This document shows positions 1 through 50,503 of a stretch of 50,503 bases of DNA, piece by piece. The translations under genes were made by a program, and so were the position numbers. The DNA is from Sphingobacteriaceae bacterium (GTDB lineage: Bacteria > Bacteroidota > Bacteroidia > B-17B0 > Aurantibacillaceae): the NCBI GenBank assembly GCA_947453445.1, contig CANGGP010000019.1, positions 1 to 50,503 on the forward strand, written 5' to 3'. The notes under the pieces are model-generated. The model was not told where the DNA came from and made no database searches. It saw only the letters and a list, made by a program, of their open reading frames with translations. Numbering within the stretch: the stretch's first letter is position 1; each line of letters opens with the position of its first letter.

Positions 1-392
1 AAACTAAAATCCATGCAGCACACTACCAAATCATTCCCATTTACTTTACCGTAAGCACTTCTGAGTGCATCCTTCATGTTTGTTTTATGAATGGTATCAG
101 TTAAACGGTCGACATACTTTTTGGTATCCACAAAATTGAGTGGGTCGCCACTAACCAAGTTTTCGTGTAATTCGGTGAATTGGTTGTTATCGAATAAAAT
201 TTCAAAATATTCTTTGCTGCCAATTCTTTCGTGGTATCCGCAATCGGCACACACGTATTTATTTTCGGAATGATCCTTAACGGTATGAATTTTCTTACAA
301 GAAGGGCATTTGTACCACAATCCTTCGGGTGTTTCTTTCTTCTCTTTGGTGGAAGTAGTGATGCCTTCTTTTAATCTTTTAAACCAACCCAT
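1..392 (-). CDS. accD: Acetyl-CoA carboxylase carboxyltransferase subunit beta (N-terminal part, cut by window edge)
   Basis: Beta subunit of the carboxyltransferase half of acetyl-CoA carboxylase, which makes malonyl-CoA for fatty acid synthesis in the cytoplasm. Reading leftwards from the ATG at 392-390, about 130 codons stay open to the window edge. The protein starts MGWFKRLKEGI and carries the AccD zinc ribbon as two Cys pairs, C29/C32 and C48/C51, followed by the start of the crotonase-like fold. The gene lies 43 bp downstream of the aldolase gene on the same strand, so the two are probably co-transcribed. The missing C-terminal half holds the catalytic region, so its integrity cannot be judged here. 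Confidence 0.93.
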   Translation of the reverse strand, partial: MGWFKRLKEGITTSTKEKKETPEGLWYKCPSCKKIHTVKDHSENKYVCADCGYHERIGSKEYFEILFDNNQFTELHENLVSGDPLNFVDTKKYVDRLTDTIHKTNMKDALRSAYGKVNGNDLVVCCMDFS

Positions 393-435
393 TGCTGAAA
401 ATTATAGATTATAAAATAGATTTGTTGTTATTCGA

Positions 436-1491
436 TTAAGCAATGGTGATGCCTTTGTCCAAATACACATCTTGAATGGTGTTTAACAATGCAACACCGT
501 CTTTCATTGGCTTTTGGAAAGCTTTTCTACCGCTGATTAATCCTTGGCCACCCGCACGTTTATTAATAACGGCAGTGGTTACTGCTTCCGATAAATCGCT
601 TGCACCTTTACTTTCGCCACCACTGTTAATTAGGCCCATGCGGCCCATGTAACAATTCGCAACTTGGTAGCGGCATAAATCGATTGGATGATCGGTTGTA
701 AGTTCGGAATACACTTTTGCATGTGTTTTTCCGAAATTAATGGCAGTGTATCCGCCATTTTTATCAGATAATTTTTGTTTGATGATATCTGCTTGAATGG
801 TTACGCCTAAGTGGTTGGCTTGAGAAGACAAATCGGCTGCGGTGTGATAATCAACACCATCTTTTTTAAAGGCGTTGTTACGTGTGTAACACCAAAGGAT
901 GGTGGCCATGCCTAATTCGTGTGCTCTTTCAAAAGCTTGTGCGACTTCTACAATTTGGCGAGATGATTCGGGCGAACCAAAATAAATGGTGGCACCAACA
1001 GCCACAGCGCCCATGTTCCAAGCTTCTTCAACAGAGCCGAACATAATTTGGTCGAATTTGTTTGGGTAGCTTAAAAACTCATTGTGGTTAATTTTTACGA
1101 TAAATGGAATTTTATGTGCGTATTTGCGTGCAACAGAGGCCAAAACACCATATGTTGAAGCCACTGCATTACAACCACCTTCGATGGCTAATTTTACAAT
1201 GTTTTCGCTGTCGAAATAAATTGGATTTGGTGCAAAGCTGGCACCTGCGCTATGTTCGATACCTTGATCAACCGGTAAGATGCTCATGTATCCGCTGCCC
1301 GATAAACGACCGGTGTTATACAACTGATTTAAACTTCTAAGCACTTGCGGTGAACGGTTGCTCAAACCAAATATTCTGTCAACAAAGTCAGAACCCGGAA
1401 GGTGGATGTTTTCTTTGGAGATGGTTTTACATTGGTGGTTGAGTAAATGATCGGCATTGGCGCCTAGTAATTCTGAAATCTTGTTTGACAT
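436..1491 (-). CDS. fbaB: Class I fructose-bisphosphate aldolase, FbaB/DhnA type
   Basis: Interconverts fructose 1,6-bisphosphate with dihydroxyacetone phosphate and glyceraldehyde 3-phosphate in glycolysis and gluconeogenesis. At 351 aa it has the usual length of the FbaB/DhnA family, which uses a Schiff-base lysine rather than a metal. The family signature PVDQGIEH is at residues 73-80, and K238 in ADIIKQK is the likely Schiff-base lysine, by position in the barrel. The C-terminal phosphate-binding stretch around INSGGESKG and [12 protein letters not shown] is intact. It is first in a leftward unit with accD and has its own TATTTTTG box upstream, right after the siaC terminator. Confidence 0.93.
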
Positions 1492-1513
1492 AATTAATTC
1501 TTTAAAAGCGGAA

Positions 1514-1521
1514 CAAAAATA
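1514..1521 (-). promoter_or_regulatory. Candidate -7 box of the aldolase promoter
   Basis: On the minus strand this reads TATTTTTG, matching the Bacteroidota -7 consensus TAnnTTTG, 22 bp upstream of the aldolase ATG. It directly follows the T-run of the neighbouring terminator. No clear TTTG -33 element is visible, so the call rests on one box. Confidence 0.4.
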
Positions 1522-1522
1522 A

Positions 1523-1549
1523 TAAAAAAACCCCGCCTTAGGCAGGGTT
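1523..1549 (-). terminator. Rho-independent terminator of the siaB-siaC operon
   Basis: On the minus strand the arms AACCCTGCC and GGCGGGGTT pair over 9 bp (one U-G wobble) around a TAA loop, and a run of seven T follows. It sits 21 bp after the siaC stop codon and insulates that operon from the downstream aldolase gene. Confidence 0.88.
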
Positions 1550-1570
1550 ATGTAAATTGAATGAAATATC

Positions 1571-1951
1571 TTATTCGTTCACCATCACCATTTTAAATGG
1601 CACATTGATGATGGCTTGATAATCTTCGCCGGCTTCCAACATATCCTCATCGTCTTCTTCATAATGCCAGTTGATGGTAACAGCGCTACCGTTTTTGTTA
1701 ATGCCTTCTAGTTTTTTAAATACATCTAAAATACATTTTGATGAAGATGTATTAAAATATTCTAACTGAACATTTACAGTGGTTGCAGGCTTTGCTACAG
1801 CAGCATATTTATCTAAAGCATCCACCAATGGTTTGTAAAATTCAATTGAGTTTTCAGGAATAGAACGACCTTTCACTTCTAAAATGCCACCATTCATATC
1901 AAAGTTGATACTAGGAGTTTTTGGTGTGCCTTCAATAGAATACTTTTCCAT
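1571..1951 (-). CDS. SiaC-family regulatory phosphoprotein (DUF1987)
   Basis: 126-aa protein of the SiaC/DUF1987 family. In Pseudomonas aeruginosa SiaC is a small regulator phosphorylated by the kinase SiaB and dephosphorylated by the phosphatase SiaA; in its unphosphorylated form it activates the diguanylate cyclase SiaD. Here the phosphoacceptor region reads YFNTSSSK with Thr at residue 68, the same number as the phosphorylated Thr68 reported for the Pseudomonas protein. The gene is 11 bp downstream of a SiaB-family kinase gene, which fits a kinase-substrate pair. No siaA or siaD homologue is in the window, so the output is unknown. A strong terminator follows. Confidence 0.85.
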
Positions 1952-1962
1952 AATTATTGCTT

Positions 1963-2511
1963 TTAATTTTGATTTGATACTTTAATATTAAGTGTAAAGA
2001 AAGAAACTTTATTGTCAATTTCCAAAAAATTATATTCTAATTTTTCACCAGTTTTTCTGGCAATGTCAATCATACCTAAACCGCCACCGCCTTTTAACGA
2101 CATTTCGCCGTTGTTTAAAACGCGTTTATAATATTCTTTTAATTCTTCTTTACTCAATGAATTTACCTCATCCAGGCGTTTTCGCAAGCCATGAATATTT
2201 TCATTGAGAATATAATTACCGGTAATGATTGAATATTTATTTTCTACTTTTCCGATTGTAAAAATGGCTGAACGAATTTTATCGGCTTCTAATAAGTCAG
2301 AAACCTCATCCAAATGGTGGTAAAGGTTTTGCAGACATTCAACCAACACGTTGTAAACTTTTTTTCTGATTTTAGGCTCTTCCTGCATGTTTTCCATTTT
2401 GCTTTCCATAATGCCCAAAATAGAAGTCAACAGGTCGGATGTTATTTCACCTTTGAATGAGAGCAAAATATTATTTCGCTCCATTTTGTTATATATATCA
2501 AAAACATCCAC
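1963..2511 (-). CDS. SiaB-family protein kinase (DUF6272)
   Basis: 182-aa protein resembling the SiaB family, an anti-sigma-factor/GHKL-like kinase fold that phosphorylates SiaC. The region VYNVLVECLQNLYHH (about residues 52-66) looks like the N-box helix, and SLKGGGGLGMIDIARKTG (about 137-154) resembles the glycine-rich ATP-lid region. It is co-oriented with and 11 bp upstream of the siaC-like gene, and 31 bp downstream of a lipoprotein gene. By analogy it should inactivate the SiaC-like protein by phosphorylating Thr68. No membrane segment is seen, so it is presumably cytoplasmic. Confidence 0.8.
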   Translation of the reverse strand: MDVFDIYNKMERNNILLSFKGEITSDLLTSILGIMESKMENMQEEPKIRKKVYNVLVECLQNLYHHLDEVSDLLEADKIRSAIFTIGKVENKYSIITGNYILNENIHGLRKRLDEVNSLSKEELKEYYKRVLNNGEMSLKGGGGLGMIDIARKTGEKLEYNFLEIDNKVSFFTLNIKVSNQN

Positions 2512-2542
2512 GATTTCTAATTATTCAGATTGTAAATATAAT

Positions 2543-3418
2543 TTATTTTAATTTAAATGCAATAGTATTTCCATTTACTGTCATTTTTGCGTCGTCATCG
2601 CAATTTCCATTCCCAAAATCAATATTTCGGCTTTTAAAGCCCGAAGGAATTAATTCAGCGATGCCCGATTTATAGTAATAACAAGTTTTTGATTTAATGA
2701 TGGGCGAAGATTCACCAATGTTTACGGTATATGACAGGCCGGCCGAGTTTGTTCCGCTGGCAGCGCCATAAAATGAAAGGAAAGGGTCATTTGTTCCGGC
2801 TGAAGTGCTGCTTAGTTTAAAATTGGCATTCATTAAAGAAAAGTTACCGTTAATATCTTGAATGCGCTTGGCATTGACGATTGCGAGGTCAAATTTGGCC
2901 ATATTGGCGTCTGAGGCCGTGGTTTTTAAAACCATGCTGTCGCAAAACTTATACCGTTCATCCGTGTATGCTTCGCCGTACGCCTTAATCCATGCGGCGT
3001 TTCCTTTAATGATTGTAATTGCGCCAATGGTTTGCAATTTATCTGTAAGTGTAATGAACAAATCGCCAATTTGATTCTGTCTGCCGGCATCGAGTATTTC
3101 GGGGTTACAGGCTGTAAGCGCTGAGATACTGATGGAATATGTTGGATTAATATGCCCGGCCTTTCCCCAAAGGGTGTCGCCCGATACTTTTACCAAAGTA
3201 TAACAAGGTAAAGGCGCCACTTTAGTTTGATTCGCACCGGTTCCTGGGGTATAAATCAAAGCTTGGTGAATACCCGACAAAAGGGCCATTACTCCCCTAC
3301 TTTGTGTGCTGTAGTCGATTGCGCTAAGACTTTCATTATCGACTTCAGCGATTGATTTTTTTGAGCAAGCGCTCATCCAAACACAAAAAGGAAGAAGAAA
3401 GAGTAAGTTTTTGGACAT
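2543..3418 (-). CDS. Putative lipoprotein of unknown function
   Basis: 291-aa protein with a lipoprotein signal peptide: hydrophobic residues 4-14 and lipobox MSAC with Cys18, followed by SKKS. The mature part has no domain I recognise; it contains several Cys residues (CYTL, TACNPE, FCDS, CYYY, NGNC) and many Ser/Thr/Asn-rich strands, as expected of an exported beta-rich protein. It is the first gene of a leftward unit with the siaB- and siaC-like genes, 31 bp upstream of siaB, and has a good promoter upstream. A sensory or envelope role connected to the Sia switch is possible but is only inferred from position. Confidence 0.75.
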   Translation of the reverse strand: MSKNLLFLLPFCVWMSACSKKSIAEVDNESLSAIDYSTQSRGVMALLSGIHQALIYTPGTGANQTKVAPLPCYTLVKVSGDTLWGKAGHINPTYSISISALTACNPEILDAGRQNQIGDLFITLTDKLQTIGAITIIKGNAAWIKAYGEAYTDERYKFCDSMVLKTTASDANMAKFDLAIVNAKRIQDINGNFSLMNANFKLSSTSAGTNDPFLSFYGAASGTNSAGLSYTVNIGESSPIIKSKTCYYYKSGIAELIPSGFKSRNIDFGNGNCDDDAKMTVNGNTIAFKLK

Positions 3419-3435
3419 CTTTTATAATTGATTTA

Positions 3436-3465
3436 CAAATTTATCATTAAAAGTTTTCCACCAAA
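3436..3465 (-). promoter_or_regulatory. Promoter of the lipoprotein-siaB-siaC operon
   Basis: On the minus strand TTTG (3465-3462), an 18-bp spacer and TAAATTTG (3443-3436) match the Bacteroidota primary-sigma consensus TTTG-N19-TAnnTTTG. The -7 box ends 17 bp before the ATG of the lipoprotein gene. Confidence 0.6.
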
Positions 3466-3594
3466 GCTTCAAAATGGCATCATTTGGGCTTTTTATACAC
3501 ATCATTTTGTTAAACAAGGTAAATGCTCCCGTTTTCTAAATATCTTTAGCCTCACAAAAGCATTTGCTTTTAAATTTAATCAGTTCACAGCCTT

Positions 3595-4791
3595 ATGCCA
3601 AAAGTTCTGCGCATTATTAACCGTTTTAATTTAGGGGGTATTACATACAATGTATCATATCTCAGTAAATATTTGCCAAACAATTATGAAACACTTTTAA
3701 TTGGCGGACCTGAGGAAGAAGGTGAAGAGAGTTCTTTATTTATACCACATTCGTTGGGTTTAAAACCCACCATCATTCATGAAATGCGCCGAAGTATCAA
3801 TCCGTTTCAAGATTATTTTGCATACAGAAGATTAAAAAAAATTATCAAAGAATTTAAACCCGATATTGTACACACACACGCCAGTAAGGCCGGCGCTATA
3901 GGCCGAATGGCCGCCATTCATTGTAAGGTGCCGGTTATTGTGCACACCTTTCATGGTCATGTTTTTAAAGGTTATTTTGGAAAAACGGTTACCAAAGTTT
4001 TTATTGGCATTGAAAAATATTTATCGAAAAGAACCCATGCCATTGTTGCTATTAGTGAGATACAAAAAAACGAATTAAGTCAGATTTATGGCGTATGCAA
4101 AGCCGAACAAACCCATGTGATTCCGCTTGGTTTTGATTTGAACCGTTTTACTTTGGATCAAGAAGAAAAAAGAAAAAACTTTAGACAAAAATACAATGTA
4201 AGTGACGATTGTTTGGCCATTGGTATTATTGGGCGTTTGGCGCCTATTAAAAACCATTATTTGTTTATCGACAGCATTGAGGCTGCATTAAAGCTTAAGT
4301 CGAAAAAAATAAAAGCATTGATTATTGGCGATGGAGAAACCAAACAAGCACTCAAGGACTATCTTGACCAAAAAAAATTAAGTTACTGTGAGGATACAAT
4401 AGATGAAAGTGATTTTATTTTCACCAGTTGGATTAAACAGGTTGATTTGGCTTTGGCGGGATTGGATTTGGTTTGTTTGAGTTCTAAAAATGAAGGTACA
4501 CCGGTAAGTTTAATAGAAGCGCAAGCAGCCGGTAAATTTATTGTTTCAACCAATGTTGGTGGCATTCAAGACATTTTGCATCCGCAATGTGGTTTTCTTT
4601 CTCCTGCCGATGCACCACAAGATTTTATTGACAATGTGATCAAGGCAGTTCAAAATTTTGAAGACCTGTCGATGCAAGCCAAGGCCGGCAGAGCAGAAGT
4701 ACTTCAAAAGTTTAGTTATACAAGATTGTGTAGCGATATGGCTAATTTATATGTAAAACTATTGGCGAAAACAAAATCAATTGATCGCTAA
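3595..4791 (+). CDS. Glycosyltransferase family 4 (GT-B fold)
   Basis: 398-aa soluble GT-B glycosyltransferase of the GT4 type, which transfers a sugar from a nucleotide-sugar to a lipid- or glycan-linked acceptor at the cytoplasmic membrane. The N-terminal domain begins PKVLRIINRFNLGG and contains DIVHTHASKAGAIGR. The C-terminal donor-binding domain has IGIIGRLAPIKNH and the EX7E motif with E300 and E308 in NEGTPVSLIEA. The gene overlaps the next membrane-protein gene by 11 bp, which suggests translational coupling. Role inferred: synthesis of a surface polysaccharide or LPS part; donor and acceptor cannot be read from the sequence. Confidence 0.88.
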   Translation: MPKVLRIINRFNLGGITYNVSYLSKYLPNNYETLLIGGPEEEGEESSLFIPHSLGLKPTIIHEMRRSINPFQDYFAYRRLKKIIKEFKPDIVHTHASKAGAIGRMAAIHCKVPVIVHTFHGHVFKGYFGKTVTKVFIGIEKYLSKRTHAIVAISEIQKNELSQIYGVCKAEQTHVIPLGFDLNRFTLDQEEKRKNFRQKYNVSDDCLAIGIIGRLAPIKNHYLFIDSIEAALKLKSKKIKALIIGDGETKQALKDYLDQKKLSYCEDTIDESDFIFTSWIKQVDLALAGLDLVCLSSKNEGTPVSLIEAQAAGKFIVSTNVGGIQDILHPQCGFLSPADAPQDFIDNVIKAVQNFEDLSMQAKAGRAEVLQKFSYTRLCSDMANLYVKLLAKTKSIDR

Positions 4792-6160
4792 AAAAATACA
4801 GCAAATCAACACATTCACCTTGTTTGCCATTCTATTTGGCATCATGGGCTTTTGCTTTAATTGTTATACTTATTACCCGGGTTTTATTTCACCCGATAGT
4901 TTAGACCAATACACACAAGCATACAATCATCAATACACCGATTGGCATCCACCTATTATGGCGGCCTTTTGGAGTTTATTATTGCATTTTCACAAAGGTG
5001 GTGCCTTGTTATTTTTGATACAATTGTTTGTGTATTGGTTATCCTCTGTGATTTTCTTCCTCACAGCATTAAAGCATTTTAAGCGATGGTCCTGGTTGGT
5101 ACCCCTTCTGTTTTTGATGCCTTATTTGCAAAATTTTGTCGGTAATTTATGGAAAGACATCGGCTTGGCGATTAGTTGGTTATTGGCCATAGTGGTAATG
5201 GTGAATGCCAATTATGAAAAACGCAAACTCACCTTATTTGAAACTTTGCTGTGTTTTGTATTGTTGTGTTATGGTTGTTGGATTCGCATCAACGCCTTAC
5301 CCGGTGTGCTGCCTTTGTTAGGTATTTGGATTTATATGAAAAGTGATCCAAATGAAAATACATTTAAAACCAAACAATTGTTTCGTAAAATTTTCGTCTA
5401 TGGCCTTTTGGTGATTGGCATACAAATTTTTATCACGCAAGTATTTTTAAAACCCGAAAAATTATATCCTGAGTGCAAACTATTTTGTCATGATTTATCC
5501 GGTATTTATAAAGAGAGCGGTGATTTAATGTTTCCAAGTTTTATTAAAGAATACGATGGTTTTGAGGCCCAATACATTCGCGAGCATTACATCTATTCGA
5601 CCTTTGACAATATCTGGTGGAACAAAGATCACAAACAACTTGATCCTTTTTTTGATGAGGGGCAAATGCAATCATTAAGAAATTGTTGGCTTAAAGCCAT
5701 TTTGAAGCATCCTTTGATATACTTAAAGAATAGAAGTTTGGGTTTTCTTCAGTTTTTAAGAATTACATCAAGCGGCAGCAAATTGACAATTTCTTACCAA
5801 TATATTCATCCGAACGATTTTGGATTACACTATAACTCGAATGAGGCCGCTGAAGCCATCACTGCTTACGTTGAATCGCAGCGCGGGATGCCTTATATGC
5901 AACCTTGGTTTTGGTTGTTCATGAATTTAATCATTTTGTTTTTTGCACACAGAAGAAAATTTGGTCAAAACAATTTCATCATATTGTGTTTGGCTTATTC
6001 AAGTTTATTGTACATCGCACTTGAATTTATCGTGTTTCAAGCCGACACTGAATTCAGATATTTTTATTGGAATTGCCTGGCGATGTCGTTGGCTATTATA
6101 TTGGCAATTGTTTCAAGAACGAAGAAACTGCAATCGACAGAGCCTGTTCATCAAGCCTAA
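4781..6160 (+). CDS. Polytopic membrane protein, GT-C-like (DUF6020-like)
   Basis: 459-aa integral membrane protein with about ten hydrophobic segments. The first extracytoplasmic loop reads YYPGFISPDSLDQYTQAYN followed by TDWHPPIMAA, a pattern seen in GT-C-fold and DUF6020-type proteins, in which an acidic residue of that loop is functional. A large soluble loop lies at about residues 225-320. The start is TTG at 4781 inside the 3' end of the glycosyltransferase gene; a later start at the Met in GIMGFC (about residue 22) would cut the first helix. Likely role: a membrane enzyme of glycan assembly working with the upstream GT4 protein. Substrate unknown. Confidence 0.75.
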   Translation: MIAKKIQQINTFTLFAILFGIMGFCFNCYTYYPGFISPDSLDQYTQAYNHQYTDWHPPIMAAFWSLLLHFHKGGALLFLIQLFVYWLSSVIFFLTALKHFKRWSWLVPLLFLMPYLQNFVGNLWKDIGLAISWLLAIVVMVNANYEKRKLTLFETLLCFVLLCYGCWIRINALPGVLPLLGIWIYMKSDPNENTFKTKQLFRKIFVYGLLVIGIQIFITQVFLKPEKLYPECKLFCHDLSGIYKESGDLMFPSFIKEYDGFEAQYIREHYIYSTFDNIWWNKDHKQLDPFFDEGQMQSLRNCWLKAILKHPLIYLKNRSLGFLQFLRITSSGSKLTISYQYIHPNDFGLHYNSNEAAEAITAYVESQRGMPYMQPWFWLFMNLIILFFAHRRKFGQNNFIILCLAYSSLLYIALEFIVFQADTEFRYFYWNCLAMSLAIILAIVSRTKKLQSTEPVHQA

Positions 6161-6172
6161 TCAATTTTTGTT

Positions 6173-7948
6173 TTAATTAAAAACAATTTCAAATGGTAAA
6201 CGGGCTTGAACACCTTTTAGCATCAATACCGATTTCATTTGTTTAAAATAAGTATAGGCCGGACCAAGGTTATTTTTCAACATTTTTGTTTCAAGATCAG
6301 ATTCTTTATTACCTAAAAATTCATCGAGTGGATTTTTTTGTTTTGGCAATTCAAGTAATTTATAGTCTGTTGCTTTTATTTGTTTGGCAGCGTAAGCAAT
6401 GGCATCATTTAATCCGCCCAATTCATCCACCAATTTAATGCGTATGGCATCTGCCCCGCTCCACACACGTCCTTGCCCAATACTATCCACCATGGCTTGC
6501 GGCATGCCTCTTCCTTCGGCAACGCGTTTTGTAAAAGTATCGTAAACTTTTTCAACGCTACTTTGAATAAATTGAAATTCTTGTTTATCAACAGGACGTA
6601 AGGCCGTGCCGATATCGCTGTGGAGATTGGTATTCACGGTATCGATGGTAATGCCAAATTTGTTTTGAAGCATTTTTTGGATGTTCGGCAAAATACCAAA
6701 TACACCAATAGAGCCGGTGATGGTATTGGGTTCAGCAAAAATATGGTTGGCGCCGCAACTGATATAATATCCGCCACTAGCGGCTAAATTACCCATGCTA
6801 ACAATTACAGGTTTGCTTTTTTTGGCCAACACCACTTCGCGCCAAATCACGTCACTGGCAAGTGCACTTCCACCAGGAGAGTTTACGCGCAAAACAATGG
6901 CTTTCACTTTTTCATCAGTGCGGGCTTCTCTAATGGCTTTAACCAAAGTACTGCTGCCAATTTCATCATCATTTCCTTCGCCACTGCTAATAGAACCGTT
7001 GGCATAAATTACTGCTATTTTGGCTAAGTTGCGGCTCGGTTTGGCTTCTGATTTTACTTCATACTTATCGATACTTGTTAAGTTGATTTTATCGCTTTCT
7101 TTTTGATTGATTTTCTTTTTCAAATCATTCATCACTTCATCTTCATAAGCGGTTTGGTCGATTAAATTACCCAAGGCATTTTCAGGAAATTGAATGCGCA
7201 ATTCATTGGCCATTTTGTTCAATTCTGCTACTTCTATTTTTCTGCTTTTAGAAATATCGATTAGCATATTGTTCCAAATACTATTTAAAAAAGTTTCGCT
7301 TTGATAACGATTGGCTTCGCTCATTTTATCGAGCATAAAAGGTTCAATGGCACTTTTAAATTTACCATGGCGAAAAATTTGCATTTCAACATCCAATTTA
7401 TTGAGTGTTTGTTTAAAGAACATCAAGCTCATGTTAATGCCTTTCCAATCCATTTCGCCTTGTGGATTTAAATAAACTTTGTTGGCCACCGAAGCCATGT
7501 AATAGGCAGATTGAGAATAAGATTCAGCATAGGCATATATAAATTTTCCTTTGTTTTTAAATTGCATTAAAGCAGCTCTAATTTCTTGTGCGGCTGCAAA
7601 ACCAATTTCCGGACTTTTAAAATTGAGATACAAGCCTTTAATTTTATTGTCTTTAGCGGCATAATCAATTTTTTTAAGGAGGGTATTGAGGCCCATATCA
7701 TTATTTCCCTCAAAAGGAGAGCCTTTTGCCAATGCCTTAAATGGATTTTCGCTTTCACGTTCTTTGATAGGTCCGTCGAATTCAATTTTAAGAATGGAAT
7801 TTTCTTTCACCATTGTGGTGTTTGACTTATCGTTGAATGCTGAACTAACGCTTGATTTTACGATGGCTACCACAACAAAAACGGCCAATAAAGTGGCCAC
7901 CACCATCCCAATTATTGATCCGAAGAATGCACCGAAAAATTGTTTCAT
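6173..7948 (-). CDS. sppA: Signal peptide peptidase SppA, long (67K) type
   Basis: Membrane-anchored serine protease that degrades cleaved signal peptides. 591 aa, the usual length of the long double-domain SppA. Residues 7-31 form the N-terminal membrane anchor. The Ser-Lys dyad is visible: K198 in HGKFKSAIEPF, matching the E. coli general-base lysine, and S391 in GNLAASGGYYIS, the nucleophile. NSPGGSALASD (residues 356-366) is also typical. It converges on the upstream membrane-protein gene with 12 bp between stop codons and diverges from folK across about 110 bp. Confidence 0.94.
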   Translation of the reverse strand: MKQFFGAFFGSIIGMVVATLLAVFVVVAIVKSSVSSAFNDKSNTTMVKENSILKIEFDGPIKERESENPFKALAKGSPFEGNNDMGLNTLLKKIDYAAKDNKIKGLYLNFKSPEIGFAAAQEIRAALMQFKNKGKFIYAYAESYSQSAYYMASVANKVYLNPQGEMDWKGINMSLMFFKQTLNKLDVEMQIFRHGKFKSAIEPFMLDKMSEANRYQSETFLNSIWNNMLIDISKSRKIEVAELNKMANELRIQFPENALGNLIDQTAYEDEVMNDLKKKINQKESDKINLTSIDKYEVKSEAKPSRNLAKIAVIYANGSISSGEGNDDEIGSSTLVKAIREARTDEKVKAIVLRVNSPGGSALASDVIWREVVLAKKSKPVIVSMGNLAASGGYYISCGANHIFAEPNTITGSIGVFGILPNIQKMLQNKFGITIDTVNTNLHSDIGTALRPVDKQEFQFIQSSVEKVYDTFTKRVAEGRGMPQAMVDSIGQGRVWSGADAIRIKLVDELGGLNDAIAYAAKQIKATDYKLLELPKQKNPLDEFLGNKESDLETKMLKNNLGPAYTYFKQMKSVLMLKGVQARLPFEIVFN

Positions 7949-8061
7949 TGATTAAAATTTAAATTAACAAAAAGTTATACTGATGATTTGAAATATTTTG
8001 CAAGAATAACAATACTTTTGAAATTCATTAAAACAAAATTAAACATAATCGCGCCAAAGTT

Positions 8062-8580
8062 ATGAAAGAAGGTATGAACGAAGTGTTTTTAGGTTTGGGC
8101 GGAAATATCGGTCAACGGTTAGCAGTTTTGCGAGGAGCACTTGCCTTGATTGAAGATGAAATTGGTGTTGTAACAAAACGCTCTCCAATATACGAAACAC
8201 AGGCCTGGGGAAGCAACAGCGAACATTTGTATTTGAATCAAGTAATAAAAATTGAAACAAAATTTAATGCAAGTAGAGTATTAAATATTATTGGTCGAAT
8301 AGAAAGCACGTTTGGACGAAAAAGAACCTTGGATCAAAATGCCGACAGAAGCATTGATATTGACATCTTATTTTTTAATTCAGATATAATCGACAGTCCC
8401 GATTTACAGGTACCGCATCCAAAATTACACTTACGAAACTTCGTCTTGTATCCCCTTTGCGATATTGAAAGCGAATTTAAGCATCCCATATTATTGATGT
8501 CAATGGCTGAACTCAAGAAAATGTGTAAAGACCCCTTGACAGTGAAACGCGTTGATGGCATGATAGATGGCAAAGGTTAA
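8062..8580 (+). CDS. folK: 2-amino-4-hydroxy-6-hydroxymethyldihydropteridine diphosphokinase
   Basis: HPPK transfers pyrophosphate from ATP to 6-hydroxymethyl-7,8-dihydropterin, the step before dihydropteroate synthase in folate synthesis. The protein shows FLGLGGNIGQRL near the N-terminus, the metal- and ATP-binding DRSIDIDILFF signature, and VPHPKLHLRNFVLYPL. The first ATG is at 8062, but the second at 8074 is preceded by the purine-rich AAGAAGG and gives the more typical start MNEVFLGLG, so a 168-aa product is more likely. Soluble cytoplasmic enzyme; no folate gene neighbours are present. Confidence 0.93.
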   Translation: MKEGMNEVFLGLGGNIGQRLAVLRGALALIEDEIGVVTKRSPIYETQAWGSNSEHLYLNQVIKIETKFNASRVLNIIGRIESTFGRKRTLDQNADRSIDIDILFFNSDIIDSPDLQVPHPKLHLRNFVLYPLCDIESEFKHPILLMSMAELKKMCKDPLTVKRVDGMIDGKG

Positions 8581-8895
8581 TTTGATGCGTTAAACCTTCG
8601 ATTCTCAAGCGATTTTTATGAATTAAGTCCTAAGCAAGGCTTTGTTTGCTTTGATAACAATTTATTCTTCATAACTATATAAGTGATTTATAAAGAAGCA
8701 TTTATTAATCATGTATATTTAAACCAAAATGGATCTTTGCGATTAAAAAAAACAAAAAACTTGATGCCTAAGATTTACAAAAAAGAAATTGAATCAACCT
8801 CAAATTTGCATAAGTCCGATTTAATCGGAATAATTTTAAACAAGGTTAAAGAAAAGTTTGGCAAGATTCGACAAAACCTATATTTTTATCCACGA
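8581..8895. other. Intergenic region between folK and the OmpA-like gene
   Basis: About 315 bp. A GTG at 8683 would extend the OmpA-like gene by 71 codons, but that stretch is Lys- and Asn-rich, has no domain, and would place a signal peptide in the middle of the protein, so it is treated as non-coding. A weak stem AAGCAA/TTGCTT near 8632-8652 lacks a T-run. TATATTTTTA just upstream of the ATG at 8896 may be a -7 box. Nothing else is recognised. Confidence 0.5.
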
Positions 8896-10974
8896 ATGAA
8901 GAAATCCCTATTTACCTGCATATGTAGCCTCTTGCTTTTAAGTTTAGATGCACAAGTTGCCGTATTTGGCAATGTATTTATGAATGGCGAAAGGCTCACT
9001 GATTCTAAGATTATTGTTAAAAGTAAGGGCGCTGTCCTTCAAACCTATACCACAGGTGCTGTTTCCAATTTTAGTTTCGAAGTTGACTTTGGTCCGAATT
9101 ATGAAGTATACATTGAGAACGCCAAAACCTTTCCAATGTTTTTTGAGGTGATTACTGAAAAAGTTCCGATGCGTTTATATGATGCCCAAATGGCGCACGA
9201 TATGGATGCAGGCCTATACGCCCTTGATGATGAGAGGATAGACACAATGCAATTAAAAAAGCCTTTTTATAAAATCATTTACGATGGCAAGAAAAAAATG
9301 GTTGAAGATGAGGCTTATTCGATTGAATTTGAAAAAGGGGTTGTGAAAAAACTCACGCAGTTTTTAATGTCGGGCAAGGTATACTTGGATACTGTTACCG
9401 GTAAAACATTAAAAAACAAAGCCATTTCAGCTTTTGATAAAAATGGTAAGAAGATTGGCACCACCTATACTAACCGTTACGGTGCGTTTTTGTTTTTGCA
9501 TATAATTCCTTCTGAAGTAGTGCGTATAGAAGTGGATGTTGATGATCCTGCCTTTAATGGTTCAAAGGTGAGTATTTTTAACGACAACAAAGTACCCATA
9601 ACTGAAACGGTGATTGATAATGGGAAAGCCAATTGGTTGTTTGACCGAAAATTGGCCAAAACATTGATGGATACCAATTTTACAAGTATTGTTGGCGGTA
9701 AATTAATATCAGCTTCGAATAAGGAAAAGAAATTTTTTGCGAACAAGAGTGTTTATTTAACGGACTCTACAAATAAAATATTATCATTTACAAAAAGTAA
9801 CACCTTAGGTTCGTTTGTATTTGAGCAGATTAAGCCAAACAATTCGTATTTTATTGAGGTAGACAAAAAAGATCTTAAACCGGGTGAGCGTATTGATATG
9901 TTAACCAAAGACGATAATTTTATCGCCACATTAGACAGTTCAATTGAAGATAAGAAAGCTGTACGTTTTAGTTCTGATTACAATAAAATTTACAACGATT
10001 TATCAATTGAAGAGAAGGAAATTAAAATGGAGGTGAAAGCCACCATCTTTGGCGACAATGTAAATCACCCTATTGGCAAGCTTAAAATTTTATTATTAAA
10101 CGATACCTATCAAGTAATTGACAGTGCTTATACCGATAATTTAGGAACCTTTAAGTTTAAGTACTTGCCATTTTTAAAACGCTTTTATCTTAGTGCAGAA
10201 AACACCGACAATATCTTGGATGTATTTCAAAATATTTTGATTTACAGCAGTGATGCCAATTTGATTAAAATAATGACGCATCAAAAAGGCACAAAGTTTT
10301 TGTACAATGCGGTTGCTGCTGAAATGTCGCGATTAAGAGATATTGAATTAGAAGATCCTTGGTTAGAGTATGTAACAAAGAGTGACAGTAAAAAACAAGG
10401 TTCAGAAAGTAAAAAGGCAGAGAGCGTAACTGCCAAACAAACGGGTGAAGTTCAGAACAAAAAAACTGAAAAGGAGAGTAAAAAAACTGAGCAAGTTGTG
10501 AGTAAGAAGGAAGAAAAGAAAGCTGTTAAGAATGAAGAGAAAAATCCTGTAAGTTCAGAAATAGCCTCTGCTCCTTCAGCTTCAACAGGTGAACCCAATG
10601 CTGAAGCGGTGCCTGATGTAAAATCCATTACAGAACAAATTCATTTTGAAAAAAACAAAGCCAATTTAACCCCAGAGTCGAAGGAAATATTGGACAAAAT
10701 TATTTTGGTAATGAATGCCAACAAAAAATTGAAAATTGAAATTTGCGGACATACTGATAGTCAGGGTGCAGCCGATTTTAATATGAGTTTGAGTTCAACA
10801 CGTGCCCTTACCGTTAAAAATTACATTGCATCTGCCGGAATTAAATCAAAGCGCATGAGCACAAAAGGCTTTGGTGAAACCCAACTATTAAACAATTGTA
10901 CCGATGGTGTTAGCTGTACTGAATCAGAACACGCGCAAAACCGCCGTATTGAATTTAAAATATTGAGCGAATAG
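8896..10974 (+). CDS. OmpA-family outer-membrane/peptidoglycan-linking protein
   Basis: 692-aa exported protein. The chosen start, MKKSLFTCICSLLLLSLDAQ, is a clear signal peptide. The middle holds repeated beta-rich segments of the carboxypeptidase-regulatory/CNA-B-like kind (for example GKTLKNKAISAFDKNGKKIG and KFFANKSVYLTDSTN), each ending in statements like GTFKFKYLPF. A Lys/Glu-rich linker at about residues 495-560 is followed by a C-terminal OmpA domain: IHFEKNKANLTPESKEIL, then ICGHTDSQGAADFNMSLSSTRA and NRRIEFKI. This domain binds peptidoglycan. The gene is 4 bp from gldC, so the two are co-transcribed, which suggests a role in the gliding/secretion envelope. Confidence 0.88.
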   Translation: MKKSLFTCICSLLLLSLDAQVAVFGNVFMNGERLTDSKIIVKSKGAVLQTYTTGAVSNFSFEVDFGPNYEVYIENAKTFPMFFEVITEKVPMRLYDAQMAHDMDAGLYALDDERIDTMQLKKPFYKIIYDGKKKMVEDEAYSIEFEKGVVKKLTQFLMSGKVYLDTVTGKTLKNKAISAFDKNGKKIGTTYTNRYGAFLFLHIIPSEVVRIEVDVDDPAFNGSKVSIFNDNKVPITETVIDNGKANWLFDRKLAKTLMDTNFTSIVGGKLISASNKEKKFFANKSVYLTDSTNKILSFTKSNTLGSFVFEQIKPNNSYFIEVDKKDLKPGERIDMLTKDDNFIATLDSSIEDKKAVRFSSDYNKIYNDLSIEEKEIKMEVKATIFGDNVNHPIGKLKILLLNDTYQVIDSAYTDNLGTFKFKYLPFLKRFYLSAENTDNILDVFQNILIYSSDANLIKIMTHQKGTKFLYNAVAAEMSRLRDIELEDPWLEYVTKSDSKKQGSESKKAESVTAKQTGEVQNKKTEKESKKTEQVVSKKEEKKAVKNEEKNPVSSEIASAPSASTGEPNAEAVPDVKSITEQIHFEKNKANLTPESKEILDKIILVMNANKKLKIEICGHTDSQGAADFNMSLSSTRALTVKNYIASAGIKSKRMSTKGFGETQLLNNCTDGVSCTESEHAQNRRIEFKILSE

Positions 10975-10978
10975 TTCT

Positions 10979-11302
10979 ATGAAAAGTTCTGAAATTAAAT
11001 TTACCATTGATTTGGATGAAAATAATCTTCCTCAAAACATACATTGGGAGGCCAGTGATGCAAACGAAGGGAGTTCATGTAAAAGTATGATGGTGGCACT
11101 TTGGGACACCAAAGAAAACAACACCTTGCGAATAGATTTGTGGACCAAAGACATGATGGTAGATGAGATGAAAAAGTTTTACATTCAAAATGTGATGACG
11201 CTCACCGACACTTATTTAAAGGCAACAGGTGATGAAGTAACTGCCAAAAAAGTAAAGTCATACTTTAATGACATCGGTCTTTCGCTCGGCGTATTAAAAT
11301 AA
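10979..11302 (+). CDS. gldC: Gliding motility protein GldC
   Basis: 107-aa protein matching the GldC family of Bacteroidota, with the typical opening SEIKFTIDLDENNLPQNIHWEA and LWDTKENNTLRIDLWTKDM. In Flavobacterium johnsoniae gldC improves gliding without being strictly required; its biochemical role is not established. No signal peptide or membrane segment is seen, so it is presumably cytoplasmic. Its start is 4 bp after the stop of the OmpA-like gene. In other genomes gldC is often beside gldB, which is not present here. Confidence 0.9.
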   Translation: MKSSEIKFTIDLDENNLPQNIHWEASDANEGSSCKSMMVALWDTKENNTLRIDLWTKDMMVDEMKKFYIQNVMTLTDTYLKATGDEVTAKKVKSYFNDIGLSLGVLK

Positions 11303-11373
11303 AAATCTTCCTTTTTTAAATTAGATCCAATTATTTCTCAAAGAAAATTGGGATAATTGATTGTAAACGTTAA

Positions 11374-11392
11374 TTTAGATTATTAATCTAAA
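11374..11392. promoter_or_regulatory. 19-bp palindrome, candidate metal-regulator operator
   Basis: TTTAGATTA-T-TAATCTAAA: two perfect 9-bp arms around one centre base, ending 13 bp before the ATG of the ZIP-type transporter. Its size, symmetry and outer TTAG...CTAA bases resemble the 19-bp boxes bound by DtxR/IdeR/MntR-type repressors. Binding there would block transcription or translation initiation. The link to a particular regulator is inference; no such regulator gene is in the window. Confidence 0.55.
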
Positions 11393-11405
11393 AAACAATT
11401 CAACT

Positions 11406-12431
11406 ATGAAAAAGGTTTTATTATCCTCTTCCCTTGTTCTTGCATTTGTTATCGGCGGTTGGCTCTTTTGGCACAATGATGCCGGAGCCGGAGAAACCGT
11501 TATGCATCCGAGTACCAAATATGCAATTTGGGCTTTTGTAATTGGTGCCTTGGTTACCATATCATTACCAATTGGTGCATTAACCGGCTTGGCTTTAAAA
11601 CCCGGACCAAAAATGACAGCCATTATGACTGCTTTTGGAGCGGGCGCTTTGTTGGCGGCTTTGAGTGTTGAATTAATTGCACCAACAGTAGAAGAAATCA
11701 TTGGTCACGCGAATAGTCCAAGCAATATGGCACACGACAGAAGTCATGCCATTGCCACCATGAGTGCCTTGTTGATTGGTTGTATTGCCGGTGGTTTCCT
11801 TTTTTATACACTTGATGAATTAATTAATAGTCAAGGTGGATTTTTGCGCAAAGTAGGAAGCACCTTGGGACACATAGCAAAAAAACACCCTGAAAAAAGT
11901 TTGGATTCTAAAACCGTTTCTGAACATCAACATGAAGGAGGACAAGAACACGGTGGCGCACCAATGGCCATTTGGTTGGGATTGTTGATTGACGGTATTC
12001 CTGAAAGTTTTGTAATAGGCGCCGGTTTTTTGGCCATTTTAAGCGGGCGATTAGCGGCGGGGGTTGATCCTTCATTCACTGAGGTGTTGCCATATACTTT
12101 AATTGCCGGTTTATTTTTATCAAACTTTCCGGAGGCATTGTCAGCAAGCTTAGGCATGAAAAAATCAGGCATGAGCACCAATAAAATTATGATGATGTGG
12201 ATGTCGTTGGTGGTGATTATTGCTGTGGGTTCATTGGCGGGATATTATATTGGTTCGTCAATTCCACACGTTTATGAAATAGGTATTGAAGGATTGGCAG
12301 CAGGCGCGATGCTCACCATGATTGCTCAAACCATGATTCCGGAAGCGGTTCACTTGGGCGGTGTGAGTGTGGTTGGTTTAAGCACTTTGATTGGTTATTT
12401 AAGTGCCGTAGCCTTTAAATTATTTGAATAA
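11406..12431 (+). CDS. ZIP-family metal transporter
   Basis: 341-aa membrane protein of the ZIP (zinc/iron permease) type with about eight helices. The two metal-site helices carry IDGIPES (residues 195-201) and SNFPEALSAS (239-248), variants of the ZIP motifs HxxPEG/HNFPEG. In both, residues that usually are His or Gly are changed, so specificity may differ from the zinc importers. The cytoplasmic loop between helices III and IV contains a His cluster at H174, H176 and H182. A 19-bp palindrome lies just upstream. Its stop codon abuts the stop of the convergent TolC-like gene. Confidence 0.85.
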   Translation: MKKVLLSSSLVLAFVIGGWLFWHNDAGAGETVMHPSTKYAIWAFVIGALVTISLPIGALTGLALKPGPKMTAIMTAFGAGALLAALSVELIAPTVEEIIGHANSPSNMAHDRSHAIATMSALLIGCIAGGFLFYTLDELINSQGGFLRKVGSTLGHIAKKHPEKSLDSKTVSEHQHEGGQEHGGAPMAIWLGLLIDGIPESFVIGAGFLAILSGRLAAGVDPSFTEVLPYTLIAGLFLSNFPEALSASLGMKKSGMSTNKIMMMWMSLVVIIAVGSLAGYYIGSSIPHVYEIGIEGLAAGAMLTMIAQTMIPEAVHLGGVSVVGLSTLIGYLSAVAFKLFE

Positions 12432-13673
12432 TTACTTGGCCATTAAATACTGCATTTTTAATACTGCCAAATCATTTTGATAAATAACATTTAAGTAATT
12501 GCTTTCAATGTTTAGCGCATTGGTCACAACCGTTAGATAATCAACGTAAGTAATTTCTTTTTGGTCATAAGCCTTTAAAGCTTGCGTGATGATTACTTTG
12601 GAACTTGTTAGAGCAGTACTTTTATAATACTGAATGCTATTTTGGTATTTCAAATACAAATTGTAAGCCTGTTTAAATTGGCCTTCGAACATTGTTTTAT
12701 TGTAGTTATAGTCTGATTGCGCCACTTGGGTTTTAATGTCGGCAGCCTTTACCTTTGCATTGTTTGGATAAAACCACAAGGGTACATTCACCCCTAATAA
12801 AACACCTTGTAAACGGTCTTTAGTGCTTAATGTGTATGGACCATTGCCATAATCAGCAGGACCATAAATTGAAAGATTCCAATAACCGATTTGTAAATCA
12901 GGTAAAATTTTATTGCGTTCGAGTATTTTATTTTTTTCACCGGAGTTCACTTGTTCGTTTAAATACATTAGGTACGGATGTGCTGTAAAACTTGTACTGT
13001 CGGTACCAATTTTCAAAGGCGTTTGCGCCAAATCTTCACGTGAGGCATCTATTTCTTCATCACTATTTAAAAGGGTTTGTAACTGTATGTGGTAGGTATT
13101 GATATCTTCTTCATTTTCTAAAATTTGATTTTTAATCTCTAATACTTTGGCTTCTGCTGCAGTTTTTTCCAATAAACTTCCTCCCCCACTTTCGTATTTA
13201 ATTTTACCTGAATTGGCAAAACTTTGATAAATGCTATCTTCCTTTTTCAACAAATCTTGAATACTGTAATAATACAACAAGGAATAATAGGCTGATTTGA
13301 TTTGGTAGATTAAATCAGATTCAGTTGCTGCCAGTTTATATTGAGCACCTTTAATGTAGGATTTGGCGAGGGCATTGTGGCTAGTAAACACCGTTGGAAA
13401 CGGAATTGTTTGTGTAATGGTGATACTATTATCGTATTTATACAATGAGTTAAATTGGCCTTGGGCAAATAAAACATTGGCTTTCGGAATTTCTGTTGAA
13501 CCCTTTTTAAATTGTTTCTGATAATCAATTTCGAGTTTACCGGTTTTTATATTTTCATTGTTCTTTAAACCATAGTCGATACATTGTTGCAATGTTAAAA
13601 TCTTATGCACCGGGCCTTGAGCAGAAATAACTGATGCCAAACAAACAAATAAAACAATTAATTTAAAATTCAT
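12432..13673 (-). CDS. TolC-family outer-membrane efflux protein
   Basis: 413-aa protein with signal peptide MNFKLIVLFVCLASVISAQ and the alpha-helical coiled-coil repeats typical of the outer membrane efflux protein family (TLQQCIDYGLKNNENI at the start of the first repeat; YDQKEITYVDYLTVVTNALNIE in the second). It would form the outer-membrane channel of a tripartite RND or ABC exporter. No inner-membrane pump or adaptor is adjacent; the nearest candidates are the adaptor and permeases at 44-50 kb. Convergent with the ZIP-type gene with no spacer, so metal export is a possibility but not shown. Confidence 0.88.
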   Translation of the reverse strand: MNFKLIVLFVCLASVISAQGPVHKILTLQQCIDYGLKNNENIKTGKLEIDYQKQFKKGSTEIPKANVLFAQGQFNSLYKYDNSITITQTIPFPTVFTSHNALAKSYIKGAQYKLAATESDLIYQIKSAYYSLLYYYSIQDLLKKEDSIYQSFANSGKIKYESGGGSLLEKTAAEAKVLEIKNQILENEEDINTYHIQLQTLLNSDEEIDASREDLAQTPLKIGTDSTSFTAHPYLMYLNEQVNSGEKNKILERNKILPDLQIGYWNLSIYGPADYGNGPYTLSTKDRLQGVLLGVNVPLWFYPNNAKVKAADIKTQVAQSDYNYNKTMFEGQFKQAYNLYLKYQNSIQYYKSTALTSSKVIITQALKAYDQKEITYVDYLTVVTNALNIESNYLNVIYQNDLAVLKMQYLMAK

Positions 13674-13977
13674 AAGCGAAATTTTAATGATGATTATTCT
13701 AAATTAAAGAAATTAAATGAATACCAAAAAAAGAGCTGAAATCTAAAGTAAAATTGGTGTAAGCATAAAATACTAGACAAAACTTCTTTCGCTAAGGATA
13801 CGAAGGATTCAGGATTCACTGTTCAGTTGATTAACCGACACATGTGTTAGATTGATTTCAATAAAATAATTAAATTTACAAGGATGTCGCAAGAGCAACA
13901 AAATCAGGCATCCCAACTAATAACTCCGATTGAATTAATATTCTTAGTAGAATTTTGTAAAATCTTCAATCAATAAA
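13674..13977. other. Intergenic region between mutase operon end and TolC-like gene
   Basis: About 304 bp. It should hold the promoter of the TolC-like gene on the minus strand, though I see no good TTTG/TAnnTTTG pair. On the plus strand a 30-codon ORF (ATG 13884, stop 13974-13976) is preceded by AAGG and starts MSQEQQNQASQLITP; it ends just before the mutase stop codon. It is too short to call coding from sequence alone. No terminator hairpin with a T-run is visible after the mutase gene. Confidence 0.4.
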
Positions 13978-16104
13978 TTAAGCGTGTTCAGCTATAAGTT
14001 TTTCTAGTATACCAATTGCAGAGTGACTAATAACGGTACCCGGACCAAAAATAAAGGCCACACCGGCATCGTACAAAAATTGATAATCTTGTTGGGGAAT
14101 CACGCCACCGGCAACAATCATAATGTCGGGGCGGTTAAATTTTTTCAACTCGGCAATAACTTGCGGAATGAGTGTTTTATGACCGGCTGCCAAACTCGAC
14201 ACGCCTAAAATATGTACGTCATTTTCGATGGCTTGCTTGGCCACTTCATAAGGTGTTTGAAATAATGGACCGATATCAACATCAAAACCCATGTCGGCAA
14301 AACTGGTGGCAATTACTTTAGCGCCCCTGTCGTGACCATCCTGGCCTATTTTTGCAACCATGATGCGTGGACGTCGGCCGTCTAATTCTGCAAATTGATC
14401 AGCCAATGTTCTGGCTTTTTGAAAATCCTTATCCATTTTAATTTCTTTACTATAAACACCAGCAATTGATTTGGTGGTGGCTTTATATCTGCCAAAAACA
14501 ATTTCCAAGGCAAAAGAAATTTCACCCAAGCTGCAACGGCATTCGGCGGCTTCAATAGAAAGGGCCAACAAATTACCTTCACCTGTTTTTGCTGCTTCAG
14601 TGAGTGCATTTAATGCTGCTTGCGCCTTGGTTTCATCACGATTGGCTTTAAGTGTTTTAAGTCTTTCTATTTGTTGTAATCTCACTTTGGTGTTATCTAC
14701 ATCACGTACTTCAACATCAATTTTATCAGCCACTTGGTAGCGGTTTACACCCACAATAATATCTCTTCCGCCATCGATGCGCGCTTGTTTTTTCGCTGCG
14801 GCTTCTTCAATGCGCATTTTCGGTAATCCCGATTCAATGGCTTTGGTCATGCCTCCCAATTGTTCGATTTCTTCAATTAATGCCCAAGCCTTATGCGCAA
14901 TGTCGTTGGTTAATTTTTCGAGGTGATAACTGCCACCCCAAGGATCAACAACGCGACAAATATTTGTTTCGTTTTGTAAAACCAATTGTGTATTTCTGGC
15001 AATGCGGGCACTAAAATCGGTTGGTAAAGCAATCGCTTCATCCAATGCATTGGTGTGTAAACTTTGTGTATGGCCCATCGCTGCCGAAAGTGCTTCTACA
15101 CATGTACGCGTTACGTTATTAAATGGATCTTGTTCTGTTAAACTCCAACCACTGGTTTGGCAGTGTGTTCGTAAAGCCAATGATTTGTTGTTTTTAGGAT
15201 TAAATTGCTTCACCAATTTGGCCCACAACATTCTGGCGGCGCGCATTTTGGCAATCTCCATAAAGTGATTCATGCCAATGGCCCAAAAAAATGAAAGCCT
15301 TGGTGCAAAATCATCAATGTCTAATCCTGCTTTTATTCCGCTTCTTAAGTACTCTAAACCATTGGCCAATGTGTATGCCAATTCAATATCTGCAGTGGCA
15401 CCGGCTTCCTGCATGTGATAGCCGCTTATTGAAATGGAATTAAACTTCGGCATATTTTTAGAGGTGAACTCAAAAATATCGGCAATTATTTTCATGCTTT
15501 GAGCCGGCGGATAGATATAGGTGTTGCGCACCATGAATTCTTTTAGAATATCATTTTGAATGGTGCCCTGTAACTGATTTAAACTAACGCCTTGCTCCTT
15601 GGCGGCAACGATATAAAAAGCCAAAATTGGCAATACCGCACCGTTCATGGTCATGGAAACACTCATTTGATCAAGGGGTATTTGATCAAATAAAATTTTC
15701 ATGTCCAAAATGCTATCAATGGCTACACCTGCCTTACCAACATCTCCTTCTACCCTATCGTTATCGCTATCGTAACCACGGTGAGTGGCCAAATCAAATG
15801 CCACCGACAAACCTTTTTGACCGGCAGCTAAGTTCTTTTTGTAAAACGCATTGCTGTCTTCAGCAGTACTGAAACCTGCGTATTGACGAATTGTCCATGG
15901 ATTTTTCACATACATACTACTGTATGGTCCACGTAAAAAGGGAGCAATACCGGCTACAAATTTTAAATGTTCAAGGTCATGAATATCCTGCTCAGTTAAG
16001 TTCGCTTGGATGGTAATATCTTCGGCAAAAGTGAAAGAGTCGGCAGAAGGAAAAGCAGTTTCACCTTTTACTGTGTATTTTAAATGGTTGAATGATTTAC
16101 GCAT
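13978..16104 (-). CDS. scpA: Methylmalonyl-CoA mutase, large (catalytic) subunit
   Basis: Adenosylcobalamin-dependent enzyme that interconverts succinyl-CoA and (R)-methylmalonyl-CoA, linking the TCA cycle with propionate metabolism. 708 aa, the usual size of the large subunit (also called MutB). The N-terminal TIM barrel includes [13 protein letters not shown] with the substrate-pocket Tyr75. The C-terminal cobalamin domain has the base-off DxHxxG motif D589-x-H591-xx-G594 in [10 protein letters not shown], plus later GVSSLAAGH and VAGGVIP. It overlaps the small-subunit gene by 8 bp, which indicates translational coupling. No cobalamin riboswitch is seen in front of the operon. Confidence 0.96.
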
Positions 16105-17413
16105 GCTTGGTGAGATTTAGCAGTTCGTAATGAAGAACAGGATTGTTGATTGGCAATTGTTTGAGTACTGTTATTTCGGCATCAGACAAAGTGATTGGGT
16201 CTTTTTCATTTTTAAATTTATTCACGCCAATCACAGTTTGCGAAAGGTTGTTAACCTGTTCTTGTTTTAAAGACGCTTGACGTTTAATTTCATTTTTAAA
16301 TACATTGTTCTTCACACAACTTAAATAACCACCTTCAGTTTCAAAATACTTAAAAGTTTCAAGTGCTTTTTGTGCAATTGTATCGGTTAAGTTTTCAATG
16401 TAATATGAGCCGCATGCCACATCGGCAATTTTATCGAAGTAACTTTCGTGTTTTAAAATTAATTGTTGATTCAAGGCCAATCGTGTGGCAGATTTATCTT
16501 TCACTGCATTGAACACATCGTAATCATTTACACACAGTTCGTTGCATCCGCCGGCTACAGCGGCCATGGCTTCTATACTGCTGCGCAACATGTTATTGTG
16601 TTTATCCGAAATTGATTTATTGGTTAATCCTGTTTCAACAATCAAGTATAAATTATTTTTGATTTTGTATTCTGATTTAAAACAATTCCACAATCTTCGA
16701 ATAGCCCTTAACTTGGCAATTTGCGTAAAAAAATCGCTGTTCACCCCAGTTTTAACAACCAAGTCGGATGTTGTAATAATGCCTTTACTGCTTAAATATT
16801 CAAGTTGTTCGATGAGGCCTGAAAAGATGATGGCCACTTCATAATAGGCCAATGCATTCAGGTTATGATAAGGCAAGGCATTCATTGAAATGGCTTTTAT
16901 TTTTCTAAATTCAAGGAAAAATTCCATACAACGGTACCACTCTTCCATGTTTTGAATTTGTTCAAAATTTTGAAAAAAGAGAGAAGCCTGAACATCGTTT
17001 AAATCGTAATTACTTTCAAGATAACTGCGCAATTGATGCACATTGTTTTTATTAATTTCAAATGCAGAATGAATGTATTTAAGTTTTACACCATTCATGG
17101 CAATATTTAAATCATGCGAGTTGGTGTGAAAGAAAAAAGAAGACGCCCCATTGTCGAGATGCGACAAAATTGATTTGTTTATTTCGGCTGAAGAGTCATT
17201 TTTTAAATTCACGCTTATTTCCCAGTCGCTGTGCGTAAAGGCCGGTGCGTATATTTGATTTAAACTTTCGGCTGTGTAAAAGGGCTCAACAAGCATGCCG
17301 TTGTTGTGATGCCATTGCAAACTTTCGTAGGTATCACCTTTTAAATCCTTGATGATTTGGTTTTTCCAATCTTCGGCACTGGAGGCTTTAAATTCTTGAA
17401 ATAAATTATCCAT
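16097..17413 (-). CDS. mutA: Methylmalonyl-CoA mutase, small subunit
   Basis: 438-aa partner of the large subunit in the heterodimeric mutase. It has the mutase barrel framework ([36 protein letters not shown]) but stops after the barrel: there is no C-terminal cobalamin domain and no DxHxxG motif. That makes it shorter than the actinobacterial small subunit of more than 600 aa, but such short forms are usual in Bacteroidota. The role is structural. It lies between a conserved membrane-anchored protein gene 33 bp upstream and the large-subunit gene, which it overlaps. Confidence 0.92.
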
Positions 17414-17446
17414 GGAATATTTTGATTACAATTTAATTGTACAAGC

Positions 17447-17971
17447 TTAAAAGGATTGACTCACTTCTTTTTTTATGAATTCAATGGCTACATCATTGGG
17501 TAATTTTTTGTCTAAATTGGAAGTAATGTTTAAAATCATCATGGCCAAATCGCTGCCCGGTGCATCGTGTGGCACTTTGGTGGCCGACATGTTAATCAGT
17601 TTAATTATTTCTTCTTTGCTGTTTTTAACCAATTCCCATGAAGCATAACTCATGTAAATTTGCTGTGATAAATTGTGTTCGTATTCGCTTTTAATGGCCT
17701 TGATTAATTCGAGGTGAAATTGGTGTGCATTAAAATTTTGTTTATTTACGCGAATTACCAAACTGTTTGGATTGATGCGTTCAAGAAAAATTACTATGCG
17801 TTCGTATGCTTGAAGACGCAAAGGTGTTACAGCTGATTGATTTGATTTTTTCAATTCTACATTGCGTCGGTCTTGTTCATTATCCAAAAAACCTTTTACG
17901 ATTAACCAAACCGCTACAAAAACGGCTGTAGCCGGTAAAATCATTCTTAATATTTCAAATGCTGCATCCAT
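17447..17971 (-). CDS. Conserved membrane-anchored protein beside methylmalonyl-CoA mutase genes
   Basis: 174-aa protein with one N-terminal membrane segment (about residues 8-27, ILRMILPATAVFVAVWLIVKG) and a long, mostly helical cytoplasmic part including RLQAYERIVIFLERINPNSL and ASWELVKNSKEEIIKLIN. It resembles a Bacteroidota-specific family of unknown function; DUF7935 is my best guess. It is the first gene of the leftward unit with mutA and the large mutase gene, 33 bp upstream. The position suggests co-transcription, but nothing in the sequence links it to mutase function. Confidence 0.7.
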   Translation of the reverse strand: MDAAFEILRMILPATAVFVAVWLIVKGFLDNEQDRRNVELKKSNQSAVTPLRLQAYERIVIFLERINPNSLVIRVNKQNFNAHQFHLELIKAIKSEYEHNLSQQIYMSYASWELVKNSKEEIIKLINMSATKVPHDAPGSDLAMMILNITSNLDKKLPNDVAIEFIKKEVSQSF

Positions 17972-18067
17972 TGTTTTATTTTTACTGTACTAATATCGTG
18001 ATTATTCAAATAATTTAAAACTTTGCTTTACAAGCGCCATTAGCCTTTGTGCCCAAATCTAAAGGTA

Positions 18068-19075
18068 TTACTCACCACCATCTTGTTTGGTGAACTTCGA
18101 GCTTGGCCTTTTGTCTTTTTTCTTACGGAAAGGTTTCAGTTTTTTTGCCAATGTTGTGCCGGCCTTTGGAGCAGCCTTTTTAGCTGCACTTTGCATTTTT
18201 TTCCAAGGCTCTTTTTGTTTGGCTTTAATCTCGTGTTTTTTTAATCGTTTCGGTTTTTCAGGCGCTAAATCTGTTTTGGGAACCAATTTAACTTCTGCAC
18301 CGTATTTAGGTTCATTTTGCTTTTCAATTTTTACATCCTGCATTTTGGCCAATGGTTTTGGCTGAGTAGTTTTGGTTTGGGTTTTTAATTGCGACATCAA
18401 GCCCTTTATTTCATCATCGGTTAAATTACGCCATTCGCCCAGCTTTAAGTAATCGAGTTGTATGTTCATCACCCGCACCCTTTGCAATTTAATCACTTGG
18501 TATTGGTAGGCATTACACATTTTTCGAATTTGACGGTTTAAACCCTGCGTAATGGTAATGCGCATCACACGCTTGGTGCCGGGTTCGAGAATTGCCTTAC
18601 AAGGTTTAGTTTGTTCTTTGCCAATTTTAATACCCTTTGAAATATCTTCAAGAAATTTTGTTCGAACCGGATGGTTTAGCGTTACCAAGTATTCCTTTTC
18701 ATGTTCACCGGCCGGATTGGCGATTTGATCGATGAGCAAACTTTGATTGGTGAGTAAAATTAAACCTTCAGAATCTTTGTCTAAGCGGCCAACCGGATAA
18801 ATTTGTTGCGGGTGTTGAATGGCATCGATGATGTTTCCATCAATTTTTTCAGAGGTGCATATGATGCCCTTTGGTTTGTGATAAGCGATAATGGTAGGCG
18901 AAACAGCATTCAAATTTAATTTTGTTTCACCAACAGTCACCGTATCACTTTCTTTAACCGGTGTAAAAACGTTGGCCAGTTTTCCGTTCACACGTACTTT
19001 CTTTTCTTCGATGAGCAACAAAGCTTTTCGACGGGATGCAAAACCACTCGCAGCAATATATTTATCTAATTTCAT
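18068..19075 (-). CDS. rluF: 23S rRNA pseudouridine synthase, RluF type, with long basic tail
   Basis: Converts uridine to pseudouridine in 23S rRNA (U2604 for E. coli RluF). Residues 1-50 are an S4 RNA-binding domain (KLDKYIAASGFASRRKALLL). The RsuA/RluF catalytic motif GRLDKDSEGLILLTN is at residues 96-110 with catalytic Asp99, and NRQIRKMCNAY follows further on. The enzyme core ends near residue 230. The remaining about 105 residues form a Lys/Pro-rich, low-complexity basic tail that RluF of E. coli lacks in this form; it probably binds RNA. The gene follows the DUF983 gene by 3 bp. Confidence 0.88.
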   Translation of the reverse strand: MKLDKYIAASGFASRRKALLLIEEKKVRVNGKLANVFTPVKESDTVTVGETKLNLNAVSPTIIAYHKPKGIICTSEKIDGNIIDAIQHPQQIYPVGRLDKDSEGLILLTNQSLLIDQIANPAGEHEKEYLVTLNHPVRTKFLEDISKGIKIGKEQTKPCKAILEPGTKRVMRITITQGLNRQIRKMCNAYQYQVIKLQRVRVMNIQLDYLKLGEWRNLTDDEIKGLMSQLKTQTKTTQPKPLAKMQDVKIEKQNEPKYGAEVKLVPKTDLAPEKPKRLKKHEIKAKQKEPWKKMQSAAKKAAPKAGTTLAKKLKPFRKKKDKRPSSKFTKQDGGE

Positions 19076-19078
19076 TTT

Positions 19079-19441
19079 TTATGGGAATAAATTAATCCAA
19101 ATTACACGCGCCAACTTATAATTGCTAATTGCGCAAAATAAGATCACAACCGTGATGATACATGCGATTGAAAAATACTCTAATTGAGGGAAACCAAATT
19201 TTAGAATAAAAAAACTGATCAACCCTTCGGCTACGGCCAAGGCGTATGACACAAACATCGCGCCTAAAAAATAACCGGGTTCTCTATCGAATCGGTAACT
19301 GCATTTAGGGCATTTTTTGTGCATCTCAGGAAATGCCAAGAATTTATCGGCTTGAACTTCAAACACCTTGCCTTCTCCGCAATTTGGACATTTTAATTGT
19401 AAACAAGTTTTTGCAATTTTTAGAAAATTCTTTTTTGCCAT
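19079..19441 (-). CDS. DUF983 membrane protein
   Basis: 120-aa protein of the DUF983 family. The chosen start is the ATG at 19441 (MAKKNFLKIAKTC); a TTG/CTG-type extension to 19462 is less likely. Two CxxC pairs, C18/C21 in KCPNCGEG and C44/C47 in KCPKCSYR, form a zinc-ribbon-like module, followed by two membrane helices (about residues 59-80 and 88-108). Function unknown; often found in Bacteroidota and alphaproteobacteria. It lies 3 bp upstream of the RluF-type gene on the same strand and diverges from the next small gene. Confidence 0.82.
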   Translation of the reverse strand: MAKKNFLKIAKTCLQLKCPNCGEGKVFEVQADKFLAFPEMHKKCPKCSYRFDREPGYFLGAMFVSYALAVAEGLISFFILKFGFPQLEYFSIACIITVVILFCAISNYKLARVIWINLFP

Positions 19442-19496
19442 ATGCAAACGCAAAGGTAACAAAAGCTAGCAGGGAAACTTGTTTTATCTCATCTTT

Positions 19497-19530
19497 TTTG
19501 CATGAAAGAAAAAGATAAAACATACATTTG
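19497..19530 (+). promoter_or_regulatory. Candidate promoter with very short leader
   Basis: TTTG (19497-19500), a 22-bp spacer and TACATTTG (19523-19530) match the Bacteroidota promoter pattern, with a spacer slightly longer than usual. The -7 box ends only 4 bp before the ATG at 19535, so a transcript from here would have almost no leader. Confidence 0.45.
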
Positions 19531-19534
19531 CGAC

Positions 19535-19930
19535 ATGAAATTTTTGAACCGCTTAAAACTTTATGGCATTGGCTTTGGAATAGGCTTGATGATTGTTTAT
19601 GCCATGTTTGGAACCCGGTCGTGCACAACACCCAATGAGATGAAAATGCAGGAATTGGTTTTTCAAAAGTTTGAATTGTCGCCCAAGGCCCAGTGCAAAT
19701 TAAAGTATTTGAAAAAAAATGAATTATTACTCAAAATTGAATTACGTCATTTTGAAGTGAATTACGATGCCAGTAAAGTGCATCAAGAACCTTGCGGCGA
19801 TTATTATTTGGAGGTAAAAAAAGGTTTTGAAAACGAACATCCATATAGCTTGGTGGTGCACGATTGCGACACCATCAGTAAAATCGACGATATTCAAATA
19901 CTTTCAAAAAACACCTGCACTTGCCAATAG
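19535..19930 (+). CDS. Small membrane-anchored protein of unknown function (DUF4258-like)
   Basis: 131-aa protein from the ATG at 19535 (MKFLNRLKLYGIGFGIGLMI); an upstream ATG at 19502 would add 11 residues but would overlap the promoter. It has one N-terminal membrane helix (about residues 9-26) and an extracytoplasmic part with several Cys (SCTT, QCKL, PCGD, DCDT, and CTC at the end). The layout recalls the short DUF4258-containing proteins common in Bacteroidota, but the match is weak. Its 3' end overlaps the TTG start proposed for tadA by 10 bp. Confidence 0.65.
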   Translation: MKFLNRLKLYGIGFGIGLMIVYAMFGTRSCTTPNEMKMQELVFQKFELSPKAQCKLKYLKKNELLLKIELRHFEVNYDASKVHQEPCGDYYLEVKKGFENEHPYSLVVHDCDTISKIDDIQILSKNTCTCQ

Positions 19931-20367
19931 AACTGTATAGCGACGAATACTTCATGCAAGAAGCCTTAAAAGAAGCGCAAAAAGCCTTTGATGCCGACGA
20001 AGTGCCCGTAGGTGCCGTGATTGTGGCCGAAAACAGAATCATCGCAAGGGCCCATAATTTAACTGAGCGATTAAACGATGTTACGGCCCATGCCGAAATG
20101 CAAGCCATCACCTCAGCAGCAAATGCCATTGGCGGCAAATATTTAAACGAATGCAGTATTTATATCAGTCTCGAACCTTGCGTAATGTGCGCCGGCGCTT
20201 TGGCTTGGAGCCAAATTGGTAAGGTGGTTTATGGCGCAGCTGATTCGAAGCGGGGTTTTTCAATTATCAACCATACTGTGCTTCATGCCAAAACCAAGGT
20301 AATTGGCGGTGTTTTAGCAAGCGAAAGCGAACAAATTCTCAAAGCATTTTTTGCAAAAAAAAGGTAG
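19921..20367 (+). CDS. tadA: tRNA-specific adenosine deaminase TadA
   Basis: Deaminates the wobble adenosine A34 to inosine, in tRNA-Arg(ACG) in bacteria. The zinc-dependent deaminase motifs are complete: H57-A-E59 (HAEMQAI) and P86-C87-x-x-C90 (LEPCVMCAGAL), and the N-terminal SDEYFMQEALKEAQKAF is family-typical. That conserved stretch is only partly retained if translation starts at the ATG at 19954, so the TTG at 19921 is preferred. This start overlaps the 3' end of the upstream gene, suggesting coupling. 148 aa, a normal length; cytoplasmic. Confidence 0.92.
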   Translation: MPIELYSDEYFMQEALKEAQKAFDADEVPVGAVIVAENRIIARAHNLTERLNDVTAHAEMQAITSAANAIGGKYLNECSIYISLEPCVMCAGALAWSQIGKVVYGAADSKRGFSIINHTVLHAKTKVIGGVLASESEQILKAFFAKKR

Positions 20368-20484
20368 TCCTTTAAATTTTCTGCACAAGATTCGGAAACG
20401 CTTAATCAAGCAAACAATTGATTCAATAAATGATAGACTTAGAATCCGTTCTTTTTATTACATTTAAGCAAGTAAAAAATCGAT

Positions 20485-20892
20485 ATGAAAACATTTAAAT
20501 TAATTCTTACGGCCTTTGCCATTATCTTCAGCACTGTTTTAATTTCATCAAACAGTAAAAACTTAAAACATATTTTTGGAGAAACGCCGGCTAAAACCAT
20601 CGTTATTAAAAATCCGGGTGCCGATGATACCAATGCATTTTTCTCTGGTGGTCAAGTTTACTTTTTTGAAGTGTTTAAAATTGGTGACGTAAAAGCAGTA
20701 CTTGATTTGATTAAGAAAAACAAAGATGTGGAATCTTGCACTGCCAATAATGTAATTGGCGATTTCACCCCTATCAACCTAAGCCTAAAATCACCTAAAA
20801 ACAAAGCCTTTTTTATTGCTCTTTTTAAAAGTGCCGGCTTAAATAATATCCGTATCAATCACAAAGAAGTAACAAGCGTTGACAAGATGTAA
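20485..20892 (+). CDS. Exported protein of unknown function
   Basis: 135-aa protein with an N-terminal signal-peptide-like helix (residues 1-22, MKTFKLILTAFAIIFSTVLI). The mature part has an alternating strand-helix pattern, with FFEVFKIGDVKAVLDLIKK, then DVESCTANNVIGDFTPINLSL, then KNKAFFIALFKSAGLNNIRIN, suggestive of a small ferredoxin-like fold. I do not recognise the family beyond similar unnamed proteins in Bacteroidota. It stands alone, followed by a candidate terminator and then argS. Confidence 0.7.
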   Translation: MKTFKLILTAFAIIFSTVLISSNSKNLKHIFGETPAKTIVIKNPGADDTNAFFSGGQVYFFEVFKIGDVKAVLDLIKKNKDVESCTANNVIGDFTPINLSLKSPKNKAFFIALFKSAGLNNIRINHKEVTSVDKM

Positions 20893-20900
20893 ATACGAAT

Positions 20901-20940
20901 AGCTTGCCTTGTTTGCATGATGCAGGCTTTTTTATTTTTT
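20901..20940 (+). terminator. Candidate Rho-independent terminator
   Basis: Arms AGCTTGC (20901-20907) and GCAGGCT (20922-20928) pair over 7 bp with one wobble around a 14-nt loop, followed by a T-rich tail TTTTTTATTTTTT. It lies just after the stop codon of the exported protein gene and before argS. The loop is longer than ideal. Confidence 0.55.
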
Positions 20941-20993
20941 ATCTATCCATAACATTTTTACCGCCCATGCAAGATTATTGTTAATTTTAAAGC

Positions 20994-22775
20994 ATGTATC
21001 AGGCACAAGAACTTATTCAACAAGCGCTCATCAAGGCGTTACATCAATTATATCAAATTACTGTTACACAGGTAGCCGTTCAAAAAACAAGACCGGAATT
21101 TGAAGGCGATTTTACTGTTGTTACTTTTCAATTTGTTAAAGCAGCAAAAAAATCACCCGATGTTTTGGCACAAGAATTGGGTGACTATTTGATTCAACAT
21201 GAAAATCAAATTGTAAAATTCAATGTTATTAAAGGCTATTTAAATTTGGTTTTAAACCAAGATTTTTGGTTCTCGTATTTTTCAGGCACACAAAACAATC
21301 AAACCATTGGTTACCGCAGCAAGCGCAGTGATGCCCATCAAATTATGTTGGAATACTCTTCGCCAAACACCAACAAACCGCTGCATTTAGGCCACTTAAG
21401 AAATAATTTATTGGGTTATTCTGTGGCTGAAATTTTAAAAGCCAATGGTCATGAAGTTATTAAAACCAATATTGTAAACGACCGTGGTATCCACATTTGT
21501 AAAAGCATGTTGGCTTGGCAAAAATTCGGTAACGGCGAAACACCTGCCTCAAGTGGCATGAAGGGAGATCACTTGGTAGGTAAATATTATGTAGCATTCG
21601 ACAAGGCTTATAAAAAAGAAATTGAATTGCTGGTGAACGAGGGATATAGCAAAGAAGAAGCAGAGAAAAAATCTCCACTGATGTTGGAATGTCAGCAAAT
21701 GTTGCGCGATTGGGAAGATGGAAAGGAAGCTGTGGTTAGTTTATGGAAAACCATGAATGCCTGGGTTTACGAGGGCTTCGATAAAACCTATAAAACCTTG
21801 GGTGTTGACTTTGATAAAATTTATTACGAAAGTAACACTTACCTTTTGGGTAAAGAAGTCGTTGAAGAAGGCTTATCAAAAAAAGTTTTTTACAAGAAAG
21901 AAAACAACAGCATTGCCATTGATTTAAGCAGTGAAGGTTTAGATGAAAAAGTTGTTTTGCGTAGCGATGGTACAAGCGTTTATATTACTCAAGATTTAGG
22001 CACTGCCATAGAACGTTTTAAGGCTTATCCTAAACTGAAACAATTAATTTATACGGTGGGAAACGAACAAGATTATCACTTTAAGGTTCTTTTTAAAATC
22101 TTGGATAAACTAGGCTATGATTGGGCCAAAGAATGTTACCACTTGAGTTACGGCATGGTTGAATTGCCTGAAGGCAAAATGAAAAGCCGCGAAGGCACTG
22201 TGGTTGATGCCGATGAGTTGTTGCAAGAAATGTTTGAAACAGCCAGGGCAACCACCAACGAATTGGGTAAAGTGGATAATTTTAGTGAAGAGGAATTAAA
22301 CAAACTATACAGCATGGTGAGTTTGGGCGCCTTAAAATATTTCATTTTAAAGGTTGACCCAAAAAAGAAAATGCTTTTTGACCCAAAAGAAAGTATCGAT
22401 TTTAATGGTCATACCGGCCCCTTTATTCAGTACACACATGCCCGAATTCAGTCGGTGTTGCGCCGAGCAAACCAAGACATTAAAAACAACCATTGGCCAC
22501 AAACACTGCACCCATTGGAGCTTGAATTGATCAAAAGCATTTATGATTTTGAAAGTGTTGTAAAAGATGCGGGAGACACTTTTAATCCTGCATTGATTGC
22601 AAACTACATTTATGAATTGGCTAAACTATTTAACCGTTTTTATCACGATTGTTCCATCTTAAAAACTGAAGATGAAACCGTTAAAAACTTCAGACTCAAT
22701 TTATGCCGAACTTGTGCGCAGGTGATTTCAAACGCAATGCATTTGTTAGGCATTCAGGTACCTGAACGCATGTAA
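20994..22775 (+). CDS. argS: Arginyl-tRNA synthetase
   Basis: Class I aminoacyl-tRNA synthetase that charges tRNA-Arg. 593 aa, normal length. The HIGH motif appears as HLGH in NKPLHLGHLRNN, and the KMSKS-like loop as GKMKSREGT. The N-terminal ArgS-specific tRNA-binding domain and the C-terminal DALR-type anticodon-binding domain (from about residue 470, GPFIQYTHARIQSVLRRA onward) are both present. The enzyme stands as a single gene between an exported protein and the convergent DUF4199 gene. Confidence 0.97.
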   Translation: MYQAQELIQQALIKALHQLYQITVTQVAVQKTRPEFEGDFTVVTFQFVKAAKKSPDVLAQELGDYLIQHENQIVKFNVIKGYLNLVLNQDFWFSYFSGTQNNQTIGYRSKRSDAHQIMLEYSSPNTNKPLHLGHLRNNLLGYSVAEILKANGHEVIKTNIVNDRGIHICKSMLAWQKFGNGETPASSGMKGDHLVGKYYVAFDKAYKKEIELLVNEGYSKEEAEKKSPLMLECQQMLRDWEDGKEAVVSLWKTMNAWVYEGFDKTYKTLGVDFDKIYYESNTYLLGKEVVEEGLSKKVFYKKENNSIAIDLSSEGLDEKVVLRSDGTSVYITQDLGTAIERFKAYPKLKQLIYTVGNEQDYHFKVLFKILDKLGYDWAKECYHLSYGMVELPEGKMKSREGTVVDADELLQEMFETARATTNELGKVDNFSEEELNKLYSMVSLGALKYFILKVDPKKKMLFDPKESIDFNGHTGPFIQYTHARIQSVLRRANQDIKNNHWPQTLHPLELELIKSIYDFESVVKDAGDTFNPALIANYIYELAKLFNRFYHDCSILKTEDETVKNFRLNLCRTCAQVISNAMHLLGIQVPERM

Positions 22776-22797
22776 ATGAATTGGATTTAAAATAGGC

Positions 22798-23322
22798 CTA
22801 CTCTTTTGCTTTTATTTTTTTTCGCAACACAATTGAACTCACCAATGAGGCCAATATGCCCACGGGTAAAACCTCAGAATAAGTAATTAGAATTACAAAA
22901 ATTGGGCTCTTATAAAGTTCTTTAATTTTTGAAATTTCATTCATTTTTTCGGCAATGTCGGCTTCGCCCATGCCTTTCTGTTTCATTCTGTCAAAACAAG
23001 CATCAGCATAATTTTCCATAAAATTTGGCACAAAATTGTAATACACAATGAGCCATGTAAACACATAAATGGTGGATGCGAGCAAGGTAATGAGTAAACC
23101 TGTTAAAAGGGCATTTCCAAAGCTGATACCGCCGCTTAATGCTTCATCGCGATACCTTTTGATGCCCAAATAAGCCACTGAAAATGCCGCCAACATTAAG
23201 GTGTAACCAATCACTTCACCATAATCAAAATTGGCATGTGATGTGGCGAAAATAATCGACACCAAGCCTGAAGCATTAATCAATCCAACAATCAAACCAT
23301 ATTTAAGGATGTACTTTTTCAT
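22798..23322 (-). CDS. DUF4199 membrane protein
   Basis: 174-aa protein from the ATG at 23322 (MKKYILKYGLIVGLINASGL); the further upstream Met would add 6 residues. It has four hydrophobic segments and the pattern typical of DUF4199 proteins of Bacteroidota: YLGIKRYRDEALSGGISFGNALLTGLLIT, then ASTIYVFTWLIVYYNFVPNFMENY. Function unknown. It converges on argS with 22 bp between the stops and diverges from the DoxX gene. Confidence 0.85.
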   Translation of the reverse strand: MKKYILKYGLIVGLINASGLVSIIFATSHANFDYGEVIGYTLMLAAFSVAYLGIKRYRDEALSGGISFGNALLTGLLITLLASTIYVFTWLIVYYNFVPNFMENYADACFDRMKQKGMGEADIAEKMNEISKIKELYKSPIFVILITYSEVLPVGILASLVSSIVLRKKIKAKE

Positions 23323-23423
23323 AATTTTACAATGAAGCAATTAAGTTACAAATTTGTAAACAAAATTGAACATTGGGATGAATATTTTTTGGTACCTTTA
23401 TTCATAAGCTAAAAACGATTCGC

Positions 23424-23834
23424 ATGGTAGATCTTAAGTTGTCGCTCGCAGAAGCATTGGTGAGAGTTTTTCTCGGTATTTTGTTTTTCTTTCAAGGATT
23501 CGATAAATTATTTTTGATTAAAATGAATGAAGTAGTTGAATCATTTATGCAAGATGCGCATCGACGTCATATACCAAAAACCATGGTGGCATTTTTAAGT
23601 TACCTAACGAGCATGATCGAACTCATTGGTGGCCTATCCCTCATACTAGGGCTGTACAGCAATTACGCCATGGTTTTTTTAAGCATCGATTTGGTCATTA
23701 TCGCGTTTTCTTTTTCTTTGATGCACGCCATGTGGGATTTAAAACATGTATTTCCCAGACTCATTCTTTTGGTGATTTTACTAATTTTACCTTCATACGC
23801 CCACTATTTTTGTTTAGACACACTAATACACTAA
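23424..23834 (+). CDS. DoxX-family membrane protein
   Basis: 136-aa protein with four hydrophobic segments and the DoxX opening LAEALVRVFLGILFFFQGFDKLF, then TSMIELIGGLSLILGLYSNYA. DoxX-like proteins are small inner-membrane proteins whose members include a subunit of archaeal thiosulfate:quinone oxidoreductase, but most bacterial members have unknown roles. It is followed after 10 bp by the TerB-like gene, so the two form a probable operon. Confidence 0.82.
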   Translation: MVDLKLSLAEALVRVFLGILFFFQGFDKLFLIKMNEVVESFMQDAHRRHIPKTMVAFLSYLTSMIELIGGLSLILGLYSNYAMVFLSIDLVIIAFSFSLMHAMWDLKHVFPRLILLVILLILPSYAHYFCLDTLIH

Positions 23835-23844
23835 AACAATTTTT

Positions 23845-24273
23845 ATGAGCCTTAAACCAATGATGCATTCGGAGATGAGTCCAAACAGTAGTTTACATTA
23901 TGCCATCGGCTTAATAGCATACTGCATGGCTGCAGCTGACGGAACCGTGCAATTAGAAGAAAAACAAAAACTTAAAAACATTGTGGATGCTGAACTTCTT
24001 TGCAAAGACGATGCATTTGAAGTAACCGACATTGTTTTTCAGATGATGGATAAAAAGCATGTTGACCGCGAAACCACCTACAATTGGGCTTTACATGAAA
24101 TTAAAAACAACAGCCATTATTTGAGTCCTGAAATTAAGGCCACCTTTATGGCAGTGATTCAAAAAATGTCAACCGCTTTTCCTCCTGTTACTCCCGAAGA
24201 AATAGCGTTATATGAAAGATTTGCATCCGAAATTGAACCATTGAAAGGTGATCCAATCTATTACAATAAATAA
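23845..24273 (+). CDS. TerB-like (tellurite-resistance TerB fold) protein
   Basis: 142-aa soluble, all-helical protein. The segment YCMAAADGTVQLEEKQKLKNIVD (read as two short blocks, residues about 27-49) is the first acidic helix hairpin of the TerB fold, and FQMMDKKHVDRETTYNWALHEI is the second. TerB-like domains often bind divalent metal at a membrane-facing complex. No other ter genes are near, so real tellurite resistance is unlikely. It follows the DoxX gene by 10 bp and is convergent, 2 bp away, with the OB-fold gene. Confidence 0.75.
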   Translation: MSLKPMMHSEMSPNSSLHYAIGLIAYCMAAADGTVQLEEKQKLKNIVDAELLCKDDAFEVTDIVFQMMDKKHVDRETTYNWALHEIKNNSHYLSPEIKATFMAVIQKMSTAFPPVTPEEIALYERFASEIEPLKGDPIYYNK

Positions 24274-24275
24274 AT

Positions 24276-24638
24276 TTATTTAACCAAACTTATTTGTTCT
24301 TGTTTGGTTACCACCATTTGCGGCTTATCCTTGTATAGTGTTATTTTTGCGCACACGCATATTTGCTTGTTTTTTAAGAATTCTAGCGGATTATAATCAA
24401 ATCCATCTGCACTCTTTTCGAAAATAACCACCGTAAAAACATTATCTGGATAAGGTTTTTCGAGGTTCAAATAAATGACTTTCGATTTTCCTTTGGTGAT
24501 GTAGGTGCCTGCTACCTTGGCACAAACAGTGATTGTTTCACCCAAGTGTTTATTGGCCTCATTCACCGTAATTGTTTGGGCTTTAAAAGAGGTGGCAATT
24601 ACAAAAATTAAAAATAATAAGTACTGTGTTTTTTTCAT
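24276..24638 (-). CDS. Exported OB-fold-like protein
   Basis: 120-aa protein with signal peptide MKKTQYLLFLIFVIATSFKAQ. The mature part, starting ITVNEANKHLGETITVCAKVAGTY and continuing to VIYLNLEKPYPDNVFTVVIF and KNKQICVCAKITLYKDKPQM, has the strand order of OB-fold domains found in exported nuclease-associated proteins. No catalytic residues are visible. It would act in the periplasm or outside the cell, and ligand binding is only a family-level guess. It converges on the TerB-like gene. Confidence 0.68.
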   Translation of the reverse strand: MKKTQYLLFLIFVIATSFKAQTITVNEANKHLGETITVCAKVAGTYITKGKSKVIYLNLEKPYPDNVFTVVIFEKSADGFDYNPLEFLKNKQICVCAKITLYKDKPQMVVTKQEQISLVK

Positions 24639-24664
24639 GGGTTTTGGGTTTATTGTGATTGATT

Positions 24665-25147
24665 TTATGTTCGTGGTTTTATGGGAATGTAAAAATGCTC
24701 TTCCGAGTTGGTATCATTGTTTTTGTAACGATGGTCCATCACTTCAAAATGTGGCCTGTAATCAAGTACATAAATCGAATTGGGTAGCCAAGTGTTAAAA
24801 ATATACGCGAAGCTTTCTTGGGCCATTTGCGGATGTCCTCGGTATAAAAATTTGGCATAAAGACCTTCTGGAATAACAAAATTCTCGAAGCCGTTTAAAA
24901 TTTGTGTGTGTTTGCTTACCTCTGCGGCAGCCCACTTTTCGAATATTTTATTTGGATCAAAGCTGTTAAAGTAATCAACAGGATAAACTTCAACAGAGTA
25001 CAAATTTCCTTGGATTTGATTTTCGATATTTTGTTTGTTTTGCATGAACGTTCGCCATAACACGCCTGTATTAGCTGTATGAAGAGCAGTATTTGTTTTT
25101 ATTCCAAAAAGTAAATTGGCTTTCACCAATTCGATTGTTACTTCCAT
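24665..25147 (-). CDS. GyrI-like (AraC effector-binding) domain protein
   Basis: 160-aa stand-alone GyrI-like/AraC-effector-binding domain. The C-terminal half is characteristic: LYAKFLYRGHPQMAQESFAY, then TWLPNSIYVLDYRPHFEVM and ending SEEHFYIPIKP, where the conserved Glu near the end normally faces the ligand pocket. There is no DNA-binding domain, so it is not itself a regulator; relatives bind or hydrolyse small hydrophobic molecules. It is 26 bp upstream of the OB-fold gene on the same strand. Confidence 0.8.
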   Translation of the reverse strand: MEVTIELVKANLLFGIKTNTALHTANTGVLWRTFMQNKQNIENQIQGNLYSVEVYPVDYFNSFDPNKIFEKWAAAEVSKHTQILNGFENFVIPEGLYAKFLYRGHPQMAQESFAYIFNTWLPNSIYVLDYRPHFEVMDHRYKNNDTNSEEHFYIPIKPRT

Positions 25148-25224
25148 AAACTAATTTAAAAAGAATTGAAATGATATTCAATTTTCGCGAAAATAAATTT
25201 AATTTTAGGCATAAATTCACAGGC

Positions 25225-25431
25225 ATGTCAAACGATCCTCTTCACGGCAAAACACTAGAAATGATTTTAAACTATTTGGTGGAGCATGTGGGATGGGCAG
25301 ATATGGCCGAGGTGGTGGATATTCGTTGTTTTAAATTCGACCCAAGCGTAAAATCGAGTTTGGCTTTTTTAAGAAAAACCCCATGGGCACGAAAAAAGGT
25401 GGAAGAATTGTATGTTAAAATAGCCCGTTAA
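25225..25431 (+). CDS. VF530-family DNA-binding protein (DUF2132)
   Basis: 68-aa protein from the ATG at 25225 ([15 protein letters not shown]). It matches the VF530/DUF2132 family across its whole length, with the family end [18 protein letters not shown] followed by [11 protein letters not shown]. The family was named from a Vibrio fischeri structure and is annotated as double-stranded-DNA-binding; its cellular role is unclear. The open frame extends upstream to 25171, but the extra 18 residues are not part of the family. A small unknown gene follows after 35 bp. Confidence 0.88.
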
Positions 25432-25454
25432 ATAAAGTTTCCCGCATTTTCACT

Positions 25455-25462
25455 TATCTTTG
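25455..25462 (+). promoter_or_regulatory. Candidate -7 box with near-leaderless start
   Basis: TATCTTTG matches the TAnnTTTG consensus and ends 4 bp before the ATG at 25467. No good TTTG -33 element is found 18-20 bp upstream, so the call is tentative. Confidence 0.35.
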
Positions 25463-25466
25463 AATA

Positions 25467-25733
25467 ATGAACCTAAAACGACCGAATAAGACCCTTGAAA
25501 AGCAAATAAAGCAAGAAGTTAGGGGCTTACTTTGTCCCATTCATCAAAAAGAAGCTTTAATCAGTATGGAAGATGAGAAGGAGGCTGTAAAAGTTGAGGC
25601 TTGTTGTGTATTTTTCAAAAATGATATTTTGGTAATTGCCGAACGCATGCGTAAAGACTTTATTTACCGTGATGAAAAAACCAGAGAAAGACTTGAAAAA
25701 GAAAGATTACGAGAAAAATTCAAAGGCAAATAA
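25467..25733 (+). CDS. Small conserved-looking protein of unknown function
   Basis: 88-aa soluble protein. The N-terminal half has GLLCPIHQKEALISMEDEK and VEACCVFFKNDILVIAERM, with a CPxH and a CC that could bind a metal, and the C-terminal quarter is a charged helix rich in Arg, Glu and Lys. I do not recognise a named family. Codon use and the candidate -7 box TATCTTTG just upstream support it as a real gene. It converges on the next gene with 4 bp between the stops. Confidence 0.6.
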   Translation: MNLKRPNKTLEKQIKQEVRGLLCPIHQKEALISMEDEKEAVKVEACCVFFKNDILVIAERMRKDFIYRDEKTRERLEKERLREKFKGK

Positions 25734-25737
25734 ATCT

Positions 25738-26067
25738 TCAATAATTTTTACCCTTTTCCATCAACAAGTCATAGGCTGATTTCCAGTCCGGGATGGCATC
25801 TGTTTCATATCCGTAAGTTCTTCCGGTGGCTATGCTGTGAAAGGCTTTCATGGCTTTAAGGTGTGCGCCGCTTCGCATAAATTCAAGCATGATGTCGCGA
25901 CTTTCCCAAGCCGTTAATGTGCACTGGTATCCATTCATGTGTTTCACCGACCGGTACAAATTACCTTTCGCGCTTTGTGCTTGTTGAAAGGTGGGAATGG
26001 CCAAAAGCCAAAATCGAAAAAAACTGATGATCCCTTTTGGTTTCAGGGCTGTAATTGAAACGTACAT
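25738..26067 (-). CDS. Dimeric alpha/beta-barrel-like protein (DUF3291/monooxygenase-like)
   Basis: 109-aa protein starting at the ATG at 26067 (MYVSITALKPKGIISFF). The pattern AIPTFQQAQSAKGNLYRSVKHMNGYQ followed by TLTAWESRDIMLEFMRSGAHLKAM (each shown in part) is that of the ferredoxin-like dimeric alpha/beta barrel seen in DUF3291 and antibiotic-biosynthesis-monooxygenase relatives. No heme- or flavin-binding motif is visible, so enzymatic activity is uncertain. It stands alone, just downstream of a possible frameshifted small ORF. Confidence 0.7.
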   Translation of the reverse strand: MYVSITALKPKGIISFFRFWLLAIPTFQQAQSAKGNLYRSVKHMNGYQCTLTAWESRDIMLEFMRSGAHLKAMKAFHSIATGRTYGYETDAIPDWKSAYDLLMEKGKNY

Positions 26068-26097
26068 GACCAAATGTAAGCAATAAACTTTTAAACT

Positions 26098-26209
26098 TCA
26101 GGGCTGTAACATACACTTTTTATGGCAGGTTAAGCAGGTTTCAAAATGCTCATCCAAAGCGGTTTTATCGTTAAATGCCCTAAAGAAATTTTCTTTTTAA
26201 AAGTTTCAT
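26098..26209 (-). pseudogene. Possible frameshifted small ORF with a CxxCH motif
   Basis: On the minus strand an ATG at 26209 opens MKLLK and is cut by a stop four codons later. Removing one A from the A-run just downstream joins it to a frame that reads to the TGA at 26100-26098, giving a 36-residue peptide with FFRAFNDKTALD, EHFETCLTCHKKC and a LQP end. The CxxCHxxC pattern looks protein-like. It may be a decayed gene, a sequencing indel or chance. The 13-bp TTCAGGGCTGTAA at its end recurs at 26042-26054. Confidence 0.3.
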
Positions 26210-26328
26210 TTTATCAGCTTATCAAATGAAATTTCAAAAGCCCTTCATGTGAAAGTGGCAGGAAAATTGAAGATGAAAAATTTTATGCAATAGCATGTGA
26301 ATGGCAATGCCGTTTTTCTGCATTTATG

Positions 26329-26754
26329 TTAACTGAAAAATTTGGTTTTATCTAAAATAAAATAATTTAAAGCACCCAAAGCCCCTACTGATATGGCTGC
26401 ACCGCCTATATCTAAAATCACAACGAGTAAATTTGAATAAAAGTAAGTTGAAGCATACCAATAAAAATCAGTCATACAGGCAATCAAAACGCCAATGGCT
26501 GCCGTAAATAAAAATGCCTTTTTTATTGAAGTAATTTTAGGATTAAGTAAATAAAACATGATTAAAATAGAATAAGATAAACAGGATAAGTAAAGGAAAG
26601 TAAAATCAATATTTTTTTTGAATCCAATGAGTTGAACGGTGTGGGAATTGGCATAGTCACCAAGAACAAGGTCAAACACAATCCATCCAAAGCCTAAATA
26701 AAACAAACTTCCTGCAAAACAAGATATGAGAAAGGATAAAGGTTTGTTTTTCAT
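26329..26754 (-). CDS. Four-helix membrane protein of unknown function
   Basis: 141-aa protein with four clear hydrophobic segments (about residues 8-30, 48-68, 78-98 and 106-131) and little else. A short soluble loop ANSHTVQLIGFKKNIDF separates helices 1 and 2. No motif suggests a transported substrate or an enzyme, and I do not recognise the family. It is the first gene downstream of tRNA-Asn on the same strand, but a strong terminator lies between them, so it must have its own promoter. Confidence 0.6.
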   Translation of the reverse strand: MKNKPLSFLISCFAGSLFYLGFGWIVFDLVLGDYANSHTVQLIGFKKNIDFTFLYLSCLSYSILIMFYLLNPKITSIKKAFLFTAAIGVLIACMTDFYWYASTYFYSNLLVVILDIGGAAISVGALGALNYFILDKTKFFS

Positions 26755-26810
26755 TTGTTTAATTAAACAGAGCTAAATATATAAAATTTGAGCGCTCTCA
26801 CAGTCACTTT

Positions 26811-26866
26811 ACTTTTGCTCCTCCTCCTATTTATATCTGGGCTGGGCTTCCCAAGTTTGAATCGGG
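26811..26866 (-). repeat. Partial duplication of the tRNA-Asn 3' end plus a T-arm-like remnant
   Basis: ACTTTTGCTCCTCCTCCT (26811-26828) repeats with one mismatch the 18 bp at 26935-26952, which spans the tRNA-Asn 3' end and flank. Between them, 26850-26866 reads on the minus strand CCCGATTCAAACTTGGG, which folds as a 5-bp T-arm with a TTCAAAC loop. This could be the remnant of a second tRNA or an old attachment-site duplication. Confidence 0.4.
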
Positions 26867-26894
26867 ATAATATCTCGACCGGTTTTTCTTACTT

Positions 26895-26928
26895 AAAAAA
26901 AAAGAGTGAGCACTTTCGTACTCACTCT
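26895..26928 (-). terminator. Rho-independent terminator of tRNA-Asn
   Basis: On the minus strand AGAGTGAGTAC and GTGCTCACTCT form an 11-bp stem (one wobble) closed by a GAAA tetraloop, followed by nine T. It starts 13 bp after the tRNA 3' end. Confidence 0.92.
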
Positions 26929-26941
26929 CTTTCTACTTTTG

Positions 26942-27015
26942 CTCCCCCTCCTGGGCTCGAACCAGGGACCCCATGATTAACAGTCATGTGCTCTAACCAG
27001 CTGAGCTAAGGAGGA
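26942..27015 (-). tRNA. tRNA-Asn (GTT)
   Basis: 74-nt cloverleaf on the minus strand. The acceptor arms TCCTCCT and AGGGGGA pair over 7 bp with one G-U, and the discriminator is G. D-arm AGCTCAGCTGGTTAGAGC, anticodon arm CATGA-CTGTTAA-TCATG with anticodon GTT, and T-arm CCTGG-TTCGAGC-CCAGG are all intact. CCA is not encoded. It has its own promoter and terminator and diverges from the PfkB kinase gene. Confidence 0.97.
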
Positions 27016-27033
27016 ATTTTCTGATTAGGGCTG

Positions 27034-27064
27034 CAAAACTACATTACATTTTCTAAATAAACAA
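27034..27064 (-). promoter_or_regulatory. Promoter of tRNA-Asn
   Basis: On the minus strand TTG (27064-27062), a 20-bp spacer and TAGTTTTG (27041-27034) match the Bacteroidota consensus. The -7 box ends 18 bp before the mature tRNA 5' end. Confidence 0.6.
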
Positions 27065-27087
27065 TATATTTACAAAAAAAATTTAAT

Positions 27088-28011
27088 ATGAGTTTACTAG
27101 TGGTTGGTTCAGTTGCGTTCGACGCCATCGAAACCCCTTTTGGCAAAACCGACAAAATTGTTGGTGGTGCCGCGTCATACATCTGTTTGGCAGCATCTTA
27201 TTTCAATAAACATTCGCATTTGGTATCGGTTGTGGGCGGCGATTTTCCTGAAAATTTTATTCAATTATTACAACAGCAAGGTGTAAATACCGAAGGTTTG
27301 CAAATTAAAAAGGACGAAAAATCATTCTTTTGGAGTGGTAAATACCATAACGACCTTAATAACCGTGATACTTTGGTAACTGAATTAAATGTTTTGGGCA
27401 CTTTTAACCCAATCGTACCTGAATCGGCCCAAAATGCAGAATTTTTAATGTTGGGGAATTTGGCCCCGGCGGTGCAAATTAGCGTGATTCAACAAATGAA
27501 AACGCGTCCGAAACTAATTGTGCTCGACACCATGAATTTTTGGATGGACATTGCTTTGGATGAATTAAAACAAGTGATTGGTATGATTGATGTTTTAACC
27601 ATCAACGATGCCGAAGCCCGTCAATTATCAGGCGAATACTCGTTGGTGAAGGCTGCACAAAAAATATTAAAAATGGGTTTAAAAGCCTTGGTGATTAAAA
27701 AAGGAGAGCACGGCGCATTGTTGTTTAACCACGACCAGGTATTTTTTGCCCCTGCTTTGCCGCTAGAAGAAGTTTATGATCCAACCGGTGCAGGCGATAC
27801 CTTTGCCGGAGGATTTATTGGCTATTTGGCTAAAACCGAAGACATCAGTTTCGACAACATGAAACGCGCTATTATTTTTGGCAGTGCCATGGCCAGTTTC
27901 ACCGTCGAAAAATTCGGCACCGAAAGATTAATTGGTCTTTCGCAAGAAGATGTTGATGAGCGCGTGAAAGAATTTATCAATTTGGTTCAGTTTGATATTG
28001 ATCTATATTGA
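27088..28011 (+). CDS. PfkB-family sugar or nucleoside kinase
   Basis: 307-aa ribokinase-fold kinase. The PfkB signature 2, DPTGAGDTFAGG, is at residues 231-242 with the catalytic base Asp237 and the anion hole GAGD. The N-terminus MSLLVVGSVAFDAIETP and the Gly-Gly pair in VGGAASY (about residues 26-32) are also family-typical. It phosphorylates a sugar, nucleoside or related alcohol using ATP; the substrate cannot be read from the sequence. The gene is separated by 52 bp from sprE on the same strand. Confidence 0.9.
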   Translation: MSLLVVGSVAFDAIETPFGKTDKIVGGAASYICLAASYFNKHSHLVSVVGGDFPENFIQLLQQQGVNTEGLQIKKDEKSFFWSGKYHNDLNNRDTLVTELNVLGTFNPIVPESAQNAEFLMLGNLAPAVQISVIQQMKTRPKLIVLDTMNFWMDIALDELKQVIGMIDVLTINDAEARQLSGEYSLVKAAQKILKMGLKALVIKKGEHGALLFNHDQVFFAPALPLEEVYDPTGAGDTFAGGFIGYLAKTEDISFDNMKRAIIFGSAMASFTVEKFGTERLIGLSQEDVDERVKEFINLVQFDIDLY

Positions 28012-28063
28012 TTTTATTGGCATTCGAAGACACTAAAACTAAATTAAAACCGTTCTAAACAAG

Positions 28064-30706
28064 GTGCGTATTGTTCGTTATATATACTTGTTGTTCATTG
28101 TATGGATGGCAGCAGCATGCAGCACCACCAAGAACACTGTTGTTACCCGAACATTTCACAACACCACAGCGCGTTTTAACGGTTATTATTATTCATGCGA
28201 AGCCATCAAAGACGGTATTTTTAAAATCGAAAAAGCCAACAAGGAAAATTACGACAAGGTTCTGCCCATTTACATTTACCCAAGTCAAGAAAAGGCAAAA
28301 AGCACCTTTCCTGATTTTGACAAAGCCATTAAAAAATCTTCTTTATGTATACAACGCCATGCCATTAAAGACGGTAAAGGCGGCGAATTAGCCAGTGCCG
28401 GTAAATGGATTGATAACAATTGGATCAACATTGGTATTTCGCATTTTTATAAACGCGAATTTTTTAGTGCCATTGAAGCATTTGAATACGTTATACGCAC
28501 CTACAACAAATCCGACGACAAATACACCGCCATGTTGTGGCTCATTAAAGCCAACAACGAAATTGGATCGGTGAGCAGCTCTGAACCCATTATCAGTTTA
28601 TTAAAAAATGCCAAGGGCTTGCCCCTATCTGTCAAAAATGAATTCCCTATTGCGCAAGCTGACTATTATTTACGTCGTGGTCAAAACACCGAAGCTTATA
28701 GCAAACTAATGGAAACCGTTAGAAACAACGATATTTTTAATGGCATCAGCAAAAAAAGACGATCACGTTATAGCTTTATTGTGGCCCAATTGCTCGAACA
28801 AGCCAAAGATAATCGCCGTGCAGTAGAATACTACAAAAAAACCATTCAACTAAAACCCAGTTATGAAATGGTTTTTTACAGCAAAATAAAAATTGCCAGA
28901 TTAATGGATTTAAAGCCCGGTAACGCCGATAAAATCAAGAAGGATTTGATGAAGATGACAAAGGAGTTTAAAAACAGTGATTATTACGATGTGATTTTTT
29001 ATACTTTGGGTGAAATTGAAGAAAGAGAAAAAAACATCCCGCAGGCCATCAACTTTTACAAACGCTCAGTGCAAACAAGTTCGGTGAATCCAAACCAAAA
29101 AGCACTTTCTTTTTTAAAACTAGGTGAAATCAATTTTGAATTAACCAATTATGTGCCCGCTGAAGCTTATTACGATAGTGCTGTTGTAACGCTTCCTAAA
29201 GACCATCCTGATTTTAAAAATATTCAAGCGCGAAAAAAAACACTTGAAACATTGGTGAAAAATTTAAAAACAATTAGCACCGAAGACAGTTTACAGCGCA
29301 TTGCAAAGATGAGCGAAGCCGATCGCACAGTTTTTATTGAACGCTTAATGGATCGCTTAAAACAAGAAGATGAAAAAAAACAAAGGGAATTGGAGGCGGC
29401 CAAAAATGCTGTGAGCAATGGTATATCAACACCAAATCCCGGTAACAACATACCCGGTTTCAGCGATGGCAACACAAGCTTTCCATTTTATAACCCTAAT
29501 ACTTTGGCCCTTGGTGTAGCTGAATTTACCAAAAAATGGGGCAATCGAAAATTAGAAGACAATTGGCGCAGATCAGTGAAGGCATTAAGCATTGATGAAA
29601 CAACAGGTGGGGCGAAAGAACCCGGAACGGTGAGTCAAAAGAAAACTACCGGTTTATCGCTTAACAAAGACATGTTCTTGAAAAATTTACCACTCAACGA
29701 TACAATGCTGGCCGCTTCGACTAAAAAAATCATCAAATCGTATTACACCATTGGCAGCATTTACAAGGAAGAGTTGAACAATAACAAAAAAACAATTAGC
29801 ACATTCGAAGAACTAAATACACGCTTCCCGGATAATAAATACGCACTCAACACTTATTATTCGATGTACAGAATTTATCTTGACGAAAAAAATCAGGTAA
29901 AAGCAGAATATTATAAAAATAAAATACTGAACGAATTCCCAGACAGTGAGTTTGCGCTACTGATCAAAGATCCGGGCTACGCCCAAGAGCGCAGCGGTCA
30001 AATAAGCGAAATTGAAAAGTTTTATGGCGAAACTTTCGATTTATACCGCGCTGAAAATTACAACGATGCTTATAATAAATCAAAAGAAGGTATAGTTGCT
30101 TATGGCAAAAGTAAATACGTTGCGCAATTTGAATTTATCAAAGCCATGAGTGCAGCAAAATTAAAAGGAAGCGACAGTTTAGAATATGCCTTGAAATTAT
30201 TGGTGGCCAAATATCCAAATTCGGAAGTGACCCCTTTGAGTAACGACATTTTATTATCGATTAAAAAACTTAAAAATCCTGAATTGTTTATCGATAAAAC
30301 AAAACAAAGCAACACCGACACCTTTAATTTGGATTTTGATGCGCCTCATTTTGTGCTCGCCGTTACGCCCGACAATTCTAATGTTACGCAAGGTTTAATT
30401 GCCAATTTGGGAAATTTCAACACTGTTTATTACAGCGATAAAAAATTCGACATTACCAGCAATATTTTTGGTACAGGCAAACAAATTGTGGTGATTAAAA
30501 GTTTCGACAATGCCAAAGGCGCCATGAACTATTTTGAGAATTTAAAAAACGATAACGAGGTGTTTAAAGGCGACATCAAAAAAGAGGAGATAACCTTGGT
30601 GCCAATATTAGCAAGCAATTTGCCCTTTTTGTATAAAAAGAAAAACATTGAAGGCTACAAATTATTTTACGAAGACAATTACAAGAAACTGAATACCAAA
30701 AACTAA
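28064..30706 (+). CDS. sprE: Type IX secretion/gliding lipoprotein SprE (PorW)
   Basis: 880-aa TPR-rich outer-membrane-associated lipoprotein. It starts with GTG at 28064 (MRIVRYIYLLFIVWM); the lipobox AAAC places lipidated Cys at residue 19. FHNTTARFNGYYYSCEAI just after is the SprE/PorW hallmark. Many TPR helices follow (for example FFSAIEAFEYVIRTYNKSD and DNRRAVEYYKKTIQLKP), and the second half, after a Pro/Asn-rich linker near residues 455-475, has further repeats. In Flavobacterium SprE is needed for gliding and T9SS secretion; in Porphyromonas PorW interacts with the PorN ring. Followed by the bactofilin gene with its own promoter. Confidence 0.92.
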   Translation: MRIVRYIYLLFIVWMAAACSTTKNTVVTRTFHNTTARFNGYYYSCEAIKDGIFKIEKANKENYDKVLPIYIYPSQEKAKSTFPDFDKAIKKSSLCIQRHAIKDGKGGELASAGKWIDNNWINIGISHFYKREFFSAIEAFEYVIRTYNKSDDKYTAMLWLIKANNEIGSVSSSEPIISLLKNAKGLPLSVKNEFPIAQADYYLRRGQNTEAYSKLMETVRNNDIFNGISKKRRSRYSFIVAQLLEQAKDNRRAVEYYKKTIQLKPSYEMVFYSKIKIARLMDLKPGNADKIKKDLMKMTKEFKNSDYYDVIFYTLGEIEEREKNIPQAINFYKRSVQTSSVNPNQKALSFLKLGEINFELTNYVPAEAYYDSAVVTLPKDHPDFKNIQARKKTLETLVKNLKTISTEDSLQRIAKMSEADRTVFIERLMDRLKQEDEKKQRELEAAKNAVSNGISTPNPGNNIPGFSDGNTSFPFYNPNTLALGVAEFTKKWGNRKLEDNWRRSVKALSIDETTGGAKEPGTVSQKKTTGLSLNKDMFLKNLPLNDTMLAASTKKIIKSYYTIGSIYKEELNNNKKTISTFEELNTRFPDNKYALNTYYSMYRIYLDEKNQVKAEYYKNKILNEFPDSEFALLIKDPGYAQERSGQISEIEKFYGETFDLYRAENYNDAYNKSKEGIVAYGKSKYVAQFEFIKAMSAAKLKGSDSLEYALKLLVAKYPNSEVTPLSNDILLSIKKLKNPELFIDKTKQSNTDTFNLDFDAPHFVLAVTPDNSNVTQGLIANLGNFNTVYYSDKKFDITSNIFGTGKQIVVIKSFDNAKGAMNYFENLKNDNEVFKGDIKKEEITLVPILASNLPFLYKKKNIEGYKLFYEDNYKKLNTKN

Positions 30707-30720
30707 AAAACCCTTAATTT

Positions 30721-30752
30721 TTTGCAAAACAGGGATATAAAATTTATATTTG
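30721..30752 (+). promoter_or_regulatory. Promoter of the bactofilin-atpZ operon
   Basis: TTTG (30721-30724), a 20-bp spacer and TATATTTG (30745-30752) match the Bacteroidota promoter consensus, with the -7 box 29 bp before the bactofilin ATG. Confidence 0.65.
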
Positions 30753-30781
30753 GTTTATATTAATCATTCAAATTATCGATT

Positions 30782-31198
30782 ATGGCTATGTTAGGAATGG
30801 GATCGGGGAAAAATCAAAGTAATGATGTTGGTGCCGTTAACCTTATAGGCAATGGCACCAAAATTGCCGGTGATATTCATTCAGCCGGTGATGTGCGCAT
30901 TGATGGGACTTTAACCGGAAACATTGTTACCAATGGTAAATTCGTTTTGGGTCCTAATGGCCTTGTAGAAGGCAATATCAGCTGTGCAAACGCCGATTTA
31001 AGCGGGGAAGTAAAAGGCATTGTAACTGTTAACGAAACCTTGTCCTTAAAACAAACCGCCAAAATTAATGGCGATATCATCACCGGAAAATTATCTATAG
31101 AGCCCGGTGCTATATTTAACGGTACTTGTAACATGGGCGCCAAAGTAAAAAACATGGTGCAAAAGCCTGAGCTTGTCAATGCCACAAAAACAGCCTAA
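30782..31198 (+). CDS. Bactofilin
   Basis: 138-aa cytoskeletal protein of the bactofilin family, which polymerises into beta-helical filaments near the membrane and shapes or organises the envelope. The core, residues about 18-120, shows the repeating short-strand pattern: NLIGNGTKIAGDIHSAGDVR, then IDGTLTGNIVTNGKFVLG and GLVEGNISCANADLSGEV. Short unstructured ends flank it, as usual. Its 3' end overlaps the atpZ-like gene, and this bactofilin-atpZ pairing is a common Bacteroidota arrangement. Confidence 0.9.
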   Translation: MAMLGMGSGKNQSNDVGAVNLIGNGTKIAGDIHSAGDVRIDGTLTGNIVTNGKFVLGPNGLVEGNISCANADLSGEVKGIVTVNETLSLKQTAKINGDIITGKLSIEPGAIFNGTCNMGAKVKNMVQKPELVNATKTA

Positions 31199-31388
31199 TC
31201 TGTTTTTAAAGTATAGCAATTTAGCCATACAAATGGGTGTCATTATTGGATTATTTGCTTGGGGTGGACAAAAACTTGACGAAAAATACCACCTCAGTAA
31301 TCCAATATGGACCATTGTTTTGAGTTTATTCGGTATCGCCGCCTCACTCTATTTGGTGCTTAAAGATTTTATCAAGCATGATAAATAA
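31179..31388 (+). CDS. atpZ: AtpZ/AtpI-family protein
   Basis: 69-aa protein with two membrane helices from the ATG at 31179 (MPQKQPNLFLKYSNLAIQMG); a TTG at 31173 would add two residues. Residues around YSNLAIQMGVIIGLFAWGG and the end VLKDFIKH are typical of AtpZ/AtpI, small membrane proteins that assist F1Fo ATP synthase, such as c-ring assembly and ion supply. It overlaps the bactofilin gene by 20 bp and the next gene by 11 bp. The ATP synthase genes themselves do not follow. Confidence 0.82.
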   Translation: MPQKQPNLFLKYSNLAIQMGVIIGLFAWGGQKLDEKYHLSNPIWTIVLSLFGIAASLYLVLKDFIKHDK

Positions 31389-31761
31389 AGTTTTACTTAA
31401 AAATTTTGTTTCCGTAATTATTCCCGCTGTATTGGGCTTTGTTTTTACTTACCTTTTTTCCTTTTATCAACAGGTACAAATAAAACATCTAGCTTGGGCC
31501 ATTGCCGCTTTGGCAACATACTGTTTAATCATGAATTTTATTTACGCCGCAATGGCCGGTAAATCTAATTTCACAGGCGCCATGTTGGTTGGCAGCGTGC
31601 TTAAATTACTGTTTAGTTTTGTGGCCATTTTTGTGTATTCCATTTTATTTCCTGCATTTTTTTCAAGCTTTGCCCTTCAATACATAATGATATATCTTAT
31701 ATTTACCTTGTTCGAAATTCGATATTTATTGTATTTAATCAAGCATCAAAATAAAAAATGA
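31378..31761 (+). CDS. Membrane protein of the ATP-synthase-linked type (position between atpZ and atpB in relatives)
   Basis: 127-aa protein with four hydrophobic segments (about residues 8-28, 36-58, 67-93, 97-120) and a Lys-rich end. In many Bacteroidota a similar short membrane protein lies between atpZ and atpB; here it overlaps atpZ by 11 bp and the following peptidase gene by 4 bp. No functional motif can be named. Its place suggests a role in Fo assembly, but that is inference from gene order. Confidence 0.6.
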   Translation: MINKVLLKNFVSVIIPAVLGFVFTYLFSFYQQVQIKHLAWAIAALATYCLIMNFIYAAMAGKSNFTGAMLVGSVLKLLFSFVAIFVYSILFPAFFSSFALQYIMIYLIFTLFEIRYLLYLIKHQNKK

Positions 31762-32933
31762 AAATAAAAAACATACTTCTCCTTGCATTCACCATTTTTA
31801 CAGGATTGCAAAGCGCGCATGCCCAAGAAAAAACAAACAAAAAGGACAGCGAATATAAATTTAGTATGCTCAAAAATTTGGATGCCACAAGCATTCAAAA
31901 TCAAAATCAAACCAGCACCTGCTGGTCGTTTTCATCACTTTCTTTTTTTGAAAGTGAGTTAATTCGCCTGGGCAAAGGCAAAGATTTTAATTTAAGCGAG
32001 ATGTTTGTGGTGCGCAAAATATATTCACGCAAAGCCGACAATTTTGTGCGTATGCATGGCAAAACCAATTTTGGTGAAGGCGGCGGATTTCCGGATGCCA
32101 TCTTGGTTTTGAAAAACGATGGCATGATGCCTGAAGACTTGTATAGCGGAAAAAAGGATTTAAAAGCGCCGCACAATCATAAATTATTGGAAACAACATT
32201 AAAAAACATTTTGATTCCGGCCTCATTGGATGAAACGCAAAAAATTGATTTTGGATTTTTACACAATACCATCAACGCAGCCTGCGACGATTTTTTGGGT
32301 AAGGTGCCCGAAAAATTTGAGTATAATGGCAAATCTTATACCCCAAAAACATACGCCGAAGCCATGGGCTTAAATGCCGACGATTATGTGTTTTTAACGT
32401 CTTTCAGCCATCACCCTTTTTACAGTTCTTTTGTTTTAGAAATACCTGACAATTGGAATTGGCAACAAGTGTACAATTTACCATTGAATGAATTGAGTGA
32501 AGTGATGAATTCGGCCATTAACAGCGGCTATACCATTGCATGGGGCGCCGATGTGAGCGAGGCTGGCTTTATGCGAAAAGACGGCTTGGCCATTGTTCCT
32601 GAAACCCCGATAGCACTGATGACAGATGAAGAGAAAAAGAACTTATCAATAAAACCTGTAACGCAATTAAACATCACCCAAGAAATTCGCCAAAAAGCTT
32701 TTGACAATTACGAAACGCAAGATGATCATGGCATGCATATCATAGGCCAGTATAAAGATCAAAACGGCACCTTGTATTATTACGTGAAAAACTCATGGGG
32801 TAAAGAATCAAACCAATGCGATGGTTACTTCTTTGCAAGCGAAAGTTATGTGCTTTACAAAACCACATCCATTATGCTGCATAAAAAAGCCATTCCTGCC
32901 GCTATTGCCAAAAAATTAGGCATTATACAATAA
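31758..32933 (+). CDS. Exported C1-family cysteine peptidase, bleomycin-hydrolase-like
   Basis: 391-aa papain-fold peptidase with signal peptide MKIKNILLLAFTIFTGLQSAHAQ, so it acts outside the cytoplasm, unlike classical bleomycin hydrolase/PepC. The catalytic residues are visible: Q49 (oxyanion) and C55 in QNQTSTCWSFS, H324 in DDHGMHIIG, and N345 in VKNSWGK. Family members work as aminopeptidases. It overlaps the upstream membrane-protein gene by 4 bp and so sits in the bactofilin-atpZ operon. Confidence 0.88.
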   Translation: MKIKNILLLAFTIFTGLQSAHAQEKTNKKDSEYKFSMLKNLDATSIQNQNQTSTCWSFSSLSFFESELIRLGKGKDFNLSEMFVVRKIYSRKADNFVRMHGKTNFGEGGGFPDAILVLKNDGMMPEDLYSGKKDLKAPHNHKLLETTLKNILIPASLDETQKIDFGFLHNTINAACDDFLGKVPEKFEYNGKSYTPKTYAEAMGLNADDYVFLTSFSHHPFYSSFVLEIPDNWNWQQVYNLPLNELSEVMNSAINSGYTIAWGADVSEAGFMRKDGLAIVPETPIALMTDEEKKNLSIKPVTQLNITQEIRQKAFDNYETQDDHGMHIIGQYKDQNGTLYYYVKNSWGKESNQCDGYFFASESYVLYKTTSIMLHKKAIPAAIAKKLGIIQ

Positions 32934-33192
32934 TTTTTAGCGCTTAGTGCCCCTGCCCTTGGCTTAATATTTTCTGCCTTTATTTTTTTGAATCCCTGCT
33001 AAACTAGAGTAGCATTGTGGTTTGCGGCATCTTGTATGGATTACGGCTGTTTTTTCAATTATTTTTTTTTAAAAACACCCAACGTCCTTTGCATGGTATT
33101 CGTATTTATTAGAAATGATGTCACTAATCAATGCCCTATCGGACCGACTTTTAGATAAAATTCATAAAATATTAAATAAAAATATTTTGCTT

Positions 33193-33786
33193 ATGAAGAC
33201 CAAACAGTTAACCATCCCCATGTTTCCTTTAAACATGGTATTAATGCCGGATGAAACCACCAAATTATATGTGTTTGAAGACCGTTACCGCCAGCTAATC
33301 GATGATTGCTTAGATAACGATGCATCATTTGGCATTCCATATATTGAAAAAGGTCAAGTTCAAAAATATGGTTGTGAAGTAAAAATCAATCGAATTTTAA
33401 AAACCTACGAAAATGGCGCCATGGATGTTTTGGTAGAAGCAAAATCGATCTTTAAACTCATCATTTATACCGAGGTATTAAAACCAAAACTTTACGGTGC
33501 AGGAATAATTGAATACCAAAACAACAATCAAAAAATTGTGTTAAGTAATTTGCAGGATTCGATTGTACATTATTTTAGCACCGTACAAAGCAAAATTGTG
33601 GATTACGAAACTGTATCACAACTCAGCGTATTCGGTGTTGCTTCGGCCCTGCAATTAACACAGGGTGAAAAATACAAACTCATTGCCTCCTCTAATCCGC
33701 AAATGCATTTATTGAATCTCTTGAATTTTATCATTCATTTAATACAAACCGAACAAGAATTACAAGATCGGTTTATTGACAATTAA
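33193..33786 (+). CDS. Stand-alone LON substrate-binding-domain protein
   Basis: 197-aa protein from the ATG at 33193 (MKTKQLTIPMFPLNMVLMPD). The frame is open upstream to 33115, but those 26 residues are not conserved-looking. It is the N-terminal LON domain (PUA-like) without the ATPase or protease parts: FPLNMVLMPDETTKLYVFE followed by RYRQLIDDCLDN. Such proteins are widespread in Bacteroidota; function unknown. A full Lon protease gene lies about 5 kb downstream. The 259-bp gap to the upstream peptidase gene shows nothing recognisable. Confidence 0.85.
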   Translation: MKTKQLTIPMFPLNMVLMPDETTKLYVFEDRYRQLIDDCLDNDASFGIPYIEKGQVQKYGCEVKINRILKTYENGAMDVLVEAKSIFKLIIYTEVLKPKLYGAGIIEYQNNNQKIVLSNLQDSIVHYFSTVQSKIVDYETVSQLSVFGVASALQLTQGEKYKLIASSNPQMHLLNLLNFIIHLIQTEQELQDRFIDN

Positions 33787-33853
33787 ATTTTGAGTTGTAT
33801 CGCCAAATGCTCAATTGCGCCTAGCCGGAAAGCTTATTCGAATTGTTTCTGAA

Positions 33854-34600
33854 TTAATTTAATTTGATGAGCTTACCTGTACCGAAATCTTCAAAGGTAT
33901 TATTGTAAATAAGCGGTTGACCGGTGTAATAAATATTGCCTTTATTGTGGATGTGGTAATCGAGTTGTTTTAAATAAGTGCCATTGATGTAAACATCTCC
34001 CAAACTCAAGGTTGCCACATAAGCATATTCGTGTACCGACATGTTTTGTGCATATATATAATTGAGTCCGTTGGTATATATTAACAACTGTTTGCAATCA
34101 CCGTTCAATCGAACATCACCATTGCCGTGCGAACTCACATAAATAATCGAATACGCACCGGATAAAACAATATCACCTGAATTTTCATTACGAAGCGAAA
34201 TGGTATCTTGCTTAAACAAAGGCGAAATGTTCATCTCCGACACACTGTTGTTTTTTGCAAGTTTTAAACTGGGCAAAGTTATCATCACTTGAATTTTCCT
34301 TTTATATCCCCGCACAAAAGCACATTCGTTTTTATTGGAAATAACAAGGATTGAATCCTTTAATGTAGTTTCAACTTTTTTTAATAAATTTTTCGGACCA
34401 ATCACTTCTACTTTAAATTCATTGCCTTGAAAAATATAAGTGATTACATTGTTATTTACTTCTACTGTATTAAAACCTTTTAATGGCCTCAATTCACTGG
34501 CTTCTTTTCCGTTTGATTTAAAACAATCCGGTGCCGAATCTTTGTTACATGAACAAAAAACAAGAGCCAAAAACAATATTCTTAAATGCAATCTCATCAT
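33854..34600 (-). CDS. GIN-domain (DUF2807) lipoprotein
   Basis: 248-aa exported protein. The N-terminus MMRLHLRILFLALVFCSCNK has a lipoprotein-type signal with Cys18. The body is the putative auto-transporter-adhesin head GIN domain (DUF2807), a right-handed beta-helix: LRPLKGFNTVEVNNNVITYI at its start, then repeats like LRNENSGDIVLSGAYSIIYV (trimmed) and ATLSLGDVYINGTYLKQL. The family is abundant in Bacteroidota and its role is not known. It overlaps the PagL-like gene by 4 bp (ATGA-type), so the two are translated together. Confidence 0.85.
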   Translation of the reverse strand: MMRLHLRILFLALVFCSCNKDSAPDCFKSNGKEASELRPLKGFNTVEVNNNVITYIFQGNEFKVEVIGPKNLLKKVETTLKDSILVISNKNECAFVRGYKRKIQVMITLPSLKLAKNNSVSEMNISPLFKQDTISLRNENSGDIVLSGAYSIIYVSSHGNGDVRLNGDCKQLLIYTNGLNYIYAQNMSVHEYAYVATLSLGDVYINGTYLKQLDYHIHNKGNIYYTGQPLIYNNTFEDFGTGKLIKLN

Positions 34601-35709
34601 TTTATTACAAAGCGGTAACCCAATCCATATTCAAAATCATATGCCACTGCAAAATGTGTTCGTAATCCAAAATGCGCCACTATGCCACTGGCACTGTAAT
34701 AACGCACCCCTATTCTACTTACCAAATTAGCATCGGGATTAATTTTTTGAAAAACATAATAACCAATTTCAATCGGAAAACTCAAACGGCCAACATTGTA
34801 TGAATAGCCTGCACGAACAGAAGCGCGCCATTGATTAATGCCGGTTGCACGCGTAACATTGGTATTGGCATAATCTTCGGCATACACTTGGTCACAAAAA
34901 AAATCTGTTCCTATACTAAATTTGTGTGTGTTGCGAATGTTGCGTTGATAAGCCCCCGATAAAAGCAAACAATAAAGTCTTCCTGTTTGAACGCCCTTTT
35001 CATTAAAACCTAAAGCCGCCAGTCCTAAAAATTCATTTTTCGATTTTACCCTCGTTGACGAATCAATTCTTGCTATCTCTGTTTTTGTTTTACTAGGCAA
35101 GGCATAATTGAGTCCTAAATTTATACTGGCTACATTGAGACCAAGGTTTGGATTGCGCGACTTACCGTTACTGGCATGCGTAAAAGCAAAACCGGGTTCT
35201 AATCGAAGCGATTTAGTCAATTGAATTTGCCAAAACCATTTAAATTGAACATAAGCATTAATATGGCTGCCAATGGCAATGTTTTTGGGGTTACCGTGAA
35301 TATCGAAACACTTGGTAATATAGGTGGCGCCCCAACATAAACGCAATATGAGCCGCGAAGTTTTTACTTGTTGTTTCAAAGGAATATCAATGAATGGCAC
35401 AATTGAAAAGGCATACCCCAATTGCGAAGGATTTTTATAATCTAAACATTGTAAAGACACACCAATATCAGGTTTGTTATTTTCGAGTTGCCACAATTTA
35501 TTGCCTGCTGTGGCATGGCTAAAATTTAACTCGTAAATGCTCGGAAAACCCTTTACCAAATGACCGATGGTGGCACGGTGCACCATAATAAAGCCACTGT
35601 TGTATACAGGCTTAATTTGCCAATTTTTATCTTTTAAATTCAGTGTTTGGCTGATGCCTAAAACTGAATAAAAAAACAATAGCACGATGGACAAAAATTT
35701 CGTTTTCAA
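34597..35709 (-). CDS. PagL-like acyloxyacyl hydrolase (outer-membrane lipid A deacylase family)
   Basis: About 370-aa outer-membrane beta-barrel. The preferred start is the TTG at 35709, which gives a normal signal peptide (MKTKFLSIVLLFFYSVLGIS); an ATG at 35772 is also possible, and the frame open to 35994 overlaps mazG and is not real. The PagL signature H178-x-S180-N181 is present in FTHASNGKSRNPN. The residue aligned with the catalytic Glu140 of Pseudomonas PagL is Asn192 here, so activity needs testing. PagL removes the 3-O acyl chain of lipid A. It diverges from mazG. Confidence 0.7.
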   Translation of the reverse strand: MKTKFLSIVLLFFYSVLGISQTLNLKDKNWQIKPVYNSGFIMVHRATIGHLVKGFPSIYELNFSHATAGNKLWQLENNKPDIGVSLQCLDYKNPSQLGYAFSIVPFIDIPLKQQVKTSRLILRLCWGATYITKCFDIHGNPKNIAIGSHINAYVQFKWFWQIQLTKSLRLEPGFAFTHASNGKSRNPNLGLNVASINLGLNYALPSKTKTEIARIDSSTRVKSKNEFLGLAALGFNEKGVQTGRLYCLLLSGAYQRNIRNTHKFSIGTDFFCDQVYAEDYANTNVTRATGINQWRASVRAGYSYNVGRLSFPIEIGYYVFQKINPDANLVSRIGVRYYSASGIVAHFGLRTHFAVAYDFEYGLGYRFVIK

Positions 35710-35794
35710 AGCAAGGCGAAAATAAAGAAAATTAACTAAGCTTAGCCAAGTTGTAAGAGAATAAAAACACATTATTTTACTAAATTTACCACCT

Positions 35795-36568
35795 ATGGAT
35801 GATAGCGCTGCTTCTTTTTTAAGATTACTGAAAATCATGGATGAGCTAAGGGAAAAATGCCCTTGGGACAAAAAACAAACCATTGAAAGCATCCGGCATT
35901 TAACCATTGAAGAAACTTTTGAATTGAGTGATGCCATTCTTAAAAATGATTTAAACGAAATCAAAAAAGAATTGGGCGACATTTTATTACACATCGTTTT
36001 TTATTCGCGCATTGCAAGCGAAACCAATGCCTTTAATATTAAAGATGTGATGGATGCTTTGTGTGAAAAACTCATTTTTCGCCATCCACACATTTATGGT
36101 GATGTTAAAGCCGAAACCGACGAGCAGGTAAAACAAAATTGGGAACAATTAAAACAAAAAGAAAAAGGCGGCAATAAAACAGTATTGAGCGGCGTTCCTA
36201 ACAGCATGCCTGCCTTGTTAAAAGCATATCGTATTCAAGAAAAAGCGCGAGCAGTTGGATTTGATTGGGAACAACCCGAGCAGGTGTACGAAAAAGTGAA
36301 GGAAGAACTGGATGAATTTGAACAAGAAATTAAAAATAAAAACAGCCAAGCCGCCGAAAAAGAATTTGGTGATATTTTATTTTCATTGATTAATTACGCA
36401 CGTTTTATGAATATTAATCCGGAAGATGCCTTGGAACAAACAAACCAAAAGTTTATCAAACGTTTTAACCACATGGAGAAAAGGGTAAAAGACCAAGGCA
36501 AACAAATAGCCGATTGTAAGCTAAGTGAACTTGATGAATACTGGAATGAAGCGAAAAAACTGAACTAA
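35795..36568 (+). CDS. mazG: Nucleoside triphosphate pyrophosphohydrolase MazG
   Basis: 257-aa MazG with two all-alpha NTP-PPase domains, the normal full-length form. It hydrolyses (d)NTPs to the monophosphate and pyrophosphate and clears aberrant nucleotides. The opening LRLLKIMDELREKCPWDKKQ and the metal-binding EETFEL plus ELGDILLHI define domain 1 (about residues 10-100); KVKEELDEFEQEI and EFGDILFSLI define domain 2 (about 165-235). PAP2 and GT39 genes follow with almost no spacing. Confidence 0.95.
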   Translation: MDDSAASFLRLLKIMDELREKCPWDKKQTIESIRHLTIEETFELSDAILKNDLNEIKKELGDILLHIVFYSRIASETNAFNIKDVMDALCEKLIFRHPHIYGDVKAETDEQVKQNWEQLKQKEKGGNKTVLSGVPNSMPALLKAYRIQEKARAVGFDWEQPEQVYEKVKEELDEFEQEIKNKNSQAAEKEFGDILFSLINYARFMNINPEDALEQTNQKFIKRFNHMEKRVKDQGKQIADCKLSELDEYWNEAKKLN

Positions 36569-36570
36569 AT

Positions 36571-37230
36571 TTGAAGTCCTTTTTAAAAAATAATGCCCTT
36601 ATACTAGTTCTTTATGTAATCGCCATTATGGTGGCATTCAGCTGCATTCTTTCGAATACAAAAACAAACTTGCACTTATTGATCAACGCCCATGTTGGTA
36701 ATCCAATTGTTGATCGGTTTTTTTATTACATCACCTATTTGGGCGACGGCAATGTGGCCATCGTGATTTTGCTGATGATTTTATTTTACAACATTCGCAT
36801 TGGCATTTATTGCACCGCAAGTTTTATCGTCGCCAGTTTATCATCCGTTGGCTTAAAACATTTCTTTTTTGATGATGTCAATCGCCCTTTATACATCTTC
36901 ACTTACTTCGAACACATTCAATTAAAACTTGTACCTGGCGTGCAAATTTATATTCACAATAGCTTTCCGAGTGGTCACGCCACCCAAGCCTTTGCCATTT
37001 TAATGAGTTTGGCTTTTTGTTTAAACAATCAAAAATTAAAACTCAGCTTATTTTTATTGGCTACACTTACCGCCTTTAGCCGTGTTTATCTTTCGCAGCA
37101 TTGGCTACAAGATGTTACAGCCGGCAGTTTGGTTGGCATTGCCTTTAGTGTGCTGTTTTATTTTTTAATTTTTTCCCGTCCTCAGTTAATGAAATTTAAT
37201 AAAGCCATTCTAAATTCCAAAAAATTGTGA
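36571..37230 (+). CDS. PAP2-family phosphatase
   Basis: 219-aa integral membrane phosphatase with about six helices. The three acid-phosphatase motifs are intact: K96-x8-R105-P106, PSGH at 133-136, and S170-R171-x5-H177-x3-D181 (SRVYLSQHWLQD). The family includes lipid-phosphate phosphatases such as undecaprenyl-PP phosphatase and the lipid A phosphatases LpxE and LpxF. The start is TTG at 36571, 2 bp after the mazG stop, and its end overlaps the GT39 gene by 4 bp. The neighbourhood favours a lipid-A-type substrate, but this is inference. Confidence 0.87.
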   Translation: MKSFLKNNALILVLYVIAIMVAFSCILSNTKTNLHLLINAHVGNPIVDRFFYYITYLGDGNVAIVILLMILFYNIRIGIYCTASFIVASLSSVGLKHFFFDDVNRPLYIFTYFEHIQLKLVPGVQIYIHNSFPSGHATQAFAILMSLAFCLNNQKLKLSLFLLATLTAFSRVYLSQHWLQDVTAGSLVGIAFSVLFYFLIFSRPQLMKFNKAILNSKKL

Positions 37231-38942
37231 TTGTTCAGAAGCAAAACGATAAAATTGTTTCCTTTCTTATTGCCATTATCGCTGCTGCAATATTCATTCC
37301 GCTTATTGGCACTTGCGCCTTATTCGATTGGGATGAAATTAATTTTGCCGAATGTGCACGCGAAATGTTGATGAGTAAAAACTACACTGAGGTACAATTG
37401 TATTATCAACCTTTTTGGGAAAAACCACCACTCTTTATCTGGATGCAAGCCTTAAGCATGCATGTATTTGGCATCAACGAATTTGCAGCACGCTTTCCGA
37501 ACGCCATATGCGGCATCATTACATTGTTAAGCCTTTATCATTTTGGTACACGATTTCAATCACAAAAATTTGGCGTCGTTTGGTGTCTTTTATACGTGGC
37601 AAGTTTGTTGCCGCATTTTTATTTTAAATCGGGCATCATCGATCCTTGGTTTAATTTATTCATCTTCCTTTCCATCGTACATCTTTATTTGATGACACAA
37701 AAGGTCAGCACCAAATCGGCGCTTGCTGCAGGCTTGTTTCTTGGTCTTGCTGTGTTAACAAAAGGACCGGCTGCTGTGATCATTATTGGTTTATCTTTTA
37801 TTATTTTTTTATTACTCAACAATCAAAGCAAATTTATTTTTAGCCGCCACTTTGTTTTGTTTGTATGCACGGCCATACTTGTATCAAGCACCTGGTTTAT
37901 CGTTGAAATTTTAAAAGGCCATCAAAAAATCATTCTTGATTTTATACAATACCAAATACGTCTTTTTCAAACGGGCGATGCCGGGCACGACGGTCCTTTC
38001 TTTTATCATTTTCTGGTACTTCTCATTGGTTGTTTTCCCGCTTCCATTTTTTTTATACAAGGTCTCAGAGGCAAGCCAATTGGGCAAGATGCAAAGTTTA
38101 GAAAAATCATGCTTTGTTTGTTTTGGGTGGTGATTATTCTTTTTTCAGTGGTAAAAACAAAAATCATTCATTATTCATCCTTGTGTTATTTTCCGCTTAC
38201 CTACATTGCCGCCTCAGTATTTACAAACCATCAAAAGTTGTCAATGCCTACTGCATTAAAAATATTATACTGGTTCTTAGCCATTGTATTATCACTGGCC
38301 TTTGTTTTAATTGGTTTTGTTGACCAATTTAAATCGTGGTTGATTGTGAATGGTTGGATTCACGACAAACAAGCCATTTTAAATTTACAAGCAAGTGGTG
38401 AATGGAATGGTTTTGAATTTTTAATCGGTTTCTTGTTTTTATTTGCCTCATGGCTGCTTTTTAAAGCATATCGTCAAAATTTAAAACAACACTTAATTTA
38501 TGGATTGAGTGCATTCATTTTGTTTAACACCTTGGCCATTGCCATTATTGTACCGAGAATAGGATTTTATAGCCAGGAAGCGGCCATCGAATTTTATAAG
38601 TTAAAAGCCAAAGAAGATTGTTATGTCGAAACCCATGCCTTTAAAAGTTATGCCCAACTATTTTACGGCAATCGCCAAACTTCTCACTTTAGCGCTGCCG
38701 ATGAAAAATCTTATGTAAAAAAACAACTCGATTTAATGGAAAGGGAAGGCCATTCTCGCTCCGGCAGCTTTTCAACCGCATACACCCTTTGGTTAGAAAA
38801 CGGACAAATTGATAAACCGGCTTATATAGTAGTGAAAACAGTCGAAAAGCAACAAGTGGCCAAAAAAAGCCATTTTAAGCATTTATACGATAAAAACGGC
38901 TTCTCCTTTTTTGTTCGGAAAGTCGGTTCAACTGTCAAATAG
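37227..38942 (+). CDS. ArnT-like glycosyltransferase (GT39 family)
   Basis: 571-aa polytopic enzyme with about 11-13 membrane helices. Its first large extracytoplasmic loop carries FDWDEINFAECAREM with D36 and E37 and then WEKPPLF at 65-71, the hallmark of GT39/ArnT-type enzymes, which move a sugar from undecaprenyl phosphate onto lipid A or a protein. It starts with GTG at 37227, overlapping the PAP2 stop as GTGA, which implies translational coupling. ArnT adds aminoarabinose and FlmK adds galactosamine; the sugar used here is unknown. The last gene before lon. Confidence 0.85.
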   Translation: MIVQKQNDKIVSFLIAIIAAAIFIPLIGTCALFDWDEINFAECAREMLMSKNYTEVQLYYQPFWEKPPLFIWMQALSMHVFGINEFAARFPNAICGIITLLSLYHFGTRFQSQKFGVVWCLLYVASLLPHFYFKSGIIDPWFNLFIFLSIVHLYLMTQKVSTKSALAAGLFLGLAVLTKGPAAVIIIGLSFIIFLLLNNQSKFIFSRHFVLFVCTAILVSSTWFIVEILKGHQKIILDFIQYQIRLFQTGDAGHDGPFFYHFLVLLIGCFPASIFFIQGLRGKPIGQDAKFRKIMLCLFWVVIILFSVVKTKIIHYSSLCYFPLTYIAASVFTNHQKLSMPTALKILYWFLAIVLSLAFVLIGFVDQFKSWLIVNGWIHDKQAILNLQASGEWNGFEFLIGFLFLFASWLLFKAYRQNLKQHLIYGLSAFILFNTLAIAIIVPRIGFYSQEAAIEFYKLKAKEDCYVETHAFKSYAQLFYGNRQTSHFSAADEKSYVKKQLDLMEREGHSRSGSFSTAYTLWLENGQIDKPAYIVVKTVEKQQVAKKSHFKHLYDKNGFSFFVRKVGSTVK

Positions 38943-38951
38943 TCTTTCTTT

Positions 38952-38983
38952 TTTGTTGTGGCACAAATTATGAATTACCTTTA
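38952..38983 (+). promoter_or_regulatory. Promoter of lon
   Basis: TTTG (38952-38955), a 20-bp spacer and TACCTTTA (38976-38983) match the Bacteroidota consensus except for the last base. The -7 box ends 22 bp before the lon ATG. Confidence 0.55.
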
Positions 38984-39005
38984 AGGAATTATAATTTTTG
39001 AGACT

Positions 39006-41435
39006 ATGAATTTTGGAGAAATGAATGAACTGAGCTTTAATAGCGGTATAGACGACGATTCGGATTTTATACCCTTGTTAAGCGCCGAGGATGAAGACAA
39101 TATGCGGAATGAATCCATCCCCGAAATTCTGCCAATATTACCGCTTCGCAATACAGTGCTTTTCCCGGGCGTGGTAATACCCATTACTGTTGGTCGTGAT
39201 CGTTCCATACAATTGATAAAAGATGCCAATAAAGCCGATAAAATTATTGGTGTAGTTGCACAACTCACCGATTCAACCGAAGAACCGGGGGCTGAAGACA
39301 TGTACCGAGTGGGTACCGTTGCACAAATTATCAAAACGCTGCGCATGCCCGATGGCAATACCACCATCATTATACAAGGTAAAAAACGTTTTAGCATTGT
39401 TGAATATGTGCAAAGCGAACCTTACCACAAAGCCAAAGTAAATGCCTTTGATGAAATTCGTCCTAATAAAACCGATAAAGAATTTCAAGCCATTATTTCT
39501 AACTTAAAAGAAACCTCAACACAAATTGTAAAAATATCACCAAACATCCCCAGTGATGCAAGTTTCGCCATCAACAATATTGAAAGTCCTACATTTTTGG
39601 TAAACTTCATTTCATCCAACATGAACGCCAATACAGGCGATAAACAAAAAATGTTGGAAGTGCCCAATTTAAAAGAAAGAAGTTTGCTGGTACTTGAAAA
39701 TCTCAACAAGGAACTACAAATGCTTGAATTGAGACACCAAATCCAAAACAAAACAAAAATGGATTTGGACAAACAACAGCGCGAATATTTCTTAAACCAA
39801 CAAATTAAAACCATTCAAGAAGAATTGGGTGGCAATAATTTTGAACAAGAAATTAATGATTACCGCGAAAAAGCAAAAACAAAAAAATGGTCTGCTGAAG
39901 TTAAAGAAGTGTTTGAAAAAAACGTGATGAAGTTGCAACGCATGAATCCCAATGCGGCTGAACATGGCATTCAAACCAATTATGTTGAATTGTTATTGGA
40001 GTTACCTTGGGATGAATTAACCGAAGATAATTTTGATTTAAAACACGCACAAGAAATTTTAGATGAAGATCACTTTGGTTTGGAAAAAGTAAAAGACCGC
40101 ATCATTGAACACTTGGCAGTTCTGAAACTAAAAGGCAATTTAAAATCACCCATTATTTGTTTATACGGACCTCCGGGTGTTGGTAAAACATCACTAGGAA
40201 AAAGCATTGCCAAAGCTTTGAATCGCAAATACGTGCGCATGAGTTTGGGTGGATTAAAAGACGAAAGTGAAATACGCGGTCATCGCAAAACATACATTGG
40301 CGCCATGCCGGGAAGGGTTTTACAAAACCTTAAAAAAATTCAATCATCAAATCCTGTTTTTATTTTAGATGAAATTGATAAAGTAGGCAATGATTTTCAT
40401 GGCGATCCTTCTTCAGCATTATTGGAAGTTTTAGACCCTGAACAAAACAGTAATTTTTACGACAATTTCCTCGAAATGGATTACGATTTAAGCAAGGTAA
40501 TGTTTATCGCCACTTGTAACAATTTGGCTACCATACAACCTGCTTTGCGCGACCGCATGGAAATAATTGAAGTGAATGGTTACACTGTTGAAGAAAAAAT
40601 TGAAATCGCCAAACGCCATTTGTTACCAAAACAAATTGAAGAAAGCGGTTTAAAAAAATCGCAACTCAAAATTTCAGACAAAGCCATTGAATTTTTAATT
40701 GATAATTATACAGCCGAAAGCGGCGTGAGAAATTTAGAAAAGAAAATTTCAAAAATTGCCCGTCACATGGCTGTGCACATTGCCAAAGATGAGGACCTTC
40801 CTAAAATAAGCGAAGAAAGCATTTTAAAAATATTAGGTCCTTCGCACGTAAAAGACAAATACCAAGGTAATGATATTGCCGGTGTAGTAACAGGTTTGGC
40901 TTGGACCCAAGTGGGTGGTGATATTTTATTTATTGAAACCAGCTTAAGCAAAGGCAAAGGCGGTAAATTAACCCTCACCGGAAATTTGGGTGATGTGATG
41001 AAAGAAAGCGCCACTTTAGCGCTGGAATATTTAAAGGCACATCCACACATCATCGATTTGGATTCAGAAACTTTCGAAACACACAACATCCACATCCATG
41101 TGCCTGAAGGCGGCACGCCAAAAGACGGACCAAGTGCCGGTATTGCCATGTTAACATCATTGGCAAGTGCATTTACCAAACGTAAAGTAAAAAAAGCTTT
41201 GGCGATGACCGGCGAAATTACTTTAAGAGGAAAAGTATTACCTGTTGGCGGTATTAAAGAAAAATTATTGGCTGCTAAACGCGCCGGCATAAAAGAAATT
41301 ATTTTGTGCGCCGACAATAAAAAAGATGTTGACGATATTAAACCTGAATATTTAAAAGGCTTGAACTTTCACTATGTGACACAAATGGAAGATGTATTGA
41401 AATTGGCTTTATTGAAGGAAAAGGCAGTGGCTTAA
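39006..41435 (+). CDS. lon: ATP-dependent protease Lon
   Basis: 809-aa cytoplasmic AAA+ serine protease that degrades misfolded and regulatory proteins. Domains in order: LON N-terminal domain (about residues 42-240), coiled-coil linker, AAA+ module with Walker A GPPGVGKT at 388-395 and Walker B FILDEIDK at 452-459, and the protease domain with the Ser-Lys dyad S710 (DGPSAG) and K753 (GGIKEKLLAA), 43 residues apart as in E. coli Lon. It has its own promoter. Its stop codon directly abuts that of a convergent membrane-protein gene. Confidence 0.97.
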   Translation: MNFGEMNELSFNSGIDDDSDFIPLLSAEDEDNMRNESIPEILPILPLRNTVLFPGVVIPITVGRDRSIQLIKDANKADKIIGVVAQLTDSTEEPGAEDMYRVGTVAQIIKTLRMPDGNTTIIIQGKKRFSIVEYVQSEPYHKAKVNAFDEIRPNKTDKEFQAIISNLKETSTQIVKISPNIPSDASFAINNIESPTFLVNFISSNMNANTGDKQKMLEVPNLKERSLLVLENLNKELQMLELRHQIQNKTKMDLDKQQREYFLNQQIKTIQEELGGNNFEQEINDYREKAKTKKWSAEVKEVFEKNVMKLQRMNPNAAEHGIQTNYVELLLELPWDELTEDNFDLKHAQEILDEDHFGLEKVKDRIIEHLAVLKLKGNLKSPIICLYGPPGVGKTSLGKSIAKALNRKYVRMSLGGLKDESEIRGHRKTYIGAMPGRVLQNLKKIQSSNPVFILDEIDKVGNDFHGDPSSALLEVLDPEQNSNFYDNFLEMDYDLSKVMFIATCNNLATIQPALRDRMEIIEVNGYTVEEKIEIAKRHLLPKQIEESGLKKSQLKISDKAIEFLIDNYTAESGVRNLEKKISKIARHMAVHIAKDEDLPKISEESILKILGPSHVKDKYQGNDIAGVVTGLAWTQVGGDILFIETSLSKGKGGKLTLTGNLGDVMKESATLALEYLKAHPHIIDLDSETFETHNIHIHVPEGGTPKDGPSAGIAMLTSLASAFTKRKVKKALAMTGEITLRGKVLPVGGIKEKLLAAKRAGIKEIILCADNKKDVDDIKPEYLKGLNFHYVTQMEDVLKLALLKEKAVA

Positions 41436-42836
41436 TTAGCGACGTTGAATCAATAGCCATTCAAATTTGGTATTTAAATCCATCACCGTTTTGTGGCATA
41501 AAACGGTGAAGTTTTTACCGGAAAGTAATGAATCACAATTTATCCCCGTTTCAACCGGACAAAATTTATTGTCCCATACAAGTAAATTGCCACTTTTCAT
41601 TTGATTGACACTTTCTTTTGTAATCTTAAGATGTTGCCTTTCATCAAAGTGATCAATGTTTAATACTTCGCTGATATAATGGTGATTGTATAAAATTGGT
41701 GCGCAGTGAATTTGTTTAGCATTCAAACATTTAGCCATTTCGATTAATGAAGTTTGTTCATTCGCTAACATCATGTCCTTTTTCCAATTGATGGCAGAAG
41801 GATTTGCTGTGAAAGGAAAAACAACAATGTACATCACAATGACGACTTGAATGGCAAACTTCATTTTAAGATTACTTATAGGCTTATACTCGGTTATAAA
41901 ATTAAATCCATGCAATGAGATGATAGCAATCATAGGCATAGTGCATATTAGCACCCTTTGCAAACCCATTGAATTAAATATTCCCAAATACCAAAATAAT
42001 GAATGCGCAACTAAAAAAGCAACAAATCCAAACCAGATTAAAATTGTCATATAAGCAGTAGTATTACCTTTCAAGCTTTGATAAATTATTATAAGAAATC
42101 CAATCCAAAACATTGCATAAAGGGGAACTCCACAAACATTAATCAATTTATCTACAAAATGAAACAAGGATCCACTGCCATACACACTGCTTAACTTAGC
42201 ATAAGGTATTTTTGTAAACACCCACAATAAATTATGGTAAACAAAGTATCCTGCAATGGCATACACAACTGAACCCAGCAATAAAAATGGCAAATACTTC
42301 CAATGTGACTTGTAAATAGCATACAGACTAAAAACACCAATAATGATTAAGCCTTCTGAACGAACATAAGGCAAAAACGAAATAATGGTGAATGCAGTAA
42401 AATTTTTGTTCAAGTGCGCGAAGTATAGTCCCAAAGCCACAAATAATGCGAATAATGGCTCTGTTAATCCCGAAAAAGTAAGGATATAAAAGAGTGGAGA
42501 AAACAATAAAATGAGAAGAATTAATTTTGAATTTTTTAATCCCAAATTCTCAGCCAATTTGTAGGTTAAAAGTATGGTGCACAAATTAATGATTACATTA
42601 AAAAATTTCATGCCCACAAAACCAAATTGGGCAAATGGTGAAGCCAATAAAACATAAACCGGTTTTGCCCAATGATCAAAATATAATTCATGATGATAAG
42701 GTGCCCATTTTGCAAACAAATAATGGGCAATACTATCACCAACATCGCCTGTACCATCAAAATAATAGATACTGGTAATTGATATAACAGCATAAACAAT
42801 TGAGAATAACAAATATGGTTTCTTCAACAGTATCAT
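41436..42836 (-). CDS. Polytopic GT-C-like membrane protein
   Basis: 466-aa protein with about eleven hydrophobic segments. The first external loop has FDGTGDVGDSIAHYLF (residues 26-41) with several Asp, and FDHWAKPVYVLLASPFAQFG follows, a layout recalling GT-C enzymes and mannosyltransferase-like proteins, where acidic residues in this loop are catalytic. A soluble C-terminal domain, from about residue 355, contains several Cys and ends LNTKFEWLLIQRR. Sugar donor and acceptor are unknown. It stands as a single gene convergent with lon. Confidence 0.72.
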   Translation of the reverse strand: MILLKKPYLLFSIVYAVISITSIYYFDGTGDVGDSIAHYLFAKWAPYHHELYFDHWAKPVYVLLASPFAQFGFVGMKFFNVIINLCTILLTYKLAENLGLKNSKLILLILLFSPLFYILTFSGLTEPLFALFVALGLYFAHLNKNFTAFTIISFLPYVRSEGLIIIGVFSLYAIYKSHWKYLPFLLLGSVVYAIAGYFVYHNLLWVFTKIPYAKLSSVYGSGSLFHFVDKLINVCGVPLYAMFWIGFLIIIYQSLKGNTTAYMTILIWFGFVAFLVAHSLFWYLGIFNSMGLQRVLICTMPMIAIISLHGFNFITEYKPISNLKMKFAIQVVIVMYIVVFPFTANPSAINWKKDMMLANEQTSLIEMAKCLNAKQIHCAPILYNHHYISEVLNIDHFDERQHLKITKESVNQMKSGNLLVWDNKFCPVETGINCDSLLSGKNFTVLCHKTVMDLNTKFEWLLIQRR

Positions 42837-42954
42837 CCGGTTTTAATTACGAAACTAAGAATTTCATCCTTACATATTCATGAAAAAACAATGGCACATA
42901 AAATTGATTTTTAGCATGATCGCAGCGCAGGTAATTACAATGCCTTAGAAGCAC

Positions 42955-44034
42955 TTATTTTTGACTTACTATTTTATAATTAATTTGATCCAATGACAAA
43001 TCTTTATTTTCAATGAAAACAAATTTTGATGGGTCTAAGCTGTACTTTCTTAATTTTAAATTTTTCTGAAAATACACCGTCAACAAACTGTCGTCTTTCA
43101 CACTTTGCGACAAATCCAACAACCGCATTACAATGGCATCATACTGTTGGCGCGATTGACACTTGATATAAAATTTATCAAAATCCAATAAAAGCAGTTG
43201 CGCCATCACATACAAACTAAATAGTGAATTCTCTTCATCCAAAACATGGTCTTTAAAATGCAAAAACTGAAAATCAGAATAATCATTGCAAAAAGCATAA
43301 TGCAGATGAAAACACAACAATTGTGTCTTAAGCCATGATTCACGGTTCATTTTGCATAAGTCAACACAATTTTTGATGGTTTCAATTTGAAATGCCTTTT
43401 CCTTTTTGTCCTGATGGATGATCAACCACTCCGGCATGGTATTCACAATGGCATCGCAAGGCAATGCGCCAATTTTTTCTGCTGTTGGGTAACCATATTT
43501 TTGCACATATTCTTTAAAAAACCGAATGTTCGATTCATCAAGCAAGGCTTGGTATTTGATAAATGTATCACGCAACATGCTTAACTGTGGTTTATCGAAT
43601 GATTTACGGTAACTGCGATCCAAGCCCATTAAGCTATCGATGGTGATTTTCACTTGCCAATTCAAATCCTTGGCAAATCCGGCTTGATATAATGAAACAA
43701 TACTCAAGGAATCAATTGTGGGAAAAAGATTTTTATCAAAACAAGCATAGCGAAGTCCCCTTCCTATGGCAGTATCTAAATACAGCATGGCTTGCCCAAT
43801 ATTTGATTTACTTAGAATCGAAGCTTGATAATAATGGTAAAAAAATCCTAAGCGATTTTTATACCCACTTAATAATTTTTGAAGATTGTATGGATTTGTA
43901 TTTTTTTTAATCGCTCTTTCAATGCTTTGATCCTTTAAAAAGTTCGAAAAATTATATTCCTGAGCCTTTGAAATACTGACCATCCCGGTTAAGAAAGCAA
44001 TCAGCACACAAGTATTTTTTAGAATTTGAATCAA
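42955..44034 (-). CDS. Exported protein of unknown function (DUF6624-like)
   Basis: 359-aa mainly helical protein with signal peptide MIQILKNTCVLIAFLTGMVS...KA. Residues about 165-235, IRFFKEYVQKYGYPTAEKIG then NTMPEWLIIHQDKKEKAF, resemble the DUF6624 pattern of a helix, GxPT and an I(V)xHxD/A segment; this match is weak. Much of the rest, YQASILSKSNIGQAMLYLDTAIG onward, looks like TPR-type helices. I cannot name a role. It is 77 bp downstream of the adaptor gene on the same strand. Confidence 0.65.
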   Translation of the reverse strand: MIQILKNTCVLIAFLTGMVSISKAQEYNFSNFLKDQSIERAIKKNTNPYNLQKLLSGYKNRLGFFYHYYQASILSKSNIGQAMLYLDTAIGRGLRYACFDKNLFPTIDSLSIVSLYQAGFAKDLNWQVKITIDSLMGLDRSYRKSFDKPQLSMLRDTFIKYQALLDESNIRFFKEYVQKYGYPTAEKIGALPCDAIVNTMPEWLIIHQDKKEKAFQIETIKNCVDLCKMNRESWLKTQLLCFHLHYAFCNDYSDFQFLHFKDHVLDEENSLFSLYVMAQLLLLDFDKFYIKCQSRQQYDAIVMRLLDLSQSVKDDSLLTVYFQKNLKLRKYSLDPSKFVFIENKDLSLDQINYKIVSQK

Positions 44035-44111
44035 GGTTTTAAACTAATCGGATGGATTAATTAAAACGAATGTAATGCATTTTAAAATATTATTTACGCT
44101 TTAGCTGGTAT

Positions 44112-45221
44112 TTAATGCTTCTCTTTCTTATCATCTGCCAATATTGGCATTTTTACCTTCTCACCCTTTTTAAGACCACTGAGTACTTCAATGTTGATGC
44201 CATCAGACTGGCCTGTTTTGATATATCGTTTTTCAAAATGTTGATTGCCTTTTTCAACTTCTACATATGTTTTTTCTTTTTCAAATTGAATCACCCCTTC
44301 AGGAAGCGCCATCACTTTATCTTTTTTCGCCAAAATAATATCGGCATTGGCCGAATAGCCGGCACGCAGAAAGGCTGAATTATCCTTACTGATTGAAGCC
44401 CGAATTAAAAACTGAATGGCGCCGTTTTCTGTCACCCCTTTTGGTGCAATGTATTCAAGCTTGGCTTTAAAACTTGATTTATCAATGGCACCTATGCTCA
44501 ACACAATATCCATCCCGGCCTGCACTTTGCCCACTTCACTTTCATCCAATTTACCTTCAAAAATCATTTCCCCCATATTGGCAACCGAGCAAAGTGTGGT
44601 GCCTTCATTAAAGGTGTTGCTCTCAATCACTTGTCCGCCCTCTTTCACCGGCACATCTAACACCATGCCGCTAATGGTGGCCTTTACAAAAGTATTCGAC
44701 ACCGCACCCGAAGCATTCGACACCCCTTCTTTAATGATTTGTAAATTATTTTTCGCCGCCGAAAGTTCTTCTGCCATGCTTTTTAATTTGTTTTCTACAA
44801 GCAAAAAATCGGCTTTTGAAATCACTTGTTGGTTGTAAAGTATTTGGTTGCGGTCGAATTCAATTTTTGAATTGTCGTATGCCAACTGGGCAGCATTCAC
44901 CCGGCTCTCGGCATTGGCCAAGTTCAGCATGTTGGGTATGATTTTAATTTTTGCAATCACATCCCCCTGTTTTATTTGTTGACCGGCCACGATAAAAAGT
45001 TTTTCGATTATACCACTCACCTGCGATTTCATGTTCACCTCTTTGCGGGGTGTTACAGAACCTGTGGCCACCGTTTTTTTGATGATGGTGGTATCAAATG
45101 CCTGGGTGGTTTGAAAAACCTCAGGTGGTGTTTGCGATTTTTGATAGAGATAATAAAAAGTCCAAATAAAAATTCCGACAAACAAAAGGATTAAAACGAT
45201 GTTTCTTATTTTTTTTAGCAT
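44112..45221 (-). CDS. Periplasmic adaptor (membrane fusion) protein, MacA/HlyD type
   Basis: 369-aa adaptor subunit of a tripartite exporter. An N-terminal membrane anchor (residues about 7-27) is followed by a lipoyl/barrel-sandwich half (PRKEVNMKSQVSGIIEKLFI), a coiled-coil hairpin (about residues 105-165, DRNQILYNQQVISKADFLLV), the second lipoyl half (SGMVLDVPVKEGGQVI) and beta-barrel domains ending GLKKGEKVKMPI. Adaptors of this kind join a MacB-type ABC permease or RND pump to a TolC channel. Two MacB-type permease genes lie 3 kb upstream on the same strand, beyond three unrelated genes. Confidence 0.9.
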   Translation of the reverse strand: MLKKIRNIVLILLFVGIFIWTFYYLYQKSQTPPEVFQTTQAFDTTIIKKTVATGSVTPRKEVNMKSQVSGIIEKLFIVAGQQIKQGDVIAKIKIIPNMLNLANAESRVNAAQLAYDNSKIEFDRNQILYNQQVISKADFLLVENKLKSMAEELSAAKNNLQIIKEGVSNASGAVSNTFVKATISGMVLDVPVKEGGQVIESNTFNEGTTLCSVANMGEMIFEGKLDESEVGKVQAGMDIVLSIGAIDKSSFKAKLEYIAPKGVTENGAIQFLIRASISKDNSAFLRAGYSANADIILAKKDKVMALPEGVIQFEKEKTYVEVEKGNQHFEKRYIKTGQSDGINIEVLSGLKKGEKVKMPILADDKKEKH

Positions 45222-45341
45222 GGTGGTTTTTCCATGAACAAGTTAGGAAAAACAAGTGATTAATCATGTCTTAAAAAAACCAAAAATGATGAAAGCACCA
45301 AATCAAGGATGAGTAAAGCTTTTACGGGATGAAAATTTCAT

Positions 45342-47222
45342 CTACTCCTTAACAAACTTCCCATGATAAGTCTTTTGGTTCGTCAGCACTCGGTAATAAT
45401 ACAAATCAGGTGAAAGAGCACGAATGTCAATGGGCTTCATATTTTGGTAATTTGATTCCCTGAAAATTTCCTCGCCAAGTTGGTTGTAAAAAACAAGTAT
45501 GACAAGATCAGTAGAATTTGTGCTAAAAAATAATTCATTGTGCGAAGGATTTGGAAAAAGGGCGATTCCATTTTCATTCTCGGTACTACTCATCACTTGA
45601 GCGCATTTGTTTACGATCACAGAAAATGTTTTATTACTTACACAGCCGGTTAATGTATTACTGCCGCTAACAGTGTACTGAGTTGTGACAGATGGACTAA
45701 AACTCATCACATTTCCTTGCGCATTATTGCTCCAAGTGTAACTGTTTGCACCCGTTACAGTAAAACTGCTGCTTTGAAAAGGACAAACAGTTGTGTTACC
45801 ACTGATGAGCAATGCCGGTGAATTAACCACCACTTGTTGTCTGAGGGTATCGGTTGTGCAAGGTGTTTGAAGTAATAACATAACAGTGTAAGTTCCGCCA
45901 CTGCTAAAATTATGCACCGGGTTATTTAGGCTGCTCGTATTCGCAGCCCCACTTAAGGGATCATTGAAATTCCATGAGAGCCCCGTGTAATTTGTTGTAT
46001 TGCAACTAAAATTAACGGTTGGCGCAAAAAAAGTAAAATTGTTACATGCCGGCTGGATTCCAACAGAATAATTATAAACCGGCAGATTAGCTTTAAATAA
46101 TGTGCTGTTAAATCCTGGAAGTCCCCAAACACATTTGTTGTTGCCTAGCGAAACTGCATTTTGTTGTAAATTACTATTTGGGAATGTATTGTTTGGAGAA
46201 GTAATCACTGAAATTGAATTGCTGTTTGGCACAGCAATATAAATAAAACCATTTGGAGCCAATTGTAAAGCTAGATTTTTATTAGAAGCATTAATAGTAT
46301 TGGATTGAATTGAAGTTACAATCGCATTTGTGCCACTTGCACATATATCCCATTGGTGTAAGGCACTATATAAGATTGACAAACCATTTTCCGTACCGTA
46401 TAATTTAGAACAATCAGGCGAAAATTCACAGCCGTAAGCAAGCACAGAGGTAGAAGTATTAGTTGATAAAACCAAAGAATTCGAAATTACGCCATTATTT
46501 GAATTGAAATCATATAATGAAAATCTTGAACTACACGTGAAATTAGCCATTGCTAACTTTCTACCATTTGGAGAAATTTTAATTTGACCCATATCATTTT
46601 TAGTTATACCTGACTGTGAAATTACCGGAGAATTAAGTAAACCACTTGGTGTAATTCTAAATGACAAAAAATTACCTGAATTAGATTGATGAATAACCAA
46701 CCAAGAATCAATTCCATTACAATGTTTCGTTAAGGTCATTTTTTCTGAGCATCCAGTACTTAGTAAATTATTTTTCGAAATAACTGAACCACTTCCGGCA
46801 GCTAAAGACATGTCAATAATATGATAGTATAAAGTATCACTTAAAACAGAATTATTATTTATGTATGTTCCTTTACTGAGCGTGAATAAATAATACTTTG
46901 ACGAATTTCCAGGCCATCTTACAATTTGTGCAGCCTGAGTATTCGAATAACCAGAGAACAAGCCTGTGCCATTTGCCATAATTTGATTTTGATTGTTCCA
47001 TACTGTATCACCAGCGGTGCTAAATTGTAAATTGCCATTAAGGTCTGAAATACAACTGCAGCCTTCGTATGCTATCATTTGACTTGAATTCAATGCAGTT
47101 GGTGGGTTTGTGCTAAAATCTAAACCAGCCTTTCTACCAAATAACCAAAACCGTGCTTCATTTTGTGAAAACATCAAAATTGGTTGAAGTAAAATGAGTA
47201 TTATTTTAATTCGGAAATTCAT
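45342..47222 (-). CDS. T9SS cargo protein with beta-propeller-like, PKD and type A sorting domains
   Basis: 626-aa secreted protein with signal peptide MNFRIKIILILLQPILMFS. Residues about 20-380 have the repeated pattern EARFWLFGRKAGLDFSTNPP, then GCSCISDLNGNLQFSTAGDT, and GTGLFSGYSNTQAAQIV (trimmed), known from Bacteroidota propeller-like exoproteins. A PKD domain lies at about 384-470 (LSWNFNDP, VHNFSSGGTYTVML), an Ig-like domain at about 471-553, and the type A T9SS C-terminal domain at 554-626 (ALFPNPSHNELFF ... YHGKFVKE). The C-terminal domain directs it through T9SS to the cell surface. Confidence 0.88.
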   Translation of the reverse strand: MNFRIKIILILLQPILMFSQNEARFWLFGRKAGLDFSTNPPTALNSSQMIAYEGCSCISDLNGNLQFSTAGDTVWNNQNQIMANGTGLFSGYSNTQAAQIVRWPGNSSKYYLFTLSKGTYINNNSVLSDTLYYHIIDMSLAAGSGSVISKNNLLSTGCSEKMTLTKHCNGIDSWLVIHQSNSGNFLSFRITPSGLLNSPVISQSGITKNDMGQIKISPNGRKLAMANFTCSSRFSLYDFNSNNGVISNSLVLSTNTSTSVLAYGCEFSPDCSKLYGTENGLSILYSALHQWDICASGTNAIVTSIQSNTINASNKNLALQLAPNGFIYIAVPNSNSISVITSPNNTFPNSNLQQNAVSLGNNKCVWGLPGFNSTLFKANLPVYNYSVGIQPACNNFTFFAPTVNFSCNTTNYTGLSWNFNDPLSGAANTSSLNNPVHNFSSGGTYTVMLLLQTPCTTDTLRQQVVVNSPALLISGNTTVCPFQSSSFTVTGANSYTWSNNAQGNVMSFSPSVTTQYTVSGSNTLTGCVSNKTFSVIVNKCAQVMSSTENENGIALFPNPSHNELFFSTNSTDLVILVFYNQLGEEIFRESNYQNMKPIDIRALSPDLYYYRVLTNQKTYHGKFVKE

Positions 47223-47242
47223 TAATCGAATTTAATAAAACA

Positions 47243-47701
47243 TTACCAAATTATTGCATTACTACACCAAACTTGTATGCCTGAATTAGGTCCAGTAGCA
47301 CATCCCGCTATTGGAGATGTTACATATATTTTTCTCGTGGTTGGATAACAGGGCGTCCATGGCCCACCCCCGGTTGCACCTGAACCATAATTTACAGACG
47401 GAAAGCTTAATGAATTAACAACAATTTCTATATCCTCACCACCATTAAAGGTGTATGGCACAGTGTACGAGGAATTAGCTGTTATAGTTATATTCACTTG
47501 AAAATATAGTAAACCACATCCCGGTGATGAGGCAGGGTCAAATACCTTATAATCCAATGTAACTGAACATTGTGAATTGTTGCTTATGACAAAAGGAATT
47601 GATGGAGTGCAACAAAGCTGAGCCTTTATTGTTTGTCCGATTGAGACAATGAATAGCATTAAAAAAATTAAATGCATTTTACTTCTAGGTTTTGTTTTCA
47701 T
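47243..47701 (-). CDS. Small Cys-rich exported protein of unknown function
   Basis: 152-aa protein with signal peptide (MKTKPRSKMHLIFLMLFIVS...IKA), where Met9 may be the true start. The mature part has seven Cys (LCC, QC, GC, PC, GC, WC), many Gly/Ser/Thr/Pro and a beta-rich pattern: CSVTLDYKVFDPASSPGCG, then ITITANSSYTVPYTFNGGED. It has no C-terminal sorting domain of its own. It is 20 bp upstream of the T9SS cargo gene on the same strand, so they are probably co-transcribed. Function unknown. Confidence 0.68.
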   Translation of the reverse strand: MKTKPRSKMHLIFLMLFIVSIGQTIKAQLCCTPSIPFVISNNSQCSVTLDYKVFDPASSPGCGLLYFQVNITITANSSYTVPYTFNGGEDIEIVVNSLSFPSVNYGSGATGGGPWTPCYPTTRKIYVTSPIAGCATGPNSGIQVWCSNAIIW

Positions 47702-47777
47702 AATTGTGGATTTTAGATTTTTACAAAATTATTTTGTTGGTAGCATCTTTCCCATCCAAATTTTGATTAATTTAGTC

Positions 47778-47820
47778 ATTCAATGATTGAATAAATCACT
47801 TCTTGATTCATTCAATCATT
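47778..47820. promoter_or_regulatory. Tandem palindromic operator between XRE gene and secreted-protein genes
   Basis: A perfect 15-bp palindrome ATTCAAT-G-ATTGAAT (47778-47792) and a second, imperfect one TGATTCATTCAATCA (47804-47818) are spaced by about 26 bp centre to centre. AATGATTGAAT (47782-47792) and ATTCAATCATT (47810-47820) also form an 11-bp inverted repeat. It lies between divergent starts at 47701 and 47843, a place suited to autoregulation by the XRE protein. Confidence 0.65.
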
Positions 47821-47842
47821 TTCAACTTAAGTTAAACCCAAA

Positions 47843-48145
47843 ATGAAAGTTGGTCAAAATATTAAACTCCTAAGATTAGTATATGATATTTCAGTGAAAG
47901 AAATGTCATCCTATTTAATGATGAGCGAACATAATTATCATAAAATTGAAAGGAATGCAATTGGCATAAAATTTGAAAAAGCCACAAAAATTGCCGGCCT
48001 ATTTCAAATAACATTAGACGACTTGGTAAACAAAAATGGCATTGCAATCGTTGCTGAAATCCATCAAAAAGGCGAAATATTTTTAATGCAGAATAAAATT
48101 AGAATAAAATTAAACTTATCCCCCCCCATTAAACCAACACTTTAG
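47843..48145 (+). CDS. XRE-family helix-turn-helix regulator
   Basis: 100-aa transcription regulator. Residues 1-60 form an HTH_XRE domain: MKVGQNIKLLRLVYDISVKE, MSSYLMMSEHNYHKIERNAIG (recognition-helix region) and KATKIAGLFQITLDDLVNKNG. The short C-terminal tail ends in a run of Pro and looks unstructured. It is alone on the plus strand between minus-strand genes, with tandem palindromes 23-65 bp upstream. Probable targets: its own gene and the divergent secreted-protein genes. The coding frame stays open through a run of Cs at 48120-48127, which is a spot where sequencing errors are common. Confidence 0.83.
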   Translation: MKVGQNIKLLRLVYDISVKEMSSYLMMSEHNYHKIERNAIGIKFEKATKIAGLFQITLDDLVNKNGIAIVAEIHQKGEIFLMQNKIRIKLNLSPPIKPTL

Positions 48146-48178
48146 CGCAAATAATCACGGGGCTTTATACAAACCATT

Positions 48179-49432
48179 TTACTCACTCCTTAGAGCCTCC
48201 ACCGGTTTAATGGCCACTGCTTTCCTTGCAGGGATTAGTCCGGCTAATGCGCCGCTGAGAATTAAAATTAATAAAGCGCTTAGCGCCACTTTAAAATCGA
48301 TGGTGGGATTCGAAAACATTTCTCCGCTTTCGCCGATGGCTGAATTTAATAGTTCTAATGAAAGCACCCCAACCAGCAAACCTGCATAACCGGCCAAAGA
48401 AGTGAGGAATACTGCCTCCAACATAATTTGTCCGATAATTTGCATGGGCACTGCCCCCAGTGCCCGCTTCACCCCAATTTCTTTGGTGCGTTCTTTCACA
48501 ATAATCAACATGATATTGCTGATGCCAATTACGCCTGCTAATAAGGTGCCGATTCCAACAATCCATACTAAAATTTCGATGCCCAAAAACAAACCTTCTA
48601 ATTTTTTAAACTCCACTTCCATGTTCCAATGTCCAATGGCTTTTTCATCGAGTGGGGAAATTTTATGTCTTTGTTTTAAAATATCCATTACCCGCTTTTC
48701 GCTTATTTCAGCCGAAATATCGTCGCGTGATTTAATGGCAAACCATCCAACAACATCGCCCATGTTAAAGGCATTTTGAAAGGTTGAAAATGGAATGTTA
48801 ATCAAGATTGCATCGTCGCGGCCCTCATCGCCGTCACTGGCCACTTTGGTTAAACCAATCACTTTAAAATACACACCATTCACGCGAATAAATTGACCAA
48901 TCACCGTTTCCCCTTTTTTAAAGAGTAGTTCGGCAACACGTGGTCCAATCACACACACCTTGCGTTTTTCGCGCTCATCTAAGTCATTGATAAATCGGCC
49001 TTTGGTGATTTTAAATTCTTTGATCTTGGCCAGGTTCGGCAAATTGGCTTGTATTTTACACACCGCGGTTTTTAATCCCCGCACCACATTGTTCACCCCA
49101 TCATAACCACCTAATTCATTCATGGGTGATACCACATCCAATTCTTTAATTTGCTCAAGGGCTTTAACATCGGCCAAATTAAAATTAAAACGTCGTCCGG
49201 GTTTTAATCCTTCATAAGCTTTGCTGGTTTGTTGTGCCCAACAGAAAAAACTATTGGTGGCTGATCCTGAAAAATCTTTTAATACGCCATTGCGCAAACC
49301 GTTACCCGAGCCCAACATAATCACCAACATAAAAATGCCCCAAAAAACACCAAGCATGGTTAAAAAGGTCCGTAATTTATTTTTACGAATGCCCGCCATT
49401 ATTTCTTGCCAATTATCGCGCTCAAATATCAT
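48179..49432 (-). CDS. MacB-type ABC transporter permease
   Basis: 417-aa permease of the MacB/FtsX type, without an ATPase domain. It has TM1 at about residues 19-41, a large periplasmic MacB-type core domain (about 42-280), and three C-terminal helices with the family stretch ILVWIVGIGTLLAGVIGISN, then IMLIIVKERTKEIGVKRALGA (trimmed) and LIPARKAVAIKPVEALRSE. Such proteins use mechanotransmission rather than transmembrane transport to drive extrusion through an outer-membrane partner. It abuts the upstream permease gene with no spacer. The ATPase gene is probably beyond the right edge. Confidence 0.92.
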   Translation of the reverse strand: MIFERDNWQEIMAGIRKNKLRTFLTMLGVFWGIFMLVIMLGSGNGLRNGVLKDFSGSATNSFFCWAQQTSKAYEGLKPGRRFNFNLADVKALEQIKELDVVSPMNELGGYDGVNNVVRGLKTAVCKIQANLPNLAKIKEFKITKGRFINDLDEREKRKVCVIGPRVAELLFKKGETVIGQFIRVNGVYFKVIGLTKVASDGDEGRDDAILINIPFSTFQNAFNMGDVVGWFAIKSRDDISAEISEKRVMDILKQRHKISPLDEKAIGHWNMEVEFKKLEGLFLGIEILVWIVGIGTLLAGVIGISNIMLIIVKERTKEIGVKRALGAVPMQIIGQIMLEAVFLTSLAGYAGLLVGVLSLELLNSAIGESGEMFSNPTIDFKVALSALLILILSGALAGLIPARKAVAIKPVEALRSE

Positions 49433-50503
49433 TTATTCTTCTCTTAAACTACTAATGGCCTGTACATTGGCGGCCTTTAATGCCGGAAACAATCCGGCCA
49501 GTGCCCCCGATAAAATCATTAAAAAAACCGACAACAAGGCAATGCCTATGTTTACATCCGGTTTTTGAAAAAAATCACTTTCCAATTCAAAGAATTTTGC
49601 CAATTCTATCGCGCCTATGCCTGCAATTAATCCAACATAACCTGCCACAAAGGTGATGAATACCGATTCCAACATAATCAATGAAACAATTGAAAATGGT
49701 GTGGCGCCCAAGGCTTTGCGCACACCAATTTCTTTGCTGCGTTCTTTCACCACAATCATCATGATGTTGCTCACGCCCACAATGCCCGCCAATAGGGTCA
49801 AGACACCGATAATGAAAACAAAAATTTTAATGCCATTGATTAATCCCATCACGCGTTTAAAACTCACATTGTTATTATAGATGCCAACCGCATTCATGTC
49901 CTCTACCTTAAAATGGTATTTTTTGGCCAAGCTCGCACGAATGTTTTTGGCGGTGACTTCACTTTCATCTACCGTTGAATTGCCGGTACCGGCCCAAATG
50001 GTGTGTATTTTGTTTTTAGCGTTATTGATGCGTTGCGAAGTCACCAAAGGAATATAAATTCTTTCATTATCGCCTTTACCCGCATCATTAAACACACCCA
50101 CCACTTTGTATTTGGTGCCTGCCACATCAATAAATTTGTTGATGGGTGATTCATCTTTAAACAAAGCTTTTTTCACTGGTAAACCAATGGCGCATACCTT
50201 TCGGCATTCATCAAAATCTATTTGGTTAATAAAACGGCCATCTAAAATTTTTACGTTTTCAAGTATGCGGTGATCAGGCGCAACCGCCCTGGTGGTATAA
50301 CTCAAATGTTCATTTTTGTATGAAAGCACTTTGCTCTCCCATGGCCGATACATGGCCGAAGCAATCACCACCCCTTTTTGTTTGGTTTTTATATCTATAA
50401 AATCATTATTGGTCAATTGAATTTCTCTTCCAACCTTAAACCCCTCGGTTGGCATACTGGTCATGCCACCTTCAATCCAAATAGCATTATTAACATCGTT
50501 GCC
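49433..50503 (-). CDS. MacB-type ABC transporter permease (cut by window edge)
   Basis: Second MacB-type permease, reading open to the right edge (ending, in the protein sense, with no start inside the window); the Met at 50464 is internal. About 356 residues are visible: the periplasmic domain including GRFINQIDFDECRKVCAIGLP and VKKALFKDESPINKFIDVAG, then three C-terminal helices with GVLTLLAGIVGVSNIMMIVV and KERSKEIGVRKALGATPF. It is paralogous to the neighbouring permease, and the two probably form a heterodimer. The first transmembrane helix is missing from the window. Confidence 0.92.
   Translation of the reverse strand, partial: GNDVNNAIWIEGGMTSMPTEGFKVGREIQLTNNDFIDIKTKQKGVVIASAMYRPWESKVLSYKNEHLSYTTRAVAPDHRILENVKILDGRFINQIDFDECRKVCAIGLPVKKALFKDESPINKFIDVAGTKYKVVGVFNDAGKGDNERIYIPLVTSQRINNAKNKIHTIWAGTGNSTVDESEVTAKNIRASLAKKYHFKVEDMNAVGIYNNNVSFKRVMGLINGIKIFVFIIGVLTLLAGIVGVSNIMMIVVKERSKEIGVRKALGATPFSIVSLIMLESVFITFVAGYVGLIAGIGAIELAKFFELESDFFQKPDVNIGIALLSVFLMILSGALAGLFPALKAANVQAISSLREE

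Follow-up and report, generated by a model that had tools for sequence, protein, structure and literature searches.

A secreted-protein gene pair and a divergent XRE regulator gene lie within a MacB-type exporter operon of an uncultured Bacteroidia bacterium

The exporters closest to the pump described here are the MacAB-TolC and LolCDE-like systems, with which it shares a separate LolD-like ATPase, permeases with MacB_PCD and FtsX domains, a HlyD/MacA-type adaptor and, in relatives, a single operon. E. coli MacB differs, as the present pump has its ATPase apart from the permease and comprises two permeases. Passages of a review (PMC5985334) describe MacAB-TolC as supporting the export of a small protein, the enterotoxin STII, and a MacB-like system as acting on a peptide of 42 residues with a single disulfide bond. 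A second comparison is with T9SS type A cargo proteins (TIGR04183): the cargo encoded at this locus has their signal peptide and a C-terminal sorting domain over the NCBIfam cut-off, in a genome with SprA, and departs from them in being paired with a small Cys-rich exported protein that has no name and, at this locus, with a divergent XRE gene. Bacteroidota possess many T9SS cargo genes and, to our knowledge, little is known about the switching of single ones. PMC4800418 concerns the secretion machinery. Local regulators of the XRE/Cro-C1 type, such as restriction controllers and phage repressors, share with the regulator found here a small protein with an HTH domain (putative in the present case), a divergent gene and intergenic palindromes, whereas the partners of the present subfamily are mostly exported or T9SS proteins and its DNA binding is a prediction. 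A search of the open-licence literature found no description of exported or T9SS genes with an XRE gene as partner.

The window, meaning the whole stretch of 50,503 nucleotides that was analysed, corresponds to contig C19 in the 153-contig draft genome of an uncultured Bacteroidia bacterium. At its right edge, 250 nt are shared with contig C31 at 97.2% identity, an inexact match of the kind expected where an assembly is broken by strain variation, and synteny backs the join that we infer between the two contigs. The end of C31 carries the beginning of permease 1 and, directly upstream of it, the ATPase gene that an earlier note on this DNA had suggested seeking past the edge (232 aa, ABC_tran 107.7 bits, LolD/MacB type), which completes the pump. 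No second adaptor, which the same note had named as a finding that would speak against its claim, was found past the edge on C31. Gene calls and domains also agree with its description of permeases and adaptor split by a Cys-rich gene, a T9SS cargo gene and an oppositely oriented XRE gene with palindromes (Table 1). Beyond this split, the pump differs from the MacAB-TolC and LolCDE-like systems by scores far under the cut-offs of the NCBIfam equivalogs for E. coli MacAB, both of which it misses (MacA, 90.7 bits for a cut-off of 342; MacB, 133.3 for 966 with permease 2). A TolC-like outer membrane channel gene was not seen within the pump operon.

Table 1. Features of the exporter locus and its insert, with positions in the window
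Feature	Position	Strand	Basis or remark
MacA/HlyD-type periplasmic adaptor	44112..45221	-	HlyD_D23/HlyD_3 over cut-off; NCBIfam RND_mfp 128.2 bits (cut-off 94.9)
Insert between permease 2 and adaptor, 2,957 nt	45222..48178	.	gene order in relatives; GC3
T9SS type A cargo, 626 aa	45342..47222	-	N-terminal region, PKD-like region, sorting tail; signal peptide
Small Cys-rich exported protein, 152 aa	47243..47701	-	signal peptide by our own rule; seven cysteines in translation
TAATTTTG, fits -7 box TAnnTTTG, upstream of Cys-rich gene	47724..47731	-	TTG 25 nt upstream, at edge of allowed spacing
Operator-like palindromes	47771..47820	.	perfect 15-nt palindrome and 17-nt-arm inverted repeat
Small XRE/HTH_19 regulator, 100 aa	47843..48145	+	divergent from cargo genes, convergent with permease 2
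Eight consecutive C close to 3' end of XRE gene	48120..48127	+	sole C or G run of at least seven in window
MacB/FtsX-type permease 2	48179..49432	-	MacB_PCD 111.5 bits, FtsX 61.7 bits, both over cut-off
MacB/FtsX-type permease 1, 3' part	49433..50503	-	5' end past edge, start on C31; MacB_PCD 53.7 bits, FtsX 62.3 bits, both over cut-off

The arrangement is probably explained by the entry of a secreted-protein cassette, with a divergent XRE gene controlling its cargo pair, into an ancestral exporter operon, the pump and the secreted proteins having remained independent. The ancestral locus would have been a four-gene operon of ABC ATPase, two MacB-type permeases and periplasmic adaptor. A 2.96-kb cassette would then have entered between permease 2 and adaptor in this lineage, bringing the Cys-rich gene followed by the cargo gene, together with the small divergent XRE gene.

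Gene order in relatives points to such an interruption. Of the 18 genus relatives bearing an orthologous pump, 16 have permease 2 next to the adaptor, with a gap of -22 to 328 nt, and in 12 all four pump genes are consecutive. The orthologues are 58-76% identical for permease 2 and 66-81% for the adaptor, and no match to the XRE or the Cys-rich gene was found in any of the 18 pump loci. The four genes are likewise consecutive in nine of ten named records, of which six are apparently the same as genomes already counted. The insert is thus specific to this lineage and stands apart in composition, with a GC3 of 25.5-28.7% in its three genes versus 41.6-42.3% in the pump genes. The earlier claim of a regulated secreted module that broke up the exporter operon holds as to the interruption; the regulation is a prediction discussed below. 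Separation of adaptor and permease 2 is not in itself unique, since G043 parts them by three unrelated genes and G052 by dispersal; the earlier note would have counted against itself a relative with a distant adaptor served by its own pump, and the adaptor of G052 does lie far from the permeases, but no pump of its own is next to it.

No integrase, transposase or target duplication was seen in the insert or at its junctions (the latter examined for repeats only), and transfer is therefore a route that we infer; nothing would look different had the relatives lost the insert or the genome been rearranged internally, though 16 of the 18 relatives are uninterrupted. It is extremely improbable that the insert was wrongly joined into the operon from another place or organism during assembly. 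The draft is fragmented, one contig end is strain-variable and the composition of the insert differs, but the insert sits within a 50-kb contig with ordinary sequence at both junctions, and related copies occur elsewhere in the same genome, an XRE gene on C26 and Cys-rich genes on C4 and C68.

Despite its separation from the permeases, the adaptor is intact, constrained and still under selection. Its dN is 0.14 (versus three relatives), with 0.19 for permease 2 and 0.28 for permease 1; dS is saturated, so these values are given without a dN/dS ratio. Since the 120 nt upstream of it yielded no -7 box, the adaptor may now be partly transcribed by read-through from the cargo promoter.

The cargo is predicted to be secreted through the T9SS, on the strength of its sorting domain and of SprA, a component of the system found in the genome at 515 bits. 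The sorting domain scores over the cut-off of TIGR04183 (28.9 bits, cut-off 23) and under that of Pfam PF18962 (24.8 bits, cut-off 27). The N-terminal region of the cargo is common to the partners of other Cys-rich genes, with 35% identity over 372 residues to the partner in G012, and comparison of the cargo with solved structures returned only a chance-level match (E 0.085). The small protein upstream has no curated family in Pfam or NCBIfam at E 0.01; a single-sequence structure model was useless as a guide to its function (mean pLDDT 33.9). Relatives of it were found in G012, G022 and G047 (three copies), with two more in its own genome; a match in G070 (C441) contained four stops and was dropped as chance. 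At five other loci, one on C4 of the same genome, three in G047 and one in G012, the Cys-rich gene is again directly followed by a large cargo gene with the same type of N-terminal region, and all five lack this XRE regulator.

The recurrence of the pair bears on the proposal, also made in the earlier note, that exporter and secreted proteins work as a single functional unit, in which the pump would move the Cys-rich protein or its product out of the periplasm and the XRE protein would control both. The genes are neighbours, the review cited above offers a small-protein and peptide precedent for MacB-type systems, and the Cys-rich gene, cargo gene and adaptor share a strand, with no promoter box found before the adaptor. 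We nonetheless regard this as very unlikely and found the proposal unsupported. No pump gene is among the listed neighbours at the five other pair loci, and G047 maintains its three pairs without an orthologous pump (best adaptor match 27% identity, best permease 2 match 26%). Conversely, 11 of the 13 pump-bearing relatives searched have no Cys-rich gene detectable at limited sensitivity, the first search having missed two copies in the own genome that a later one found; the other two carry a Cys-rich relative off the pump contig, G012 with a T9SS partner and G022 without. The XRE gene is, moreover, convergent with the permeases.

The regulator has a putative Cro/C1-type HTH domain that scores just below the HTH_19 cut-off (27.4 bits, E 3.2e-6, cut-off 30.2). 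The tandem palindromes of the earlier note were confirmed in the stretch that separates its gene from the cargo pair. One is the perfect 15-nt palindrome ATTCAATGATTGAAT (47778-47792); the other is an inverted repeat with arms of 17 nt at 47782-47820, whose score was not matched in any of 200 dinucleotide shuffles of that stretch. Most likely these palindromes, which lie in the shared intergenic region, are bound by the XRE protein, which would control transcription of its own gene and of the cargo pair. A shared operator was rejected as a general feature of the subfamily, as comparable inverted repeats exceed chance in just one of 17 other XRE intergenic regions (L119, p about 0.01). The Bacteroidota -7 box has the consensus TAnnTTTG, and the candidate before the Cys-rich gene is one of 68 boxes of this kind in the window, both strands counted.

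Control of the pair is further suggested by the neighbours of related regulators, which elsewhere in the class tend to face secreted-protein genes. Among the nearest XRE homologues, 26 of 30 loci are divergent from a neighbour and 20 of 30 from an exported-protein gene; the corresponding counts are 6/27 for MarR, 3/27 for TetR and 4/24 for other XRE genes (HTH_3). With two loci removed that had gone into the profile, 18/28 stand against 13/78 pooled controls (p 6e-6). "Exported" follows our own rule, by which 18-40% of all genes count as exported too. Left out of the controls were five HTH_3 loci also among the XRE matches, L283, which has no neighbour, and three MarR and three TetR loci lacking an ORF or neighbour. 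Divergence alone is uninformative, because 21 of 24 other HTH_3 genes are divergent from a neighbour, and only the exported neighbour differs; when divergent genes only are compared, the excess over MarR is not significant (20/26 versus 6/12, p 0.14). T9SS type A tails were present in 11 of 62 partner proteins, a description rather than a test since the 31 loci were picked by hand (62 of 74 partner proteins were scanned; truncated loci, loci next to methylase genes and loci lacking a divergent neighbour were omitted).

These neighbourhoods also make it unlikely that a mobile element left the XRE protein behind as an antitoxin, restriction controller or phage-type repressor, with the cargo adjacent by accident. 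Its best NCBIfam match is indeed the phage repressor RstR (24.2 bits, cut-off 80), and some homologues adjoin DNA methylase-like genes (L109, L110, L187), but two thirds of the nearest homologues face an exported-protein gene. Neither the XRE nor the Cys-rich protein had a relative in viral contigs or plasmids at the limits used, and the insert holds no phage, toxin or restriction gene.

The genome also contains a decayed second XRE-cargo locus. The XRE paralogue on C26 is 47% identical to the regulator and has a shorter C run near its 3' end. At 22 relative loci of the gene to its left, none had an XRE gene or a sorting tail within flanks of at most 1.5 kb, too short in at least L293 and L308, and the gene to its right is not conserved at those loci either.

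Returning to the cassette reading, we tentatively suggest a broader possibility, which we consider rather doubtful at present: that this widespread XRE subfamily, undescribed in searchable papers, might serve in Bacteroidia as dedicated local switches of genes for exported and T9SS surface proteins, travelling with these genes as small cassettes. One would have landed in a pump operon here, perhaps placing the adaptor under the cargo promoter, and the decayed copy would be an earlier cassette in the same genome. If the subfamily does act as a local switch, the pairing would give a handle for finding conditionally made surface proteins. The locus also indicates that a tripartite pump can retain its adaptor despite its operon being cut, as here, or dispersed, as in G052.

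The genes that the earlier note had listed from the sequence were borne out by gene calls and domain searches (table). From right to left on the minus strand, permease 1, permease 2, an insert of 2,957 nt (45222-48178) and the adaptor follow one another. The ATPase missing from the window was found on contig C31 of the same genome, whose end encodes a 232-aa ABC ATPase together with residues 1-136 of a permease; its overlap with the end of the window over 250 nt (243 identical) places the ATPase directly upstream of permease 1. The five adaptor matches in this genome fall on C19 (the window), C88, C46, C6 and C104, and no second adaptor was matched on C31.

Features of the window and related loci
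Feature	Location	Strand	Basis or position
Permease 1	49433 to past the window edge	-	gene call, domains
Permease 2	48179-49432	-	gene call, domains
XRE	47843-48145	+	within insert, pointing away from Cys-rich gene and cargo
Cys-rich gene	47243-47701	-	within insert
T9SS cargo	45342-47222	-	within insert
Adaptor	44112-45221	-	gene call, domains
Decayed locus, own C26	L085 8222-8420 (T9SS tail fragment) and 7910-8221
Cys-rich/large-partner loci	own C4; G047 C23, C1, C34; G012 C56

Among 40 genomes of the genus, the present one included, 18 relatives hold orthologues of both the adaptor (66-81% identity) and permease 2 (58-76%), and in 16 of them the two genes adjoin on one strand with a gap of -22 to 328 nt. 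ATPase, both permeases and adaptor are consecutive in 12 of the 18; contigs stop before the full operon is covered in G010 and G022, and the nearest permease-1-like match lies on a different contig in G043, G048, G014 and G052. The two relatives lacking adjacency are G043, where three opposite-strand genes intervene (one small, the others uppP-like and truB-like, as named from sequence alone), and G052, whose adaptor and permease 2 genes each stand alone, far from contig ends. At these dispersed exporters (L094 and L095 in G052, L083 in G043) the adaptor sits beside uppP-like and purH-like genes, with permease 2 elsewhere. Ten named records with the permease, a 28% match in Myroides being left out, add little because six apparently repeat genomes already counted; all are metagenome-assembled Bacteroidota or Bacteroidia, nine show the four pump genes consecutively, and the available stretch of the tenth (L251) stops 106 nt past permease 2.

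Neither the XRE nor the Cys-rich protein was found by tblastn in the 18 pump loci. GC3 is 28.7% in the cargo, 25.5% in the Cys-rich and 27.7% in the XRE gene, 42.2%, 41.6% and 42.3% in adaptor, permease 2 and permease 1, and 31.3-36.0% in four other window genes. Domain and repeat searches revealed no recombinase-like domain in the insert and no repeats at its junctions. With high confidence, an exporter operon was interrupted by a secreted module, the first of two alternatives considered earlier; the second, that exporter and secreted proteins form one functional unit, found no support. The adaptor is intact rather than decayed, as its dN against three relatives is 0.14 (permease 2, 0.18-0.19; permease 1, 0.27-0.29; dS saturated or undefined).

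That the insert is an autonomous cassette is held with moderate confidence. Seven relatives of the Cys-rich protein were recovered, one each in G022 and G012, two more in the present genome and three in G047, where the pairs (L152, L153, L154) occur and the orthologous pump is absent. At five of the seven loci the gene directly precedes one for a large same-strand protein, and these partners begin in the same manner (..WYFG..AALDF.TNPPT.. at the N-terminus). The C4 and G047 C23 partners score above cut-offs for a T9SS type A tail, and the G012 partner is truncated by the contig end. The G022 gene is without such a partner, and own contig C68 stops before any would appear. Two copies seem to be broken, with an internal stop on own C68 and a short frame on G047 C1. 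The neighbouring gene lists contain no XRE gene beside the five pairs; the Cys-rich/cargo pair is thus a self-standing unit, to which the XRE gene has been added at the window locus.

Contig C26 of the same genome holds an XRE paralogue (47% identity) abutted at its start codon by a cargo-tail fragment that reads away from it and shares, over 51 residues, 57% identity with the C-terminal end of the window cargo. Most simply read, this is what remains after a deletion of the intergenic region together with the greater part of a cargo gene. Neither XRE nor tail was seen in 22 relative loci of the gene left of this copy, flanks permitting.

The XRE/Cys-rich intergenic region (141 nt, 24.8% GC) contains an inverted repeat exceeding shuffled sequences. 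Its palindromes sit 23-72 nt ahead of the XRE start codon, at a distance of some 40 nt or more from the sole -7-like box, TAATTTTG (47724-47731), which faces the Cys-rich gene and was sought with a loose consensus. This placement would suit an XRE protein that regulates its own gene and acts on the cargo from an upstream site, in either direction, and we regard the XRE protein with moderate confidence as a putative switch of the cassette. The same consensus gave no box within 120 nt before the adaptor, which may therefore depend on read-through transcription. Eight C near the XRE 3' end (48120-48127) form the only C/G run of at least 7 in 50 kb, and a shorter C run is found at the corresponding end of the C26 paralogue; a slip in the run of eight would alter the XRE tail only, and phase variation is a guess.

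A profile built from three XRE proteins (window, C26 and G013) matched 165 of 295 genomes of the class. Over the 30 XRE loci returned, the upstream gene is divergent in 26 and both divergent and exported, by our own export rule, in 20. The same script gave 12/27 and 6/27 for MarR, 11/27 and 3/27 for TetR, and 21/24 and 4/24 for HTH_3 genes outside the XRE hit list (Fisher, divergent-exported, p 0.0012, 3e-5 and 3e-4, with related genomes counted that are not independent). With two profile loci removed, 18/28 compares with 13/78 for pooled controls (p 6e-6). Among divergent genes only, 20/26 are exported for XRE versus 4/21 for HTH_3 (p 1e-4), 3/11 for TetR (p 0.008) and 6/12 for MarR (p 0.14, not significant); as 18-40% of all genes at these loci count as exported under the rule, the 77% for divergent XRE partners is an increase.

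A scan of 62 hand-chosen partners (E 0.01) detected T9SS type A tails in 11 and a type B tail in one; one partner set is a grasp-with-spasm peptide system. The pattern has exceptions: some XRE homologues have same-strand neighbours, and three (L109, L110, L187) adjoin methylase-like genes. In genus relatives, L107 (7586-8440, G023) and L159 (7359-8188, G014) carry two tandem small exported proteins divergent from XRE (128-143 aa, with a 'GxFGYK' motif read by eye). At L181 (2142-6841, G107), an XRE homologue is divergent from a small-peptide gene with a GG-like leader and from large partner genes, which look like a peptide-modification system.

The pump is of a known kind, and so is the cargo, with the Cys-rich protein as its unnamed partner; the link of this XRE subfamily to exported genes may be the new part.
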